This document shows, one piece after another, positions 1-64,000 of a stretch of 64,000 nt of DNA. Under the pieces are notes generated by a model. The model saw only the letters and a list, made by a program, of their open reading frames with translations, was not told where the DNA came from and searched no databases. The stretch comes from an uncultured Blautia sp. (GTDB lineage: Bacteria > Bacillota > Clostridia > Lachnospirales > Lachnospiraceae), in assembly GCA_946557785.1 (NCBI GenBank), contig CAMNTH010000014.1, positions 1 through 64,000 on the forward strand. Direction: 5' to 3'. The position numbers and the translations under genes are program-made. Each line of letters starts with the position of its first letter. Within the stretch, counting starts at the first letter, position 1.

Positions 1-63
1 AGAATTTTCGAGAATCGTATGTGTTTCACTGTTTAGTTATCAAGGTTTCTGTCTTACGACAGC
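1..63 (-). other. Leader of an rRNA operon running off the left edge
   Basis: Read on the minus strand this stretch begins with a small hairpin (CTGTC-GTAA-GACAG, 49-62). It continues with CCTTGATAACTAAACAGTG and a stretch ending CTCGAAAATTCT. Short sequences of the TTGA-AACT-AA-CAGTGAAAC type are common in clostridial 16S leaders and 16S-23S spacers. With three strong tandem promoters just upstream and no open frame, I infer that a 16S rRNA gene begins just left of base 1. The rRNA itself is not in the window, so this is inference. Confidence 0.6.
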
Positions 64-69
64 TTATTC

Positions 70-98
70 AGGATACCACATCTTCCAACATCTGTCAA
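70..98 (-). promoter_or_regulatory. Promoter P3 of the rRNA leader
   Basis: The minus strand reads TTGACA (93-98), a 17-bp spacer, then TATCCT (70-75). It is the most downstream of three promoters. The core and initially transcribed bases (TGGTATCCT, then ATAAGCTGTC and TAAG) repeat those at 272-296, so P1 and P3 appear to be duplicates. Confidence 0.75.
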
Positions 99-181
99 CA
101 ACTTTTTTCAAGTTTTTTTGATTTTTTTCCAACACCATGTGTCATTCCCTGTGGCTTCTTGTCTGTCTCAGCGACTTGACT

Positions 182-210
182 ACTTTAGCATAGTTTCTGT
201 TATTTGTCAA
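182..210 (-). promoter_or_regulatory. Promoter P2 of the rRNA leader
   Basis: The minus strand reads TTGACA (205-210), 17 bp, then TAAAGT (182-187), followed by AGTCAAG. It lies about midway between P1 and P3, giving a spacing of roughly 105-110 bp between successive promoters. A TAAAGT-type -10 behind a perfect -35 is usual for Gram-positive rRNA promoters. Confidence 0.7.
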
Positions 211-284
211 TAGTCTTTTTATTTTTTCTGATTTTTGTTTGAATTATCAAATTGTCAGATATAATTCCTTATGACAGCTTATCT

Positions 285-313
285 AGGATACCACTATGTT
301 TCACTTGTGTCAA
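285..313 (-). promoter_or_regulatory. Promoter P1 of the rRNA leader
   Basis: The minus strand reads TTGACA (308-313), 17 bp, then TATCCT (285-290). This is the upstream-most promoter of the set and starts about 45 bp beyond the hairpin that closes the preceding operon. Confidence 0.75.
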
Positions 314-349
314 TACCCTTTTCCATTTTTTATAATACTTATAATCCGA

Positions 350-427
350 ATTAAAAATGTCAAGTGGAATGCGGAATACCACCGCACCGATCCCTGGTGC
401 GAAGATATACCAAAACCACTTGACATT
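350..427 (-). terminator. Long hairpin closing the dlt-like operon
   Basis: A perfect 12-bp inverted repeat (AATGTCAAGTGG at 356-367, CCACTTGACATT at 416-427) encloses a second stem (CGCACC 383-388, GGTGCG 396-401). On the minus strand the outer stem ends in ACATTTTTAA, a short U-tract. It sits between the stop of the SGNH gene and the rRNA promoters, so it probably insulates the two units. The stem is unusually long for a simple terminator. Confidence 0.65.
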
Positions 428-459
428 CAATACCCGTAATGGAAGACTTATTGAAAATA

Positions 460-1518
460 TCACATTCCATATACTTCTGCCTTGAAATTATGCAGATCTT
501 CTTCATACTGTTTCACATTTTGCTCTAACTCTTTCACAACACTTTCTTTCATATCTTTATGAAATAATTCTCCATAGTGTTCTTCTAAAAAAGCGCCCAA
601 ATATGCTGTTGCCTTCTGGGCTCCAACCGGATTTAAATGATGCGGGTCATAAAAGTCTTTCTCCCAATCAAAATTTATCGCTTTCAGCGTTTCCTCCAAA
701 TTATAATCTATATACTCTACATCATTTTCGTCTAACAATTCTTTCGCTGCTAAATATCGTCCATATGACCACCGATCATCCGGCATATTTACAGCAACAA
801 CCTTTGTTCCCTGGGATTTACAATAATCAATTGTTTTTTTGTAATATTCCCACGCTTCCTTATTAATCTTTTTCGCAGGAACACTTTTGTCTACCATCAT
901 TCTCGGTTCTATTGCTACGCTTTTATATACTGGAAACTGTCCACGCATATAATCATAGGAATATTTCATATGCTTTATATCTGTTCCACCAAGTTCCTTC
1001 CAACGATCGTGATATCTCAAAACCGGAAATACATAATCTAAGACATGCTGTGTCTCACTTTTCTTAACAACTTCAGAAATCACTTCTAGTTTAGTCATTG
1101 ATAACTTTTTAAAGTCTATTCCACGTCTTAAAAACGGTTCTTTATCATCATAATCATATTTTCCAAACAGGCTTGTGATTCCCATAACCAAAACTTTCGG
1201 CTGCTGGTATTTATATGCCTCTTTTACGTTCAGGTAAGTCACTTCTGGTGCCTGTACAGAACTCCCCCTTGTATATGCACTAATCTTTTGATTTTTCCAT
1301 AATTCCAAAGGAGAGACACCAACTAAAATAGTACTGCTTCCCACCATCAAAACATCAACCGAATTCTTTTCCGTTTTATAAAAAGTTCTATGTTGATCTG
1401 TATCCTGTTTTTGATACGGAACAAATACTTTTCCCAATGCGGTCAACAATATAAAAAAAATAATCGTAATACAAGCCATTCTTATAAGAATCGCTCTGCT
1501 TTTCTTTTCTTTCAACAT
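460..1518 (-). CDS. SGNH-fold membrane-anchored protein, DltD-like position
   Basis: A 352-residue protein with one N-terminal membrane helix (about residues 9-30), so the rest probably faces outside. A hydrolase block I-like motif follows (VGSST near residue 60, with Ser61/62 in place of the GDS serine). A C-terminal DPHHLNP motif supplies the Asp-x-x-His pair of SGNH enzymes. It is the last gene of the five-gene operon, two bases behind the adenylating enzyme. In dlt operons this place is held by DltD, which helps move D-alanine onto teichoic acid, and AlgJ/AlgX-type SGNH proteins do comparable work in acetylation systems. I infer a final acyl-transfer or deacylation role outside the membrane. 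The overall sequence is not clearly DltD, so no symbol is given. Confidence 0.75.
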   Translation of the reverse strand: MLKEKKSRAILIRMACITIIFFILLTALGKVFVPYQKQDTDQHRTFYKTEKNSVDVLMVGSSTILVGVSPLELWKNQKISAYTRGSSVQAPEVTYLNVKEAYKYQQPKVLVMGITSLFGKYDYDDKEPFLRRGIDFKKLSMTKLEVISEVVKKSETQHVLDYVFPVLRYHDRWKELGGTDIKHMKYSYDYMRGQFPVYKSVAIEPRMMVDKSVPAKKINKEAWEYYKKTIDYCKSQGTKVVAVNMPDDRWSYGRYLAAKELLDENDVEYIDYNLEETLKAINFDWEKDFYDPHHLNPVGAQKATAYLGAFLEEHYGELFHKDMKESVVKELEQNVKQYEEDLHNFKAEVYGM

Positions 1519-1520
1519 AT

Positions 1521-3029
1521 CTACTTCATCTTTTCTCTCAATTCAGTCATATTTATCTTCCCATTAAAACTCTGTGGCATCTTCTGCAGCCATACAAATT
1601 TCCTTGGGATCATAAAATTAGGCAACCTTTCCCGCAAATATTTGGAAATATCTTTTGGAGTAATCTCTTTTCCTGTAAAAAACAACCAAATCTGCTGTTT
1701 TTCTTTATTATATAGACAAACAGCCGCTTCTATTTCTTCCATGGATTGCACCGCAGCCTGAATTTCTCCAAGTTCTATACGATGCCCCATATGTTTAATC
1801 TGATCGTCTTTCCTTCCGCAAAACTCCAGTTCTCCCCATTCGTTCAATCTGCCTATATCACCCGTTTTGTAGACAATCTCTTCATATATAGAATTCAACG
1901 GATTTTTAACAAACACTTCTTTTGTCTTTTCCGGATTTTTATAATATCCCAACGCCAGAGAAGTTCCCTGCACATATATTTCTGCCTGTTCTCCCACCTG
2001 TGCACGTTTACCCTGTTCATTAATTAACAGAATATTAGTATTTCTATACGGGCGGCCAATTGGAAGAACCTCGTCGGGCTCCACAAGATGATCCACCACA
2101 TAATATGTACAGCTAGCTGTTATCTCTGTGGGGCCATAATGATTCACATAAAGCGCTTCTGGCAAATGTTCCTGCCAAACTCTTAAATGCTTACATGGCA
2201 TTACAGAACCTGTAAAAAAGATTTTTCTGACATATTCCAAGTTTTTTTCTTCAAACACCTCAAGTTCTGAACATAACGTCATCGCACCCACAACCCAACA
2301 AATAGTCGTTACTTTATTCTTATTCAAATATTCAAATAATTGTGTGGGCAATGAAAAATACTTTTTAGGTATTAAAAGCGTAGACGCCCCTGTCTTAAAA
2401 GGCAAATACAAATCTCTTAACGCAGCTACATAATCAAGCGGAGACTGATTGCCCAGTACCTCATCTTCCCCTATATCGAATGTCTCCGAAAACGCTTCAA
2501 TATAATCTATCAACTGCCGGTGGGACTCCACAACGCCTTTGGGAACACCAGTTGATCCAGATGTAAAAATGACATATGCCGGATCCACATCCATAACCTG
2601 CTCTCTGATTTTTTCAAGCCTTGGCAAGTCTATTTCCGCTGTCTTTAAATCTTCTGTCGTAATAACCTTTCCTTCAAAGCCCATTTTTTCTGCCAGTTCT
2701 TTATGCTTCTCGTCTGTCACTAACACTTCTGCCTCAACTGTCTCCATGATAAGCTTCATACGAAATTTGGGAAGCTCTATATCAAGCGGAACATAAAAAC
2801 ACCCGCTATATAACACCGCATAGTAAAGCAATGGCGTTACAATACTCTTATCTGTAATAACAATGATCGGCTTTCTAACATCTGTATATGACGTAAGATA
2901 GCTTCCCCACTTTCGTGATATGCTAAACGTATCTTCAAATGTTATCTCCTGAAATTCATCCTTATACAAAACTTTCTTTGCATATTTTTTCTGAGCCTGC
3001 TCTAAATATTCCAATATGTTAATAATCAT
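1521..3029 (-). CDS. DltA-like amino-acid-adenylating enzyme
   Basis: A 502-residue member of the acyl-/amino-acyl-adenylate family, the length of DltA. Visible motifs are the P-loop FTSGSTGVPKG (about 155-165), HYGPTE (298-302), YKTGD near 390, and the C-terminal lysine in NGKI (about 491). It should activate a small carboxylate or amino acid with ATP and load it on the carrier protein encoded at 4635-4862. Asp199 (in SPLDY) may match the DltA aspartate that holds the substrate amine. At the place where DltA has FCGEVLP, whose cysteine contributes to D-alanine recognition, this protein has FTGSVMP, so Cys is replaced by Thr273. The substrate may therefore not be D-alanine. The alignment was done by eye, so the family call is firm and the substrate is open. 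Confidence 0.85.
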   Translation of the reverse strand: MIINILEYLEQAQKKYAKKVLYKDEFQEITFEDTFSISRKWGSYLTSYTDVRKPIIVITDKSIVTPLLYYAVLYSGCFYVPLDIELPKFRMKLIMETVEAEVLVTDEKHKELAEKMGFEGKVITTEDLKTAEIDLPRLEKIREQVMDVDPAYVIFTSGSTGVPKGVVESHRQLIDYIEAFSETFDIGEDEVLGNQSPLDYVAALRDLYLPFKTGASTLLIPKKYFSLPTQLFEYLNKNKVTTICWVVGAMTLCSELEVFEEKNLEYVRKIFFTGSVMPCKHLRVWQEHLPEALYVNHYGPTEITASCTYYVVDHLVEPDEVLPIGRPYRNTNILLINEQGKRAQVGEQAEIYVQGTSLALGYYKNPEKTKEVFVKNPLNSIYEEIVYKTGDIGRLNEWGELEFCGRKDDQIKHMGHRIELGEIQAAVQSMEEIEAAVCLYNKEKQQIWLFFTGKEITPKDISKYLRERLPNFMIPRKFVWLQKMPQSFNGKINMTELREKMK

Positions 3030-3043
3030 TTCTACACTCTTTC

Positions 3044-4630
3044 CTAAAATCCTCTGTAAATGAATGCATTTGCATTATACCCTTGTCCATATACGCCAAA
3101 AATTATTATCGCAAACACGCCTATGAGATAAATCGCCCACCTAAAGAGCATATTTTGCTCAGATACCAGTTTACGGACACTATATCCATTCTCTTGAATT
3201 ATACTTATAATTATCCAGAATACCAGACATATTATCACCAATAAAAACTCTCTGTAAGACAAACCTAATGTAAAAATCTCGCCGCTGATGAAAATTCCCG
3301 GATTAAAAACCAAAGAATTTTTCATCATTAGTATTGCTGCCGAAAAGCTTACGCCCCTGGAGAAAAACCTTCCAAATACTACAAGTCCAAAAGTCCTGAT
3401 AATTTGGAATAGCTTCCAGCTAAAAGCTTCCGTATTAATCCGAAGCAGTCTCGTCAATTTTGCCAAGCATGGTTCAAAAACAATGCCTCCTATAATAAAA
3501 ATCGCCTGATATAGACCATAAGCAATATATTTCAACTCTGCTCCATGCCAAATACCGATCGAAAAAAATGTAATTAACTGAGCAATGATTACTGGCAGCA
3601 ATTTGCCGATTCTTTCTCCGAAAATTTTCCTGGACCTTTTTCCTAATTTTCCAAAGGTTTTAGAAAGAGAGATTGGATAAAAAATATAATCCCTACACCA
3701 CGCTCCCAGAGTTATATGCCATCTTCTCCAAAATTCAGGAATATTTTTTGCAAAATATGGTCTTTCAAAATTGAGCGCCAAATCTATTCCAAAAATCTGT
3801 GAGACACCTCTTGCAATATCCATTCCACCGGAAAAATCCCCATAAATCTGGATAGTATATCCAATAACCGCCAAAATTAAATAAAATCCCACATAATCCG
3901 TATAGTTATCAAACACTTGATTAACCAAAATAGCTACACGATCAGCGATAACAAGCTTTTTAAACCATCCCCAAAGCATTAACTGAGCTCCGAATTTGAC
4001 ACGTTCATACTCAAAGGAATGCTCTTCATAAAGCTGGTTTGCCAGTTGATCATATCTGCTGATCGGCCCCTGGATAATTTGCGGAAAATAAGATACGAAT
4101 AATGCAAATTTCGCAAGATTTTCATCTGCCTTATACTGTCCGCGGTACACATCAATAATATAGCCTATTGACTGGAAGGTATAAAAGGAAATTCCCAAAG
4201 GTATTAATATACCTGCATCAAAATGCACCCATTCTAATTGGAGAATCTCTCCCAGCATATTGATATATACCTTAAAATATTTTACAAAGGCCAGTATCGC
4301 AAAATTAAACAACAATACGCCCAGCATGATACGTTGTTTCTTTTTATCATACTGAGCTCTTATTTCTTTTTTTCGCTTTCTGTCTAACTCATCTCTGTGC
4401 TCTGCGATATGCGCCTTATACTTATCTCCCTGCCGCTGTATCAATTGTCCTCCATAAAACGTTGTAACTATTGTAAGCAGCAGGAAAATATATGTATTCA
4501 GACTTGCAAGCAAATAAAAAATCTGACTTGCAATCAGCAAAACACACCATTGATATTTCTTGGGAACCATAAAATATGTTCCGGTTACAATCACAAGAAA
4601 CACAACAAAATTCAATGATATAAATGACAT
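3044..4630 (-). CDS. MBOAT-family O-acyltransferase, AlgI/PatB-like
   Basis: A 528-residue polytopic membrane protein. It shows the MBOAT signatures WRRWHITLGAWCRDY (near 300) and WHGAELKYIAYG, which carries the invariant histidine (near 370). MBOAT proteins move an acyl group across or at the membrane onto a polymer hydroxyl. DltB proteins are usually about 400 residues. This one is longer, and its start (FISLNFVVFLV followed by PKKYQ) looks like AlgI/PatB proteins that O-acetylate exopolysaccharide or peptidoglycan. A cytoplasmic insert rich in Lys/Arg lies near residues 75-105. It lies between the carrier-protein gene (4 bp) and the adenylating enzyme (14 bp), so it very likely takes its acyl group from the carrier. 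The acceptor polymer is unknown. Confidence 0.88.
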   Translation of the reverse strand: MSFISLNFVVFLVIVTGTYFMVPKKYQWCVLLIASQIFYLLASLNTYIFLLLTIVTTFYGGQLIQRQGDKYKAHIAEHRDELDRKRKKEIRAQYDKKKQRIMLGVLLFNFAILAFVKYFKVYINMLGEILQLEWVHFDAGILIPLGISFYTFQSIGYIIDVYRGQYKADENLAKFALFVSYFPQIIQGPISRYDQLANQLYEEHSFEYERVKFGAQLMLWGWFKKLVIADRVAILVNQVFDNYTDYVGFYLILAVIGYTIQIYGDFSGGMDIARGVSQIFGIDLALNFERPYFAKNIPEFWRRWHITLGAWCRDYIFYPISLSKTFGKLGKRSRKIFGERIGKLLPVIIAQLITFFSIGIWHGAELKYIAYGLYQAIFIIGGIVFEPCLAKLTRLLRINTEAFSWKLFQIIRTFGLVVFGRFFSRGVSFSAAILMMKNSLVFNPGIFISGEIFTLGLSYREFLLVIICLVFWIIISIIQENGYSVRKLVSEQNMLFRWAIYLIGVFAIIIFGVYGQGYNANAFIYRGF

Positions 4631-4634
4631 TTTA

Positions 4635-4862
4635 TTACTCCTGCAAAGATTCTATTAATTTCACGATCGCATCTACAGAATTAAAATTCTCCGGAATTAA
4701 ATGCTTTACAGAAATATTAATGTCAAACTCATCGTTCAATTCGCCAACCAAGGCTACTACATCAAATGACTCCAATTCTCCATCATCAATCAATTGGACA
4801 CTTCCATCCAATTCAATATCCGGGCGTACCTCTGTTAAAATTTCAATTACCTTCTCTTTCAT
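4635..4862 (-). CDS. Acyl/aminoacyl carrier protein, DltC-like
   Basis: A 75-residue acidic carrier protein. The likely phosphopantetheine attachment site is Ser32 in LESFD, replacing the usual DSL/DSF. The predicted helical pattern and length fit ACP and DltC. An AGGAGG site lies 7-8 bp before the ATG. It is expected to receive the group activated by the DltA-like enzyme and present it to the MBOAT protein. Gene order here (carrier, MBOAT, adenylating enzyme, SGNH) is a rearranged version of dltABCD. Confidence 0.85.
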   Translation of the reverse strand: MKEKVIEILTEVRPDIELDGSVQLIDDGELESFDVVALVGELNDEFDINISVKHLIPENFNSVDAIVKLIESLQE

Positions 4863-4886
4863 TTTCTTATCCTCCTATATTTTCTT

Positions 4887-5720
4887 TTATTTTAGAATAT
4901 ACGAATTTGACTTTAATCCGTCAAATTGAAAACCCAGCTTTTCCGTTGTATTTTGAATGGCATTATTTTTTTCATCACACCAATGCATGACTCTGCTGTA
5001 TCCTTTGACTTTTGCAATGGAAAGCAAAAGCTTATACAGCTCTGTTGCAATTCCCTGATGTCTAAACTCCTGACCCACAACAAGCAACCAGGTAGACGCC
5101 ATTTTCCTGTTCTCTTCTTTCATCCGCGCCGCAGCGCATATTGTCCCATGCTTCTTTACACAAATCAGCTCTCCCTTTTGAATCATGCCAAGCGCCTCTT
5201 CTTCCTTTGGAAGAATAGAATTATATCGATCCAATAACGACCACAGGGTATATATATCGGGCAGATCCTCTTTCACCGCATAACTCCATGTTAAATCATT
5301 TTTCATTTTTCCCATGCATGCGTCACACTCTGAAACCTCATCTAGACTTGTCCTAACTCGTATATTTTTCACATAAAGACGGAATCCCATGTCCCAAACC
5401 TTTTGTTTCATTTTTTCTATCTGTTCATCACTTCTTCGAGATGAATATATGCATTCAATAATCTGTGGTTTATCAAGCTTTGCCGGTTCTATATTTCCAC
5501 TTTCTGAAACAAAACAATATAATTTATAAAAATCTCTTTCATCAGTCAAAAATATAATACCGTCACCGTCATACTGCTCATAATAAAATTTTCCTTCCTC
5601 TATAAAACCACTTACTTCTTTTGGAAGAAGCATATGATTATATATTAGATCCGGAATATTCTCCATACAAGCATCCATTAACATAAAGTATTGTTCTAAA
5701 CTGCATACCGCTTTTTTCAT
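4887..5720 (-). CDS. GNAT-family N-acetyltransferase, first gene of dlt-like operon
   Basis: A 277-residue protein. The C-terminal half (about 145-277) is a GNAT domain, with the acetyl-CoA pyrophosphate loop RHQGIATELY and a later NAIQNTTEKLGF segment typical of the fold. The N-terminal 130 residues are not recognisable and could form a second degenerate GNAT fold. It is 24 bp ahead of the carrier-protein gene and behind its own promoter, so it is probably part of the system rather than a neighbour. It might acetylate the amino group of the loaded residue or make a precursor, which is inference. The ribosome site (AGAGGAA) is rather far from the ATG, so the start is uncertain. Confidence 0.7.
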   Translation of the reverse strand: MKKAVCSLEQYFMLMDACMENIPDLIYNHMLLPKEVSGFIEEGKFYYEQYDGDGIIFLTDERDFYKLYCFVSESGNIEPAKLDKPQIIECIYSSRRSDEQIEKMKQKVWDMGFRLYVKNIRVRTSLDEVSECDACMGKMKNDLTWSYAVKEDLPDIYTLWSLLDRYNSILPKEEEALGMIQKGELICVKKHGTICAAARMKEENRKMASTWLLVVGQEFRHQGIATELYKLLLSIAKVKGYSRVMHWCDEKNNAIQNTTEKLGFQFDGLKSNSYILK

Positions 5721-5770
5721 AATTTGAATCGCATTCCTCTTCTACAATATTGCATAACGGCTTTCGTATA

Positions 5771-5799
5771 CATATATCACACTTCATATGCTTTGTCAA
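5771..5799 (-). promoter_or_regulatory. Promoter of the dlt-like operon
   Basis: The minus strand reads TTGACA (5794-5799), 17 bp, TATATG (5771-5776). The -35 overlaps the last codons of radA. The start codon of the first gene is about 45 bp downstream of the predicted start point. Confidence 0.6.
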
Positions 5800-7202
5800 C
5801 TTGACCGGTATCTTCCCTGATCGTCCCCCTGTCTCATAATATACGAAATAGCCTCCTGAATCTGTGAAACATAAACCAGCCCGATTCCTTCTGCCTTCCC
5901 AAGTGTCCCTTTACATACTTCAGGAAGGATCACCGTCTGAAATCCAAGCTTTTTCGCTTCTGCCACACGCTGTCCCGCCATACTCACAGCCCGGACTTCT
6001 CCGCTAAGCCCAACTTCTCCGAATGCCAGTACCGAATCCGGTATAATAATATCTTTGCAGCTGGAAACAATCGCAAGGGAAATTCCAAGGTCAATTGCAG
6101 GCTCCGTCATCTTTATCCCCCCTGCGATATTCACATATGCATCACAGGCAGCCAGACGAACTCCTACTTTTTTTTCTAATACAGCCATTAAAAGATTCAC
6201 CCTGTTAAGATCCGTCCCCACAGCCGTCCTTCTGGGAATTCCAAAATTACTTTGGCACACAAGCGCCTGGATCTCCACCAGAATAGGCCTGGTTCCTTCC
6301 ATAGAACAGGCAACAATTGAGCCTGAAGTTCCATTTGGTTTCCCATTCAGCATAAATTCTGAAGGGTTCTTCACTTCCTCAAGCCCGGAATTACGCATTT
6401 CAAAAACACCGATTTCGTTTGTTGAACCAAACCGGTTTTTCACCGCTCGCAAAATACGGTAAGAAGCATGTCTATCTCCTTCAAAATAGAGCACCGTATC
6501 CACCATATGTTCCAGTACCCTGGGGCCTGCCACATTTCCTTCTTTCGTCACATGCCCTACAATAAAAATGGAAATCCCCATTCCCTTTGCAATCTGCATA
6601 AGAATATTGGTGGATTCCCGAACCTGAGACACACTGCCCGGAGCAGAACTAATTTCCTCGTGGAACATGGTCTGAATAGAATCGATCACCACGATATCCG
6701 GTTTCTTGCGCTGTATCACCTCCCGGATCGTTTCCAGGTTTGTCTCGCAAAGAAGCATCATCCTGTCATTAAAGGTACCGATACGGTTTGCTCTGAGCTT
6801 AATCTGACGCAGGGATTCCTCTCCTGAAATATATAAAACTGACACGTTTTTCCCTGCAAGATTTCTGCAGACCTGTAAAAGAAGGGTGGATTTGCCGATA
6901 CCCGGATCCCCACCCACCAACACCAGGGAGCCGGGGACGATACCGCCCCCCAAAACCCTGTCAAGTTCTTTAATTTCTGTTGTCTGCCTTTCATCCTCGG
7001 ACAGGCTGATATCCTTTAAAATAACAGGCTCCTGCCGCTTCTCCAGAGAGTTCACGGTACCTGGCGCAGATGTTTTCTTAGGAGAAACCGTCTCCTCCAC
7101 CATACTGTTCCACGCCTTGCATCCTGGACACTGCCCCATCCATTTTGGAGATTCGTATCCGCACTCCTGGCAGAAATATACGATTTTTTTATTTTTTAAC
7201 AT
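5796..7202 (-). CDS. radA: DNA repair protein RadA
   Basis: A 468-residue RecA-like ATPase that assists branch migration and processing of recombination intermediates. Features in order are a zinc finger with Cys11, Cys14, Cys25 and Cys28, Walker A GGDPGIGKST (97-106), Walker B IVVIDSIQT, the RadA-specific KNRFG motif near 257, and a Lon-protease-like C-terminal domain. Length is normal for the family. The ATG lies inside the end of the preceding 137-aa gene (7-bp overlap), so translation is probably coupled. In Bacillus radA follows clpC directly and is followed by disA. Here the clpC neighbourhood is kept but disA is not next to it. Confidence 0.97.
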   Translation of the reverse strand: MLKNKKIVYFCQECGYESPKWMGQCPGCKAWNSMVEETVSPKKTSAPGTVNSLEKRQEPVILKDISLSEDERQTTEIKELDRVLGGGIVPGSLVLVGGDPGIGKSTLLLQVCRNLAGKNVSVLYISGEESLRQIKLRANRIGTFNDRMMLLCETNLETIREVIQRKKPDIVVIDSIQTMFHEEISSAPGSVSQVRESTNILMQIAKGMGISIFIVGHVTKEGNVAGPRVLEHMVDTVLYFEGDRHASYRILRAVKNRFGSTNEIGVFEMRNSGLEEVKNPSEFMLNGKPNGTSGSIVACSMEGTRPILVEIQALVCQSNFGIPRRTAVGTDLNRVNLLMAVLEKKVGVRLAACDAYVNIAGGIKMTEPAIDLGISLAIVSSCKDIIIPDSVLAFGEVGLSGEVRAVSMAGQRVAEAKKLGFQTVILPEVCKGTLGKAEGIGLVYVSQIQEAISYIMRQGDDQGRYRSS

Positions 7203-7609
7203 TTTTCAATCTTCACTTCTACAAGAGCAGCATTTCCCAGCTCAGCGCTGAAAGAGAGCTTGCCGCCAAGGTTGGTTTTTACCTTTCCAGTATCAAGACC
7301 ATCAATAAAAATGCGATATTCTGTATCAGCTTCCATTTCTACTGTAATCTGGGCATCTTCCTGCCCTTCAACCTGGAAACGCATTACAGAACCATCCTGT
7401 TCCAGATTAAAAACAGATGTTCCTGGTACAGATTCGTATACAAACATTCCATTACGTTCCAGCTTTGTAATTTCCTGAAATGTCTTTACTTTATAGATGT
7501 CACCCTGATGCTGATAATCAGATAATTTTGATTTCTGTGCCAGTTCGTAATTTCCAAAGCTGATGCTTCCATTTTCTTCTGTACGGATCAGTTCCTTTAC
7601 TACTGCCAT
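7196..7609 (-). CDS. Conserved hypothetical protein coupled to radA
   Basis: A 137-residue protein with no signal peptide or membrane helix and a pattern of short beta strands (for example YRIFIDG, KLSFSAEL, VEVKIEK), suggesting a small all-beta domain. I do not recognise a catalytic motif. Comparable short proteins in Lachnospiraceae are sometimes auto-labelled endosialidase, but nothing here supports that activity. A GGGAGG site precedes the ATG by about 10 bp. The gene overlaps radA by 7 bp and lies between clpC and radA, hinting at a stress- or recombination-related role, which is inference. Confidence 0.75.
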   Translation of the reverse strand: MAVVKELIRTEENGSISFGNYELAQKSKLSDYQHQGDIYKVKTFQEITKLERNGMFVYESVPGTSVFNLEQDGSVMRFQVEGQEDAQITVEMEADTEYRIFIDGLDTGKVKTNLGGKLSFSAELGNAALVEVKIEKC

Positions 7610-7691
7610 GATCTTGTATCCTCCCTAAGCCTTTTCTATAGTGTTTTAAAGCAATCATCCGGTCAGGACAATTTCTTTTATTTTGGTAATT

Positions 7692-7720
7692 ATTATATAA
7701 TAAATCTTTTTTTTTGACCA
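7692..7720 (-). promoter_or_regulatory. Probable promoter of the 137-aa gene and radA
   Basis: The minus strand reads TGGTCA (7715-7720), 17 bp, TATAAT (7692-7697). The -10 is perfect and the -35 is weaker. It lies in the 170-bp gap behind clpC. Confidence 0.5.
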
Positions 7721-7779
7721 GTGTCTATGCAAGATTTTATATCTTTTTAAGATTTTTAGGACTAATGATTTAAATAGGA

Positions 7780-10236
7780 TTATTTTTCTCCAACCTGAAA
7801 ATGAATCTGCTTTTTCAACATCTGGACAGTAACGGTATCTCCCTGTTTTATATGTCCTTCCAGGATCTCATTGGCCATACGGTCTTCTATCTGCGTCTGG
7901 ATCGCCCTTCGCAAAGGTCTTGCTCCGTACTTGCTGTCAAATCCCGACTCCGCAAGATGATCCTTCACAGAAGCAGTAACCTTCAGCCGGATATTCATCT
8001 GCTCTGCACAGCGTTCCTCCAGGTTTTTCAGGAGTATGGTCACGATCTTCCGAATGTGCTCTTTATTTAGGGCATGGAATACCATGATCTCATCAATACG
8101 GTTCAAAAACTCCGGCTTAAATATTCTGCGAACCTCTTCCATCACCCCGGACTTCATTCGTTCGTAATCCTGCTTTTCATCCGGTTTTGAAACAAAGCCA
8201 AGCCGTTTCGGCTCCATGATCACCTGTGCGCCTGCATTAGACGTCATAATGATGATCGTCTGCTTAAAATCTACCTTCCTGCCATGTGCATCTGTAATAT
8301 GTCCGTCATCCAGAACCTGCAAAAGAATATTAAATACATCCGGATGTGCTTTTTCAATTTCATCAAAAAGAATCACGCTGTACGGATTTCGGCGTACCTT
8401 TTCACTTAACTGACCGCCTTCGTCATATCCCACATAGCCGGGAGGCGAACCGATCATCTTTGAAACACTGTGCTTTTCCATATATTCGGACATATCTACC
8501 CGTATCATTGCCTGCTCACTGCCGAACACTGACTCAGCAAGAGCCTTGGAAAGTTCTGTTTTTCCTACTCCTGTTGGCCCCAGGAACAAAAAGGAACCAA
8601 TAGGACGGTTAGGGTCTTTCAAACCCACCCTGCCTCGTTTTACAGCCTGGGCCACGGCCTTCACCGCTTCCTCCTGACCGATCACACGCTTATGCAGTTC
8701 TTTTTCCAAATGGGCAAGGCGTCTGGTTTCCCCTTCCGTCAGGCGCTGTACAGGAATCTTAGTCCAATCTGAAATAATATCCGCAACAGAGTTCTCTGTT
8801 ACAGTCATAGGCTTACGCTTATTCTTTCTATCAAATCGGAGCTTCTGTTTCTCCAGTTCCTCCTCTGCTTCTTTCTGGCGCCTCTGTGCTTCCCTGGCAG
8901 CCGTCAGATCTGCATTTTTAATTGCAGCCTCTTTATCCTTCTGGATTTCCCCAATTTCCTGCTCAAGAAGTTCTATTTCCGGCGAGGCTGCATATCCTGC
9001 AAGCCTCACTTTTGAAGAAGCTTCATCAATCACATCAATAGCCTTATCAGGAAGGAAACGGTCATTAATATATCGCACGGACATTTTCACTGCCGCTTCC
9101 AGCGCATCATCCTGGATTTTTACCTGGTGATGCTTTTCATAATAAGGACGCAGACCCCGAAGTATCTCAATGGCTTCCTCTTCCAATGGTTCTTCCACTG
9201 TAACCGGTTGGAAACGGCGTTCCAGAGCAGCATCTTTCTCAATGTACTTTCTGTATTCCTCCAAAGTAGTGGCACCGATCAGCTGGATTTCTCCTCTTGA
9301 TAGAGACGGTTTTAGAATATTGGAAGCATCCAGGGCTCCCTCTGCCCCCCCTGCACCAATAATGGTATGAAGCTCGTCAATAAACAGCAAAATCCCCTGA
9401 TGCTCCCGCACCTCATCTACCACACTGCGAATGCGTTCCTCAAATTCTCCTCTGTATTTGCTTCCCGCTACCATACCAGACAGATCAAGTACCACAACTC
9501 TTTTATCCTTTACAGTATCCGGAACCATGCCTGAAACAATACGCTGTGCAAGCCCTTCTGCAATAGCGGTCTTGCCTACCCCAGGTTCTCCCACCAAACA
9601 GGGATTATTCTTCGTTCTTCTGCTTAATATCTGGATCAGCCGTGAAATCTCCCTCTCTCTTCCGATTATGGGATCCAGCCTTCCTTCCGCAGCCATGGCA
9701 GTCAAATCCCTGCTGTACTGATCAAGGGTGGGTGTAGCTGTTCCTTTTTTGTTTTTCATTGCCCGTATATCTCGAAATTCTTCCGCAATGGCATCGTTAT
9801 CCATTCCCATAGCAGCAAAAACTGCGGCATAAAGCTTTTGGATGTTTACGCCCATGGTATGCAAAAGCCTGGTTGCCACACACTCCGTTTCTTTCAGCAT
9901 TGCAAGAAGCAGATGCTCTGTCCCTACAAGCTCTTCCCGGAATGCACCCGCCTCATCACAAGCCCGTTCAAGCACCTTTTTTGCCCTGGGGCTGTACACA
10001 GGGGTACGCTCCATCAGATTTCCCTGCGGAGGAGCGATAAGCTTTTCCACAAGTTCTCTCAGGCGTTCTTCCTCTATCCCAAACTCCTCCATAATCTTTC
10101 CGGCTGTTCCTTCCGGCTCTTTTTGCAGGCCAATTAAAATATGCTCAGTCCCAATATAAGTATGCCTGCAGGACTGGGCGGTTTTCTTTGCCAGGGCAAG
10201 AGCATTGGCTGCCTGTCTGGTAAATTTTTCCTGCAT
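7780..10236 (-). CDS. clpC: ATP-dependent Clp protease ATP-binding subunit ClpC
   Basis: An 818-residue Hsp100 unfoldase that feeds substrates to ClpP. It has an N-terminal double Clp-N repeat, a first AAA+ module with Walker A GEPGVGKT, a coiled-coil middle domain (about 400-480), and a second AAA+ module with GPTGVGKT and the sensor region [11 protein letters not shown] place the start at 10236 (MQEKFTRQ). A GGAGG site sits 5-6 bp upstream there, whereas a longer reading would run into the gntR gene. In Bacillus the operon is ctsR-mcsA-mcsB-clpC. Those three are missing here and a GntR-type regulator precedes clpC by 49 bp. Confidence 0.97.
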
Positions 10237-10285
10237 AATGTCCTCCTCTATCGTCAATTTTTCCGTCTTCTGCACAATAAAGAGC

Positions 10286-10660
10286 TTAAGAGACGGTATA
10301 TTCTTCAAATATCTCATCGATCAGCCGATGAACATCTTCTTTGGTCACATTTCTGCAGCACCCTCTGGCAAGTGCCACAACCAGGTCCTGTTTCAGTTCC
10401 TCCATGGCCTTGATCTTATCTGCATCAACGGCTATGACTGCGCCTCTTCGGCGGTCAATGGTCACAAATCCCTCCTGCCTAAGAAGGGAATATGCCTTAT
10501 TTACCGTATGCATATTGATCCCCACCATTTCCGCAAGCTGCCGGACAGATGGAAGCGGATCCCCCTCCTGCAGCCGCGAAGTTGCAATCCCTAAAATAAT
10601 CTGATTCATCAGCTGTGTATAAATGGCTTCATTACTGTTAAAATCTATCTCAATGACCAT
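10286..10660 (-). CDS. GntR-family (YtrA-like) transcriptional regulator
   Basis: A 124-residue repressor-type protein. A winged helix-turn-helix of the GntR type occupies residues 1-75 (IYTQLMNQI, PSVRQLAEMVGINMHTVNKAY, RRRGAVI). A short C-terminal helical tail of about 45 residues, typical of the YtrA subfamily, follows instead of a ligand-binding domain. It is the first gene of a unit with clpC. Its promoter -10 lies inside a palindrome that could be its own operator, so it probably represses itself and clpC. The effector is unknown. Confidence 0.88.
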   Translation of the reverse strand: MVIEIDFNSNEAIYTQLMNQIILGIATSRLQEGDPLPSVRQLAEMVGINMHTVNKAYSLLRQEGFVTIDRRRGAVIAVDADKIKAMEELKQDLVVALARGCCRNVTKEDVHRLIDEIFEEYTVS

Positions 10661-10715
10661 ATCAAGCCGCCTCCTTGGTAATTTCTGCGGATTGCTTTTT
10701 ATCCGCTTTTATCAA

Positions 10716-10736
10716 GTGTTATAGGTATCATAGCAC
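10716..10736. promoter_or_regulatory. Imperfect palindrome, candidate GntR operator
   Basis: A 21-bp sequence with half sites GTG-N-TAT and ATA-N-CAC lies symmetrically across the -10 box at 10727-10732. GntR regulators bind palindromes with GT and AC ends, and a bound repressor here would block RNA polymerase. The assignment is inferred from position. Confidence 0.45.
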
Positions 10737-10754
10737 AAAATCATAAAATTGCAA
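10727..10754 (-). promoter_or_regulatory. Promoter of gntR-clpC
   Basis: The minus strand reads TTGCAA (10749-10754), 16 bp, TATGAT (10727-10732). It lies about 65 bp before the gntR start codon. Confidence 0.65.
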
Positions 10755-10770
10755 AGCACTTTTCTATGGC

Positions 10771-10811
10771 AAAAAAATGCCCGCCGGCTTCTGATGATCT
10801 CCGGCAGGCAT
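10771..10811 (-). terminator. Terminator after the sseB-like gene
   Basis: On the minus strand ATGCCTGCCGG, a 13-base loop and CCGGCGGGCAT are followed by seven T residues. This strong intrinsic terminator ends the purine operon unit. Confidence 0.9.
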
Positions 10812-10830
10812 CACTTGTATCTCTGCTTTA

Positions 10831-11595
10831 TTATCCAATGATCTTCGTGATCTGTTCTTTGGATAATACTAAATTAAATCCCATAGGGTTGATTACATAA
10901 TTTTCCGCCTGCTGAATCATCAGTTCCGGCAGTTTTACAAAAGGTACTTTTACCATCTTTAACTTCTTGCCACGAGCAAATTTTTCATATTCCATAACAT
11001 CCGAAAATATAGGTTGGAGAATCTTTCCTTCCTTACTTTTCAGGTAAGGAATATTGATTTTCTTCGGATCTTCGTCATTCACCTCAACAGCGGCAATGTA
11101 CTCGGCTTTGCGCAGATTTACCAGAAGTTCTTCTTCCAGTTCACGGAGATTCTTCTTCTCCTCCAGTTCGATCGGTCTGCGCAGCTCCTGCATAAAATAA
11201 ATACCGGAAAGCTGAAGGGTCGGGTTAAGAAGCGGTCTCTTTGCAGGCTCAAGCTTGCTGAAATCTGCCTGCTTCGCAACTTTTTCAATTTCTACCTCAA
11301 CTCTTTCTGCCCCATCATTCCAAATTATAGAATTTACGCCTATTGCATATAAAGTACCGTAGAATCTTGGATAATCCTTTCTGTCATAGCGCATTCCCAT
11401 GAGCAGGATCTTGTTCTCCAGATTTTTTTTGCCGAATTCCTTAATTTCTTCTTCGGTTGCAAAAACCCATGCCTGATCGTTAAAAGTCTCTTCATCGCAG
11501 CTTACATACGGAAGCTTCGTTACCTGTGAATATGCCACAAAAAAATTCTCTCTCGTCTGAAGCTGCTTTACTGCTTCTTCAATGCTCATTCCCAT
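10831..11595 (-). CDS. SseB-like protein
   Basis: A 254-residue soluble protein. The first half resembles the SseB N-terminal domain (FFVAYSQVTKLPYVS, then a YPRFYGTLYAIGV segment). The second half includes LRELEEELLVNLRKAEYIAAVEVND and a C-terminal SseB-like domain ending LSKEQITKIIG. SseB was named for enhanced serine sensitivity in E. coli and its biochemical role is not settled. It lies 51 bp behind purD and ahead of a strong terminator, so it is the last gene of the purine unit. A GGAGAGG site supports the first ATG. Confidence 0.7.
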   Translation of the reverse strand: MGMSIEEAVKQLQTRENFFVAYSQVTKLPYVSCDEETFNDQAWVFATEEEIKEFGKKNLENKILLMGMRYDRKDYPRFYGTLYAIGVNSIIWNDGAERVEVEIEKVAKQADFSKLEPAKRPLLNPTLQLSGIYFMQELRRPIELEEKKNLRELEEELLVNLRKAEYIAAVEVNDEDPKKINIPYLKSKEGKILQPIFSDVMEYEKFARGKKLKMVKVPFVKLPELMIQQAENYVINPMGFNLVLSKEQITKIIG

Positions 11596-11645
11596 CTCTC
11601 TATCCTCTCCATTTCATTGCTTATGATGCCAAAGCCGTCTTTTGA

Positions 11646-12923
11646 TCATGCCTCGTCAATGGCTTTTCCAATATCATGACGCATATATTTATTGGAAAAA
11701 GAAATCCATTCCGTAGCTTCATAAGCATTTTTTCTTGCTTCTTTTAAGTCTCTTCCTGTAGCCGTAATTCCCAGGACACGTCCGCCGTTTGTCACAAACC
11801 GCCCTGTTTCATCAAACTTCGTTCCTGCATGGAAGCAGAAATATTCGTTTTTGTCTCTGAAATTCTCAAATCCGTACATGGGAATGCCTTTTTCGTATTT
11901 TACGGGATAGCCTTCGCTTGCAAGCACTACGCATACAGCCGCATTGTCTTCAAACTGCAGATCAATCTGATCCAGGGTTCCGTCTACACATGCTTCCATA
12001 ACCTCAATAATATCATTTTTCATACGCGGAAGCACAACCTGGGCTTCCGGGTCTCCAAAACGTGCATTGTACTCCAGCACCTTCGGCCCATCAGCCGTAA
12101 GCATCAGCCCAAAGAAAATAATCCCCTTAAACGGGCGTCCTTCAGAAGCCATTGCATCCACAGTTGGCTGATAAATATATTTACGGCAAAATGCATCCAC
12201 CTCTTCTGTATAGAATGGGCTTGGTGAAAAAGTACCCATGCCTCCTGTATTCAGGCCCTGGTCCCCATCCATGGCGCGTTTGTGATCCTGGGCAGAAGTC
12301 ATAGTTTTAATGGTTTTTCCATCTACAAAGGACAGCACAGAAACCTCCCGTCCAGTCATAAATTCCTCAATGACCATGGTATTTCCGGCACTTCCGAACT
12401 TCTTATCTTCCATGATCTCTTTTACGCCTTCTTGTGCTTCTTCAAGGGTATTGCAGATCAAAACACCTTTTCCAAGAGCAAGGCCGTCTGCTTTTAACAC
12501 GATGGGAAATCTTGCCTCTGTACGAAGATACTCCATAGCCTTTTCCGGATCGTCAAAATTCTCATAGCCTGCTGTGGGAATGTTATATTTTTTCATCAGA
12601 TCCTTGGAAAATGCTTTGGAACCTTCCAGGATCGCTGCGTTTTTGCGAGGGCCAAAGACCTTCAGTCCGCGTTCTTCAAACACATCTACCACGCCGCCTA
12701 CCAACGGGTCATCCATGCCGATGATCGTCAGATCCACCTCCTGCTTTTCTGCAAAATCAGCCATTTTTTCAAACTCCATAGCGCCAATGTTTACACATTC
12801 CGCAAATTCGGAAATCCCTGCATTTCCAGGTGCACAATAAATCTTATCTACTTTTGGGCTTTTGGACACGCTCCATGCAATGGCATGTTCCCGTCCGCCG
12901 CTTCCTACTATCAGTACTTTCAT
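11646..12923 (-). CDS. purD: Phosphoribosylamine-glycine ligase
   Basis: A 425-residue ATP-grasp enzyme joining glycine to phosphoribosylamine (purine step 2). Visible motifs are GSGGREHAIAWS at the N-terminus, the ATP-grasp segment EGSKAFSKDLM, EEFMTGREVSVLSF, QDHKRAMDGDQGLNTGGMG and EYNARFGDPE. I choose the ATG at 12923 because AAGGAG lies 8 bp before it. A GTG three codons earlier would overlap the ribosome site. It is the fourth pur gene in the row after purN (39-bp gap). Confidence 0.97.
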   Translation of the reverse strand: MKVLIVGSGGREHAIAWSVSKSPKVDKIYCAPGNAGISEFAECVNIGAMEFEKMADFAEKQEVDLTIIGMDDPLVGGVVDVFEERGLKVFGPRKNAAILEGSKAFSKDLMKKYNIPTAGYENFDDPEKAMEYLRTEARFPIVLKADGLALGKGVLICNTLEEAQEGVKEIMEDKKFGSAGNTMVIEEFMTGREVSVLSFVDGKTIKTMTSAQDHKRAMDGDQGLNTGGMGTFSPSPFYTEEVDAFCRKYIYQPTVDAMASEGRPFKGIIFFGLMLTADGPKVLEYNARFGDPEAQVVLPRMKNDIIEVMEACVDGTLDQIDLQFEDNAAVCVVLASEGYPVKYEKGIPMYGFENFRDKNEYFCFHAGTKFDETGRFVTNGGRVLGITATGRDLKEARKNAYEATEWISFSNKYMRHDIGKAIDEA

Positions 12924-12962
12924 CCTTCCCACTCCTTTATAGAAACTACTCTTTAATAGAAA

Positions 12963-13589
12963 CTATTCTCTAATTGAAACTTTTCCATCTGTAACGGTTA
13001 CCCTGCCATTGGCGATCAGGTGAATGGCTTTTGGCAGAATATGCCACTCTGCCTGTTCCATAACACGCTGCTGAAGTACCTTGGGGGTATCTCCCTCCTG
13101 TACCTCTACAGCCTTCTGCAGGATGATAGGCCCTGTATCCGTGCCCGCATCCACAAAATGGACCGTTGCCCCGGTTACTTTTACGCCCCTTTTCAAGGCG
13201 CCTTCATGTACGTGCAGTCCATAATATCCAACTCCGCAGAAGGACGGAATCAGGGACGGATGAATATTGATGATCTTGTTTGGAAAAGCCTCCACAATAC
13301 TTTGGGGAATGGCTACAAGATATCCAGCCAGCACCACCAGATCCACCCCGCTTTCCAAAAGCTTGGAAAGCAAGGCAGAGTGGAATGCTTCTCTTGTTAC
13401 ATAATCCTTTGGAGAAATGCAGACAGATTCAATGCCATGTTCCCTGCCCCGCACAAGGGCATAGGCCCCCGGATTGTTGCTCACTACAAGCCCTACACTG
13501 GCATTGGTGATTTCTCCATGATCTACGGCATCCAGAATTGCCTGGAGATTGGTTCCTCCTCCGGACACTAAAACGCCAAGCTTTAGCAT
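12963..13589 (-). CDS. purN: Phosphoribosylglycinamide formyltransferase (GART)
   Basis: A 208-residue enzyme that formylates GAR with 10-formyl-THF. Motifs are [10 protein letters not shown] near the N-terminus (phosphate binding), the catalytic [10 protein letters not shown] region with its Asn and His, and the Asp-containing [10 protein letters not shown] loop. It has normal family length. Its start overlaps the end of purM by 7 bp, implying coupled translation. Confidence 0.96.
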
Positions 13590-14608
13590 AAGGTCACTCC
13601 CTTTTCCCCTTCTTCAATTCGGCCCACTACATACGGGGTCTCTCCTGCTGCCTTGATTGCTTCCATGGTTTTATCCACATCAGATGGTGCAACAGCCAGA
13701 ACCATTCCAAGCCCCATGTTATATGTGTTATACATCATCTTTTCTTCAATATTTCCGGTCTTTGCCAGAAGCTTAAAGATGGGAAGAACCGGATAGCTTT
13801 CCTTCTGGATCACAGCACGTGTTCCTTCTTTTAACATACGGGGCACATTCTCGTAGAAGCCGCCTCCGGTAATATGGCTGCATGCATGAATACGGACTCC
13901 TGCATCTTTAATACTCTTTAATGCTTTTACATAAATCTTGGTTGGCACGATCAATGCTTCTCCAAGCGTAGTTCCCAATTCCTCATAATACGTATCCAGG
14001 GCTTCCTTTGTTATTTCAAATACTTTACGTACAAGGGAAAATCCATTGCTGTGTACGCCGGAGGACGCCATACCGATCAGCACATCTCCTGCTTCCAATG
14101 CTTCTCCTGTAATCAGGTCTTTTTTGTCAACAGCGCCTACTGCAAAGCCTGCAAGATCGTATTCATCTACAGGATAAAATCCCGGCATTTCTGCTGTTTC
14201 ACCGCCGATGAGGGCAGCGTTGGACTGTTGGCAGCCCTCTGCCACGCCGCTTACGATATCTGCGATCTTTTCCGGATAGTTTTTGCCGCATGCAATATAA
14301 TCCAGGAAAAACAGCGGTTCTCCTCCTGCGCATGCAATATCGTTTACACACATAGCTACACAGTCGATTCCTACTGTGTTATGCTTGTCCATTACAAAAG
14401 CCAGCTTCAGCTTCGTGCCTACGCCGTCTGTTCCGGATACTAAAGTAGGTTCTTCCATATCCTTAAAAGCACTCATGGAAAAAGCGCCGGAGAATCCGCC
14501 GATTCCTCCAAGTACTTCCGGCCTCATAGTCTTGGCAATATGCTGTTTCATCAATTCTACTGATTTGTATCCTGCTTCAATATCAACGCCTGCGTTCTTA
14601 TAATCCAT
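13583..14608 (-). CDS. purM: Phosphoribosylformylglycinamidine cyclo-ligase (AIR synthetase)
   Basis: A 341-residue enzyme closing the imidazole ring of AIR. It shows the PurM fold signatures [33 protein letters not shown] and [12 protein letters not shown]. Family length is normal. It lies 57 bp behind purE and overlaps purN, so purE-purM-purN-purD form one transcript. Confidence 0.97.
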
Positions 14609-14665
14609 AATATCCTCCCGTATTACCGTACTCTTTTTTAGGCTTTCTTAATCTTTCTATTTTTC

Positions 14666-15166
14666 TTAATAGTTCTTATATCCCACTTCCTGCAGTCTGG
14701 CATCTTTTCCTTCTACCTGTTCTTTCAGCTCCTTGCTGTAAGCTTTCAGGCGGTCAAGAAGTTCTCCGTCTGATGTAGCCAGGATCTTTGCTGCCAAAAG
14801 TCCTGCATTTGCGCCTCCGTTAATGGCCACCGTTGCCACCGGAATACCGGAAGGCATCTGTACGATTGAGTACAGGGAATCTCTTCCGCCAAGGGATGTG
14901 GTATGCATAGGAATACCAATGACCGGCATTGGGAAAATCGCTGCGCACATTCCAGGCAGATGGGCTGCCATACCGGCTCCTGCGATGATCACTTTAAATC
15001 CTTTTTCTTCTGCTGTTTTTGCATACTCGAAGAACACATCCGGTTCTCTATGCGCAGAAATGATTTTCATTTCAAAATCAATTCCCAGCTTCTCCAAAAT
15101 GTCCGCCGCTTTTTTCATAACCGGCATATCTGAGTCGCTGCCCATTACAATTCCTACTTTTGCCAT
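14666..15166 (-). CDS. purE: 5-(carboxyamino)imidazole ribonucleotide mutase
   Basis: A 166-residue class I PurE with the MGSDSDMPVM motif, the SAHREPD loop (catalytic His) and GAGMAAHLPG. The ATG at 15166 is preceded by AAAGGAG at good spacing. A longer reading would begin inside the leader. It is the first gene of the pur unit behind a strong promoter. PurK is not adjacent, and purF, purC, purL and purH must lie elsewhere. Confidence 0.96.
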   Translation of the reverse strand: MAKVGIVMGSDSDMPVMKKAADILEKLGIDFEMKIISAHREPDVFFEYAKTAEEKGFKVIIAGAGMAAHLPGMCAAIFPMPVIGIPMHTTSLGGRDSLYSIVQMPSGIPVATVAINGGANAGLLAAKILATSDGELLDRLKAYSKELKEQVEGKDARLQEVGYKNY

Positions 15167-15247
15167 GATCTTTCTCCTTTTGTATGTGAAATATATTTTC
15201 CGGATAATGAAGTAATCCATCTATTATCAAACTGCTTAATCCTAATC

Positions 15248-15276
15248 ATTGTACTAAGCTTCCCATTTTCTGTCAA
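15248..15276 (-). promoter_or_regulatory. Promoter of the purEMND unit
   Basis: The minus strand reads TTGACA (15271-15276), 17 bp, TACAAT (15248-15253). The -35 overlaps the stop codon of the aminopeptidase gene. The 80-bp leader shows no aptamer-like fold that I can recognise. Confidence 0.75.
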
Positions 15277-17306
15277 CACCGAAATGGCTTATTCAGCTCT
15301 TCTGTTCCGGGAAGCGCAAAACGTCCCTCTTCTATAATAGAAGTTTTCTTTCCTCCTTCCCCAACAGCGCGGATGCTTCCAAGCTCTTCATAAGGAATAG
15401 TGATATCCGTATGGCATCCATAGTAGGCTTTGCTGATATCACTTTTTCGAAGGCTTGAGATTTCATTATCTCTTGCAATGATCTCTCTTCCGTCAGGATT
15501 GAATACCGGCGTATCCTCAGCCCAGCTATAGCAGGTATCCCCTACTGCAAAATGGGGACCCATTTTTTCTGCAATGAGGATAGGCAGCTTATCTGCAATG
15601 TCATATTTTTGTGCTGCCACATAAGCTGTGGTATTGGTGCCGATGGCGAATTCTCCCATAGGAAGTCCCGCATGGTGAAACAGGATATTATCTTCAATAT
15701 ACCTTCTGTTTTCCTCTTCCTTTCCAAAATTCCTGCAGGAATAATCAACCACCCTGCCGTCCTCAAAGGTCAGTTTCAAGTCTTTGAACTGCAGGCCATT
15801 TAAATAAACCTTTTTCACATGGAGCACTCCGTTGGTTCCTTTAAGAACAGGGGATGTGAATACTTCCCCCACCGGAATGTTCACATCAGCCACACAGTTT
15901 TCAAAATTCGTCTGTTTTTCCGGATCATCCAGGGTGTGCAGACGAATCATCAGGTCTGTTTCATTTCCGGCCCGTCCCTTCACCTCTGTCCATTTACAGG
16001 TATCCAAGGTTTCTATGATGGTCTGCTGGATCCTTTCATATAATTGGTAATCCAGGGTATTAATCTTCACAATTTCACGGAAAATTTCCGGATAATTGCT
16101 TCCAATCTCAGGTACCGGATACGCAATAATAGTAAAGCTGCGTTCATCTCCCCGGATATAGCGGTTTATGATCTGCCCTGCTTCATTGTCCATTTCCACA
16201 AGGAGGGACTGCTGCCCTTCTGTAAGACAAAGGGCTGCTTTTTTGCTTTCCGGTGCAAACGGCGCCTCCCCAAAGGTTTCAATACAGGCAGGACCGCCAT
16301 GTACGAAAGCCAGGTCTTTATATTTTTCATAAGCATTCTGCATAGCCCGAAGCTTCCTTTGAACAAAATCGCCGTCCAGAAACAGAGCATAGTCCTGACG
16401 GTGATCATATTCATATTGCGGATTTGCAGGTGTTCCTGTAAATCCCACTCGATACTGGTTCTTCTTATTCACTGCATGGGTGGCATATCGGTAAATCACC
16501 GGCTTTAGCCCCATTGTCTCAAACTGCTGCACCGCAGCTTTTACCATTCTCTCAAATCCCAGAGGATAACGGATATTTACCGTTTTCTTTTTTGATATAT
16601 CTTTGCGGCCTGTAATAAAACCAATCCTGTATCCTTCCGTATATGTCTTCGCCATTTCCTCAATTTGCTTCTGGGGAAGAGAATTCAGAAATTCCGCTGA
16701 TTTTAATTCATTTTCTGAAATATAATCCCCATAGCTATACAGATACCGCAGATCCTCCAGATTAGATTCCATAATTATTTTTCGGGCAAAATCACATGCA
16801 GGGTCAATCCCTTCACGGATCCGCTGCTCAACCATATCCTGGCAGTAGTCATTTACATATGACCTTAAAATTTCTTTCAGTCCTTTTACAGAGGGAATTT
16901 CTTCGCTGCAAAAAGATGAATACACCTCAAGAAATAGCTCCAGGGTTACGGTAAGATCCCACCATTTCTTCTCATAAGCATAAACAATGGATCCCCTAAG
17001 CTCTGCATACAAAAAGGAGAATGCCTGTCCATATTCACCAAGCATCTTTGCAGCAAAATCCGGATTCCCATATGAGTTCTGGTAATTCTCCGGAAGAATA
17101 TCCTCATAAAGTGCATCATTATGCTGCTGCAGTTCTTCCAGGGATAGTTCCATATCCTGCCCCTTTAAAGGCTCCAGCGCAATCATGAGAAAACAGGCTG
17201 TTTTCTGGAAAAAATCCAGATAGGGCTGTTCTGTTTCTGTTTCCTTCACAATTTCTCCCACACGCTCCCAGGCCAGTGAGAAACGTTCCTTAATCCATTC
17301 GTCCAC
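15273..17306 (-). CDS. M29-family metallo-aminopeptidase
   Basis: A 677-residue protein. The C-terminal 380 residues match peptidase family M29 (thermophilic aminopeptidases / AmpS, PepS). Segments include IPVGEVFTSP, HHAGLPMGEFAIGTNT and MGPHFAVGDTCYSW, supplying Glu, His and Asp metal ligands. The N-terminal 280 residues are an extra, mostly helical region, making the protein much longer than the usual 410 residues. This long type occurs in Clostridia. It should release N-terminal residues from peptides in the cytosol. It is 16 bp behind the HD gene, forming the last gene of a four-gene unit. Confidence 0.8.
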   Translation of the reverse strand: MDEWIKERFSLAWERVGEIVKETETEQPYLDFFQKTACFLMIALEPLKGQDMELSLEELQQHNDALYEDILPENYQNSYGNPDFAAKMLGEYGQAFSFLYAELRGSIVYAYEKKWWDLTVTLELFLEVYSSFCSEEIPSVKGLKEILRSYVNDYCQDMVEQRIREGIDPACDFARKIIMESNLEDLRYLYSYGDYISENELKSAEFLNSLPQKQIEEMAKTYTEGYRIGFITGRKDISKKKTVNIRYPLGFERMVKAAVQQFETMGLKPVIYRYATHAVNKKNQYRVGFTGTPANPQYEYDHRQDYALFLDGDFVQRKLRAMQNAYEKYKDLAFVHGGPACIETFGEAPFAPESKKAALCLTEGQQSLLVEMDNEAGQIINRYIRGDERSFTIIAYPVPEIGSNYPEIFREIVKINTLDYQLYERIQQTIIETLDTCKWTEVKGRAGNETDLMIRLHTLDDPEKQTNFENCVADVNIPVGEVFTSPVLKGTNGVLHVKKVYLNGLQFKDLKLTFEDGRVVDYSCRNFGKEEENRRYIEDNILFHHAGLPMGEFAIGTNTTAYVAAQKYDIADKLPILIAEKMGPHFAVGDTCYSWAEDTPVFNPDGREIIARDNEISSLRKSDISKAYYGCHTDITIPYEELGSIRAVGEGGKKTSIIEEGRFALPGTEELNKPFRC

Positions 17307-17322
17307 GACTCCATCTCCTTAT

Positions 17323-17940
17323 CTATGCATTCTCCTGCATGTCATCAATCACATGGCCAAGTTTTACATGCCTGTCGATCAAAGACTGCATATATTCCCA
17401 GATTACCCCGGAAGTCTCCGGAATATGCTCATTTCTCTTGTAAATCTGGCTCTTCTTCACCTGATGTTCCACCCAGCTCTTTCCATCGGAAGCGTGATTT
17501 AAAAGAAGGGGCTGAAAGTTATCCAAAAGATGGGCGAATTTTGCTTCCGGTGTTTCATAAGCTTCAAATTCCTCCCATAATTCCCGAAACGCCATTCCCT
17601 GGTCTTTCGGAAGCATGCCAAAAATCCTCTCTGCTGCTTTTACCTCCCGCTCTCTCTTATCCAAATTTCCAGATGCATCATAAGCATATGTATCCCCTGC
17701 ATCAATTTCCACAAGATCGTGGATCAGCACCATGGGAATCACCTTTGACAGCTCCACCTCTTCTTTCGAATATTCTTTTAGAAGAACTGCCATTAAAGAA
17801 AGATGCCAGGAATGCTCTGCGTCATTTTCTTTCCGGTTCTGATCCGCAAGGTATGTCTGGCGGAAAATATTTTTCACCTTATCTACTTCCAGAATAAATT
17901 CCATCTGCTGTTCCAAACGTTTCTTATCCATTTCTCTCAC
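17323..17940 (-). CDS. HD-domain phosphohydrolase, YfbR-like
   Basis: A 205-residue soluble HD protein. The metal ligands are visible as AEHSWHLSL (His) and LIHDLVEIDAGDTYAYD (His-Asp), with a later Asp in HLLDNFQPLL. This pattern is that of HD proteins related to YfbR/5-prime-deoxynucleotidase and HDDC2. Dephosphorylation of a nucleotide is likely, with the substrate unknown. The first possible start is a GTG overlapping the upstream stop. An ATG three codons later (17931) has better spacing from GGGAG and may be the true start. Confidence 0.8.
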   Translation of the reverse strand: MREMDKKRLEQQMEFILEVDKVKNIFRQTYLADQNRKENDAEHSWHLSLMAVLLKEYSKEEVELSKVIPMVLIHDLVEIDAGDTYAYDASGNLDKREREVKAAERIFGMLPKDQGMAFRELWEEFEAYETPEAKFAHLLDNFQPLLLNHASDGKSWVEHQVKKSQIYKRNEHIPETSGVIWEYMQSLIDRHVKLGHVIDDMQENA

Positions 17941-18251
17941 ACTCCCATTAAAAAAAAGCCCAGCCAGCCCACCATAATAATCCCATTGGCAATGGAACCA
18001 ATAATGCTGGTTCTGTGGGCACGCTTTTCTTCCGAAAAACTCATCAATCCCATAATAAATCCATAAACCGAAAGCAGCATTGCAAAAAGGCAGATGCCGC
18101 CCACAGCAAAGCCATATTCTCCTTCCATAAGAAAGGAGGTAACTACGGCTACTAAAAACAGCAGCAAAGAAGCGGCCGCCAATCCGGCGGACAGCTTGCC
18201 CTTCGCTGCTTCCTTCTTCTTTACAAATGCATATCTAAATCTTTTTGCCAT
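17937..18251 (-). CDS. Small four-helix membrane protein (DUF6142-like)
   Basis: A 104-residue protein with a basic N-terminus (KRFRYAFVKKKEAAKGK) and three or four hydrophobic segments (about 21-40, 48-70, 82-103). It resembles a Lachnospiraceae family of small membrane proteins of unknown function (DUF6142, from memory). It overlaps the vanZ-type gene by 17 bp and the HD gene by 4 bp, so the three are translated as a block. Confidence 0.65.
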   Translation of the reverse strand: MAKRFRYAFVKKKEAAKGKLSAGLAAASLLLFLVAVVTSFLMEGEYGFAVGGICLFAMLLSVYGFIMGLMSFSEEKRAHRTSIIGSIANGIIMVGWLGFFLMGV

Positions 18252-18708
18252 AATATTGTCTCCTCAGGTAATTGCAGATGGCAAAAGCCAGGTAGCCAAG
18301 CATAGCTCCCAATGTATTTAAAATCAGGTCATCTACATCAAAACATCCGACCTTTGTAACAAGCTGAATTGTTTCTATGCAAAGGCTCAGCCCAAAACCG
18401 GACATTGTAATCAAAAAGCCATTCCGAAGCCCATAAAAAATCACAGGCAGAATAAAACCATATGGAATAAAGCCCAATACATTTCCAAAAATATTCGTAA
18501 AAAGCGCAAAAAGCCCTAACTGTTCCCTGTACTTCCAGAATCTCCGGATTTCCACAAAGGGAACCAGATTATATCTGTACTCCCGCTCTGCATCAGCCAC
18601 GCGTCCGTAAGCTTCCGAAAAGAAAAGGAAATACACCAAAAGCATGACATATAGAATAAACAGGAGGAACCCCATCCGCCTGATTATATGCTTTGTTTCC
18701 TTTCTCAC
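18235..18708 (-). CDS. VanZ-family membrane protein
   Basis: A 157-residue membrane protein with the VanZ pattern: an N-terminal helix, then YRYNLVPFVEI, NIFGNVLGFIPYGFILP, and a C-terminal DVDDLILNTLGAMLGYL. VanZ-like proteins are associated with teicoplanin resistance in enterococcal clusters but are widespread in Firmicutes without vancomycin genes, as here. Translation starts at a GTG, supported by GGGGAG 4 bp upstream. It is the first gene of the vanZ-DUF-HD-M29 unit. Confidence 0.85.
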   Translation of the reverse strand: MRKETKHIIRRMGFLLFILYVMLLVYFLFFSEAYGRVADAEREYRYNLVPFVEIRRFWKYREQLGLFALFTNIFGNVLGFIPYGFILPVIFYGLRNGFLITMSGFGLSLCIETIQLVTKVGCFDVDDLILNTLGAMLGYLAFAICNYLRRQYYGKKI

Positions 18709-18732
18709 TTGTCTCCCCTATCCAAGTCAATC

Positions 18733-18765
18733 CCAAAAGCCGCCAAAAATCCCGGCGGCTTTTGG
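18733..18765 (-). terminator. Terminator after the 50-aa membrane peptide
   Basis: A perfect 12-bp stem (CCAAAAGCCGCC and GGCGGCTTTTGG) encloses a 9-base loop. It lies 10 bp behind the small gene at the end of the pyr unit and ahead of the vanZ-type gene. Confidence 0.8.
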
Positions 18766-18774
18766 AAAATATTT

Positions 18775-18927
18775 TTAAAGCAGAATCTCTGATTTCCTTT
18801 TCAACAGTCTTGCCCCATTGACAACCATCATCACACCCGCCGTGATTCCCACCACAAGCACCACAATGCCTACGACAAGGCTGCTTACTCCAGTCCCTGA
18901 CATAACTTTATAAATCTTTTCATTCAT
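18775..18927 (-). CDS. Small single-pass membrane peptide (50 aa) at the end of the pyr operon
   Basis: The frame encodes 50 residues starting MNEKIYKVMSG. A strongly hydrophobic stretch of about 20 residues follows (about 17-36, rich in Val, Gly and Ile), and the tail NGARLLKRKSEILL is basic. A perfect AGGAGG lies 7 bp before the ATG at 18927, and an ATG two codons earlier is too close to that site. It sits 50 bp behind pyrE and directly before a terminator, so it is expressed with the pyr genes. The positive-inside pattern predicts a cytosolic C-terminus. Function is unknown. Confidence 0.65.
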   Translation of the reverse strand: MNEKIYKVMSGTGVSSLVVGIVVLVVGITAGVMMVVNGARLLKRKSEILL

Positions 18928-18977
18928 ATCCATTCCTCCTGAATATGTCCGTGATGATCTTTCTCCCGGATCCTTAT

Positions 18978-19652
18978 TTATTCTGCGCCATACTGCTTAT
19001 AATATGCATCAATGGCACCCTTCAGGGTATCGTCAATAATCACTTTTCCTTTGTATTCTTTATTATAAAGGTGTTCTACAACTTCCGCCATTGTTACGAT
19101 GGCGGTGGTCTTTAATCCATAGGTTTCTTCGATTTCATTCAGCGCACTCTTAGTCCCCTGCCCACGCTCCATACGGTCAACGGAAACTACCAGTCCTATG
19201 GGATCCACATCTCCCTGGGCTTTGATGATAGGCAGGGTTTCCTGAATAGATGTTCCCGCTGTTGTAACATCTTCAATAATCACAACTTTGTCCCCATCCT
19301 GAATAGGACTGCCAAGAAGAATTCCCTTATCGCCATGATCCTTCACTTCCTTACGGTTGGAGCAATAGCGAATATCCTTATCATATTCCTCGCTGATAGC
19401 CATGGTCGTAGCAACTGTAAGAGGAATTCCCTTATATGCAGGTCCGAACAGCACATCAAAGTCCAGGCCGAATTTACTTTCAATCGCCTTTGCATAATAC
19501 TGCCCAAGCCTGCGAAGCTGCGCACCTGTACGGTAAAACCCGGTATTTACAAAAAATGGTGTTTTACGTCCGGATTTTGTTACAAAATCTCCGAATTTCA
19601 ACACATTGCAGTCAATCATAAATTCTATAAGTTCCTGTTTGTATCTTTCCAT
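18978..19652 (-). CDS. pyrE: Orotate phosphoribosyltransferase
   Basis: A 224-residue enzyme that attaches orotate to PRPP. Motifs are FGPAYKGIPL and the PRPP-binding loop VVIIEDVTTAGTS. It lies 18 bp behind pyrD in the pyrF-pyrK-pyrD-pyrE order. Length fits the slightly longer clostridial type. Confidence 0.97.
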   Translation of the reverse strand: MERYKQELIEFMIDCNVLKFGDFVTKSGRKTPFFVNTGFYRTGAQLRRLGQYYAKAIESKFGLDFDVLFGPAYKGIPLTVATTMAISEEYDKDIRYCSNRKEVKDHGDKGILLGSPIQDGDKVVIIEDVTTAGTSIQETLPIIKAQGDVDPIGLVVSVDRMERGQGTKSALNEIEETYGLKTTAIVTMAEVVEHLYNKEYKGKVIIDDTLKGAIDAYYKQYGAE

Positions 19653-19670
19653 ATATGCATCCTCCGTTTT

Positions 19671-20576
19671 TTATTTTACCACACCAATCAGTTCCCGAAT
19701 ATCCCCAATCTGATTTTTTTCCAAAAATCCTTCGATTCCTTTCACCACCTCATCTGTGGCACATGGATTGAAAAAATTAGCGGTTCCTACAGATACGGCA
19801 GTTGCCCCTGCCATAATAAATTCCATCGCATCTTCCCAGGTTGCAATTCCGCCCATTCCGATGATCGGCAGAGAAACGGCATTTGCTGCCTGATAAACCA
19901 TACGCACTGCAATAGGCTTTACCGCAGGTCCGGACATTCCGCCTGTTTTATTTGCCAGGGCAAATGTTCTGCGGTTAATATCAATTTTCATCCCCGTCAG
20001 TGTATTGATCAGGGAAAGTACATCTGCACCCCCGGCTTCTGCTGCTTTTGCCATTTCTGTAATATCGGTCACATTCGGACTCAATTTCATAATGATAGGC
20101 TGTTTTGCATATTTTTTTACTTCCTTTGTGATTGCTTCCAAAGCTTTTGGATCCTGGCCAAAAGCAATCCCTCCCTCTTTTACATTTGGGCAGGAAACAT
20201 TGATCTCCAAAAGATCTGCTTTTTCATCAGCAAGGCGCTCCACCACCTGGCAGTAATCCTCTGTGGATTTTCCGCAGACGTTCACAATGATTTTTGTATC
20301 AAACTGCTGAAGAAAGGGCATGTCTCTCTCACAAAACACGTCAATTCCAGGATTCTGAAGCCCAATGGCATTAAGCATTCCACTGGAAGTTTCTACTACG
20401 CGAGGCGTAGGGTTCCCCGGCCATGGAACATTTGCCACACCTTTGGTCACTACTGCTCCCAGCTTATTTAAATCCACAAATTCGCTGTATTCCATACCGG
20501 AGCCAAAGGTTCCGGAAGCCGTCATCACCGGATTCTTAAGTTCTACACCTGCCAGCGTTACGCTCATCTTACTCAT
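19671..20576 (-). CDS. pyrD: Dihydroorotate dehydrogenase, class 1B catalytic subunit
   Basis: A 301-residue FMN-binding TIM barrel. Visible features are the N-terminal MTASGTFG, the catalytic cysteine in NVSCPNVKEGG, KLSPNVTDI, and the FMN-binding GMGGIATWEDA with AVSVGTANF. The adjacent pyrK (4-bp overlap) shows it is the NAD-dependent class 1B enzyme that forms a PyrD2-PyrK2 complex. Confidence 0.97.
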   Translation of the reverse strand: MSKMSVTLAGVELKNPVMTASGTFGSGMEYSEFVDLNKLGAVVTKGVANVPWPGNPTPRVVETSSGMLNAIGLQNPGIDVFCERDMPFLQQFDTKIIVNVCGKSTEDYCQVVERLADEKADLLEINVSCPNVKEGGIAFGQDPKALEAITKEVKKYAKQPIIMKLSPNVTDITEMAKAAEAGGADVLSLINTLTGMKIDINRRTFALANKTGGMSGPAVKPIAVRMVYQAANAVSLPIIGMGGIATWEDAMEFIMAGATAVSVGTANFFNPCATDEVVKGIEGFLEKNQIGDIRELIGVVK

Positions 20577-21355
20577 AACTCCACCTCCGTACTTAAGAAT
20601 ACAGGACCGTCTTTGCAGACACGTTTGTTATTCACATGGGAATGGCTGTCAACCTCTTTGGATTTGCAGACACAGGCAAGACATGCCCCAATGCCGCATG
20701 CCATACGTTCTTCCATTGAAATCCAACAGGGAATCTTTTTCTCAAGGGCATAGGCCTTAACCGCACGCAGCATGGGAGCCGGACCGCAGGCAAAAACCAC
20801 ATCTGCTTCCAGTCCGTTCTTACGTATGGAATCCATTACATTTCCTTTTGTACCTGCACTTCCGTCTTCTGTTGCTGTGTACACCTCACCGTAGGACTCA
20901 AATTCCGCTTTTAAGAACAATTCATCACGATATCCTAAAATGATCTTCTTCTCTGCATCCAACTGTTTGGCTGTTTCCAGCATGGGGGGGATTCCAATTC
21001 CGCCTCCAATGAGGAATACCTTTTTTCCTCTGGCTTCTTCCAGTGGGAAACCATTGCCAAGAGGTCCCAGAACCTCTATGGAAACATTTGCATGAAGTTT
21101 GGAAAACCCTTCTGTCCCTGTATTCGGTCCGGTTACCCGGTATACCAGGCGAATTCTGTCCTTCTCTTTATCAATTTCACAAATACTGATGGGACGCGGA
21201 AGAAGCTTGCTTCCATCCCTTGTATATAAGGAAAGAAATTGTCCGGGTCTGGCACTTTTGGCAATCCTGTCTGTCTGCAGCCACATGCTGTAAATATCCT
21301 TCCCGATACATTCCTGGCTTACAATTTTCACTTTTTCTTTTGCTTTTTCACTCAT
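20573..21355 (-). CDS. pyrK: Dihydroorotate dehydrogenase electron-transfer subunit
   Basis: A 260-residue FAD and [2Fe-2S] protein passing electrons from PyrD to NAD+. It has the FAD motif LLPRPISIC, the NAD-binding GGGIGIPPM, and a C-terminal cluster motif with cysteines in CGIGACLACVC and a distal Cys in RVCKDGPVF. It overlaps pyrD by 4 bp. Confidence 0.97.
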   Translation of the reverse strand: MSEKAKEKVKIVSQECIGKDIYSMWLQTDRIAKSARPGQFLSLYTRDGSKLLPRPISICEIDKEKDRIRLVYRVTGPNTGTEGFSKLHANVSIEVLGPLGNGFPLEEARGKKVFLIGGGIGIPPMLETAKQLDAEKKIILGYRDELFLKAEFESYGEVYTATEDGSAGTKGNVMDSIRKNGLEADVVFACGPAPMLRAVKAYALEKKIPCWISMEERMACGIGACLACVCKSKEVDSHSHVNNKRVCKDGPVFLSTEVEL

Positions 21356-21438
21356 GAGGTTCCTCCTGCTTATCTTCTATGCTGCCTGGCATACAATATA
21401 GATGATTCATGTATAATCTATGCCAGGCGCTCAAATGG

Positions 21439-22365
21439 TTAGCGTGATTCAAGAGCGCCGCTGATATCAGCTACCATATCCTCTACCGCTTTTCTGGAAG
21501 CGTCTGCATAATTTTCCTCACCAAAAGCTGCATATTTCTCCTGCTTATAGGCAGCAATGATCCCTCTTGAGGAGTTGACGATAGCACCAAGTCCGTCTTC
21601 GTTAAAGAAATGTACCAGATCAGCTCCCCTGCCGCCCTGTGCGCCATATCCAGGTACCAGGATAAAGGTCTTCGGCATAAGTTTTCTCAGAACCTTTCCC
21701 ATTTCCGGATAGGTTGCGCCTACTACAGCTCCAACATAGCTATAGTCATCGCCCATGTGATCCCCGCCCCATCCGGCAACCATTTCTCCAACCCATTCAT
21801 AAAGCGGACGTCCGTCAATGAGACGATCCTGAAACTCTCCGCTGGATGGATTGGATGTCTTCACAAGAATAAAGAGACCTTTTTTCGCCTCTTTACATAC
21901 ATCAATAAAAGGTTTCACTCCGTCTGTCCCGAAATAGGGATTAACTGTTGCAAAATCCTCATCAAAACCGGCAAAACTCTTGCTTCCGATCTGGACTTTT
22001 CCTAAATGTCCTACCGCATAGGCTGCGGAAGTAGAACCGATATCACCGCGCTTAATATCACCGATCACAACCAAATCTTTTGATTTGCAGTAATCTATGG
22101 TTTTCTTATATGCAGAAAGCCCCGGAATGCCAAACTGTTCATACATAGCAATCTGTGGCTTCACTGCAGGAATCAGGTCACAGGTGGCGTCCACAATTCC
22201 TTTATTAAACTGCCAGATTGCTTCCGCTGCCCCCTCCAGTGTCTCACCATATTCTGCAAAAGCTTTTTCCTGAATGTGCTTCGGCACATAGTTCAGCATG
22301 GGATCCAGACCTACCACGATGGGTGCATTTGTTTTACGGATTTTCTTAATCAGTTTATTAATCAT
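21439..22365 (-). CDS. pyrF: Orotidine 5-prime-phosphate decarboxylase, long form
   Basis: A 308-residue OMP decarboxylase of the long (type 2) subfamily. It shows VVGLDPM, VIGDIKRGDIGSTS (catalytic Lys/Asp set), TVNPYFGTDGVKPF and ILVPGYGAQGG. It is the first gene of the pyrFKDE unit. The pyrB, pyrC and carAB genes are not in this window. No clear attenuator or PyrR-binding leader was visible upstream. Confidence 0.97.
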   Translation of the reverse strand: MINKLIKKIRKTNAPIVVGLDPMLNYVPKHIQEKAFAEYGETLEGAAEAIWQFNKGIVDATCDLIPAVKPQIAMYEQFGIPGLSAYKKTIDYCKSKDLVVIGDIKRGDIGSTSAAYAVGHLGKVQIGSKSFAGFDEDFATVNPYFGTDGVKPFIDVCKEAKKGLFILVKTSNPSSGEFQDRLIDGRPLYEWVGEMVAGWGGDHMGDDYSYVGAVVGATYPEMGKVLRKLMPKTFILVPGYGAQGGRGADLVHFFNEDGLGAIVNSSRGIIAAYKQEKYAAFGEENYADASRKAVEDMVADISGALESR

Positions 22366-22509
22366 GAATCATTCCTCCTAAATTATACTACCTCGTTATT
22401 CTTATCATACATCATACACGAAATCAACCATTTAATAAAGACTTTTTTCAAGATTGCTTTCTTTTCACCTAAATCCTTCATTTTTTGTATGAAACAATTC
22501 AGAATCAGC

Positions 22510-22538
22510 TTGACAATTCCAAATGTTGGCGCTATAAT
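22510..22538 (+). promoter_or_regulatory. Promoter of the cold-shock gene
   Basis: TTGACA (22510-22515), 17 bp, TATAAT (22533-22538): a full-consensus sigma-A promoter. The predicted transcript starts near 22546, leaving a 5-prime leader of about 125 bases. Confidence 0.85.
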
Positions 22539-22545
22539 CAAAAAA

Positions 22546-22669
22546 GAATCTATATTAATTATTATAAAATCACTAGTTTTTAGAGATTATATATTATAAT
22601 ATAGTCTGTAAAATCTGGTGATTTTCTCGTCCAGATAACTTTTCAACTTATATTTATGGAGGTATCATC
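22546..22669 (+). promoter_or_regulatory. Structured 5-prime leader of the cold-shock mRNA
   Basis: Two competing pairings can be read. Arm pair A is AAAATCAC (22566-22573) with GTGATTTT (22618-22625). Arm pair B is ATCTGG (22613-22618) with CCAGAT (22631-22636). Pair B uses bases inside or at the edge of pair A, so both cannot form fully at once. Long, refolding leaders control cspA translation with temperature in E. coli. A similar role here is inference. AT-rich sequence with two TATATTATAATATA-like tracts fills the loop of A. Confidence 0.45.
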
Positions 22670-22870
22670 ATGAACAAAGGAACTGTAAAATGGTTCAACG
22701 CAGAAAAAGGATACGGTTTTATTACCGGTGAAGACGGAGCAGATGTTTTCGTACATTTCTCTGCAATCAATGGAGAAGGTTTTAAATCTTTAGATGAAGG
22801 ACAGGCTGTTACTTATGATTTAACCGAAGGCGCTCGCGGAATGCAGGCTGCTAACGTTACTAAATTATAA
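22670..22870 (+). CDS. csp: Cold-shock domain protein
   Basis: A 66-residue single-stranded nucleic acid-binding protein with RNP1 KGYGFI and RNP2 VFVHFSAI in a five-strand OB fold. It acts as an RNA chaperone. GGAGG precedes the ATG by 8 bp. It is one of very few plus-strand genes here and is monocistronic, closed by a strong terminator. Confidence 0.97.
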
Positions 22871-22913
22871 TTAAGTACATTCTCGCCTTTGAGCGTGACT
22901 AATTTGACAGACA

Positions 22914-22942
22914 AAAAATCCCCGGACTTCCGGGGATTTTTA
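22914..22942. terminator. Bidirectional terminator between csp and the 86-aa gene
   Basis: AAAAATCCCCGG, loop ACTT, CCGGGGATTTTT: a perfect stem with A and T runs on both sides, so it ends transcripts from both directions. Confidence 0.92.
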
Positions 22943-22967
22943 CCTTTTCTATATATTCTCTATATTA

Positions 22968-23228
22968 TTATTCCTCTGCTGTTTCTGCAGAAAGTTCAGC
23001 CAGATAATTGTCAATTGCTGAACTGTTCATTTCTGTTACAATCTGCTCTCCTGTATGATCAACAGCGATTGTTTTATCATAAACAGAATATCCGATCCAG
23101 CATACTGCAATAACACAGACAACTGCCGCACCGATTTTTTCTAATTTCAGAATGTTTTTTTCTCTTTTCAGGATTTTCTGACGGTTTGCTTTTTGTTCTT
23201 TATAAGCATCCACTTTTTTCTGGCTCAT
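22968..23228 (-). CDS. Small membrane protein of unknown function
   Basis: An 86-residue protein. A charged, helical N-terminus (MSQKKVDAYKEQKANRQKI, about 30 residues) precedes one membrane helix (about 33-52). An acidic C-terminal domain of 34 residues follows (ending LAELSAETAEE), predicted to lie outside. I recognise no family. An extended -10 (TG-A-TATAAT, -10 at 23293-23298) precedes it, so it is probably transcribed alone. Confidence 0.65.
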   Translation of the reverse strand: MSQKKVDAYKEQKANRQKILKREKNILKLEKIGAAVVCVIAVCWIGYSVYDKTIAVDHTGEQIVTEMNSSAIDNYLAELSAETAEE

Positions 23229-23324
23229 ATTTTATCTTCCTCTCTCTCAACAGAATCCATGACTGTTTTCGGCTCATCAGCCATATAGACATATTATATC
23301 ATAATCTCTGCCAAAAGAAAAGCA

Positions 23325-24164
23325 CTAAACCACTACAATTACGCCGCCATCATTTGCATACATACTGCTCACGCCTGCGGTATCCAAAACAACAATGCGC
23401 TGTGGAGCTATCCGTTCCTCAATGGCCTCTTTGAGAACCTGAGCTCTTTGAGGGCAATTGCAATGACTGATTGCCATGGACATCACTTTGTTATTTGCAC
23501 ACTTCTCTGTGATCAGATCAACCATCTTTATCAAAGCCTTATTCATTCCTCTGGCCTGAGCAAGCTGGCAAATCAAGCCTTCATCTGTGGAACCCATAAT
23601 CGGTTTGATTTTTAGTGCGCTTGCTACAAGAGCTTTCACGGAACTTAAACGGCCATTTTTGCGGAGTGTTTCCAAATTCTCCAGAACAAAGTACGTATTC
23701 TGGCTTTTGATATATTCCTCGACCTTTTCCACTACTTCTTCAAAAGAAAGCCCAGCTTCCTCACACTCCTGAATCTTCATAGCAATCAGGGTTTCTCCTA
23801 CAGAAGCGGAACAGGAATTAAACACATGGATATTTTTTTCTCCAAACTCTTCCTGATACAGGCTCTTTCCCAACTGGGCGCTATTATAAGAACCGCTTAA
23901 TTCAGCAGAGAGAGTCACTGCATACACACGCTCTGCATCGCATTTATAAGCTTTCAGGTATCGTTCCGGAGATGGGCATGCAGATTTTGGGCTGTCCTGA
24001 CATGCAGCAACTTTCTCCAAAAAATCTTTTTGGTCAAATGTTTCATCATCAATAATACTCTCCTCACCCACCATCAGGGTCAGGGGAACAGACTCAATCT
24101 TCTCATCATGTTTCCATTCTTCTAAAAGTTCTCCGCAACTATCTATTACAATTTTATATCTCAA
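23325..24164 (-). CDS. DegV-family fatty-acid-binding protein (FakB-like)
   Basis: A 279-residue protein of the DegV family. Members bind a fatty acid and present it to FakA kinase for phosphorylation. Characteristic segments are KIVIDSCGELL at the N-terminus, TVTLSAELSGSYNSAQ (here AVTLSAELSGSYNSA), and a C-terminal GVSSMYANDGGVIV. I prefer a TTG start at 24164 (MRYKIVIDS), which has AGAGG 9 bp upstream and gives the usual family length. An ATG seven codons earlier has no ribosome site. FakA is not adjacent. Confidence 0.85.
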   Translation of the reverse strand: MRYKIVIDSCGELLEEWKHDEKIESVPLTLMVGEESIIDDETFDQKDFLEKVAACQDSPKSACPSPERYLKAYKCDAERVYAVTLSAELSGSYNSAQLGKSLYQEEFGEKNIHVFNSCSASVGETLIAMKIQECEEAGLSFEEVVEKVEEYIKSQNTYFVLENLETLRKNGRLSSVKALVASALKIKPIMGSTDEGLICQLAQARGMNKALIKMVDLITEKCANNKVMSMAISHCNCPQRAQVLKEAIEERIAPQRIVVLDTAGVSSMYANDGGVIVVV

Positions 24165-24330
24165 TGATATCGTCCTCTTTTCCATAATATGTAGTTTTAA
24201 ATACCATATCTATATTAACACATACACCTATATTTGAAAAGTCTTTTTCGAAAAACTCTGTTCTTTTTTTCCATTCTGCATTATAATAAAATACGTCTGC
24301 AACAAATATGGCAAAGTAAGGAGTAATGTA

Positions 24331-24834
24331 ATGCTGGCATTAAACATCATTGACATAAAAAATTTAATGAATCAATTGCTCATCGGTAATACGTTTGATT
24401 CATTCGAAATAGCCGAAACGGTCATTACTACATTTAATACCTTTACCATTGACGGAAAACTGCGCCGTGATTTTTTCGATACAGATACCTGTGATAGTCT
24501 TGACCAGTCGGGGATTGTTTATTCCCTCTGGAAAGAAATAAAACCATATTGTTATTCCATCATCCGGGGCAGACGTACCCCGCTCTATTTTAAAATCGTG
24601 TTTCAGCTTCCAAAAAAGAAGATGATGAAGATTCTTCAAAGCCAGAACAGCCGTTTTTCACCGGAATTAGTCAGCGGAATGTTCATTAATCTCCAGTACA
24701 AAAACAAAGAATTATTATGTACTGCCGGGCTCGCCCTGAAAACCTTTATTCCTGATAGATCCCTGGAGCAGCTATGGGATGAAATGGTTAAGGATTTTTT
24801 CCTGAAGCATAATATTGCCTTTCACGAAATATAG
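24331..24834 (+). CDS. Hypothetical protein (DUF5721-like)
   Basis: A 167-residue soluble protein with no membrane helix. It begins with a short helix (INDIKNLMNQLLI-like) and contains alternating strand segments (YFKIVFQLPKKKM, GMFINLQYKNKELLC). It resembles a Lachnospiraceae family of unknown function (DUF5721, from memory). AAGGAG lies 7 bp before the ATG and a TATAAT at 24282-24287 gives a likely start point. It converges with the Spo0A-like gene. Confidence 0.65.
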   Translation: MLALNIIDIKNLMNQLLIGNTFDSFEIAETVITTFNTFTIDGKLRRDFFDTDTCDSLDQSGIVYSLWKEIKPYCYSIIRGRRTPLYFKIVFQLPKKKMMKILQSQNSRFSPELVSGMFINLQYKNKELLCTAGLALKTFIPDRSLEQLWDEMVKDFFLKHNIAFHEI

Positions 24835-24858
24835 AAATATTTCAGTTTTAAATAGTTT

Positions 24859-25188
24859 TTAACCTTCACTTTGGGATAAGTAGTAAGCCAGCATATCTAC
24901 AAATTCACTGTTCGTTGGCTTATATATCAAATGATAACCAGCAATATGATCCATATAGTTTTTATTTACACTCCAGCAGACATTTACGACTGTTCGAATA
25001 TCGTGTTCAATGTTCATAGGTGTTGATTTAAACTTCTTAGCCAGGCATGGATAAATATCTTTTGTGATGCGAAGAGGACATTCCTGTGACTCCATGGAAA
25101 TTTTCACTGCTTCTGCCACAAAGTAATAGCCTTTGTATTTTGACGTTGCACCTAATCGTCTGATCAATCTATATACGTCTTTCATCAT
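24859..25188 (-). CDS. Receiver-less Spo0A C-terminal-domain protein
   Basis: A 109-residue protein that consists only of a Spo0A-type DNA-binding domain. RLGATSKYKGYYFVAEAV, ITKDIYPCLAKKFKST and NIEHDIRTVVNVCW match the order of helices in the Spo0A effector domain. The phosphoacceptor receiver is absent, so it cannot be switched by the phosphorelay in the usual way. It may bind or compete for 0A boxes. The start at 25188 (MMKDVYRL) has GGAGG 6 bp upstream, and an earlier ATG lacks a site. Confidence 0.85.
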   Translation of the reverse strand: MMKDVYRLIRRLGATSKYKGYYFVAEAVKISMESQECPLRITKDIYPCLAKKFKSTPMNIEHDIRTVVNVCWSVNKNYMDHIAGYHLIYKPTNSEFVDMLAYYLSQSEG

Positions 25189-25253
25189 GCTTCTCCTCCA
25201 AAGATTTCTTTCTTTTTCCATATCTTACGACAAAAACAGGGAGTATTCGAATA

Positions 25254-25300
25254 ATCTAATAAAATCTAGCTAATTCTATCAAAGTCTAGTTAATTCGACA
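25254..25300 (-). promoter_or_regulatory. Promoter and 0A-box/direct-repeat region of the Spo0A-like gene
   Basis: The minus strand reads TTGATA (25277-25282), 17 bp, TTAGAT (25254-25259). A direct repeat TCTAGYTAATTC (plus strand 25265-25276 and 25285-25296, 20 bp apart) has one copy in the spacer and one upstream of the -35. A perfect 0A box (TGTCGAA on the minus strand, 25294-25300) overlaps the upstream copy. Spo0A or the encoded protein itself may bind here. Confidence 0.5.
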
Positions 25301-25398
25301 AATTCAAAGAAAAAAAGTTAATTGAAAGCTCAGCACATACATTGTTAGAATAGAAATCTAAACTGTCTTTGTCAAGAACAGCCTTTCATGATAAAACG

Positions 25399-25424
25399 AA
25401 AAAGTCCCCTCCCGAGGACTTTTT
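25399..25424. terminator. Terminator behind htpG
   Basis: AAAAAGTCC, 8-base loop, GGACTTTTT. It lies about 50 bp behind the htpG stop and has T runs on both strands. Confidence 0.85.
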
Positions 25425-25473
25425 CCTGATAAGCAAATGGCGTCTCCATCATGAGCCAATGCTTTTATATTCA

Positions 25474-27519
25474 TTATTTTGTCAGCAGCATCAAAACATC
25501 ATTGCTTCTCTGGACAAATCTTGTCATTTCTTCAGGAGAAAGCTGTTTGTGGCTCAGCATTGCAAGGTCATAAAGCTGCTCACAGATCATCTTCGCATGC
25601 TCTCCATCTCCATTCTCAGCTACATACCCCACAAGAGAATGATTTACATTCAAAACCAGTGTTTCTGTTCCGCCAAACATACCTGGATCCATTCCGTACA
25701 TATTGTACATTTTCATCATGTCCTGCATACGGCGGCTCTCTTCTGAAAGAGTCATCATGGCAGCGACAGAGCTGTTTTTCAGTTTTTCAACCTTTACATC
25801 AAGTTTCTCTTTGCCAAGATGCTTACGGAACAGCTCCGTTAATTTTGCTGCAATGTCTTCATCTGCACTTCCATCTTCTTTTAATTCCTCTGTAAGATCC
25901 GCATCGATCCTCTTAAACTGAATAGTTTGATCCTTCTGCTCCAAATGGGAAATAAAAGGATTATCAATATTATGTTTCAGAAGGACTGCATCTTTGCCTG
26001 CCTCTTTAAACATGTTAATGTACTGGCTCTGCTGTACTTCATCCGTAACATAAAAGATGGTTGTTTTTTCCGGCTCCTTCTTCTCATTGTTATCATCGGT
26101 TATCTCTTCTGCAGTCTCATCCGCTGCAGCTTCTTTTTTATTCTCCTCAATGCAATCTGTCAATGTCAAATATTTGCCGTCCAGATTTTTGAAAAGAACA
26201 TAATCATTCACCTTTTCTGCAAATTTTGTATCCTTAATGCAGCCGAACTTCACAAATGGGCTAATGTCATCCCAGTACTTTTCGTAAGATTCTCTGTCTG
26301 TCTTGCACATACCAGTGAGCTTATCCGCTACCTTTTTCGCAATGTACTCGGAGATTTTCTTCACAAACCCATCATTCTGCAAAGCGCTTCTGGAAACGTT
26401 CAGCGGAAGGTCAGGACAATCAATCACGCCTTTCAGCAGAAGCAAAAATTCCGGAATTACTTCTTTAATGTTATCTGCAATAAATACCTGATTGTTATAA
26501 AGTTTGATCGTTCCTTCAATAGAATCATATTCCGTATTGATCTTCGGGAAATACAAAATACCCTTCAGGTTAAACGGATAATCCATATTCAGATGAATCC
26601 AGAACAGCGGCTCCTTATAATCCATGAACACCTTACGATAAAATTCCTTGTACTCTTCCTCAGTACAATCATTTGGATGTTTCATCCACAGCGGATGAAT
26701 ATCACTTAAGGATACCGGACGCTTATTGATCTTTACCTTGTCTTTTGCAGGAGAAATCTCTACGATCTCTTTTTCGCCATTCTCATTCTCTCTTTCTTCT
26801 GTTTTGGCTTCTTCATGGATGTGCTCTACTACCACATCATCATCCTTTAAATCTGCCTCATCAATTGTCTCATACTGCTGCTCTGCATTTGCCTTGGAAA
26901 GGTAAATATTTACAGGCATGAAAGAGCAATACTTCTCAATCACTTCACGCATACGGTATTCGTTTGCAAATTCCAAACTATCTTCGTTCAGAAATAATGT
27001 AATCTCTGTTCCAACAGATGTCTTATTTCCCTCCTGCATTTCATATTCTGTACCGCCATCGCATGTCCAATGTACAGGCTCTGCTCCTTCTTTGAAAGAA
27101 AGAGTATCAATATGAACTTCATCTGCTACCATAAATGCAGAATAGAATCCAAGTCCGAAATGGCCAATGATCTGATCGTCAGAAGTTTTATCTTTATATT
27201 TCTCAAGAAACTCTGTAGCACCGGAAAACGCAATCTGGGTAATATATTCTTCTACTTCATCTGCCGTCATACCAATACCGGTATCAATAAATTTCAAAGT
27301 TTTCTCTTCCGGATTTACAATAATCTGCACATTCGCCTTATAATCTTCAGGAAATGTGTACTCTCCCATTACTTCCAATTTACGAAGCTTTGTAATTGCA
27401 TCGCATCCATTGGAAATCAATTCCCGGACAAAAATATCATGGTCAGAATAGAGCCATTTTTTAATAATCGGGAAAATGTTGTCACTGTTAATTGATAAGC
27501 TTCCATGTTTTGCAGCCAT
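25474..27519 (-). CDS. htpG: Molecular chaperone HtpG (Hsp90)
   Basis: A 681-residue bacterial Hsp90. The N-terminal GHKL ATPase domain shows ELISNGCDAITKLR, FIDTGIGMTADEV and GHFGLGFYSAFMVAD. The middle domain follows with YFPKINTEYDSIEGTIKLY. The C-terminal dimerisation domain ends near LLTK. The charged segment near 225-260 is longer than in E. coli, and another acidic stretch occurs near 480-500. AAAGGAG lies 10 bp before the ATG. A perfect CIRCE element sits upstream of its promoter, so HrcA probably controls it. Confidence 0.97.
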   Translation of the reverse strand: MAAKHGSLSINSDNIFPIIKKWLYSDHDIFVRELISNGCDAITKLRKLEVMGEYTFPEDYKANVQIIVNPEEKTLKFIDTGIGMTADEVEEYITQIAFSGATEFLEKYKDKTSDDQIIGHFGLGFYSAFMVADEVHIDTLSFKEGAEPVHWTCDGGTEYEMQEGNKTSVGTEITLFLNEDSLEFANEYRMREVIEKYCSFMPVNIYLSKANAEQQYETIDEADLKDDDVVVEHIHEEAKTEERENENGEKEIVEISPAKDKVKINKRPVSLSDIHPLWMKHPNDCTEEEYKEFYRKVFMDYKEPLFWIHLNMDYPFNLKGILYFPKINTEYDSIEGTIKLYNNQVFIADNIKEVIPEFLLLLKGVIDCPDLPLNVSRSALQNDGFVKKISEYIAKKVADKLTGMCKTDRESYEKYWDDISPFVKFGCIKDTKFAEKVNDYVLFKNLDGKYLTLTDCIEENKKEAAADETAEEITDDNNEKKEPEKTTIFYVTDEVQQSQYINMFKEAGKDAVLLKHNIDNPFISHLEQKDQTIQFKRIDADLTEELKEDGSADEDIAAKLTELFRKHLGKEKLDVKVEKLKNSSVAAMMTLSEESRRMQDMMKMYNMYGMDPGMFGGTETLVLNVNHSLVGYVAENGDGEHAKMICEQLYDLAMLSHKQLSPEEMTRFVQRSNDVLMLLTK

Positions 27520-27571
27520 GCTATCTACACTCCTTTATTCAAAATCATTTCGTTTTCAATTTCTATCCAAT

Positions 27572-27600
27572 ATAGTAATACGGTTTTTACAAAAAGTCAA
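27572..27600 (-). promoter_or_regulatory. Promoter of htpG
   Basis: The minus strand reads TTGACT (27595-27600), 17 bp, TACTAT (27572-27577), about 50 bp before the start codon. Confidence 0.6.
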
Positions 27601-27607
27601 GAAAAAT

Positions 27608-27634
27608 TTAGCACTCATTTTAAATGAGTGCTAA
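27608..27634. promoter_or_regulatory. CIRCE operator (HrcA binding site)
   Basis: TTAGCACTC, nine bases, GAGTGCTAA: both arms match the CIRCE consensus exactly. It lies 7 bp upstream of the htpG -35. CIRCE normally controls groESL and hrcA-dnaK. In B. subtilis htpG is not an HrcA target, so this is a notable regulon assignment. Confidence 0.92.
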
Positions 27635-27698
27635 CAATGATTTCTTATTCATCCATTTTACAATAACCAGGGTAAAATTCCTCTTCTAAATCAGTCAG

Positions 27699-27718
27699 GG
27701 CACCGCCTAAGCGGTGCC
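27699..27718 (-). terminator. Hairpin after the surface-protein gene
   Basis: GGCACCGC, loop CTAA, GCGGTGCC: a perfect GC-rich 8-bp stem 25 bp behind the stop codon. No proper U-tract follows on the minus strand, so termination efficiency is uncertain. Confidence 0.55.
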
Positions 27719-27742
27719 GCAATACCTTTTCATCATTATTTT

Positions 27743-30535
27743 TTATTTCTTCTTACGGTAAACAATCACACCGGCAATCAGCACTACTGCCACAATCAAA
27801 GCAATTACAAACGGAACGATCGGTGTATCATCTCCTGTCTGAACAGCTTTCTTCTGATTTGCTCCTGGCGTAGGAGTAACTGTCTGAGCTGCAGCCTGAG
27901 TTACACTAAAGGAAACCTTTTTGGTATCCTGCTCACCTGTATTTACCCAATTGCTTCCATCATACTGCTGGCGGGCAAATACAACACTCAGTGTATAATT
28001 TCCGCTTCTTCCCATTCCAAAGCTTGCAGCATATGGCGCACCTGTCCAGGTATTTGTATTTACTACCGTCCAGTTCAATGGAAGGAAACGTACATCACCC
28101 TTTTTCGGGCTTTCATTATCCATACCTGCCCCAACAGCTGTAAAAGAAATGGTGGATTTGGTTGTATACTGACCATTGGATGTAATTCCGGTAATATAAT
28201 TATCGTCTGCAGACGGCACATTTGCTGTATAGCCATTTACAGAAACCTTTACGGATGTTACCAGGCTTACATCATTGGGATTCTTCACCCCCTCAGGCAA
28301 TGCAACCTTTCCTTTTACAGTGAAGGACTGGGCACTAGTGCCTTTTGGATCATAAGCACAGCCTTTCACATCCCATGCCACTTTAGCTTTCATCTTTCCT
28401 TTGGTTGTTTCGATCACAACTGTTCCCGGAAGCTTCAGGGCAGCTGCTTTCTTCTCTGTTCCATTAGGAAGACCTGTAATTTCTGCCGGTTTCTGAACAG
28501 CTGTCAGCTTCTCAGATGTATCTGACTTTTTCTTAACTGTAATATTCGCTTCTACATATACCTCTTCACCGGATTCTGTTAATACATAAATCGCTTCCTG
28601 GTAATCACCTATCTCCAGATCTTTGTCCGGCTGTACTGTAAACACGCAGGTGTTTCCCGGTTCCAGTGTAAGTTCGGATAACTCGCCCACAACGAAAGCC
28701 TCTGCCTCCGGCTGATAAAAAGTTTCTGCTTCATTTCCATCATTGGTGATCGTAACCTTCTGAGCCTTCGGAACCTCAGTATAGCCTTCCGTAACACTTC
28801 CGAAATCAAGTGTATCCGGCATGATTGTCAGTTTATGGATGATTTTCTTTTCCACTTCAAAGGAAACCGTAACAGCGGCAAGTTCTGTCCCCAAATCATC
28901 TGCACTGCAAATGGAAAGCACCTCTGAGTACGGATTAACTTCTAAGCCGGCTTTTGGCTGAACAGTAAATGTTACACTGCCATTTACAGGAATCACATAA
29001 TCTGAAAAATCTGTAACCGTAAATACATCGCTTTCTTCAATTGGAGCTAACTCAATCTCTGATTCACAGGCATTGGTAAGAGTAATTGTCTTTGCTTCCG
29101 GAAGTTCTTCATAGCCTTCTGTAACCTTACCAAAGCTCAGAGTTTCTTCCGAAATTGTTATTTCCTTTTTCGGATCTTCCGGGTCTTCAGGTTCTCCCGG
29201 TTCCTCGGGTTCTCCCGGTTCCTCAGGTTCTCCCGGTTCCTCAGGTTCTCCCGGTTCCTCGGGTTCTCCCGGTTCCTCGGGTTCTCCCGGTTCCTCAGGT
29301 TCTCCCGGTTCCTCAGGTTCTCCCGGTTCCTCAGGTGTTTCTGGAGGATCCTGTCCTTCACTTTCTGTATTCTCTATATCTTCTGTATTTTCTGTATTTT
29401 CTGTATTTTCATCTCCTGGATTCTTTTCAGGATCCGTCACTGTATCATTACCGGATGCTGCATCCGTTCCCTCACCTTCATTGTCTTCAGCAGGCGCTTC
29501 TTCTACAATAATCTTAGCCTGGAAAGCAGCGCTTACTAATTCATCGCTCTCATATACAATGGGAACGTCATATGATCCTGCTGCTAATCCTTCCCTGGGC
29601 TGAATCCACAGCGTTACTTCCTCGCCTGGGTTCAGCGGTTCTGTAATATCCTGCACCATAAAGCTCTCCGGGCTTAATTCGTGAAAGTTCAGGATTCCTG
29701 TACCTGTATTTCTTACAGTTACATACTGTCTTTCCGCATTGCCTTCTTCTCCGGCCTTAACTGTACCAAAGTCTACCACATTGCTTCCGTCAGCCGTTAC
29801 TGCTTCAACATTATAAGAAACATAATCATCCTGCAGGCTCTCATCCATATCTGCTTCATCTACCGGAGTCAGCTCTTCATCTCCGTAATAGATTTCTTCT
29901 CCGGCGCCTGGCTCGTCAACAGATGTCAGTTCTTCTGTATATTCACCAGAATCATAAACTTCTTCCTGCAAATTTTCTTCCGGAAATTCTTCGTAATTCT
30001 CTTCTGGGAATTCATCGTAATTCTCTTCCGGAAAATCTTCGTAATTCTCTTCCGGCGTCTCCGGAATCACTTCCTCAGACTGGTTTTCCGGTACTTCCTC
30101 ATAAATCTCTTCCGGTGTCTCCGCCGGAGCCTCCTGGTTCTCTGCCGAAGCAGCTTCCGTAACTGCCTTGCTTGTTACTTTAAGACTGCCAGCAAACCCT
30201 TTTTCCTCAATTCCGGTAATTGTAAGTACAATCTTATATCCAAGGTCATCCGATGTTACCTTGTATGTTTTTTCTTTACTCAGATCCACTAACGAATCAT
30301 TGTCTGAATCTGAAACCTTTCTCTGCCATAGGAAACTGACATCCTCGTTGGTCAGCCCCTCTGGTTTTACTGTGGCATAATCTGCTTCTAAGGTGACATC
30401 CACAACTGCCTCACCCTTGATCTTCAGTTCCCCTTCCAGAGTAGTGGCCGCCTCTTCTGCAAACACCATTGCAGGAAGCATAGAAATCATCATAAGCACA
30501 GACATTACAACTGCCAGGATTCTTGATTTCTTCAT
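27743..30535 (-). CDS. Large repeat-rich cell-surface protein with sortase-type C-terminus
   Basis: A 930-residue secreted protein. The signal peptide spans residues 1-26 (cleavage probably after VFA). An Ig-like region (about 29-125) is followed by an acidic repeat of the type NYEEFPEE (about four copies, 160-195). Three related beta-sandwich domains follow (about 235-345, 455-560, 570-665), each with a pattern like LxFGxVTEGYxE, TITN and FTVQPKxGLE. This resembles choice-of-anchor-D/ASPM-type domains. Between the first two lies a Pro-Glu-Gly linker built from a PEEPGE hexapeptide. A further Ig-like domain (about 690-765) follows. The C-terminus has AVQTGDDTP, a membrane helix and RKKK, an LPXTG-like sorting signal. 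Adhesion or wall-structural function is inferred. Confidence 0.85.
29185..29336 (-). repeat. 18-bp tandem repeat encoding PEEPGE
   Basis: About eight copies of an 18-bp unit (plus-strand form CCTCRGGTTCTCCCGGTT) differ only at one A/G position. In frame they give the hexapeptide PEEPGE. Such repeats vary in copy number by slippage without breaking the frame, changing the length of the linker. Confidence 0.9.
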
Positions 30536-30586
30536 AAGTCATCCTCCTTTACCTTTTCCTTATTATAGTTATGCGGCTCTGCATGT

Positions 30587-30615
30587 ATTGTATCGTACCA
30601 TTCCGGAATATACAA
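30587..30615 (-). promoter_or_regulatory. Promoter of the surface-protein gene
   Basis: The minus strand reads TTGTAT (30610-30615), 17 bp, TACAAT (30587-30592). AAAGGAGG lies before the ATG at 30535. Confidence 0.55.
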
Positions 30616-30750
30616 GTGGGTATTCTTGACATTCTCCCGTATATGTACTTCCAAAATCTGACAATTAATCAAAATGAATCGTCTCTTTTGGTAACAAATA
30701 TTCTATCATATATTTGCGGATAAATGTAATCTTCACTTTCCTCCCCCTGG

Positions 30751-31008
30751 TCATCCTTCTACAATCAGATATTTTCCTGAGGGAAGCGCAAACACTTCAC
30801 ATGCTTCTTCCAGATCCTTAGCTGACATTCCTTCCAGATCCGCACCTGACTCTTCGAAATATCGCTTTACTTCTTTCAGGGAATCTGCCTCCACTGCCAT
30901 ACAGTCTTCCAGAAATTCCTCTGCCTCTTCATAGCTTTGCGCCACAGGCTCATCAAAAAGCTGCGATTGGTTCCTTAAAAAAGTTTCCACGCTTTCTTTT
31001 CTATACAT
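30751..31008 (-). CDS. Small acidic hypothetical protein behind the HAD gene
   Basis: An 85-residue, strongly acidic, soluble, mostly helical protein (EEAEEFLEDC, DSLKEVKRYFEES, SAKDLEEACEVFALPSGKYLIVEG). No known family comes to mind. It lies 19 bp behind the HAD phosphatase in the maf operon, so it is co-expressed. Confidence 0.7.
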   Translation of the reverse strand: MYRKESVETFLRNQSQLFDEPVAQSYEEAEEFLEDCMAVEADSLKEVKRYFEESGADLEGMSAKDLEEACEVFALPSGKYLIVEG

Positions 31009-31027
31009 TCTCTTTTTCTCCTTTCTT

Positions 31028-31723
31028 TTATTTTAAACCTGTCAGACTAAAACCGCCGTCCCGTGCTTCATAATTATCATAAATTTTCAGCAGCTCTTCC
31101 GGCTTTTTCACTACAATGTCCGCACCGCTTCCAATTAGTTCCTCTTGGTCGCGGAATCCCCACAATGCCCCAATAGTCAGCATTTTAGCCGCTTTTCCAG
31201 TCAGCATATCAGTGCTGGTATCTCCGATATACATGCACTCCTCCGGCTTCAATCCAAATCCCTCTGCTACTTTCAGAGGACCGTCCGGTGCAGGTTTTCT
31301 CCTAACAGCATCACTTTGCCCAATGACAAGGTCAAAATCATCACCGAACATCTGTGCAATCACCTTTACTGCTGCCGGATGAGGTTTATTGGAGCATACA
31401 GCCAGTTTTGCGCCTCTTTTTTTCAGTTCTTTCAAAGTTTCCGGCATTCCAGGATAATGAGTCACCTTGTACATAGGATCTTCGGCAAACATTTCCCTGT
31501 AAATCCTCTGCCCTTCATCAAATCTTTTCAGCTCAGGATCCCCTGCATCCTTCAGGCACCGCCGCATCAGCATATTGGCGCCTTCCCCGGAATAATAGCG
31601 GAAATTATCCACAGGGAGCTCCTTTAATCCGAATTTTTTCATAATCTCGTTAGCAACGTATGCCATGGATTCCAGCGTATCTGCCAGCGTTCCATCCAAA
31701 TCAAAAATACACGCTTTCATCAT
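31028..31723 (-). CDS. HAD-family phosphatase, phosphoglycolate-phosphatase-like
   Basis: A 231-residue HAD hydrolase with motif I DLDGTLADT, motif II CSNKPH, motif III Lys in RRKPAPDG and motif IV IGDTSTDML. The cap is of the helical C1 type. The closest familiar pattern is Gph (phosphoglycolate phosphatase), but HAD substrate predictions are weak. It lies 12 bp behind maf. Confidence 0.85.
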   Translation of the reverse strand: MMKACIFDLDGTLADTLESMAYVANEIMKKFGLKELPVDNFRYYSGEGANMLMRRCLKDAGDPELKRFDEGQRIYREMFAEDPMYKVTHYPGMPETLKELKKRGAKLAVCSNKPHPAAVKVIAQMFGDDFDLVIGQSDAVRRKPAPDGPLKVAEGFGLKPEECMYIGDTSTDMLTGKAAKMLTIGALWGFRDQEELIGSGADIVVKKPEELLKIYDNYEARDGGFSLTGLK

Positions 31724-31735
31724 CTTTTTATCCTC

Positions 31736-32326
31736 TTATATCTTTCTCCTCAAGTCAATCCCTTGCCGTTTCATTTCATACAGCAGCCGTGCAACAGGCA
31801 GTCCAACCACATTAAGATAGTCGCCGCAGATTCCTTTTACATAAATCCCGAATTCCCCCTGAATTCCATAGCTTCCTGCCTTATCCATAGGTTCTCCGCT
31901 TTTTACATACTCCCTTATATCTTCTTCAGACACAGGATAAAAAGTCACGTCTGTTCGTTCTGCAAATGTAAACTTCCTGCATCCGCTCTTGGCTCCTGCA
32001 AGCACTGTCACACCGGTATAGACCTGATGGGTGTTTCCCTGAAGTTTAAGAAGCGTTTGTACTGCATCCTCCTCATCCTTGGGCTTTCCCAAAATAGTGT
32101 CTCCATATGCAACAATGGTATCTGCACCAATGACCACAAAATCTTCTTCTATTTTATCAGCCACAGAATGTGCTTTTTGAAAAGAAAGCTCCTTCACAAT
32201 CTCTTCGGGCAGTACAGACGTAATCCTTTCTTTCTCGGTACTTGGAATAATCCTAAAGGAAACTCCTGCCTTTTCCAATAATTCCTTTCTGCGGGGTGAT
32301 GCGGATGCCAAAATTATATTTTTCAT
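31736..32326 (-). CDS. maf: Maf-family nucleotide pyrophosphatase
   Basis: A 196-residue enzyme hydrolysing non-canonical or modified NTPs (house-cleaning). It shows SASPRRKELL at the N-terminus, the catalytic region VIGADTIVAYG, GKPKDEEDA and DKAGSYGIQG. The Maf subtype dTTP/UTP pyrophosphatase (YhdE-like) seems most likely. I set the start at 32326 (MKNIILAS) with GAGGGG upstream. A longer reading begins in the promoter. Confidence 0.93.
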   Translation of the reverse strand: MKNIILASASPRRKELLEKAGVSFRIIPSTEKERITSVLPEEIVKELSFQKAHSVADKIEEDFVVIGADTIVAYGDTILGKPKDEEDAVQTLLKLQGNTHQVYTGVTVLAGAKSGCRKFTFAERTDVTFYPVSEEDIREYVKSGEPMDKAGSYGIQGEFGIYVKGICGDYLNVVGLPVARLLYEMKRQGIDLRRKI

Positions 32327-32362
32327 TTTTCCCCTCTCTTTTTCTGAAATTTTACAATTTAT

Positions 32363-32391
32363 AGTATAACCTGTAGAAAAAAAAGTAGCAA
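32363..32391 (-). promoter_or_regulatory. Promoter of maf-HAD-85aa unit
   Basis: The minus strand reads TTGCTA (32386-32391), 17 bp, TATACT (32363-32368). Confidence 0.6.
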
Positions 32392-32530
32392 CCACTTTTA
32401 TTCTTATGCAGATAACCCTTTTCTTTTTTGGAAAAACGTAGTAAAATAATCTCAGCTCATTACTTAATAGTGAATGAATCCAAGAAATATCATAATGGCC
32501 ACAACCAAAAATAGAAAGGAGTATGGTATT

Positions 32531-32893
32531 ATGGCAAAATTAAACAAATATTGGGGACTTGTAGCAATTGGTGCGGTAACTGCTGCTGCAGCCGGTGCTT
32601 TAGCTGCAATACTTATGAAGAAAAAACCCTGCGCAGAATGTGAAGACTTTGACGACGACTTCGAGGACGATCTTGACGACATGTCTTCTCCATCTGATGA
32701 GGCAGATAACGAAGATGAGGTTTTGGAAGACTTTGCTTCCTGGGAAGAACCCTCCGATACGGACGAGGGAGAAAAAGAAGCTGCTCCCGAAGCAGATGAG
32801 ACGGAAGAAGTTTTGGAAGAAGACGTTCCTGATACGGAAGATATGAAAGATTCAGAGAATGCGGAAAACACAGAAGATATGAAAGAAGAATAA
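32531..32893 (+). CDS. Membrane-anchored highly acidic protein
   Basis: A 120-residue protein. A short basic N-terminus (MAKLNKYW) leads into a small-residue membrane helix (about 9-27, Ala/Gly-rich), then KKKPCAEC. About 85 residues dominated by Asp and Glu follow, with an imperfect repeat (TEEVLEED, DTEDMKDSENAENTEDMKEE). The acidic tail is probably disordered. Basic residues lie on both sides of the helix, so topology is not certain. AAAGGAG lies 9 bp before the ATG chosen, and an earlier ATG has no site. Function unknown. Confidence 0.7.
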   Translation: MAKLNKYWGLVAIGAVTAAAAGALAAILMKKKPCAECEDFDDDFEDDLDDMSSPSDEADNEDEVLEDFASWEEPSDTDEGEKEAAPEADETEEVLEEDVPDTEDMKDSENAENTEDMKEE

Positions 32894-32947
32894 TCTTCCT
32901 GTAACCAAAGAAAGACTCTCTGATTTTTTTCAGGTACTATGAGAAAA

Positions 32948-32986
32948 AGGCTGTACTCCGCTTTATATGGAGCACGGCCTTTTTAT
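32948..32986 (+). terminator. Terminator of the acidic protein gene
   Basis: AGGCTGTACTCC, 9-base loop, GGAGCACGGCCT with two G-T wobbles, followed by TTTT. Confidence 0.85.
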
Positions 32987-33035
32987 AATTTTTATTATGT
33001 ACTTTAAAATATAAGATGACTGGGGCTAAAAGTCT

Positions 33036-33073
33036 AAGCCCACATGAGCTTGCTCATAGGCTGGGGCTTTTTA
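33036..33073. terminator. Probable bidirectional terminator before the ferredoxin stop
   Basis: An inner perfect stem ATGAGC-TT-GCTCAT (33044-33057) lies inside an outer AAGCCC/GGGGCTT pairing, followed by TTTTTA on the plus strand. AAGCCC can also pair with GGGGCT just to the left (33022-33028). It lies between convergent genes. Confidence 0.6.
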
Positions 33074-33094
33074 TCCCAGCATCAATATAAAAAA

Positions 33095-33487
33095 TTATGC
33101 CTCTTTGATTTCCAGTACATCCATCGGACATGCTTTTACGCAAATTCCGCATGCAATACATTTGCTTGCAACTTCTTTTGTCTCAGCCTTTACCATAACA
33201 TGGAACGGACATGCTTCCACACATTTACCGCAGCCCACACATTTCTTTTTGTCGATTATATATACGCCTTTTGCATTCTGGGTAATTGCACCCTCCGGAC
33301 AAGCTTTGGCACATTTGCCGCACTGTACACATACGCTTGGCTTAGGAGTTTCTCCATCTTTTGCTACACCGATACGGATGCAGGAATAATCTTCATTAAA
33401 TTCTTTGTAAAACGCCTCTGAGCAGGCAATTTCGCAGGCTTTACATGCCATACATGCATCTTTTTTCGCCACATTCAGTTTTTTCAT
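33095..33487 (-). CDS. Polyferredoxin with four [4Fe-4S] motifs
   Basis: A 130-residue iron-sulfur protein with four cluster motifs: CMACKACEIAC, CVQCGKCAKAC, CVGCGKCVEAC and CIACGICVKAC. It resembles electron-transfer subunits such as HycB/CooF. No partner oxidoreductase is adjacent, so its donor and acceptor cannot be named. The start at 33487 (MKKLNVAK) has GGAGGG 8 bp upstream, and an ATG five codons earlier overlaps that site. Confidence 0.9.
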   Translation of the reverse strand: MKKLNVAKKDACMACKACEIACSEAFYKEFNEDYSCIRIGVAKDGETPKPSVCVQCGKCAKACPEGAITQNAKGVYIIDKKKCVGCGKCVEACPFHVMVKAETKEVASKCIACGICVKACPMDVLEIKEA

Positions 33488-33623
33488 GTTTGTACCCTCC
33501 ACATTAGTTCATAAGTTGTTTTTTTCTGCAGAAAAGTCACGCAGATTTATAAGCAAAGAGAGGCTCCGGTTGTCTTTCGAACCTCCCTCTGATATACAAT
33601 TAAAAATTCTATAGCCGCCGCCA

Positions 33624-35291
33624 TCAGGCCTTGGGAAGCTTAAAGGAACTCTTCAGTGAAACAATTCGGTTAAATACCGGATTGCCCTCTTTAGAATCAT
33701 GAATATCCGCACAGAAAAAGCCGTTTCTTACAAACTGGAAGCTCTCGTATCCTTTAGCCTTCAAAAGCTCTGGCTCTACATAAGCGGTTACTGTAGTAAG
33801 AGAATTAGGATTCACATTCAGGGAACCGTCCTCTTTATTATATACCCCTTTCTCCTCATCTACAATATTCTCGTACAAGCGCACTTCTGCCCTGCCTGCG
33901 TTGGATGCTTCCACCCAGTGAATGGTTCCTTTTACCTTACGGCCGTCAGGTGCATTGCCGCCCTTGGTATCCGGGTCATAGGTACAATGAACAGCATGAA
34001 CAGTTCCGTCACCATCTGCTTCAAAGCCGGTGCAGGTAACAAAATAGGCATTCATCAAGCGCACTTCCGTTCCAAGAAAAAGACGCTTATATTTCTTAGG
34101 GGGATCTATCATAAAATCGTCCCGTTCAATATACAGCTCTTTCCCAAATGGGATCTTACGTGTTCCCAAAGCCTCATTCTCCATATTGTTGGGTGCTTCC
34201 AGGTATTCCACCTGTCCCTCCGGATAGTTGTCGATCACAAGCTTAATGGGATCAAGAACTGCCATCATTCGTGCACGTTTCAGTTTCAGGTCTTCTCTGA
34301 TACAATACTCCAGCATTGCATAGTCCACAGAGCTGTTTGCCTTGGAAACACCGCACAGGTCTACAAACATTTTTATGGATTCCGGTGTATAACCTCTGCG
34401 GCGCAGCGCAGCGATGGAAACCAGACGTGGATCGTCCCAGCCGTCCACAATGCCGTCCTCTACCAGTTTCTTAATATATCTCTTACCTGTCACCACATTA
34501 GTAAGATAAAGCTTCGCAAATTCAATCTGTTTCGGCGGACGCGGATATTCCAGTTCCGTTACCACCCAGTTATAAAGAGGTCTGTGGTCCTCAAATTCCA
34601 GGGTACAGATAGAATGGGTAATTCCTTCAATAGCATCTTCAATAGGATGTGCAAAATCATACATGGGATAAATACACCATTTATCGCCTGTATTATGATG
34701 CGTCATATGAGCAACACGATAAATGACCGGATCACGCATATTCATATTAGGTGATGCCATATCAATCTTAGCCCGGAGAACCTTAGTTCCGTCCTCATAT
34801 ACACCCTCTTTCATTTCTTCAAACAACCTGAGATTTTCTTCTATGCTGCGGTTCCTGTAGGGGCTTTCCTTGCCTGGCTCCTTTAATGTTCCACGGTATT
34901 CCCGAATTTCGTCCGCAGTCAGATCGCAGACATAAGCCTTACCCTTTTTGATCAGTTTCACTGCTGCCTCATACATCTGCTCGAAATAGTCTGAAGCAAA
35001 AAACAGCCTGTCTTCCCAGTCAGCTCCCAGCCACTGAATATCTTCCTTAATTGATTCTACAAATTCTGTTTTTTCTTTTGTGGGATTTGTATCATCAAAA
35101 CGCATATTAAACTTACCGTTGTATTGTTTGGAAAGTCCATAATTCAAAAGAATGGATTTCGCATGGCCAATGTGCAGATAACCATTGGGCTCCGGCGGAA
35201 ATCGGGTATGCACAGTATCATAAACGCCTTCTGCCAGATCCTTATCTATGATATTTTCTATAAAATTCTTAGAAACAGTCTCATTCTCCAT
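33624..35291 (-). CDS. glnS: Glutaminyl-tRNA synthetase
   Basis: A 555-residue class I synthetase charging tRNA-Gln. It has the HIGH motif in [13 protein letters not shown] (40-43) and the GlnRS segments DDTNP and GWDDPRL. The anticodon-binding beta-barrels follow, ending near LKSSFKLP. Where E. coli GlnRS carries VMSKR, this protein has VVTGKR (266-271). The second signature is thus degenerate, with only the last Lys-Arg kept. Many Firmicutes lack GlnRS and use GatCAB, while Lachnospiraceae often have it. AGGAGG lies 7 bp before the ATG. Confidence 0.95.
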
Positions 35292-35407
35292 CTCTTGCCC
35301 TCCTAAGCATCTATTGAAATTCTATCTTACCATAAAAGCAGTGATTTTAAAAGATTTTCCTGGAAAAATTTTTGCCAAAAAAAAACACAAAAATTTTCGT
35401 TTAAGTA

Positions 35408-35439
35408 TTGACAACAGTTCAGGTATCTGATAATATAAT
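35408..35439 (+). promoter_or_regulatory. Promoter of tRNA-Thr
   Basis: TTGACA at 35408-35413. Two overlapping -10 choices exist: TAATAT (35431-35436, 17-bp spacer) and TATAAT (35434-35439, 20-bp spacer). The first has the better spacing. Confidence 0.7.
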
Positions 35440-35475
35440 CAACTGTGAGCGGTGAATATCGTTTCACAAAAAGCT

Positions 35476-35548
35476 GCTGCTGTGGCTCAGTCGGTAGAGC
35501 GTCGCCTTGGTAAGGCGGAGGTCACGGGTTCAATTCCCGTCAGCAGCT
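35476..35548 (+). tRNA. tRNA-Thr (anticodon GGT)
   Basis: 73 bases fold into a cloverleaf. The acceptor arms GCTGCTG and CAGCAGC pair in 7 of 7 positions. The D arm is GCTC/GAGC. The anticodon stem TCGCC/GGCGG holds the loop TTGGTAA, so the anticodon GGT decodes ACC and ACU. The T arm is ACGGG-TTCAATT-CCCGT and the discriminator is T. CCA is not encoded and must be added by CCA transferase. Confidence 0.96.
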
Positions 35549-35550
35549 TG

Positions 35551-35580
35551 AAAAAGCCTTGAAGAATCAAGGCTTTTTGT
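35551..35580. terminator. Bidirectional terminator between tRNA-Thr and sigH
   Basis: AAAAAGCCTTGA, loop AGAA, TCAAGGCTTTTT: a perfect 12-bp stem with A/T tracts on both sides, serving the tRNA on the plus strand and sigH on the minus strand. Confidence 0.93.
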
Positions 35581-35613
35581 TTTATACAGAGGTGATAAAA
35601 GCCCCCTGTTCTT

Positions 35614-36282
35614 CTATTCTTTTTTGTTTCCCAAGTTTTCTCTGCAGCTTCGGATTTTTCCGCGGATACGCTGCAGTGCATTGTCCATTGACTTGGGCGT
35701 TTTTCCTAAAATTTCTCCTATCTGCGTATAATTATAACCATCAAGATAATAAGAAAGAACTTCGTTTTCCAAGGGACTTAATATCTTGTTGATTTCTTCT
35801 TCAAGGATACGGATATTCTCCTGGTCAATGATAATCTGCTCCGGGTTCTCTGTCCATTGTTCTCCAAGGGCAGACTCTTCTTCCTCACTGCCGCTTAATG
35901 AAACATACGTGTTCAGTGGAATATGTTTCTGCCTGTTGGAGCCCTGAATAGCATTGTAAATCTGCCGGTCCACACAGATACCGGCAAACGTTTGAAAAGA
36001 AGCTGTCTTTTTCGGCTGGTAATCACGGACTGCTTTAAAAAGTCCGATCATTCCCTCCTGTATCAGATCTTCTTTTTCTCCGCCGATCAGGTACAGGGTA
36101 TTGGCGCGCTTGCGCACAAATTCCTTGTACTTTTCCATCAGATAATCCGCTATCCCCCGTTCCCCTGCCCGCAGGCAGGCAATCAGTTCTTCATCCGTCA
36201 AAGCATCATACCGTCTCATTACAGCCTCCATTTCCGACATTTTTTCTCTTATGCTCTCCTCCATAAACCAATAAGACAGCAT
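35614..36282 (-). CDS. sigH: RNA polymerase sigma-H factor (stationary phase/sporulation)
   Basis: A 222-residue sigma-70-family protein close to B. subtilis SigH. It has region 2 (LIGGEKEDLIQEGMIGLFKAV, ASFQTFAGICVDRQI, RQKHIPLNTYVSL) and region 4 (LSPLENEVLSYYLDGYNYTQIGEIL, PKSMDNALQRIRGKI). SigH drives entry into sporulation and competence-like genes. The start is ambiguous: an internal ATG (codon 22) has a GGAGG 5 bp upstream. It is the last gene of the cysS-mrnC-rlmB-sigH row, with the Bacillus gene yacP missing between rlmB and sigH. Confidence 0.92.
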   Translation of the reverse strand: MLSYWFMEESIREKMSEMEAVMRRYDALTDEELIACLRAGERGIADYLMEKYKEFVRKRANTLYLIGGEKEDLIQEGMIGLFKAVRDYQPKKTASFQTFAGICVDRQIYNAIQGSNRQKHIPLNTYVSLSGSEEEESALGEQWTENPEQIIIDQENIRILEEEINKILSPLENEVLSYYLDGYNYTQIGEILGKTPKSMDNALQRIRGKIRSCRENLGNKKE

Positions 36283-36291
36283 GTGGGATAT

Positions 36292-37026
36292 TCAGACATG
36301 AAGACGCTGCCTCACGATTTCATAGGCCAGTACTCCCGCTGCCACGGATGCATTCAGGGAATCAATATCACCCTTCATGGGGATGGATGCTACAAAATCA
36401 CACTTTTCCCGAACCAGGCGGCTGACACCCTCTCCCTCATTCCCTACCACCATGCCAATGGGACCTGTCAGGTTCAGATCATACATTTTTTCTCCGCCCA
36501 TATCTGCACATACAAACCAGATTCCTTTTTCTTTCAATTCTTCAATGGTTCTGGCAAGATTGGTTACTTTTGCCACCGGGGTATAGTACAATGCGCCTGC
36601 GGAGGTCTTTGCAACAGTAGCTGTCAGTCCTGCAGCATGGCGCTTGGGAATAATCACGCCATGAGCACCTGAAAGATTTGCAGTTCTGATGATAGCCCCC
36701 AGATTATGGGGATCTTCAATATCATCCAAAAGAAAAATGAAAGGTGCCTCCCCCTTTTCCTCTGCCTTTGCAAGGATATCCTCTACTGTAGAGTATTCAT
36801 GAGCTGCCACCTGGGCAATCACACCCTGGTGAGCATTCGTCTCGCTTAAGGAATCCAGCCTTTCCCTGGAAACATAATGAATGATGGTATCCTTCCTGCG
36901 CGCTTCCCTGGCAATCGTACGCACAGGGCCGTCCTGGCATCCATCCAGAATAAATACTTTGTCCACACATCTGCCGGAACGGAATGCCTCCAAAACGGCA
37001 TTGCGTCCTTCAATCTGTTCACTCAT
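36292..37026 (-). CDS. rlmB: 23S rRNA 2-prime-O-methyltransferase, TrmH/RlmB family
   Basis: A 244-residue SPOUT methyltransferase. An N-terminal substrate-binding domain (EGRNAVLEAFRSGR, VFILDG) precedes the knotted catalytic domain, which shows LDDIEDPHNLGAIIRTA, VVGNEGEGVSRL and SLNASVAAGVLAYE. It probably methylates the 23S rRNA G2251 equivalent. It overlaps mrnC by 4 bp. Confidence 0.93.
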   Translation of the reverse strand: MSEQIEGRNAVLEAFRSGRCVDKVFILDGCQDGPVRTIAREARRKDTIIHYVSRERLDSLSETNAHQGVIAQVAAHEYSTVEDILAKAEEKGEAPFIFLLDDIEDPHNLGAIIRTANLSGAHGVIIPKRHAAGLTATVAKTSAGALYYTPVAKVTNLARTIEELKEKGIWFVCADMGGEKMYDLNLTGPIGMVVGNEGEGVSRLVREKCDFVASIPMKGDIDSLNASVAAGVLAYEIVRQRLHV

Positions 37027-37448
37027 AACGTATCCTCCCCGATTCCCATACGGACAAGCTTTACCATCCGTGTGTAGTCTTCCTTCAAATATAAATAACC
37101 CATCAAAGCCTCAAAACCAGTTGCCCTGCGATAATCAGACATAGATGCGTTTTTTGCCATAGTGGAGGAATGGGCATTGCGTCCCCTCCTGTAAACTCCC
37201 TGCTCCTCTTGTGTAAGCACCGGTTCCAACTTTTTTATCATAGCGGACTGCGCAGCCGCCTTCACCAAGCTGCTGGCTTTTTTATGAAGCTGATTTACAG
37301 GGCAGTTTCCCTGTTTAACCAGGATAGTCCGGATGATAAGTTCATAAATCCCATCCCCAATATAGGCAAGTGTTAAAGGAGAATAGGTCCGCAGATCCCT
37401 ATCCTCCAGGTGAAATAAATTCTTAAATTCTTCTAAGCTCGTGTCCAT
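37023..37448 (-). CDS. mrnC: Mini-ribonuclease 3 (23S rRNA maturation)
   Basis: A 141-residue RNase III-type catalytic domain without the double-stranded-RNA-binding domain. The signature LTLAYIGDGIYELIIR carries the acidic catalytic residues, and GFEALMGYLYL holds the second acidic site. It trims 23S precursor ends. Its start overlaps the cysS stop by 16 bp, and cysS-mrnC is a conserved pair in Firmicutes. Confidence 0.95.
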   Translation of the reverse strand: MDTSLEEFKNLFHLEDRDLRTYSPLTLAYIGDGIYELIIRTILVKQGNCPVNQLHKKASSLVKAAAQSAMIKKLEPVLTQEEQGVYRRGRNAHSSTMAKNASMSDYRRATGFEALMGYLYLKEDYTRMVKLVRMGIGEDTL

Positions 37449-38842
37449 TTTACTCCTTCACGGGTGTCCTTAAGAACGATTCCCTTTTCCAGAAGCAGAT
37501 TCCGGATCTCGTCTGCCTTTGCAAAATCCCTGGCCTTTCTGGCTTCCTGGCGCTTCTCAATAAGCTCCTCAATTTCTTTGTCCAGGATTTCTTCTTTTTT
37601 CTCCACGATCAATCCAAGTACATCGCAAAGCTTGACAAGCTGTGCCAAAAGCGCAGATGCGAACTCTTTGGATGAATTTCCTGTTACATTGGTATTTGCA
37701 AATTTAACCAGTTCAAATATTGCTGCCAAAGCGTCAGCAGTATTGAAGTCATCCTCCATAGCCTCTTCAAATTTAGCAGTAAAGTTCTTTGCTTCACTAA
37801 GCAGTGCCTTTTCTTCTTCTCCTGCTGCCTCTGTCATAGGTGCAGCAATACGATCTTTTAGACGGCTGACTGATTCAATGATCCTCTCAAGCGCGTTTTT
37901 TGATGCTTCCATCAAATCTGCGCTGAAATTCAGCGGGCTTCTGTAATGGGCATTCAGCATAAAGAAACGAAGGACCTGCAGGTCGTACTGCTGGCCGATC
38001 TCCCGAACTGTACGGAAGTTTCCAAGGGATTTGGACATTTTATGATTGTCAATATTCAAGAATCCATTATGCATCCAGTATCTTGAGAAAATCTTGCCAT
38101 TGCAGCATTCACTCTGGGCAATTTCATTCTCGTGATGAGGGAATATCAGATCCTCCCCTCCTGCATGAATATCAATTTCCTCACCCAGGTATTTTTTCGC
38201 CATTACAGAACACTCAATATGCCAGCCCGGGCGGCCGTTGCACCATGGTGAGATCCAGTAGGGCTCCCCTTCTTTTTTCGGTTTCCACAGAACAAAGTCC
38301 ATAGGATCTTCTTTCTGATCCTCACCGGAAACCTGGAGCGCACGAAAACCAGACTGCAGGTCATCCAGGTTTTTATGGGAAAGCTTGCCATATTCTTTAA
38401 ACTGTTTCACACGGAAATATACTGTACCGTCCCCTGCCGCATAGGCATATCCCTTCTTGATTAATGTCCCGATCATCTCGATCATTCCATCAATTTCTCT
38501 GGTAGCCTGGGGATGGGTTGTGGCAGGCTTTACATTCATCCCTGCCATATCGGTCTTACATTCTGCAATATAGCGTGCAGACACTTCATCAGCACTTACC
38601 CCTTCCTCAATGGCTTTTTTGATGATTTTGTCATCCACGTCTGTAAAATTGGAGACAAAATTCACCTCATACCCCTTATACTCCATATAACGGCGCACTG
38701 TATCAAAAATGATCATCGGGCGTGCGTTGCCGATATGAATCAGATTATAAACGGTTGGACCGCAGACGTACATCCGAACCTTGCCCTCTTCCAGCGGAAT
38801 GAATTCCTCTTTTCTGCGTGTGAGCGTATTAAAAATTTTCAT
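37433..38842 (-). CDS. cysS: Cysteinyl-tRNA synthetase
   Basis: A 469-residue class I synthetase. MYVCGPTVYNLIHIGNARP holds the first zinc Cys and the HIGH-like motif. The middle zinc site is WHIECSVMA with HAGGEDLIFPHHENEIAQSE, and KMSKSLGN follows. The C-terminal helical region ends near EGVKWTRA. Length is normal. It lies 62 bp behind ispF. Confidence 0.97.
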   Translation of the reverse strand: MKIFNTLTRRKEEFIPLEEGKVRMYVCGPTVYNLIHIGNARPMIIFDTVRRYMEYKGYEVNFVSNFTDVDDKIIKKAIEEGVSADEVSARYIAECKTDMAGMNVKPATTHPQATREIDGMIEMIGTLIKKGYAYAAGDGTVYFRVKQFKEYGKLSHKNLDDLQSGFRALQVSGEDQKEDPMDFVLWKPKKEGEPYWISPWCNGRPGWHIECSVMAKKYLGEEIDIHAGGEDLIFPHHENEIAQSECCNGKIFSRYWMHNGFLNIDNHKMSKSLGNFRTVREIGQQYDLQVLRFFMLNAHYRSPLNFSADLMEASKNALERIIESVSRLKDRIAAPMTEAAGEEEKALLSEAKNFTAKFEEAMEDDFNTADALAAIFELVKFANTNVTGNSSKEFASALLAQLVKLCDVLGLIVEKKEEILDKEIEELIEKRQEARKARDFAKADEIRNLLLEKGIVLKDTREGVKWTRA

Positions 38843-38904
38843 AATCTATCTCCTATGCTTCCAAAATTCTGTTTTCATCCATCCAAAGCACTGAAGCCAC
38901 AACT

Positions 38905-39381
38905 CTATCTGCATTCTTCAATAATGCAGATAGCCTGTGATGCAATCCCCTCTTCCCTTCCGGTAAAGCCAAGTCCTTCCTCCGTCGTAGCCTTTACATT
39001 CAGTCTGGTTTCCGAAATCCCCAAGGCTTCTGCCATGTTTTTTCTCATCTGGGGAATCTGTGCTGCCAGCTTTGGCTTCTGGGCAATGATCGTAGCATCA
39101 ATGTTTCCAATCCGATAACCATGCTCTTTTAAAAGTCCTGCTACATGCTTCAGCAAAAGAATGCTGGAGATCCCTTTATAAGCCGGATCTGTATCCGGAA
39201 AATGCTTTCCGATATCGCCCAATGCTGCTGCACCTAAAAGAGCATCCATTACCGCATGGATCAGCACATCCGCATCTGAATGTCCAAGAAGTCCCTTTTC
39301 CCAGGGAATATCCACACCGCCTAAAATAAGCCTGCGGTTCTCCACCAGCTTATGTACGTCATATCCCATTCCTATTCTCAT
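38905..39381 (-). CDS. ispF: 2-C-methyl-D-erythritol 2,4-cyclodiphosphate synthase
   Basis: A 158-residue MEP-pathway enzyme making the cyclodiphosphate intermediate of isoprenoids. It shows GMGYDVHKL (zinc Asp and His), [21 protein letters not shown], and [13 protein letters not shown]. The true start is the ATG at 39381, overlapping the TGA of the upstream gene by one base (TGATG). An earlier ATG is too near the AAGGAG site. Confidence 0.96.
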
Positions 39382-40658
39382 CAGCATTCTCCTTCATTCT
39401 CCAGCATTTTGCTGATACGAAGCAAGCTTAGGCGTCTGCGCACATACGGTGCAAGTACAAGGCTTTGCCCAATCTTATCTTCCGTAAGCCCAATATCCCT
39501 GACATGTCTGCAGCATCCGGCTTTTTCCAGAAGGTGCTCCATTTCTCCCACCTCAGGAAGGTCATCTATAAAATCCGCAATTCTATCCAGCTTTGATTCC
39601 AGTCTGTTTTTATCAATGGCAGTCAAAAGCTCCGGCTCATTTTCCTGAAGAATCCCCTCCAAAAGTCCCTTGCGTCCGAATGTTTCGGAAAGCAGTTCTG
39701 TTTCCGGACCCTGATAGCCTATAACGCGGCATCTGCCCTTGCGGATTGCTCTTGCCAGGCGCTTATATTCTTCCAGAACAAGCATCGTGCCTACGGAAAC
39801 TTTTTCCCCGTGGAGTGCATCCAGATGTCCGTTAATAACCTCCATTTCCCACAAATGGGACATATGGTGTTCTGCACAGGAGGCAGGTCTTGAGTTTCCT
39901 ACCATCTGCATTGCAAGGCCGGACAAAATCAGAGCATACATAAGCTTTTCGCAGCTTTCCTCATCTCCTTCTGCAATATCACGCAGACAGGATCTTACAG
40001 TTCTAAGGGCTTTCTCTTCCAGCTCAGCCACATGCTCACAATAATACTCTCCTGTCAGCATATTGGATATCTTCCAATCTGCCAGACAAATATATTTTCC
40101 AAATAGATCGGATACTCCTGAAGCATTAAGACGCCTGGGCGCCTTTGCGAAAATAGCAGTATCTGCAAAAACAGCCAAAGGCGCAGCCGCCGGGATGGTC
40201 TTCTTCAGCCCGTTCCAGGTCATTGCTGCTACTGTGGATACGAATCCGTCCACACTTGCTGCGGTAGGCACGGAAACAAAAGGAATTCTGTACCGGAATG
40301 CCACATAACGACTGATATCATGAACCGTTCCGCTTCCCACAGCCAGAATCAGATCAATATCCTCCTCCATGCAGTTTTCCACAATCTCTACTGCATAATT
40401 ATCTGCATGCAGTCCCTCTGCATCCAGAACAAGAACCTGACATCTGTCATAAATTCCTTCCATAATTTCTTCCGTTGCCTTATGTGTATTCGTATCACAG
40501 ATCAGCAGCGGAGAAATATACTTTTTCAAAAAGCCATCTGTCATTGCTTCTTCCAAAGCATCTATGGCCCCTTCTCCAATAAGAATCTCCTTTACGTCTA
40601 CGTGGTGCTCCCTGCCGCACCTGCAAGGTCGGCCAAAATCGTCCGCATCGACTCGCAT
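39381..40658 (-). CDS. egsA: sn-Glycerol-1-phosphate dehydrogenase (AraM/EgsA-like)
   Basis: A 425-residue member of the iron-type alcohol dehydrogenase / dehydroquinate synthase superfamily. The NAD(P) loop is [11 protein letters not shown] and the metal region is [10 protein letters not shown]. The AraM-specific segment [18 protein letters not shown] and a histidine-rich [12 protein letters not shown] follow. It reduces DHAP to sn-glycerol-1-phosphate, the archaeal lipid backbone enantiomer. In B. subtilis the homologue feeds heptaprenylglyceryl phosphate. An N-terminal CRCGREH motif is present. The start at 40658 is chosen because AGGAG lies 8 bp before it. Confidence 0.85.
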
Positions 40659-40749
40659 TTTCCTTCTCTCCTCCTGAATATTCATAAAAGTTTTCCAGCT
40701 TAACAGCTTTTTGGATTTCTATTTTAAGATACAATGATACAGCTCTGCT

Positions 40750-41127
40750 TTATTTCTCCAGTGCAGCGATCACTTCCACTTCACAAAGAACATTCTTCGG
40801 AAGTGTTTTAACTGCTACGCAGGAACGTGCAGGTTTGTTAACAAAATATTTCCCATATACTTCATTAAAAGCAGCAAAATCCCCCATATCTGCCAGGAAA
40901 CAGGTAGTCTTCACTGCATTCTCAAAGCCGCTTCCTGCTTCTTTCAGAACTGCCCCAAGGTTCTTCATAACCTGTTCCGCCTGAACGCCGATAGTATCTC
41001 CAACCACTGCTCCCGTTACCGGGTCTACGGGAATCTGACCCGACGTAAATACAACATCGTTCAAAACCATAGCCTGGCTGTATGGTCCGATTGCTGCCGG
41101 CGCTTTATCTGTATATACTACTTTCAT
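40750..41127 (-). CDS. ridA: RidA-family enamine/imine deaminase
   Basis: A 125-residue YjgF/YER057c/UK114 protein that hydrolyses reactive enamines formed by PLP enzymes. It has AIGPYSQAM near the N-terminus, FTSGQIPVDP, and the C-terminal ARSCVAVKTLPKNVLCEVEVIA with the conserved Arg and Glu. It is probably monocistronic or read with egsA, 91 bp away. Confidence 0.95.
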   Translation of the reverse strand: MKVVYTDKAPAAIGPYSQAMVLNDVVFTSGQIPVDPVTGAVVGDTIGVQAEQVMKNLGAVLKEAGSGFENAVKTTCFLADMGDFAAFNEVYGKYFVNKPARSCVAVKTLPKNVLCEVEVIAALEK

Positions 41128-41213
41128 TAAAAATCTCCCTTCGTTTATCTAACATCTGCTTTTTTCATTCTATCCGAAACACCTGTCCCGGTCAAGTATT
41201 TTCCATATCCATA

Positions 41214-42644
41214 TCACAGATTCAGATAATAATAAACCATTCTGGATATTTCCCGGATATAGTCAATTGCCTCATCCTCCTGGCAGCCTTCTGACATTAC
41301 GCAAAGAATATACGTGGTTTTGGGTCCATAGACAATTGCAATATCATGCTGCTGCGTATCTGTCTCCCCTGTTTTATTGGCAATCCTGACATCTTCCGGT
41401 ATTCCCTCCGGAATCTTCCAGGTGCATTCCTGCTCAAGCAATATTCCAAGCATTTCCGAAGAAGCCTCCTGGTTTACACATTCTCCCTTATAAATGCGTT
41501 CCAGGATCAATCCGCAGTCCTTCACAGACGTGGTATTCTTTCCTCCCAGGCTTACCGATTCGGAAGATGACGGCTGCAGGATACTCTGCACGGATGTACT
41601 TGTATATCCTTCGTCCTCTAAATATGTATTGATCCATTGTGCACCTGCAAGAAAATCATGGCTTTGTGTCTGTAGTCTCACAAGTTCATTATAAGACTCA
41701 TTATCACTTACGGCTATCATATTCCACAAAAGATCTTTTATCTTTACACTGACCTTGGCATCGTCAGGAGATACCCCTAGGATCTTCCCTTCATGCCTGC
41801 GCACATTTTCCATATTATGATAGGAAGCTGCAAGAGTAAAAATTTTAATAAGGCTTGCAGAATAGATGGGTTTGCCGTCCAAAAGGATTTCCTCCTGAGT
41901 TTCCAGATCCTTAACAAACACACTCCATTCCCCTTCATAACCGGAAGTCATATCTTCCAGCCGGGATTTCAGCGTATCCATGCCAAGGGAGTCCATCACC
42001 TTTCCGTCAGCCTCAACAGAAAACCCTTCAGGCGTCATTCCTTCCTCCTCAAGCAATGCACCGTCTGCACCGCCAAAATAGTAGCCTCCGTCAAACATCC
42101 GCCCATTACAGCTCATTTTCACCATCCGGATCCCAGGTTCACTGACCAGCTTTCCCATTTCGTTAAAATAATAATAGCCGTTCAGAACCAGCCCGCCATC
42201 TTCCAGCTTTTCGAAATACCGGATTCTCGGCCCAGCAGTCAGTTTGCCAAGGTTCTGAGCCATATAATATCCGTCAAAAGTACGTTCGCCGCAAACCACA
42301 TTCTCAAGATGCACAAGCCTTTCATTTCCGGCAGCAAATCTTCCGTCCGCATCATGATAATAATAACCGTCCAAAACCGTTCCGTTAATCTCCATATGGT
42401 CAAAATAATGAACAGCCTGTTTTTCCTCTTTTGTTCCGTCCGCATTCAGACAATAAAACCCATTGCTTTTCAGAATGTATTTTGTGCTTCCGTCTGTAAT
42501 CGGTTTGATCTGGGATTCCTCGGTCACGGAAAGAAGGCTTTCATTTCCTGTATCCGCCCCATAAACCGTACTGATAAAGCTAAAACATAACAATGCCATA
42601 GCAAGCACAATACCTGGTCTTTTATAAGTCTTTCGTAGTTTCAT
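41214..42644 (-). CDS. Secreted beta-lactamase-fold serine hydrolase with wall-binding repeats
   Basis: A 476-residue exported protein with a signal peptide (about 1-30). Residues 60-200 hold about five repeats of aromatic/Gly units (GYYYHDADGRF, GYYMAQNLGKL, GYYYFNEMGKL, GGYYFGGADGAL) like choline-/glucan-binding repeats. The catalytic domain (about 225-476) has the class A pattern: Ser264 and Lys267 in SASLIK, SDN at 313-315, and KTG at 424-426. A beta-lactamase or a low-molecular-weight DD-peptidase is possible. The wall-binding repeats favour a peptidoglycan role. It is 15 bp behind glmS, so it is co-transcribed with amino-sugar supply. Confidence 0.85.
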   Translation of the reverse strand: MKLRKTYKRPGIVLAMALLCFSFISTVYGADTGNESLLSVTEESQIKPITDGSTKYILKSNGFYCLNADGTKEEKQAVHYFDHMEINGTVLDGYYYHDADGRFAAGNERLVHLENVVCGERTFDGYYMAQNLGKLTAGPRIRYFEKLEDGGLVLNGYYYFNEMGKLVSEPGIRMVKMSCNGRMFDGGYYFGGADGALLEEEGMTPEGFSVEADGKVMDSLGMDTLKSRLEDMTSGYEGEWSVFVKDLETQEEILLDGKPIYSASLIKIFTLAASYHNMENVRRHEGKILGVSPDDAKVSVKIKDLLWNMIAVSDNESYNELVRLQTQSHDFLAGAQWINTYLEDEGYTSTSVQSILQPSSSESVSLGGKNTTSVKDCGLILERIYKGECVNQEASSEMLGILLEQECTWKIPEGIPEDVRIANKTGETDTQQHDIAIVYGPKTTYILCVMSEGCQEDEAIDYIREISRMVYYYLNL

Positions 42645-42659
42645 ATACTGATCCCAAAC

Positions 42660-44486
42660 CTATTCTACAGTTACTGATTTTGCCAGATTCCGAGGCTTAT
42701 CCACATCCAGGCCTTTTCCAAGGGAAACATAGTAGCCGAAAAGCTGCAGCGGGATAATCGCCAGGGAATTAGTAAAATACGAGCTGGTCTTTGGAATATA
42801 AATCACATAATCTGCAGTTTTCTCAATTTCCTTATGTCCGAAATTCGTAACTGCCATCACAAAGGCACCTCTTGTTTTTACTTCTACAATATTGCTGATG
42901 CTCTTTGGATAAAGCCGCTCCTGGGTAGCCACTGCCACTACAAGGGTTCCATCTTCGATCAGGGAAATTGTTCCATGCTTCAGCTCTCCTGCTGCATATG
43001 CTTCTGAATGCACATAGGAAATTTCCTTTAATTTCAGGGAACCCTCCAGTGCAATGGCATAATCCACGCCTCTTCCAATAAAGAACATATGGTTTGCAGC
43101 AAGATAGCGATTTGCAAACCGCTGGATTTTTTCTTTCAGTCCAAGCAGCGTTTCAATCTGCTCCGGAAGCTGCTCCAGGTCATTCTTTAAAGTCAGAAAT
43201 TCTTCCTGGGTAACGGTTTCCCGTACCTTTGCAAATTTCAAAGCCAAAAGATATAAAGCTGCAATCTGGGCACTGTATGCCTTGGTAGTTGCAACAGAAA
43301 TCTCAGGTCCGGCCCAGGTATACATTACATTATCCGCTTCCCTGGCAATGGAACTTCCCACCACGTTCACGATCCCAAGAACCCGGACACCGTGCTTCTT
43401 CGCTTCCCGCAATGCAGCCAGGGAGTCTGCAGTTTCACCGGACTGGCTGATGATCACTGCAAGGGTACCCTCTTCATAAATGGGGTTTCTGTAACGGAAT
43501 TCGCTTGCTAAATCCACCTCTACCGGAATCCGGGCCATGCCCTCCAGAACATATTTCCCGGTCATTCCTGCATGATAAGCGGAACCGCAGGCAACAATGG
43601 TAATCTTTTTCACCCCTCGGATTTCATCATCACTCATTCCCAGTTCTTCAATCACTACATTGTCATCCTTCAAGCGCGGGTTAATGGTATCTCTGACAGA
43701 CTTTGGCTGTTCATAGATTTCTTTCAGCATAAAATGCTCATATCCGCCCTTTTCTGCAGCATCAATGTCCCACTCTATAACAGATGATTCCTTTTTCAGC
43801 TCATCTCCGTCAATATTATAAAAACGGATATTCTCTTTTGAAAGGCAGGCAATCTCCTCATTCTCCATATAAAAAACACTTCTGGTATATTTCAAAACAG
43901 CAGGAACATCTGATGCGATCAGATTCCCCATAGAGCTTTCCCCAACAATCAGCGGGCTATCCTTACGAGCCGCATAAATATGGTGCGGATGATCCAGGAA
44001 CATAATTCCCAGAGCGTAAGAACCTTCCACCCGTCTCATAACCTGTTCAATGGCAGAAATGGGGTCGCCTTTATAGTATTCTGTTAAAAGATGTACCAGA
44101 ACCTCCGTATCTGTTTCAGACAGGAACTGATATCCCTTCTGTACAAGCTTATGTTTTAATTTTCCATAATTCTCAATAATTCCATTATGGACTACCACGA
44201 TGGTATGCTCCTTATTAAAATGAGGATGGGCATTGGTATCGGAAGGACACCCGTGGGTTGCCCAGCGCGTATGCCCGATCCCAAGAGTTCCCGGCATCGT
44301 CTGTCCTCCATGGGTCTGTTCTTCCAGAACCTTCAGGCGCCCCATGACCTTCTGCATCTCAATTTTTTCACCGTCATAAATAGCGATTCCTGCAGAGTCA
44401 TATCCGCGGTACTCAAGCTTAGAAAGCCCATCCAGCAAAATGGGTGCAGCCTGATTCTCACCAACATATCCAACAATTCCACACAT
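42660..44486 (-). CDS. glmS: Glutamine-fructose-6-phosphate aminotransferase
   Basis: A 608-residue enzyme making glucosamine-6-phosphate. The N-terminal Ntn glutaminase begins MCGIVGYVG with the catalytic Cys next to Met. Two SIS domains follow (ACGSAYHAGMTGKY, ISQSGETADSLAALREAKKHG, FIGRGVDYAIALEGSLKLKEISY). The C-terminus ends LAKSVTVE as usual. I place the start at 44486 with GGAGG upstream. The leader between promoter and ATG is only about 50 bases and has no room for the glmS ribozyme. Confidence 0.98.
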   Translation of the reverse strand: MCGIVGYVGENQAAPILLDGLSKLEYRGYDSAGIAIYDGEKIEMQKVMGRLKVLEEQTHGGQTMPGTLGIGHTRWATHGCPSDTNAHPHFNKEHTIVVVHNGIIENYGKLKHKLVQKGYQFLSETDTEVLVHLLTEYYKGDPISAIEQVMRRVEGSYALGIMFLDHPHHIYAARKDSPLIVGESSMGNLIASDVPAVLKYTRSVFYMENEEIACLSKENIRFYNIDGDELKKESSVIEWDIDAAEKGGYEHFMLKEIYEQPKSVRDTINPRLKDDNVVIEELGMSDDEIRGVKKITIVACGSAYHAGMTGKYVLEGMARIPVEVDLASEFRYRNPIYEEGTLAVIISQSGETADSLAALREAKKHGVRVLGIVNVVGSSIAREADNVMYTWAGPEISVATTKAYSAQIAALYLLALKFAKVRETVTQEEFLTLKNDLEQLPEQIETLLGLKEKIQRFANRYLAANHMFFIGRGVDYAIALEGSLKLKEISYVHSEAYAAGELKHGTISLIEDGTLVVAVATQERLYPKSISNIVEVKTRGAFVMAVTNFGHKEIEKTADYVIYIPKTSSYFTNSLAIIPLQLFGYYVSLGKGLDVDKPRNLAKSVTVE

Positions 44487-44537
44487 GTCATTATCCTCCT
44501 GCCTTTGTTTAAATCCTTCTAAAATAATATGGACAAA

Positions 44538-44565
44538 AGTATACCGCAAATTTTCAATCTGTCAA
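44538..44565 (-). promoter_or_regulatory. Promoter of glmS
   Basis: The minus strand reads TTGACA (44560-44565), 16 bp, TATACT (44538-44543): near-consensus. Confidence 0.8.
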
Positions 44566-44590
44566 GCTTAGGGGCATTTCCTGTTCCTTT

Positions 44591-46960
44591 TCAAGCATCT
44601 CCTGGCATCTGTTCTTTAATGCTGTTCCAAAATTCCTTAAGCGTTTTTTCCAGATTTTCTATACGGCATCTCTTCATATCTGACCACTCAGCCGGAAATA
44701 AATTCCGGTAATCCATATTCCCAAACCGGTCGTCCAAAAGCAGAATAGCTCCCACATCTGCCTTCGTGCGGATTACGCGTCCTGCAGCCTGCAAAACCTT
44801 ATTCATGCCTGGATAACGGTATGCATAGTCAAATCCGTTCTCCCCATGACCATCGTAATACTGCTTCAGGATTTCTCTTTCGTTCCCAATCTGAGGAAGT
44901 CCTGTTCCTACTATGATGGCACCGATCAGCCGTTCCCCCATCAGGTCTATTCCTTCGGAAAAAATCCCTCCCAGCACGCAAAAACCAAGAAGCGCTTTAT
45001 CCTGCACTGCAAATTCCCCAAGGAATTCTTCCCGCTCCCTTTCATTCATAGAGGAAGTCTGGCAAATACAGCGCACCCAATCCGCCGAAAATTCCTGCTC
45101 ATAGATCTCATATACGTTCTCCATTAATTTATATGAAGGAAAAAACACCATATAGTTTCCTTTTTTTTGCCAGGCCGTCCTTGCAATATATTCTGCAATT
45201 TTACGGTATTCTTCATAATTTCTTCTGGTATAGCGGCTGCTTACATCCATGGCAGTCAAAATACAGCGCTTGTTGCTGTCAAAAGGAGACTGCACATAAA
45301 TCCCAAAATCATCCGCCCTGGTGCTTAGAAGCTTTCTATAATATGCCATCGGAAGCAGCGTGGCGGAAAAAAACACAGTACCGGTTCCCTTTTTCAGGTA
45401 AGCGCTTAAATTCGATGCCGGATTTACACAAAACAGCTTCATACGGAATTTCCCGTCTTCACCGTTTTCCGTATATACCACGTAATTCTCATCTACAAGC
45501 TCCGCAATATTCAAAAAATCTCTTACGCAGAAATAGAAATCCATGATTTCCTCTATCACGTCCTCCCCCGCCATTTCCTCCAGAAGCTTATCCATCTCCC
45601 CCTGGACTGTCAGAAGAGACAGGGGAAGGGTGCCTGGATTGTCCAGTACCTGAAAATTCCCACATTCCTTTTTCAGCTCCAAAAGCTGCTTATTCACTCT
45701 TTCCAAAGCCCGCCCAAGCCTTGGACTATGGGGCTTTACCTTTTTTTTGATCTCCAGCACTTCTTCTTTGCAGATGGATACACTGTACATCTCCCGTGCT
45801 CTTTCCACAAGATTATGCGCTTCATCAATAAGAAAAATATACTCCCCGGAAACGCTTTCCCCAAAGAACCTCTTCAGATGCACATTGGGGTCAAAAGCAT
45901 AATTATAGTCACAGATAATGCCGTCTACCCAAAGCGCAAGATCCAGACACATCTCAAATGGGCAGACCTTCCACTCTTCTGCGTGATTTCGGATGGTATC
46001 CCTGTCATAGGTCTGGTGTGTTGTCCACAGTTCAAAAACAGCATCATTCACCCTGTCAAAATGCCCCTTTGCATAGTCACAGGTCAGTGGACTGCACTGC
46101 GCTTTCTCACAAAAACAAAGCTTCTCTTTCGCAGTGATGGTAACCACCTGAAATTTCAGCCCGTTGTGCTGTAAAATGCGAAACGCTTCTTCTGCCACAG
46201 TTCTGGTAATGGTCTTGGCTGTAAGGTAAAAAATGGTTTGACCCTTTCCTTCCCCCACTGCACGCACCGCCGGAAAAACCGTTGACATGGTTTTTCCTAC
46301 GCCTGTGGGAGCCTGGATAAAAATCTGCTTCCTCTTGGAAATGGCATGGTAAACGCTGCTTACCATTTTTCTCTGCCCTTCCCTGTATGAAAAGGGAAAT
46401 TCCAGTCCTTCCATAGATCTGTTTCTCTCCTTTTGCCATGCAAGGCGGCGGGAAACCCATTTATGGTAGGAATCCATAAGCTTCTGATACCACTCTTCCA
46501 GTTCCAGGAGGGATATTGTTTCACGGAAACGTCGGATTTCCTCCGTATCCAGATTTGCGTAGGTCATCTGGATCCCCACATTTGAAATTCCTTTCATTTC
46601 CCCATAGATCCGGGCATAGCACATAGCCTGTGCCTTATGTACAGCCGCCGGTTCCTCCAGATGAGATACATTTTTGTAAGTCCCTTTAATCTCATCAATG
46701 AATACGGCATCCCCTTCTGAAAAAATGCCGTCTGCTCTGCCCTCCACCAAGATAATCAAATCCTCATATTCGGTTTCTTTTTTCAGGGAAACCTCCGAAG
46801 CATAATTGCCGCCCATTTGTTTCTGTATTTTTCGGTGAAGGCGGCTTCCCTTCTGCATAGCTTCTTTATCCACAGAGCCTCTTGTGCTGTCCAGGTCACC
46901 GCTTCGTAAAATAAATTCTACAAGATTTCGAACGGAAACACGAATAACTGGTTTTTCCAT
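44591..46960 (-). CDS. XPD/DinG-like helicase with N-terminal PD-(D/E)XK nuclease
   Basis: A 789-residue fusion. Residues 1-170 look like a Cas4/RecB-type nuclease: His42, EGRADGIF (Asp77), then DEIK (89-92) and QAMCYARIY. Residues 190-789 are a superfamily 2 helicase of the XPD/DinG class, with Walker A APTGVGKT (217-224) and DEAH (379-382). The cysteine cluster is CFCEKAQCSPLTC (282-294), with Cys333 and Cys338 nearby, suiting a [4Fe-4S] cluster. The C-terminal motifs are SEGIDLMGE and QAAGRVIRT. It should translocate 5-prime to 3-prime on single strands and may cut DNA. It is monocistronic. Confidence 0.88.
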   Translation of the reverse strand: MEKPVIRVSVRNLVEFILRSGDLDSTRGSVDKEAMQKGSRLHRKIQKQMGGNYASEVSLKKETEYEDLIILVEGRADGIFSEGDAVFIDEIKGTYKNVSHLEEPAAVHKAQAMCYARIYGEMKGISNVGIQMTYANLDTEEIRRFRETISLLELEEWYQKLMDSYHKWVSRRLAWQKERNRSMEGLEFPFSYREGQRKMVSSVYHAISKRKQIFIQAPTGVGKTMSTVFPAVRAVGEGKGQTIFYLTAKTITRTVAEEAFRILQHNGLKFQVVTITAKEKLCFCEKAQCSPLTCDYAKGHFDRVNDAVFELWTTHQTYDRDTIRNHAEEWKVCPFEMCLDLALWVDGIICDYNYAFDPNVHLKRFFGESVSGEYIFLIDEAHNLVERAREMYSVSICKEEVLEIKKKVKPHSPRLGRALERVNKQLLELKKECGNFQVLDNPGTLPLSLLTVQGEMDKLLEEMAGEDVIEEIMDFYFCVRDFLNIAELVDENYVVYTENGEDGKFRMKLFCVNPASNLSAYLKKGTGTVFFSATLLPMAYYRKLLSTRADDFGIYVQSPFDSNKRCILTAMDVSSRYTRRNYEEYRKIAEYIARTAWQKKGNYMVFFPSYKLMENVYEIYEQEFSADWVRCICQTSSMNEREREEFLGEFAVQDKALLGFCVLGGIFSEGIDLMGERLIGAIIVGTGLPQIGNEREILKQYYDGHGENGFDYAYRYPGMNKVLQAAGRVIRTKADVGAILLLDDRFGNMDYRNLFPAEWSDMKRCRIENLEKTLKEFWNSIKEQMPGDA

Positions 46961-47002
46961 ATCATACGCCTGCCTTTATCATCTCTCACTACATTCCCGC
47001 TC

Positions 47003-47032
47003 ATTATAGCATGTAACAAAATCCCATGGCAA
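47003..47032 (-). promoter_or_regulatory. Promoter of the nuclease-helicase gene
   Basis: The minus strand reads TTGCCA (47027-47032), 18 bp, TATAAT (47003-47008). No LexA-like site overlaps it. Confidence 0.65.
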
Positions 47033-47067
47033 CCTGCCAAGAAGGACTGTTTATCAAAAATCCATAC

Positions 47068-47100
47068 AAAAAAGCGCACCCTCCCTTAGAGATATGCGCC
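47068..47100 (-). terminator. Terminator of the HPr-like gene
   Basis: On the minus strand GCGCA, a 16-base loop with its own weak pairing, TGCGC and six T residues. Confidence 0.7.
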
Positions 47101-47135
47101 CTTGCATTCTTTCGTCTGTATCGTATGTGTTTTCC

Positions 47136-47363
47136 TTATGCAACTGCAAATTTTGCAATGGTTCTGTCAAAATCCTTGTCTTCTCCATAGCATTTCACAG
47201 TCATCACTTTCGTCAGGTCCATGCTCAGAATTCCAAGGATTGATTTTGCATCAATAATAATCCGGTTATAAAAAATATCAATATCAAAATCACATTTGCT
47301 TGCTGCATTTACAAATTCTTTCACATCTCCTGCTGCCTGAAATCTAATCTGACATTCTTTCAT
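47136..47363 (-). CDS. HPr-fold protein lacking the phosphorylatable histidine
   Basis: A 75-residue protein with HPr-like length and pattern. The segment IIIDAKSILGILSMDL corresponds to the HPr NAKSIMGVMSL helix that carries regulatory Ser46. The N-terminal loop, which in PTS HPr reads GLHARPA, is AAGDVKEF here, so the catalytic His15 is missing. It cannot pass phosphate from enzyme I but could still be a serine-phosphorylated or structural regulator, as with Crh. The cytosolic role is unknown. It sits alone between two DNA-repair genes. Confidence 0.8.
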   Translation of the reverse strand: MKECQIRFQAAGDVKEFVNAASKCDFDIDIFYNRIIIDAKSILGILSMDLTKVMTVKCYGEDKDFDRTIAKFAVA

Positions 47364-47576
47364 AATGAGTCATCCTCCTCATAATATTCCCATTATCCTT
47401 CAGCAAACATGTTACTGAGAGCCAAAAACTCTGCAGCTGTTTTTAGCTTATGCGTATTTTGACATCTTAGGAACAACTTGTCAATACTGTTAAAATTTTG
47501 TTTATATTTTTCAACAGAATTCACAAAAAAAATCTTATTGTCAAAGAGGATTCGTAACTAACTTCCATGCCTTTCT

Positions 47577-48347
47577 TCAAAATTCCGGCATATTTGAACG
47601 AAATTTTAACGGGATCTGCTGCTGCTGAAGAGCAGGATTCCGCCTTTCCCAAACGGTAACGCTGCGGCAGAAGCATTTAAAAAGTTCCTCATATTCTTCT
47701 TTTTCACTTAACATATCCTTCTGCTCCTGAAGGAATTCCATATCCTTTTGTACAGAGCAAGTCCCGCCCTTAGGATGGAACAGGACTTTCTTTCTTCCTT
47801 CATCGTAGATCATCCAATTCTCTCTTGGGAACCGGTCTGCAAAATGAGGAGCAAGCATTTCCAAAATATCATTCTCCGGATTGATCTTAGAAAAAAGGAC
47901 TTTCCCTCCGATTTCCCGGAAACGCACAAATCCATAAAAGCGATGTAGCTCGTGCCATACCTTGATCCTAATCTTAGACACCATATTCACATCACTGTCA
48001 GAGAGATTCTCCATCACATGCCTGTCGCACCGCCTGCCGGAAAGCGCCTGCCAAAGTACCCGAAATACCAGGGTTCCCTTATCCGGATATGTGGAAACCG
48101 CCGCATAGCACAGGGTCTCATAAACTTCCTCTCCCAACTTCTCCCTGATTGTCCTAAGAACCTTCCCTGCCTTAATACTGTCAGAAACCACTTCCTCTAT
48201 GGTGGTAAAAAAATCCGGGTATTCCGGCTCCCTCACAGAAATTTCCACCGCCATTCCCCTCATGTGCCAGATCCATCCTTCATAAACAGCCGTAAAGATT
48301 CCCTCTATATGATCCTCGCATACCAGGATCTTCTTTTCATAATCCAT
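47577..48347 (-). CDS. DUF4130 putative DNA-repair protein (TIGR03915-type)
   Basis: A 256-residue soluble protein partnered with the radical SAM gene. Features are the N-terminal DHIEGIFTAVYEGW, the DUF4130 core MVSKIRIKVWHELHRFYGFVRF, INPENDILEMLAPHFADRFP, and the C-terminal ERRNPALQQQQIP with FRSNMPEF. In other bacteria DUF4130 is found fused to a family 4-like uracil-DNA glycosylase, which links it to base repair. Activity is unproven. The start at 48347 has GGAGG 5 bp upstream and overlaps the radical SAM gene by 11 bp. Confidence 0.9.
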   Translation of the reverse strand: MDYEKKILVCEDHIEGIFTAVYEGWIWHMRGMAVEISVREPEYPDFFTTIEEVVSDSIKAGKVLRTIREKLGEEVYETLCYAAVSTYPDKGTLVFRVLWQALSGRRCDRHVMENLSDSDVNMVSKIRIKVWHELHRFYGFVRFREIGGKVLFSKINPENDILEMLAPHFADRFPRENWMIYDEGRKKVLFHPKGGTCSVQKDMEFLQEQKDMLSEKEEYEELFKCFCRSVTVWERRNPALQQQQIPLKFRSNMPEF

Positions 48348-49656
48348 ATGCACCTCCAGCCTGCAGCATACTCTGATCGTCAAACAGGGAAAGCTGCCTG
48401 TAGGTAATCTCAGATTGGTGTATGGGAAGCTTCTCCTTAGGATCCAGCATATTCCGTACAATATAATCTTCATCCAGCTTCGTAGGATACATCATTTTTC
48501 CGTTGCAGGTAATAAAATACAGGGCGCGCTTCATAACCACACCGATCTTCTTCAGATCAGGGAAATCCAGGGAATGGTATCTCCGCGCTCCCAAGATTCT
48601 GGATGCAGACTTGGTTCCGATTCCAGGAACCCGCAGAAGCGTCCTGTAATCAGCAGAATTAATCTCTACAGGAAAGCATTCCAAATGGCTCACCGCCCAA
48701 TCGCACTTGGGATCAAGAAGGAGATTAAAGTTGGGGTGCTTTTCCGAAACAAGCTCCTCTGCACGAAATCCATAGAACCTAAGGAGCCAGTCCGCCTGAT
48801 ACAGCCTGTGTTCCCGAAGAAGCGGCGGTCCCTGGGGCAGCATAGGAAGGGCACTATCCTGGTTCACAGCTACAAAGGCTGAATAAAAAACACGCTTCAG
48901 AGAATACTGCTGATAAAGGGCTTCTGCCACTGCCACGATCTGATAATCGCTCTCTCCCGTTGCACCGATGATCATCTGCGTACTCTGTCCTGCGGGTGCA
49001 AACTTCGGTGCATGGCGGTACAGAGCCAGCTCCTCCTTATTCTCCATATGGCGTACCTGGATCTGCTTCATTGGCTTTAAGATGGTTCTGCGGCTTTTAT
49101 TAGGGGCAAGGCGCTTCAGTCCTTCCGAAGTAGGCAGCTCTAAGTTTACGCTCATTCTGTCTGCTAAAAATCCAGCCCTCTCTATAAGTTTTGGAGAAGC
49201 TCCCGGGATGGCCTTCATATGGATATACCCCTGAAAATGGTACTTGTCCCGAAGAAGTTCTACGGCTCTTATCATCTCTTCCATTGTGGCATCAGGGCTT
49301 CCTTTTACTCCAGAGCTTAAGAATAATCCTTCTATATAATTACGTCTGTAAAATTCAATGGTAAGCCTGCTGACTTCCTCAGGCGTGAAGCTGGCACGCA
49401 CAACATCATTAGACACACGGTTCACACAATATTTACAGTCAAAAACGCATTCATTAGTATAAAGAATCTTCAAAAGGCTGATGCACCGCCCGTCCCCTGC
49501 AAAGCTATGGCAGATTCCGGGATGAATGCTGTTGCCGATCCCTTTTCCGTCTCCCTTTCGGTCCACGCCGCTGGAAGTACATGCCACATCATACTTCGCT
49601 GCATCGGAAAGGATCTCCAGCTTCTCCATAATGCTCATTGATTCCTGAATAATCAT
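48337..49656 (-). CDS. Radical SAM protein, putative DNA modification/repair (TIGR03916-type)
   Basis: A 439-residue radical SAM enzyme with Cys70, Cys74 and Cys77 in CVFDCKYC for the [4Fe-4S]-SAM cluster. A helix-hairpin-helix motif LLRVPGIGTKSASRIL (about 340-355), a non-specific DNA-binding element, follows. Near the C-terminus stands QLSLF (about 421-425), a match to the beta-sliding-clamp-binding motif. These argue for a DNA substrate. The start at 49656 has GGAGG 5 bp upstream. It is the first gene of a two-gene operon whose promoter carries LexA-like boxes. The chemistry is unknown, and spore photoproduct lyase is a distant analogue only. Confidence 0.9.
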   Translation of the reverse strand: MIIQESMSIMEKLEILSDAAKYDVACTSSGVDRKGDGKGIGNSIHPGICHSFAGDGRCISLLKILYTNECVFDCKYCVNRVSNDVVRASFTPEEVSRLTIEFYRRNYIEGLFLSSGVKGSPDATMEEMIRAVELLRDKYHFQGYIHMKAIPGASPKLIERAGFLADRMSVNLELPTSEGLKRLAPNKSRRTILKPMKQIQVRHMENKEELALYRHAPKFAPAGQSTQMIIGATGESDYQIVAVAEALYQQYSLKRVFYSAFVAVNQDSALPMLPQGPPLLREHRLYQADWLLRFYGFRAEELVSEKHPNFNLLLDPKCDWAVSHLECFPVEINSADYRTLLRVPGIGTKSASRILGARRYHSLDFPDLKKIGVVMKRALYFITCNGKMMYPTKLDEDYIVRNMLDPKEKLPIHQSEITYRQLSLFDDQSMLQAGGAYGL

Positions 49657-49675
49657 ATTGCCCTCCGCTCTCTTG

Positions 49676-49689
49676 CAAACACCTGTTCT
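49676..49689 (-). promoter_or_regulatory. LexA-like (SOS) box 1
   Basis: The minus strand reads AGAACAGGTGTTTG, matching the Gram-positive LexA consensus CGAAC-RNRY-GTTYG in 13 of 14 positions. It lies just downstream of the -10, around the transcription start. Confidence 0.7.
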
Positions 49690-49695
49690 TTTTAT

Positions 49696-49724
49696 ATTAT
49701 AAATCAAACAGGTGTTTGTGTCAA
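49696..49724 (-). promoter_or_regulatory. Promoter of the radical SAM-DUF4130 operon
   Basis: The minus strand reads TTGACA (49719-49724), 17 bp, TATAAT (49696-49701): full sigma-A consensus. The spacer is filled by LexA-like box 2. Confidence 0.85.
49705..49718 (-). promoter_or_regulatory. LexA-like (SOS) box 2 in the promoter spacer
   Basis: The plus strand reads CAAACAGGTGTTTG, a 13 of 14 match to CGAAC-RNRY-GTTYG (12 of 14 on the other strand). It occupies the spacer between -35 and -10 exactly. With box 1 it forms a 12-bp inverted repeat around the -10. Repressor bound here would occlude polymerase. Confidence 0.7.
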
Positions 49725-49741
49725 GGGAATAAAGGGCAAAT

Positions 49742-51061
49742 TTAAATTTGTGTCATTACAAAAATATCATAAATGGCCTTTACAGCACGTTCAAACTCTT
49801 CATTCGATACGCCGATAATAATGTTCAATTCGCTGGAACCCTGGTCGATCATTTTTACATTGACATTTGCATGTGCCAGCGCAGAAAAGATTCTTCCCGC
49901 AGTCCCTCGCTGGGATTTCATTCCCCTGCCAACTACGGCGATCAAAGCCAGATCCGATTCCATCTCCACAAAATCAGGCTGTACAGCACGGTGAATTCCG
50001 GCAATTACCTGCTGCTCTTTTTCCTCAAATTCATCCTGGTGCACATAAACCGTCATGGTATCAATTCCTGAAGGAACATGCTCAAAACTGATTCCCTGGT
50101 CTTCAAATACCTGCAGGATCTTCCTGCCGAAACCAATCTCGCTGTTCATCATGGATTTTTCGATATTAATGGAGCAGAAGCCTTTTTTGCCTGCAATGCC
50201 GGTGATCACATATTTGGGTTTCCTGCAGGTACTCTCTACAATAAAGGTGCCTCTATCCTCAGGACGGTTGGTATTGCGGATATTAATGGGAATCCCCTCT
50301 TTTCTTACCGGGAATATGGCATCTTCATGAAGCACGGTAGCTCCCATATAGGAAAGCTCCCGAAGCTCTCTATAGGTAATGGTATCAATTCCCATAGGGT
50401 TTTCTACGATTCTCGGATCCGTTACCAAAAAGCCGGAAACATCTGTCCAGTTTTCATACACGTCTGCACGGATTGCTTTTGCAACAAGAGAGCCTGTTAC
50501 ATCAGAACCGCCTCTGGAAAAAGTCTTTACCGTTCCGTCCTCCATAGCGCCGTAAAATCCGGGAATAACCCCACGCTCACATTTCGCCAGCTTCTTTCCC
50601 AGAAGCTTATCTGTTTTTTCTGCATCAAAACTTCCATCCTTATCAAAACGGATGACAGATGCGGCATCCACAAACTCATACCCAAGATATTCTGCCATTA
50701 TCTTTCCGTTTAAGAATTCACCTCGGGATGCAGCATATTCCGCCCCTGCCTGTGCCTTAAAATCAGCCTCGATTCGGCTAAATTCCTCTTCCAGGGAAAG
50801 GCTTAAATGTAATCCCCGGATAATCTCATAGTAACGTTCTTTAATGGCACTTAACTGCGCTCCGAAATCCTTTCCAGAAACTGCAGCATCATAGCACTGA
50901 TACAGCATATCCGTTACCTTGGTATCATTGTCAAACCGCTTCCCTGGCGCAGACGGCACCACATAACGCCTGCTTTCCTCACTTCTGATAATTTCTCCGA
51001 CTTTCTGAAACTGCTCCGCATTTGCAAGGGAGCTTCCGCCAAACTTTACAACCTTCTTCAT
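49742..51061 (-). CDS. lysC: Aspartate kinase
   Basis: A 439-residue monofunctional aspartokinase, the first enzyme of the aspartate family pathway. It shows KFGGSSLANAEQF, FSRGGSDVTGSLVA and the two C-terminal ACT domains (ITGIAGKKGFCSINIEKSMMNS and ALIAVVGRGMKSQRGTAGRIF) that sense Lys and/or Thr. No lysine riboswitch is visible in the short leader. No homoserine dehydrogenase is adjacent. The gene is preceded by GAGGAG about 9 bp from the ATG. Confidence 0.95.
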   Translation of the reverse strand: MKKVVKFGGSSLANAEQFQKVGEIIRSEESRRYVVPSAPGKRFDNDTKVTDMLYQCYDAAVSGKDFGAQLSAIKERYYEIIRGLHLSLSLEEEFSRIEADFKAQAGAEYAASRGEFLNGKIMAEYLGYEFVDAASVIRFDKDGSFDAEKTDKLLGKKLAKCERGVIPGFYGAMEDGTVKTFSRGGSDVTGSLVAKAIRADVYENWTDVSGFLVTDPRIVENPMGIDTITYRELRELSYMGATVLHEDAIFPVRKEGIPINIRNTNRPEDRGTFIVESTCRKPKYVITGIAGKKGFCSINIEKSMMNSEIGFGRKILQVFEDQGISFEHVPSGIDTMTVYVHQDEFEEKEQQVIAGIHRAVQPDFVEMESDLALIAVVGRGMKSQRGTAGRIFSALAHANVNVKMIDQGSSELNIIIGVSNEEFERAVKAIYDIFVMTQI

Positions 51062-51112
51062 AATTTTTGCTCCTCATATAACATCTTTCTCTTTTCCTGT
51101 AAAATCTAATTT

Positions 51113-51141
51113 ATTTTAGAAAAAATATGGAGCTTTTGCAA
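51113..51141 (-). promoter_or_regulatory. Promoter of lysC
   Basis: The minus strand reads TTGCAA (51136-51141), 17 bp, TAAAAT (51113-51118). Confidence 0.6.
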
Positions 51142-51229
51142 GTATTTATTCTATATGCAAAAGAAAATTGTGATATTTCACAAGGCATTCCCCCCTCACT
51201 TCCTCTGCCATATTAAAAATGACAGTAAA

Positions 51230-51958
51230 TCATCTTTCAAAATCCGTCACTTCACAAACAGTAAGTACATTCTCCTCTACACGGAAGCGTACATCCTTTT
51301 CCCCAAATGCCAGTCCGTAAATACGCTGGGGATCCCTGTGATAACCGGGTCTTGGGTCACTGGCAAGCACCTCGTTAATCACTTCCCTATGCTCTTTGGG
51401 TATTTTTAATAGAAGCTCCTTTGGAAATATTACCTTAAGTTTCTCGTAAACAATCCCGTCTGTAAATCCCCCTGCAGCCTCCGGGTGGCTGTCCACATAT
51501 GGAAGGTATGGTTTGATATCATAAATAGGCGTTCCATCCATCATATCCGCACCTGTCACATGCAGAACCGGCCCCAGTTCCTTGGTCATCTCAATCCTCT
51601 CCAGTTTCACAGAGGATAGTCCAAGGGCATTGGGCCTAAAGGGAGAACGGGTAGCAAATACGCCTTTTCGGATATTTCCCCCAAGCTTGGGAGGGCGTAC
51701 AGTGGGGGACCAGGTGTCTCGTACCGATTGGGAAAATTCCCAGATCACCCACAAGTAAGTATACTCCTCCAATCCCCGCACAGCCTCTGCAAAGCGATAT
51801 TCCGGTTCAAAAACGATCTGGGCTTTCAGGGAGTTAATCCGGCAGCTTTGATGAGGGATCCCGAATTTCGTAGGAAAGTCCGTGCGGATCCTGGCGATCA
51901 CCTTCATAGTCAGCCCCTGGGGTTTTCCCTTTTCTTTCTGATTGTCTGCGCAGTCCAT
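51230..51958 (-). CDS. trmO: tRNA (N6-threonylcarbamoyladenosine37-N6)-methyltransferase TrmO
   Basis: A 242-residue UPF0066/TsaA-type beta-barrel methyltransferase that methylates t6A37 in threonine tRNAs. It shows IARIRTDFPTKFGIPHQSC, the YLWVIWEFS segment, and GVFATRSPFRPNALGLSSV, the SAM-binding signature. IYDIKPYLPYVDSHP follows. I start it at 51958, with GAGGAG 8 bp upstream. A longer reading enters the upstream hairpin. It follows nagB behind a strong hairpin. The window also holds a tRNA-Thr, one of its likely substrates. Confidence 0.93.
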   Translation of the reverse strand: MDCADNQKEKGKPQGLTMKVIARIRTDFPTKFGIPHQSCRINSLKAQIVFEPEYRFAEAVRGLEEYTYLWVIWEFSQSVRDTWSPTVRPPKLGGNIRKGVFATRSPFRPNALGLSSVKLERIEMTKELGPVLHVTGADMMDGTPIYDIKPYLPYVDSHPEAAGGFTDGIVYEKLKVIFPKELLLKIPKEHREVINEVLASDPRPGYHRDPQRIYGLAFGEKDVRFRVEENVLTVCEVTDFER

Positions 51959-51985
51959 AAATTTTTCTCCTCTCTGTACAGAAAA

Positions 51986-52018
51986 TAGACCCGGTATCAT
52001 ATTTTCATACCGGGTCTA
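51986..52018 (-). terminator. Perfect 12-bp hairpin between nagB and trmO
   Basis: TAGACCCGGTAT (51986-51997), 9-base loop, ATACCGGGTCTA (52007-52018). On the minus strand TTTTC follows. It lies 45 bp behind nagB and 20 bp before the trmO ribosome site, so it can act as a terminator or as a read-through control of trmO. Confidence 0.8.
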
Positions 52019-52063
52019 GCTATCTTATTCCAAATCTATCTGTTATTTCAGCTCTATTTCAGC

Positions 52064-52807
52064 TTACAGCAAACCTTTTTCTTTAATGATTGACAATGCT
52101 GCTTCATCTGCAACTACAACTACATCGCTGTGAAGCTGAAGGATAGAAGCCGGAACCTGAGGTGTGATCGGTCCGAATAAAGATTTATAAAGAGCGTCTG
52201 CCTTTCCTTCTCCTGTAGCCACTAACAAAATCTTTTTCGCATCCATAATGTTCTTGATTCCCATGGTAAGCGCCTGCTTCGGCACATCGTCCATGCTCTC
52301 AAAGAATCTTGCATTTGCCAAAATGGTGCTCTCTGTTAAGTCCACAACATGTGTCTCCTTTTCAAACACATCGGAAGGCTCATTAAATCCAATATGCCCG
52401 TTTCCGCCAATGCCGAGAAGCTGCATGTCTACGCCGCCCATACTGCGGATGATTTCATTGTACTCTTCGCATGCCTGCTGGGCATCCTCTGCGAGACCGT
52501 TGGGCACATTTGTTCTTGCCTTATCAATATTGATATGGTCAAAAAGATTGGTATTCATAAAATAGCGATAGCTCTGGTCATTGTCTCCTGACAGACCTTT
52601 GTATTCATCCAGATTTACACTGGATACCTGTGAGAAATCCAAATCACCGTTTTTATACCATTCTACAAGCTGGCTATACATTCCAACAGGTGTGGAGCCT
52701 GTTGCAAGCCCAAGTACCGCATTTGGTTTTGAAACCACCAGGGAAGCCATAATGGCTGCGGCTTTTCTGCTCATTTCCTCGTAATCTTTTGCAGCGTAAA
52801 TAATCAT
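52064..52807 (-). CDS. nagB: Glucosamine-6-phosphate deaminase
   Basis: A 247-residue enzyme turning glucosamine-6-phosphate into fructose-6-phosphate and ammonia, the reverse of GlmS. It shows GLATGSTPVGMY, VNLDEYKGL, and GIGGNGHIGFNEP with the catalytic Asp/His region. The start at 52807 has AAGGAG 7 bp upstream, and an ATG two codons earlier is too close. NagA and a regulator are not adjacent. Confidence 0.96.
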   Translation of the reverse strand: MIIYAAKDYEEMSRKAAAIMASLVVSKPNAVLGLATGSTPVGMYSQLVEWYKNGDLDFSQVSSVNLDEYKGLSGDNDQSYRYFMNTNLFDHINIDKARTNVPNGLAEDAQQACEEYNEIIRSMGGVDMQLLGIGGNGHIGFNEPSDVFEKETHVVDLTESTILANARFFESMDDVPKQALTMGIKNIMDAKKILLVATGEGKADALYKSLFGPITPQVPASILQLHSDVVVVADEAALSIIKEKGLL

Positions 52808-52890
52808 AATCATTCTCCTTCATCATCCAGTTTTTCATCTGCTTCCTCATCCACAGATATGGCTTACATAATATATGCAGTCCTGATTTT

Positions 52891-52919
52891 ATTATAGCCT
52901 TTGGCATACCCTTTGGCAA
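52891..52919 (-). promoter_or_regulatory. Promoter of nagB
   Basis: The minus strand reads TTGCCA (52914-52919), 17 bp, TATAAT (52891-52896). Confidence 0.7.
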
Positions 52920-52937
52920 TACCAGATGTATAAGAAA

Positions 52938-54212
52938 TCAGAGATTTTTAAAGTGAAATTGTTTTTTTCCGGAAGCATAGTCATCTACGATCTGTCCGTT
53001 TCCAAAGAGCTTGTATTTATAGCTGACCAGTCCTTCCAGACCTACCGGACCTCTTGCATGGAGCTTTCCTGTACTGATTCCCACTTCTGCGCCGAATCCA
53101 TAGCGATAGCCGTCTGCAAAACGGGTGGAGCAGTTTTGATAAACGCCGGCCGAATCAACCATGCTCATAAAAAGACGTGCATGTTCCGAATCCTCGGTTA
53201 AAATACAATCCGTATGATGGGAGCCGAATGTATTAATATGCTCAATGGCCTCTTCCACATTTTCCACCAGCTTAACGGCAACGATATAGTCCATAAATTC
53301 CCGGCCGAAATCCTCGCCGCCTGCCAGGGTACAGTCAATGAAATCCAGCACTTCCTGGGTTCCCAGGATCTTTGCCTTCCCTTCCAGGGCCATTTTAAGC
53401 TTAGGAAGGAATTCCCCGGCAATACCCCTGTGGACCAAAAGTGTTTCTACGGTATTGCATGCAGCTACATACTGCGTTTTGGCATCCACAATAATCGGAA
53501 GCGCTTTTTCCTGATCAGCCTTTTCATCCACATAAATGTGGCATACTCCGTCCGCATGTCCCATAACCGGGATTTTGGTATTATCCATAATATAACGTAC
53601 AAAGCTATTGGATCCGCGTGGGATAAGTAGATCCACATAACCTGCGCATTTCAAGAGTTCTGCGATCTCCTCCCTGTCCTCAAGCTGAAGAAGGCAGTTC
53701 TCTGGAAGTCCTGCCTTTAATACGGCCTGGTAGATCAGGTTAAATAAAGTTCTATTTGTACGTGCAGCCTCACTGCCCCCTTTCAGGATCACACAGTTTC
53801 CGCTTTTTACGCACAGGGTGGAAATCTGCACAAGGGCATCCGGTCTTGCCTCAAAAATGATACCGATGGTTCCAATGGGGCAGCTTTCTCTATATAATGT
53901 CAGACCCTCATCCAATTCTCTTGCAAGCTGTATATGAAATAAGGGATCCGGAAGTCCGATCAGATCCCGGATACCTGCTACAAGAACCTGAAGCTTCCCT
54001 TCATTGAGCTCAAGTCTCTTTAAGATGGGAGCTGCCTTGCCTTCAGCTCTTGCCTGCTCCATATCTTTGGCATTAGCCTCAAAAATCAGTCCGCTGTTTT
54101 CTTCCAGACTGCGGCCGATTTCTTCCAGCGCCTGGTTTCGGGCTTGCTCTGTCTGGGATGCCATTCTGGCTTCTGCTTTTTTTACTGCTTTTACGCTTTC
54201 TAATACGCTCAT
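52938..54212 (-). CDS. proA: Gamma-glutamyl phosphate reductase
   Basis: A 424-residue NADPH-dependent enzyme of proline synthesis. It shows GTIGIIFEARPDALVQI, GNCVILKGGSEA, and the catalytic cysteine in QYVAACNTVETLLV. The C-terminal ARGPVGLEGLVSYKY follows. Family length is normal. The usual partner proB (glutamate 5-kinase) is not next to it. Confidence 0.97.
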   Translation of the reverse strand: MSVLESVKAVKKAEARMASQTEQARNQALEEIGRSLEENSGLIFEANAKDMEQARAEGKAAPILKRLELNEGKLQVLVAGIRDLIGLPDPLFHIQLARELDEGLTLYRESCPIGTIGIIFEARPDALVQISTLCVKSGNCVILKGGSEAARTNRTLFNLIYQAVLKAGLPENCLLQLEDREEIAELLKCAGYVDLLIPRGSNSFVRYIMDNTKIPVMGHADGVCHIYVDEKADQEKALPIIVDAKTQYVAACNTVETLLVHRGIAGEFLPKLKMALEGKAKILGTQEVLDFIDCTLAGGEDFGREFMDYIVAVKLVENVEEAIEHINTFGSHHTDCILTEDSEHARLFMSMVDSAGVYQNCSTRFADGYRYGFGAEVGISTGKLHARGPVGLEGLVSYKYKLFGNGQIVDDYASGKKQFHFKNL

Positions 54213-54310
54213 ACTTTCCTCTCCTGTCCTTTTCTCAAAGCACCGCGCCTTTAGGCGTTGGTTTTATTTGCTTCATCCTATCATATCCATTAGCGAATTT
54301 CAACTCTTCC

Positions 54311-57300
54311 TTACAGGAAATCAAAAAGACAAAGCTGGCTGGCAGCCTCCACTGCTTTTGGCTTTCCGGCAGTCCTTTTTTCCATGCATTCCCCGGAAAA
54401 CTCCGTGAGAAAGGGAGATGGCTCTTTGGCATAAGTAAGAATCAGTTCCTCCTTTGCTCTGGTCATTCCTACATAAAGCAGACGGCGTTCTTCTTCCTGG
54501 TCAGCAGGGTGCTTTTCTCTTTCCAATGGGATCTCTCCCTTGCCTGTTCCGTACAGGATGACAGCCGGAAACTCCAGCCCCTTGGAGCCGTGAAGGGTCA
54601 TAAGGGACACAGCATCCGCCTGATAAGTTTTTCCTCCGCACCGTTTTAAGTCCCCTTCTTCTCCCAAAAGAAGCGCTTCCAAAAAGGCGGGCAGATTCTC
54701 ATAGCATATAGCCATTGAAATCAGGCTTAAAAGCTCAGGGCTATTTTCCTTTTCCAGATCCTTGGCCCACTCTTTTAAAAGAGTACCTGTCTTCGCCCGT
54801 TTCCATTTCCTGTCATACTTTTCTGCCATATTTTCATAAATAGGTTCCCCAAGGGCACTCTCGTCTAAATCCCACAAAAGACGGATGGCTTCTTCTTTAT
54901 ATGAAGCAGCAGCCGGATCTGCCAGGGAACGGAAAAAGGCAATGGTCCCCCGCACCAGGGGCTTAATAAGAAAGTCTTCCCTTCCCCGTACAACGTAAGG
55001 GATTCCCTCCTGGCTTAAGCATTTTTCCAGAAGCTTTGCCTGGTGGTGCGTCCTGTATAAAATGGCAATGTCCCGGAAGGAATACGTTTTTCGATCCTCC
55101 CGGAAAATTTCCCGCTGCTGCGTATCCAGCATGTCGATTCCGCCCATCAGGCGGCCGATTTCCTTGGCTGCAAAAATAGCCTCGGACCTCTTGGAGCTGG
55201 CATTTACAACCTGCACCGGACCCCCTTTTCCCTTATGGGAGATCAGACTCCTTGGTTCTCCAGGGTTATGGGAAATCAGCTGCATGGCAGACTCTGTAAT
55301 GGACGCTGTACTACGGTAATTTTCTCTTAGTTTTATCACTGTAAGATTCGGATAATAAAGCTTTAATTTGTCAAAGCATCCAGCATCTGATCCCCGGAAA
55401 CCGTAAATGGACTGATCCGGATCCCCGATCACAAACAGCTCTCTTCCATGGGCATTCCATGCCATGATCAGTTCAAGCTGCAGGGGACTGATGTCCTGAA
55501 ATTCGTCTACCAGAAGATATGGAAGAGGTTTGTCTTCTTTCTTGGCAAGCTCCAGAGCTTCCGCCAAAAGATCATCAAAATCAAGCATTTTTTTCTCTTT
55601 TAATTTAGATTGGTAAGCCCCAAATGCAGGTTCCGGCTCTCGGCAGCCTGCTTTCCACAGAGAAAGAAGACGTAAGAATTCTCCTGCCTGAATCTCCAAT
55701 CTGTATTGTGCACAAATCTCTTTTGCAATTGCCAGTGTCTCCTCCGGCAGTGCCAAAGAAAAATCCATGCCGTTTTTTTGAAGCAAGGCAAGACTTAAGG
55801 AGTGGAAGGTTCCGATATTCATTCGCTGAATGCTTTTCCCCTTTCCAAGCTTTTCTGCAAGACGTTCCTTCATTTCTGCGGCTGCCTGATTGGTAAAAGT
55901 CACTGCTGTAATTTCAGAGGGCTTTACTTTTCGGTGTTCCAGCAGGTACAAAATTCTGGATACAAGAGTTTTGGTCTTTCCTGTGCCTGGACCTGCGATA
56001 ACCGCCACGGCTCTGTCAATGGCTTCCACAGCCTGCTTCTGCCGCGTATTTAATAAAAGGTTTCCAATCTCCGGCCCTTTCTTAGAATTGTATGGAAGCT
56101 CATTCTCCAGGCTTTCCTCTTTGGCAAAAGAAACCGTTTCCTTTGCTTCTTCGATCTGCCACTGTCCCATGCCTTCAAATAGGCTCATCTGCCCGTCCGG
56201 ACTTTGGATTTCATCGTTTTCAAACAGTTTGATAGTTCCGTATTCCCCGTCAAAGCCCGGCCTTCTGATTACCTCTCCTGCACGCAGACGGCGGATTCCT
56301 TCTGCTATCAGATATCCTGTTTCTTTCCGGATATCTTCCACGGGAATCTCACGCAGAATAGAAAACTCTGCACCTAAGGAAGCCAGCATCTTCTCATAAT
56401 CTTCACGCACTTTTTTGCTGGCAGAGGAACGGCCTGTGGAGGCCGAAATAACCTCAGGCAGCGGAACCAGATTCTCAAAAGGTCTGGCATCTTCTTTTTC
56501 AAAGCCATCCTCCCGATCAGATAGCTGCACGATTCTGTGATCCACGCCCATCGTGAGTTTTTTGCCGCACACAGGACATCTTCCATGATACTTTTCCGCC
56601 TCTCTTGGGCTTAAACAAATATGGCACTTCCTGTGTCCGTCATAATGATACTTCCCCTCTTCCGGAAAAAATTCAATGGTTCCTTCCAGGCCTTTTCCTT
56701 CCTGTATAGCAGCAGAAAGTCCCTGATAGGATTGTTCTATATCCAGAAGATTTGCCTCCCGGCCAAGTTTTCCAGGGGAATGGGCATCGGAATTAGATAT
56801 AAGCTGAAATCTATCCAGGGCAGAAATCCTCCAGTTCATGGAAGGATCCGAGGAAAGTCCTGTTTCCAGCGCACGAATATAAGGGGTGAGATCCTCAAAG
56901 CATTCTTCTATGGTATCAAAGCCTGACATGGCACCGAACAGGGAGAAATGAGGAGTCCAAATATGGGCAGGAACCAGGATTCCTTCCGGACAGGTTTCCA
57001 GCAGGATCTCCAGAAGATCACGGCAGTCAAGGCCAAGGATCGGCCTACCGTCAGAATGGATATTTCCGATCATCTCCAGCTTTTTGGAAAGCTTCTCTGC
57101 GTCCTCAAGGCCGGGCAGCAGGATCAGGCTGTGGACCTTTCTTGTTTTTCCATTCTTCTTATAAATAGAGCTGATCTCACCAGTAACTACAAACCTGGGG
57201 GATGTATCGGAAAAAGTACTGGCTTCTGAAAGGACATACGCATCCTTCAGCTTATATAAGCCGTCCTCCGTCATTTCAAGGCGTCCTTTCAGATCCTCTC

Positions 57301-57445
57301 TCCATGCAGGATGGGTAAAATCCCCTGTTCCCACAATAGAAATCCCCTTTTTCCTGGCCCACAGATCCAGATGCTCCGGAGTTCCCTCCTTACTGGTAGC
57401 CATAGAATATCTGGAATGTATATGCAAGTCAGCTATCTGTTTCAT
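54311..57445 (-). CDS. EndoQ-like PHP nuclease fused to UvrD-type helicase
   Basis: A 1044-residue two-part protein. Residues 1-400 match the EndoQ/TIGR00375 family: PHP motif ADLHIHSRYS (metal His8 and His10), GTGDFTHP, HIWTPHFSLFG, and SNSDAH (219-222). A zinc ribbon follows (Cys274, Cys277, Cys290, Cys293). EndoQ nicks DNA 5-prime to deaminated bases. Residues 460-1044 are a UvrD/PcrA superfamily 1 helicase with Walker A AGPGTGKT (484-491), VDEFQDISPLQ, KLRENYRST and MTLHGSKGLEFPAV. Two clamp-like motifs stand out: QMSLF (419-423) at the junction and QLCLF (1037-1041) at the end. It is the last gene of an operon with dinB and mntP. Confidence 0.9.
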   Translation of the reverse strand: MKQIADLHIHSRYSMATSKEGTPEHLDLWARKKGISIVGTGDFTHPAWREDLKGRLEMTEDGLYKLKDAYVLSEASTFSDTSPRFVVTGEISSIYKKNGKTRKVHSLILLPGLEDAEKLSKKLEMIGNIHSDGRPILGLDCRDLLEILLETCPEGILVPAHIWTPHFSLFGAMSGFDTIEECFEDLTPYIRALETGLSSDPSMNWRISALDRFQLISNSDAHSPGKLGREANLLDIEQSYQGLSAAIQEGKGLEGTIEFFPEEGKYHYDGHRKCHICLSPREAEKYHGRCPVCGKKLTMGVDHRIVQLSDREDGFEKEDARPFENLVPLPEVISASTGRSSASKKVREDYEKMLASLGAEFSILREIPVEDIRKETGYLIAEGIRRLRAGEVIRRPGFDGEYGTIKLFENDEIQSPDGQMSLFEGMGQWQIEEAKETVSFAKEESLENELPYNSKKGPEIGNLLLNTRQKQAVEAIDRAVAVIAGPGTGKTKTLVSRILYLLEHRKVKPSEITAVTFTNQAAAEMKERLAEKLGKGKSIQRMNIGTFHSLSLALLQKNGMDFSLALPEETLAIAKEICAQYRLEIQAGEFLRLLSLWKAGCREPEPAFGAYQSKLKEKKMLDFDDLLAEALELAKKEDKPLPYLLVDEFQDISPLQLELIMAWNAHGRELFVIGDPDQSIYGFRGSDAGCFDKLKLYYPNLTVIKLRENYRSTASITESAMQLISHNPGEPRSLISHKGKGGPVQVVNASSKRSEAIFAAKEIGRLMGGIDMLDTQQREIFREDRKTYSFRDIAILYRTHHQAKLLEKCLSQEGIPYVVRGREDFLIKPLVRGTIAFFRSLADPAAASYKEEAIRLLWDLDESALGEPIYENMAEKYDRKWKRAKTGTLLKEWAKDLEKENSPELLSLISMAICYENLPAFLEALLLGEEGDLKRCGGKTYQADAVSLMTLHGSKGLEFPAVILYGTGKGEIPLEREKHPADQEEERRLLYVGMTRAKEELILTYAKEPSPFLTEFSGECMEKRTAGKPKAVEAASQLCLFDFL

Positions 57446-57488
57446 CTTTTACCATCTCCTAAATCCATTATCCTATAGAGTTTCCATT

Positions 57489-58046
57489 TTAAAGGATTCC
57501 TACACCCTCCAGCACAATTTTAAGTCCAATCAGAAGCAAAATAATGCCTCCGCATAATTCCGCTTTTGCCTTATATTTCATTCCAAAAAGGCTTCCGATC
57601 TTCACTCCTGCTGCAGAAAAAAGGAAGGTGATCCCTCCGATAAAGCTGATAGCAGGTACGATCTCTACCTTCAGAAATGCAAATGTCACTCCCACGGCAA
57701 GAGCGTCAATGCTGGTGGCCACTGCCAAAAGGAACATATCCCTGGGCGCCATGGAGCAATCCATTTCTTCCTCTCTCCCAAATGCTTCTTTTATCATGCT
57801 TCCGCCGATGATAACAAGCAGTACAAAGGCGATCCAATGAGCCCATTTCGTTACCATATCCGCAAAATATCGCCCCCCAAGATAGCCTATAAGCGGCATC
57901 AGCCCCTGGAATCCTCCGAACCAGATTCCTGCAGTACACATATGTTTCACCTTGATCTTTCCCAGGGACAGTCCCTTACAGATAGATACTGCAAACGCAT
58001 CCATAGAAAGCCCTACTGCTAAAACAAAAAGTTCAATTAATCCCAT
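57489..58046 (-). CDS. mntP: Manganese efflux pump MntP
   Basis: A 185-residue membrane protein with six helices of the MntP (YebN) type, conserved acidic residues in [14 protein letters not shown] and the internally related [14 protein letters not shown]. It exports Mn2+. The start at 58046 has AGGAAG 6 bp upstream and lies one base behind the dinB stop, so translation is coupled to dinB. No Mn riboswitch can be present in that one-base gap. Confidence 0.93.
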
Positions 58047-58047
58047 A

Positions 58048-59256
58048 TCATTCTTCCTCAATTTTATGTACATCCGAAATTTTCTTTTCTGCTTCCAGTT
58101 CTGCAGCTGTTTTGATGATTTCGGAGCCATATTTTTGGCGAAGCTTAAACAGTTTTTCGTTCAGCTTGTCCTTTTTTTCATTTTTTGCGATGTTCTCCAT
58201 ATTCCAGAGGGAAATCTGCTCCTCCCTTACCTGGGTAAAGTTTCCAACCCCCACCCCTACAAGGCGGATGGGCGCAATGGTAATCCTGTCAAGCTGTTTT
58301 AATGCCCCATGGTAAATATCTTCCATGCGGTTTGTGGGCTCTAACGTTTCCGAGCGAGTGATCCCCCGCATATTGGCGTAGGTAATCTTCAGGGTTACTG
58401 TCTGCCCGTAAAGGCCGGCTGACTGAAGCTTCAGGCTCAGTTCCTTAGAAAAAAGAAGAAGATAGCTCTTAATATATTCCAGATCTGCTGAATCATGCTG
58501 AAAGGTATGCTCCCTGCTGATGGACTTCGCTTCAGACTCATAATAAGGAATCACTTCCCTGTCATCAATCCCCTGTGCCATCTCCACAATCTGCTCTCCT
58601 CTTTTTCCAAACACTTCGATCACCTGTTTTTGATTGTCCAAAATCTCCTTCACCCTGTAAATTTTCATTTGATGGAGCTTCTCTGAGGATTTCGTCCCCA
58701 CGCCCAAAAGACATTCAATCTTCCGATTGCTCACCAGTCTCTGGAAAAATGCCTGATCCGCAACCTCAAAAAAACCATCTGGCTTCTTTTCTTCACTGGA
58801 AAATTTAGCCGCAGCTTTGCTGTAGCCGATTCCAACGGAGCAGGTAAGCCCCTCCTGGCTGCGGGTACGCTCCTTGATCTTCCAGGCAATTTCCGATGCG
58901 CTTCCAAAAAGCCCCACTGTGCTGGTTACATCAAGATACCCCTCATCCAGTGACAGGTATTCGATCACATCCGTATAAGTGCTCCAGATTTCATGGATGG
59001 CTTTTGACGCGGCTTTATACTTATGCATATTGGGATGCATATAAATCCCATGAGGGCAGCGCCTGTAGGCTTCTTTAATATTCATGGCAGACCGGACACC
59101 ATATTTCCTTGCCTCATAGCTGCATGTAGAAACCACTCCCCGCTCTGTAGGAAGAGCGCCGATGATCAGAGGCTTCCCCACAAGGGACGGATCGTCTCTG
59201 CTCTCTACTGCAGCAAAAAAGGCATCCATATCCACATGTATGATCTTTCTGTCCAT
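58048..59256 (-). CDS. dinB: DNA polymerase IV
   Basis: A 402-residue Y-family translesion polymerase. Motifs are [13 protein letters not shown] (catalytic Asp), [12 protein letters not shown] (Asp-Glu pair), the helix-hairpin-helix [15 protein letters not shown], and the little-finger domain. QISLW (347-351) matches the beta-clamp-binding motif in its usual place after the little finger. Length is about 50 residues above E. coli DinB owing to a charged tail. It follows the HAD gene by 33 bp. Confidence 0.95.
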
Positions 59257-59289
59257 TGTTTTCCACCAACTCCTTTAGGAACGGTACGC

Positions 59290-59946
59290 TTATCTGGCAA
59301 ACTCTTTTTCCAGCATGTCTTTTACCTCAAGTAAAGACGGCAGAATACGATCAGCCAAAAGCTCCATCTCCTTTGTAGGCCCTGCCAGGTCCGGAACCAT
59401 GATCGGCTTCATTCCTGCCCTGTGTGCTGAACGGATTCCGTTATAGGAATCTTCTATTGCATATGCCTGCTCCGGCTCCACCCCAAGGGCTTCGCAAGCT
59501 TTTAAATAAATATCCGGTTCAGGCTTACTTCTTTTTACCATATCACCGCAGATAACCTGGTCAAATAGATGCAGCAGGCCTCCTTCCTCCAGTTCCCTGC
59601 AGACCAGCTCTCTTCTTGTGGAGGAAGCCACGGCTGTCTTTATCCCCTGTTCCCTTAAAAACAGCAGCAATTCTCTGATTCCGGGCTTCTGTTTCAGCTT
59701 TCCTCCTGCTGCACGCTCATGAAAAAGAACCGCCATTTCTTTTTTATAAAGGTCATAGGGAAAATCCTGCCCATAATATTTCAAAAAGATTTCTTTGCTG
59801 ACGGCAGCATTGGTGCCAAGACAATCCCTGCAGGCATCCTCAATATGCTCCATCTGATGGCGAGCCGCCACCTCTGCCCAGGCTTCCATCACCAAAGCTT
59901 CCGAATCAAAAATCACTCCGTCCATATCAAAAATGACTGCTTCCAT
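59290..59946 (-). CDS. HAD-family hydrolase, beta-phosphoglucomutase-like
   Basis: A 218-residue HAD protein with FDMDGVIFDSE (motif I), ASSTRREL (motif II), KRSKPEPDIY (motif III Lys) and IEDSYNGIRSA (motif IV). The last is typical of the beta-phosphoglucomutase subfamily, though many members are sugar-phosphate phosphatases. It is the first gene of the HAD-dinB-mntP-EndoQ/UvrD row, behind a clear promoter. Confidence 0.88.
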   Translation of the reverse strand: MEAVIFDMDGVIFDSEALVMEAWAEVAARHQMEHIEDACRDCLGTNAAVSKEIFLKYYGQDFPYDLYKKEMAVLFHERAAGGKLKQKPGIRELLLFLREQGIKTAVASSTRRELVCRELEEGGLLHLFDQVICGDMVKRSKPEPDIYLKACEALGVEPEQAYAIEDSYNGIRSAHRAGMKPIMVPDLAGPTKEMELLADRILPSLLEVKDMLEKEFAR

Positions 59947-59981
59947 TTTCTCATGCTCCTTTTTTCAGCACATTTTTTGAC

Positions 59982-60010
59982 AGTATACCACACCGTACCT
60001 CTGGCTGCAA
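59982..60010 (-). promoter_or_regulatory. Promoter of the HAD-dinB-mntP-endoQ/uvrD operon
   Basis: The minus strand reads TTGCAG (60005-60010), 17 bp, TATACT (59982-59987). I see no LexA-like box here, in contrast to the promoter at 49696-49724. Confidence 0.65.
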
Positions 60011-60177
60011 TCCTCATTTTCTCACCAGTCAGTGCCGTATATGTCTCGCTCCTTGACTATCCAAACCATTCATCCAAAAATCCATAAAGCAATAATATAA
60101 TATAGCATTTTTACTAACATATGAATCATTCTTTTTGTATATTTTATACAATCCCCATATTGTTTCTAAATAAACAG

Positions 60178-60207
60178 AAAAGCCCCTGCCATCTTGTGGC
60201 AAGGGCT
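60178..60207 (-). terminator. Terminator of the ABC exporter operon
   Basis: On the minus strand AAGCCCTTGCC, 7-base loop, GGCAGGGGCTTTT. It is about 20 bp behind the last ABC gene. Confidence 0.88.
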
Positions 60208-60224
60208 TGACACATAAATCTATT

Positions 60225-61991
60225 TTATGCTGTCTCCTCAAACTGGCTGTTATACAAATGGGCATAAAAGCCCTCTTTTGCCATAAGGGAATCATGATTT
60301 CCCTGCTCTATAATATGCCCTTCCTTCATGACAAGGATCACATCAGCTTCCCGGATAGTAGAAAGACGGTGGGCTACGATAAAGCTGGTCCTGCCTTCCA
60401 TCATCCTTGCAAAGGCAGCCTGAATGCGGATTTCTGTACGGGTATCAATACTGCTGGTTGCCTCATCAAGGATCAGCATAGGCGGCAGGCAAAGCATTAC
60501 CCGAGCAATGCACAGAAGCTGCTTCTGTCCCTGGCTGATATTTCCCCCGTCCTCTGCGATCATGGTATTATAGCCATCGGGAAGACGTTTGATAAAACTG
60601 TGGGCATAGGAAGCCTTTGCTGCCGCAATGATCTCCTCATCTGTGGCGTCAGGTCTTCCATAAGCAATATTCTCCCGGATGGTTCCTGCTTTCAGCCAGG
60701 TTTCCTGGAGGACCATGCCATAATTCTGGCGAAGAGATTTCCTGGTTACATCCCGGATATCCTTTTCTGCCACCTGAATACTTCCTCCATTTACATCATA
60801 AAAACGCATAAGAAGGTTAATCAGAGTAGTTTTTCCGCAGCCGGTAGGGCCTACAATGGCAATCCTCTGCCCTGGTTTTACATCCAGGGTAAAGTTCTCG
60901 ATCAGCGGCCTGTCAGGCAGATATCGAAAAGATACCTGGTTCAGGCTGACATGCCCGTCACTTACCAGAACTGTTCCTTTTTCCTCCACCTGATCCTGTT
61001 CATCCAAAAGCTGGAATACGCGGTCTGCACAGGCAATGGCATTCTGAAGCTCAGTTACCACGCTGGAAATCTCATTAAAGGGCTTGGAGTACTGGTTTGC
61101 ATAGCTTAAGAAAATACTTAACTGGCCTACGGTAATTCCCCCTGCAACTGCATACAATGCCCCGGAAAGTCCCACTGCCGCATACACCAGGTTGTTTACA
61201 AAACGGGTACAGGGGTTCGTAAGGCTTGAGTAAAACACAGCTTTCAGGCTGGTGTCCTGAAGGCGGGCGTTTACTTCATCAAATTTGTCCAGGCTCTGCT
61301 TTTCGTACCCAAAGGCCTGCACCACCTTCATTCCGTCGATCATCTCATTAATATACGCCGTTTGTTCTCCTCTTACCGCAGTCTGACTCTGGAAATGCTG
61401 AAAAGTATGCTTTGCAATAAAGTTTGCCACAAAAAGGCTTAGGGGCGTCAGTCCCACCACCACCAAAGTGATCAGGGGATTTACAGACACCATAAAGCCC
61501 AAAGTTCCGATAATCGTCAGCACACCCGTGAATAATTGGGTAAAGCCCATCAAAAGTCCGTCTGCAAAGGTGTCCACATCTGCGATCACACGGCTTACCA
61601 AATCCCCTGACGGATGGGCATCCAGATAGGAAAGAGGAAGCTTCTGGATCTTATAAATGGATGCATTCCGCAAGTCCCTGGATACGCAGAAGGTGATTTT
61701 ATTATTGCAGACTGCAAGCACCCACTGAGCCAGCGCCGTAATGGCGGTTGCAGCGGCAATGGCTATCACCGTGGTTTTTACACTTTGAAAATCCACTTTG
61801 CCTTTGCCGATCATATAATCAATGGCATCTCCGCAAAGAATGGGGACGATCAGCTGGGCAGCCACACTCACTGCCGCACACAAAAAGCTAAGAATCAAAA
61901 AAGGGGAATAGGGCTTTACAAACTGAAGAATCCGCTTCATGACCTGCTTATTTTCTTTCTGCTTTTCTTTGGATATTTTTTTAACAGACAT
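60225..61991 (-). CDS. ABC exporter half-transporter, subunit B (catalytic Glu present)
   Basis: A 588-residue protein with an N-terminal six-helix exporter domain (about 25-320) and a C-terminal ATPase. Walker A is GPTGCGKTTL, the Q-loop is MVLQETWL, and Walker B is MLILDEATSSID with the catalytic Glu. The H-loop is VAHRLST. The signature is ISQGQKQ instead of LSGGQ. Paired with the next gene (1-bp overlap), it forms a heterodimer like LmrCD or TmrAB, exporting drugs, lipids or peptides. The substrate cannot be told from sequence. Confidence 0.92.
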   Translation of the reverse strand: MSVKKISKEKQKENKQVMKRILQFVKPYSPFLILSFLCAAVSVAAQLIVPILCGDAIDYMIGKGKVDFQSVKTTVIAIAAATAITALAQWVLAVCNNKITFCVSRDLRNASIYKIQKLPLSYLDAHPSGDLVSRVIADVDTFADGLLMGFTQLFTGVLTIIGTLGFMVSVNPLITLVVVGLTPLSLFVANFIAKHTFQHFQSQTAVRGEQTAYINEMIDGMKVVQAFGYEKQSLDKFDEVNARLQDTSLKAVFYSSLTNPCTRFVNNLVYAAVGLSGALYAVAGGITVGQLSIFLSYANQYSKPFNEISSVVTELQNAIACADRVFQLLDEQDQVEEKGTVLVSDGHVSLNQVSFRYLPDRPLIENFTLDVKPGQRIAIVGPTGCGKTTLINLLMRFYDVNGGSIQVAEKDIRDVTRKSLRQNYGMVLQETWLKAGTIRENIAYGRPDATDEEIIAAAKASYAHSFIKRLPDGYNTMIAEDGGNISQGQKQLLCIARVMLCLPPMLILDEATSSIDTRTEIRIQAAFARMMEGRTSFIVAHRLSTIREADVILVMKEGHIIEQGNHDSLMAKEGFYAHLYNSQFEETA

Positions 61992-63721
61992 TAGTGCACC
62001 TCCCCTTTCTTAAACTGGCTTTCATAAATTTCACGGTATACATCGCAGCGCCCAAGAAGTTCCTCATGAGTTCCATGGTCAGCGACCTCGCCGTCCTCAA
62101 GCACAAGGATCCGGTCTGCATGCTTTAAGCTGGATGCACGCTGGGAAACAATAAATACAGTAATTTCTCCCGGAAGGGAGGCTAAGGCCTTCCGAAGCGC
62201 CGCATCAGTTGCAAAATCAAGGGCACTTGCGCTGTCATCCAGGATCAGGATCTGTGGCTTTTTAACCAGCGCTCTTGCAATGGTAAGCCTCTGCTTCTGT
62301 CCGCCGGAAAAATTTCTTCCTCCCTGCTCCACTTTTTCATCAAGCCCAAGGGGTTTGCCCCTTACAAATTCTGCCGCCTGAGAAAGCTCCAGTGCCTTCC
62401 AAAGCTCTTCATCAGATGCATCCGGATTTCCCCACAGCAAATTGGAACGGATGGTTCCTGCAAAGAGCTGCGCCTTCTGCATTACCACACCCACGGTACC
62501 GTGAAGCTCTTCTTTGCTCCATTTTTCAATGGGTCTTCCCATGATCCGCACCTGGCCTGAGGTTGCATCATAAAATCTTGGAATTAGATTTACCAGGCTG
62601 GATTTACCGCTTCCAGTACCTCCGATCACACCGATGGTCTGTCCCTTTTCTGCCAGGAAGGAAATACCCGTCAGGCTCTCCTCCCCTGCGCCCTGGTATG
62701 TCAGGCTTACATTTTGGAATGCAACTGCTTCCTTTCCAGAAATCTGTTCTCCGTTGGTTTTTTCCGGGAATTCCATGGAAGGCCTTGTATCCAGAACACC
62801 ATCAATGCGGTTCAGGCTTGCCAGGGCCTTGCTTAGCAAAACAACAGTATTGGCCAGCTTCACCAGCTCCACAAGGATCTGGCTCATATAGTTTACCAAT
62901 GCGATCACATCACCATTTAACAAAGAGCCTTTATGAATGCCTGATGCACCCATATTTAAAATAGCAATGATCGCCAGGTTCACCACCACATAGGTCAGGG
63001 GATTCATCAGACCGGAAATGTGTCCCACATGAAGCTGCATGGAATTCAAAAGCCCATTGGCAGCCTCGAAGCGCTCTGCCTCCGCACTTTCTTTTCCAAA
63101 GGCTCGGATTACCCGAACACCGGTTAAATTTTCCCTAGTTATTCCAAGAACCTTGTCCAGACGTCCCTGAATGGTTTTATACAGCGGTGACGTGATCTTC
63201 ATGATCCCGAAAATAATCACAGAAAGAACCGGAATGGCCACAAGAAATACCACCGCAATCTTTAAATTGATGGTAAAGGCCATGATCATGGCGCCAAACA
63301 CAATAAATGGGCTTCGCAGAAACAGGCGCAAAAACATATTCAATCCGTTCTGCACCTGGTTGATATCACTGGTCATTCTGGTGATCAGCGTGCTGGTTCC
63401 CATAGTATCTATTTCTGAATATCCCAGCGTATGAATATGGGAAAACAGCGTATGGCGAAGGCCTGCCGCACAGCCTACGGATGCTTTTGCCGCAAAGTAC
63501 TGGGCTGTAAAGCTGCAGGAAATTCCTACGATGGCCAAAAGTACCAGGATGCCGCATCTGGTCAGAATATATCCATTATCCTGATTTTTTATGCCTACAT
63601 TGATGATGTCTGCTACTACAAGGGGCACAAACAGATCAAAAAATGCCTCCAGCATTTTGAACAATGGAGCCAGAATGCTTTCTTTCCTATATCGCTTCAA
63701 ATTGTTCAGCAAATACTTCAT
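61991..63721 (-). CDS. ABC exporter half-transporter, subunit A (degenerate Walker B)
   Basis: A 576-residue half-transporter. Walker A is GGTGSGKSSL, and the signature FSGGQKQRL is canonical. Walker B reads LILDDSASALD, so the catalytic Glu is Asp, and the H-loop position is VSQRASS. In heterodimeric exporters this subunit contributes the degenerate ATP site. Start chosen at 63721 (MKYLLNNLKRY). AAAGG lies close before it and a stronger GGAGG somewhat farther. It is first in the operon. Confidence 0.92.
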   Translation of the reverse strand: MKYLLNNLKRYRKESILAPLFKMLEAFFDLFVPLVVADIINVGIKNQDNGYILTRCGILVLLAIVGISCSFTAQYFAAKASVGCAAGLRHTLFSHIHTLGYSEIDTMGTSTLITRMTSDINQVQNGLNMFLRLFLRSPFIVFGAMIMAFTINLKIAVVFLVAIPVLSVIIFGIMKITSPLYKTIQGRLDKVLGITRENLTGVRVIRAFGKESAEAERFEAANGLLNSMQLHVGHISGLMNPLTYVVVNLAIIAILNMGASGIHKGSLLNGDVIALVNYMSQILVELVKLANTVVLLSKALASLNRIDGVLDTRPSMEFPEKTNGEQISGKEAVAFQNVSLTYQGAGEESLTGISFLAEKGQTIGVIGGTGSGKSSLVNLIPRFYDATSGQVRIMGRPIEKWSKEELHGTVGVVMQKAQLFAGTIRSNLLWGNPDASDEELWKALELSQAAEFVRGKPLGLDEKVEQGGRNFSGGQKQRLTIARALVKKPQILILDDSASALDFATDAALRKALASLPGEITVFIVSQRASSLKHADRILVLEDGEVADHGTHEELLGRCDVYREIYESQFKKGEVH

Positions 63722-63766
63722 TTTTCCTTTTTTCCTCCTTCTGTCCGGGTGACGGACGTGTATTTT

Positions 63767-63795
63767 ATCATAAGAAATATATACCAAAAAGTCAA
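63767..63795 (-). promoter_or_regulatory. Promoter of the ABC exporter operon
   Basis: The minus strand reads TTGACT (63790-63795), 17 bp, TATGAT (63767-63772). Confidence 0.75.
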
Positions 63796-63820
63796 GCTGT
63801 TAAAGCATCCGCTTTTCTTC

Positions 63821-63849
63821 TTTACAGATATGCTTTTCTACTGTATACT
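63821..63849 (+). promoter_or_regulatory. Promoter of the symporter gene
   Basis: TTTACA (63821-63826), 17 bp, TATACT (63844-63849). It is divergent from the ABC operon promoter. Confidence 0.75.
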
Positions 63850-63886
63850 GATGTAGTCAAAAAATCACATCAGGGAGAAGGCTTTC

Positions 63887-64000
63887 ATGAAAATCATTAC
63901 TTTTTTTTATAATCTTTTATGGGGTGACCTTATCACCATTCCATTACCATCCGGAGGTTCCGCAGGGCTTTCCCTGCTGGTTCTTATTTTAATACCTGCG
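63887..64000 (+). CDS. Alanine/glycine:cation symporter, N-terminal fragment cut by the window
   Basis: Only 38 codons are present, starting MKIITFFYNLLWGDLITIP and continuing into LPSGGSAGLSLLVLILIPA. The LWGD-x-x-T-x-P-LP-x-GG-S pattern opens many AGCS (AlsT) sodium:alanine symporters, and the first membrane helix begins at SLLVLIL. GAAGG stands 5 bp before the ATG. The gene continues beyond the right edge. Confidence 0.7.
   Translation, partial: MKIITFFYNLLWGDLITIPLPSGGSAGLSLLVLILIPA

Follow-up and report, generated by a model that had tools for sequence, protein, structure and literature searches.

The locus analysed here lies on the minus strand of a 64,000-nucleotide stretch of DNA (the whole of which we call the window), and the genome around it is a 3.17-Mb draft. 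It consists of two genes. The first (48337-49656, minus strand) encodes a radical SAM protein of 439 aa, which matched the NCBIfam family TIGR03916 with 691.4 bits over the whole profile, compared to a cut-off of 343.5. The second (47577-48347, minus strand) encodes a protein of 256 aa, which matched the partner family TIGR03915 with 214.2 bits, compared to a cut-off of 112.25, and DUF4130 with an E value of 1.3e-44. Both proteins were thus far over the cut-offs of this NCBIfam pair. Among the matches listed, the nearest named relative of the radical SAM gene was found in a MAG of Blautia sp. with 95% identity. The start of the radical SAM gene was corrected to the ATG at 49656-49654, ahead of which a ribosome-binding site, GGAGGG, could be read directly (49661-49666, minus strand); residue numbers in the alignment of this protein are counted from one codon upstream (49659). 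The DUF4130 gene starts inside the radical SAM gene with an overlap of 11 bp and, by direct reading, has its own GGAGGTG, and therefore the translation of the pair is probably coupled.

Some neighbouring genes are also of note. A gene for an HPr-like protein of 75 aa (47136-47363) separates the pair from a helicase gene. This protein does not contain any histidine and scored under the NCBIfam cut-offs and above the Pfam PTS-HPr cut-off. The helicase gene (44591-46960), downstream of the pair on the same strand, encodes a Rad3/DinG-type protein of 789 aa, with about 190 additional N-terminal residues that by eye resemble a PD-(D/E)XK nuclease. Two more genes nearby on the same strand encode proteins that by eye resemble a PHP/UvrD-type helicase fusion (54311-57445), whose C-terminus QLCLFDFL is a possible clamp peptide, and a DinB-type polymerase (58048-59256).

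An earlier, sequence-only reading of the window had described a full-consensus promoter, TTGACA-N17-TATAAT, in front of the pair, with one LexA-like box in the spacer and another directly after the -10 hexamer. This arrangement was recovered when the minus strand was read from 49724 to 49676. The -35 hexamer TTGACA (49719-49724) is followed by a 17-nt spacer, of which the first 14 nt are box 1, CAAACACCTGTTTG (49718-49705), and then by the -10 hexamer TATAAT (49696-49701), 6 nt and box 2, AGAACAGGTGTTTG (49676-49689), which spans the expected transcription start. The two hexamers together scored 12/12 as a promoter, and each box agreed in 13 of 14 positions, as had been claimed, with CGAACRNRYGTTYG, the consensus used by that reading itself. 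With one mismatch allowed, this consensus matched three times in the window, two of the matches being these boxes, while shuffled sequences gave 0.31 matches on average and one in 100 reached three. With two mismatches allowed, no excess was found in the window (7 matches compared to 7.87 by chance), and the motif alone is thus weak evidence. We also scored the sites by a matrix built from the lexA promoters of relatives only, the genome of the window being excluded. Box 2 (15.1 bits) and box 1 (14.8 bits) ranked second and third among all sites in the window, and the top site (16.4 bits) was located at 7409 within a predicted coding frame. The boxes were weaker than is usual for the orthologs of the pair, for which the best site had a median of 19.2 bits, compared to 15.1 bits here. 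Taken alone, the count of boxes in the window is suggestive.

The lexA gene, which the sequence-only reading had left to be sought in the genome, is present (244 bits). The recA gene is present as well, and the LexA-like boxes AGAACAAAAGTTCT and CGAACATAGGTTCA lie ahead of it; those ahead of lexA, CGAACATATTTTCT and CGAATATTTGTTTG, were weaker, with 11.4 and 10.5 bits by the matrix of the relatives. The ruvAB genes have one more LexA-like box, about 72 bp upstream of ruvA, and a gene for a Y-family polymerase has another at its start. Across the whole genome, CGAACANNTGTTTG with one mismatch gave 15 matches versus 7. Beyond the promoter of the pair and lexA, ten loci had this motif. By eye, two of them were at or before SOS-type genes (ruvAB and the Y-family polymerase), and the remaining ones were within reading frames or before genes without an evident link. 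Two other patterns were tried and set aside: the loose GAACNNNNGTTY had 155 matches genome-wide versus 203 for a reversed control, showed no enrichment and was left out of the evidence, and MAAACANNTGTTTG with one mismatch had 44 versus 39, without a clear excess.

The sequence-only reading had expected the boxes to recur in front of orthologous pairs. We directly compared the upstream regions of 80 orthologous loci, the best 80 of at least 592 relatives, which are mostly from Lachnospiraceae and mutually related. GAAC-N4-GTTY occurred within 150 bp upstream in 71 of these loci and two or more times in 36 of them, giving 107 sites altogether. In 200 rounds of dinucleotide shuffling, the upstream regions had 0.69 sites on average and four at most, and each of the other 150-bp bins of the 80 loci contained between 0 and 4 sites. 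These shuffle statistics ignore the kinship among the loci, which is offset in part by the change of motif between clades described below. By the lexA-promoter matrix, 72/80 promoters had a site of at least 11 bits, compared to 0/80 coding controls, and a strict box was located within 400 bp upstream in 73/80 loci. The expectation also held in the family of the host, where the strict box was present in 24 of 26 further genomes. We regard this upstream conservation as the decisive evidence for the boxes. Their distances to the start codon vary widely, and thus the boxes appear to have been kept while the surrounding sequence changed. A promoter-like match of 9/12 or better was found at 56 loci; a box overlapped the promoter or start-site region in 48 of these and did not in 8.

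Nine of the 80 promoters had no strict box within 150 bp. Two of them (L099 and L125) had exact boxes within 400 bp, and six (L083, L087, L091, L130, L131 and L134) had boxes with one mismatch only, although such sites in 400 bp are weak evidence. The promoter of L090 was the sole case of the 80 in which no box was found in 400 bp even at one mismatch. A locus with a mis-assigned start codon (L132) was kept in the promoter counts and was excluded from the alignment (A1) and the counts of protein tails described below. We searched 20 genomes of the orthologs for lexA, 8 of them picked for a poor or distant box (that of L091 not being included) and 12 with a good box. The gene was found in 19, and the exception was the genome of L090, which also has the promoter without a box. 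For the further genomes of the family, the best-scoring 29 radical SAM loci and 29 lexA loci beside those of the window were used. The counts leave out L151 and L168, in which the lexA match was misplaced, L187, L195 and L208, which were too short, and L193, which is the window itself. The strict box was present in 22 of 27 lexA promoters of these genomes and absent from the other five when 300 bp was scanned. Two genomes of the family, G048 (93% complete, locus L203) and G064 (61% complete, locus L181), had boxes as well, but no lexA was detected in them. The undetected lexA is likely due to missing contigs.

More distant orthologs were found on plasmids. We took 19 of them from 60 of the 158 records with the gene and scored 18 for boxes; one from Gemmatirosa (L150), whose start was not annotated, was excluded. 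In the alphaproteobacterial orthologs, GTTC-N7-GTTC was found in 11/11 promoters and the Gram-positive box in 0/11, and 12 of the 13 copies of GTTC-N7-GTTC in 56.8 kb were within these promoters. The motif CTGT-N8-ACAG, which is used by the LexA of Burkholderiales too, was found in 3/3 betaproteobacterial orthologs, with no further copy in 15.6 kb. The Lachnospira ortholog had the Gram-positive box and that of Spirosoma a single match of the Gram-positive type. None of the searched box types was found in the orthologs of Acinetobacter, which to our knowledge has no LexA, and of Bacteroides. The first two sequenced Bacteroides genomes are described as lacking a LexA homolog (PMC8565304). The pair is kept in Acinetobacter, Bacteroides and Spirosoma despite their box pattern, and SOS control would thus not be obligatory for it. 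GTTC-N7-GTTC is given as the LexA motif of Alphaproteobacteria (PMC8565304) and CTGT-N8-ACAG as that of E. coli (PMC4234289). It appears that the type of box follows the LexA of each clade, and we consider this swap of motifs to be the strongest test of LexA.

The boxes could serve another regulator, for example an S24 repressor of the phage type or an unrelated protein that binds palindromes. In favour of this, the lexA model has a second match in this genome (97 bits, under the cut-off), and the boxes of the genome's own lexA are imperfect. However, a regulator of this kind would hardly account for a motif that shifts by clade as that of LexA does, and the boxes at the pair resemble those at recA, lexA and ruvAB in this genome and at lexA in the relatives. 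We regard the explanation as extremely improbable. Instead, the comparison of promoters indicates that the operon of the pair is almost certainly under the control of LexA, and we infer from it that LexA binds the boxes and that DNA damage induces both genes.

The radical SAM protein was compared directly across 80 aligned proteins, those of the window and 79 orthologs. The CxxxCxxC motif (C71, C75 and C78 in the numbering of the alignment; 49426-49449, minus strand) was invariant in 80/80 aligned proteins and in 16/16 of a cross-phylum set, and is expected to ligate the radical SAM [4Fe-4S] cluster. Three more cysteines near the N-terminus (C27, C50 and C59 in the same numbering; 49483-49581, minus strand) were invariant in 80/80 and in 15/16 of the cross-phylum set, and may hold a second metal site. 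The exception is the divergent Gemmatirosa homolog (L150), which lacks these three cysteines but retains CxxxCxxC and has QLSLW in its tail, and possibly belongs to a sister family. The helix-hairpin-helix that had been noticed in the window protein was recovered as a weak match. There is a match to HHH_3 at residues 331-362 (48574-48669, minus strand) with an E value of 9.5e-5, but its 22.9 bits are below the Pfam cut-off of 27. A search of PDB sequences gave weak matches to ComEA-like and RuvA chains for this region.

As a radical SAM protein linked to DNA repair, the TIGR03916 protein is similar to SplB. However, it has a helix-hairpin-helix, the N-terminal cysteine triad and a clamp peptide, and we know of no SplB with any of these three. 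No spore photoproduct lyase was found at E up to 1, either as a family in NCBIfam or as a chain in the search of PDB sequences. SplB is reported to be SOS-regulated in several species (PMC8565304).

The peptide QLSLF, claimed by the sequence-only reading as a clamp motif, is encoded at 48396-48382 (minus strand) near the C-terminus of the radical SAM protein and is conserved across the orthologs. In the direct comparison of the tails, Q was present in 80, S in 78, L in 70 and F in 79 of the 80 aligned proteins. The tail is otherwise variable, and at every position of the flanks (405-418 and 429-440) the commonest residue occurred in at most 43/80 proteins. The clamp pattern was found in 78 of the 80 proteins, with 80 instances in 4,552 residues of the tails compared to 11 in 31,600 residues of the bodies. 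In the predicted structure, the pLDDT was below 50 at residues 412-440, which include the QLSLF tail, compared to 84.7 for the whole model; such low values are expected for a flexible peptide. All 14 annotated plasmid orthologs had a C-terminal QLxL that was followed by F, L or I either directly or after one further residue, and 10 of the 14 had the strict pattern. In these proteins the peptide was at the C-terminus or not more than two residues from it, in the forms QLSLF, QLALF, QLTLF, QLSLL, QLQLL, QLSLI, QLALI, QLSLGF and QLLLDF (+ two residues). The clamp-binding consensus is given as QL[S/D]LF, and PolC of B. subtilis has exactly QLSLF as its C-terminal motif, with a KD of 3.8 uM for DnaN (PMC12309361). 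Judged by the position, conservation and sequence of this peptide, docking of the radical SAM protein on the sliding clamp is likely.

ImuB and DinB are under LexA control, and the pair of the window is by prediction likewise damage-induced and clamp-binding, although its protein belongs to the radical SAM family and is not of the polymerase type. The clamp motif of mycobacterial ImuB is QLPLWG and is required for damage-induced mutagenesis (PMC10421592). A paper that associates DUF4130 with uracil DNA glycosylases and with radical SAM proteins like SplB labels it, in a figure legend, a predicted mutagenesis-related enzyme (PMC3765255). Both the regulation and the type of clamp peptide of our pair match those of SOS polymerase factors. 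The pair could then be a tolerance or mutagenesis factor, tethered to the clamp like ImuB or DinB, that alters the lesion or base for translesion bypass and does not restore the original base. However, the operon here is without a polymerase, and a radical SAM enzyme need not be mutagenic. We consider this alternative unlikely and favour a pair that processes the lesion.

The pairing of the two genes was also compared directly. TIGR03916 and TIGR03915 passed their cut-offs in the identical 67 of 120 genomes of the host's family; in one more genome (G025), the radical SAM gene was represented by its C-terminal part alone and the DUF4130 match was absent. DUF4130 was located downstream on the same strand in 78/80 orthologous loci, and the gap between the two genes was at most 50 bp in 49 of the 72 cases measured, with 20 overlapping. 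The exceptions were L130 and L134, a pair of near-identical loci of Oscillospiraceae, which have the radical SAM protein with the clamp peptide and no recognisable DUF4130 downstream. Among the relatives found, the pair was present in Firmicutes, Proteobacteria and Bacteroidota. Hence, the two genes appear to form a near-obligate pair.

The DUF4130 proteins have few invariant residues and a conserved HF-DR and IYD core. No solved chain was matched by sequence, and no second family emerged from Pfam for these proteins, the other families shown matching one member each. In those alpha- and betaproteobacterial loci that have annotation, the partner proteins are labelled as UdgX family. The two that we checked (L146 and L147) are DUF4130-UdgX fusions, and eight more are UdgX family by annotation. 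UdgX proteins capture uracil or abasic sites. UdgX is reported to crosslink to abasic DNA (PMC10359453). It is therefore conceivable that the pair is a mere accessory to the processing of uracil or abasic sites by UdgX, for example in resolving UdgX-DNA crosslinks. However, DUF4130 was the only domain found in the partner protein of the window, which lacks the UDG domain of the UdgX fusion form (TIGR03914). The sole match to the UDG superfamily in this genome is an Ung-like enzyme (GQDPYH), and GAAC-N4-GTTY was absent from both strands of 3.5 kb around its gene; in this genome the pair is thus retained without UdgX. The DUF4130 proteins of 70 aligned orthologs were 250-286 aa long, which leaves no room for a UDG domain beside DUF4130. 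An accessory role to UdgX is therefore very improbable in our view, and a role of the pair's own in processing lesions is preferred. One unaligned DUF4130 protein (L068) was 433 aa long, with an insert ahead of the DUF4130 C-terminal end.

The alphaproteobacterial loci in our data encode TIGR03916 and then a UdgX-annotated protein (DUF4130 + UDG in L146), behind GTTC-N7-GTTC. COG4277 is presumably the TIGR03916 radical SAM/HhH family. The SOS operon COG1573-COG4277, which contains a UDG, is like our pair in having two genes behind a LexA-type motif (PMC8565304). The same source predicted the SOS control of this operon in Bacteroidetes by comparative genomics and cited Verrucomicrobia and Alphaproteobacteria. 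In comparison, the pair of the window has DUF4130 without UDG and boxes of the Gram-positive type. With the SOS control of a UDG-containing relative published, regulation of this kind has a precedent. The NCBIfam description of the pair, 'putative DNA modification/repair', is a name only, and the clamp tail is added here. In the titles and beginnings of abstracts of a part of the literature, we found no report of a clamp motif in TIGR03916 or of its LexA control in Firmicutes, and 'radical SAM' was absent from the accessible main text of a paper on the gut SOS meta-regulon (PMC3998124) and of one on LexA of C. difficile (PMC4234289). LexA control of the Lachnospiraceae form without UDG, together with the clamp tag, would therefore be what our comparison adds to the published picture.

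We suggest that the radical SAM enzyme of the pair is induced by the SOS response and recruited by the clamp for the processing of a DNA lesion at stalled forks, a reading that we consider moderately probable as a whole. In undamaged cells, LexA bound to the box in the spacer and to the box at the start site would shut this strong promoter to RNA polymerase. When RecA filaments form on damaged DNA, LexA would cleave itself, and the radical SAM and DUF4130 proteins would be produced together, probably by coupled translation. The C-terminal QLSLF peptide would then bring the radical SAM protein to the DnaN sliding clamp, and its helix-hairpin-helix would grip the DNA. At a stalled or just-passed fork, the 5'-deoxyadenosyl radical may act on a base lesion or a lesion-derived adduct, and DUF4130 may contribute lesion recognition or a second catalytic step. 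On the genomic evidence, we lean towards such a lesion-processing role of the pair.

A damage-switched system for the modification of DNA bases, rather than for repair, was also considered. Radical SAM enzymes are known to modify nucleic acids, which they methylate and methylthiolate, and the NCBIfam name of this family includes modification. However, neither protein matched any PADLOC family at E up to 1, and the clamp peptide, the three clade-specific types of LexA motif and the fusion to UdgX elsewhere point to the handling of damage. We regard base modification as quite improbable and keep to the processing of lesions.

The link to LexA, the co-occurrence of the genes and the clamp tail across phyla turn an 'unknown repair pair' into a testable claim, namely that of a lesion requiring radical chemistry at the clamp. 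If true, a radical-based step would join fork-associated DNA repair in gut commensals. More tentatively, it is possible that a radical SAM enzyme delivered by the clamp carries out SOS-induced, replisome-coupled radical chemistry across several phyla, using a second metal site and a novel type of partner, DUF4130. We know of no earlier case of replisome-coupled radical chemistry on DNA. In that event, the second metal site (C27, C50 and C59) would permit more than a reversal of the photoproduct type, and DUF4130 would be a new partner for lesion recognition or catalysis, which other bacteria fuse to UdgX.

A defence or phage origin of the pair was dropped, as there was no match in PADLOC and the radical SAM profile found two loci when run against IMG/VR. 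Over its first 100 residues, the DUF4130 protein (47577-48347) matched a phage family of unknown function in PHROGs (phrog_6306, E 1e-9). In one of the IMG/VR contigs (L221), no DUF4130-like frame was evident by eye in 0.8 kb downstream of the radical SAM homolog, which by eye comes after a phage-tail-like gene and ends in QLELFG.
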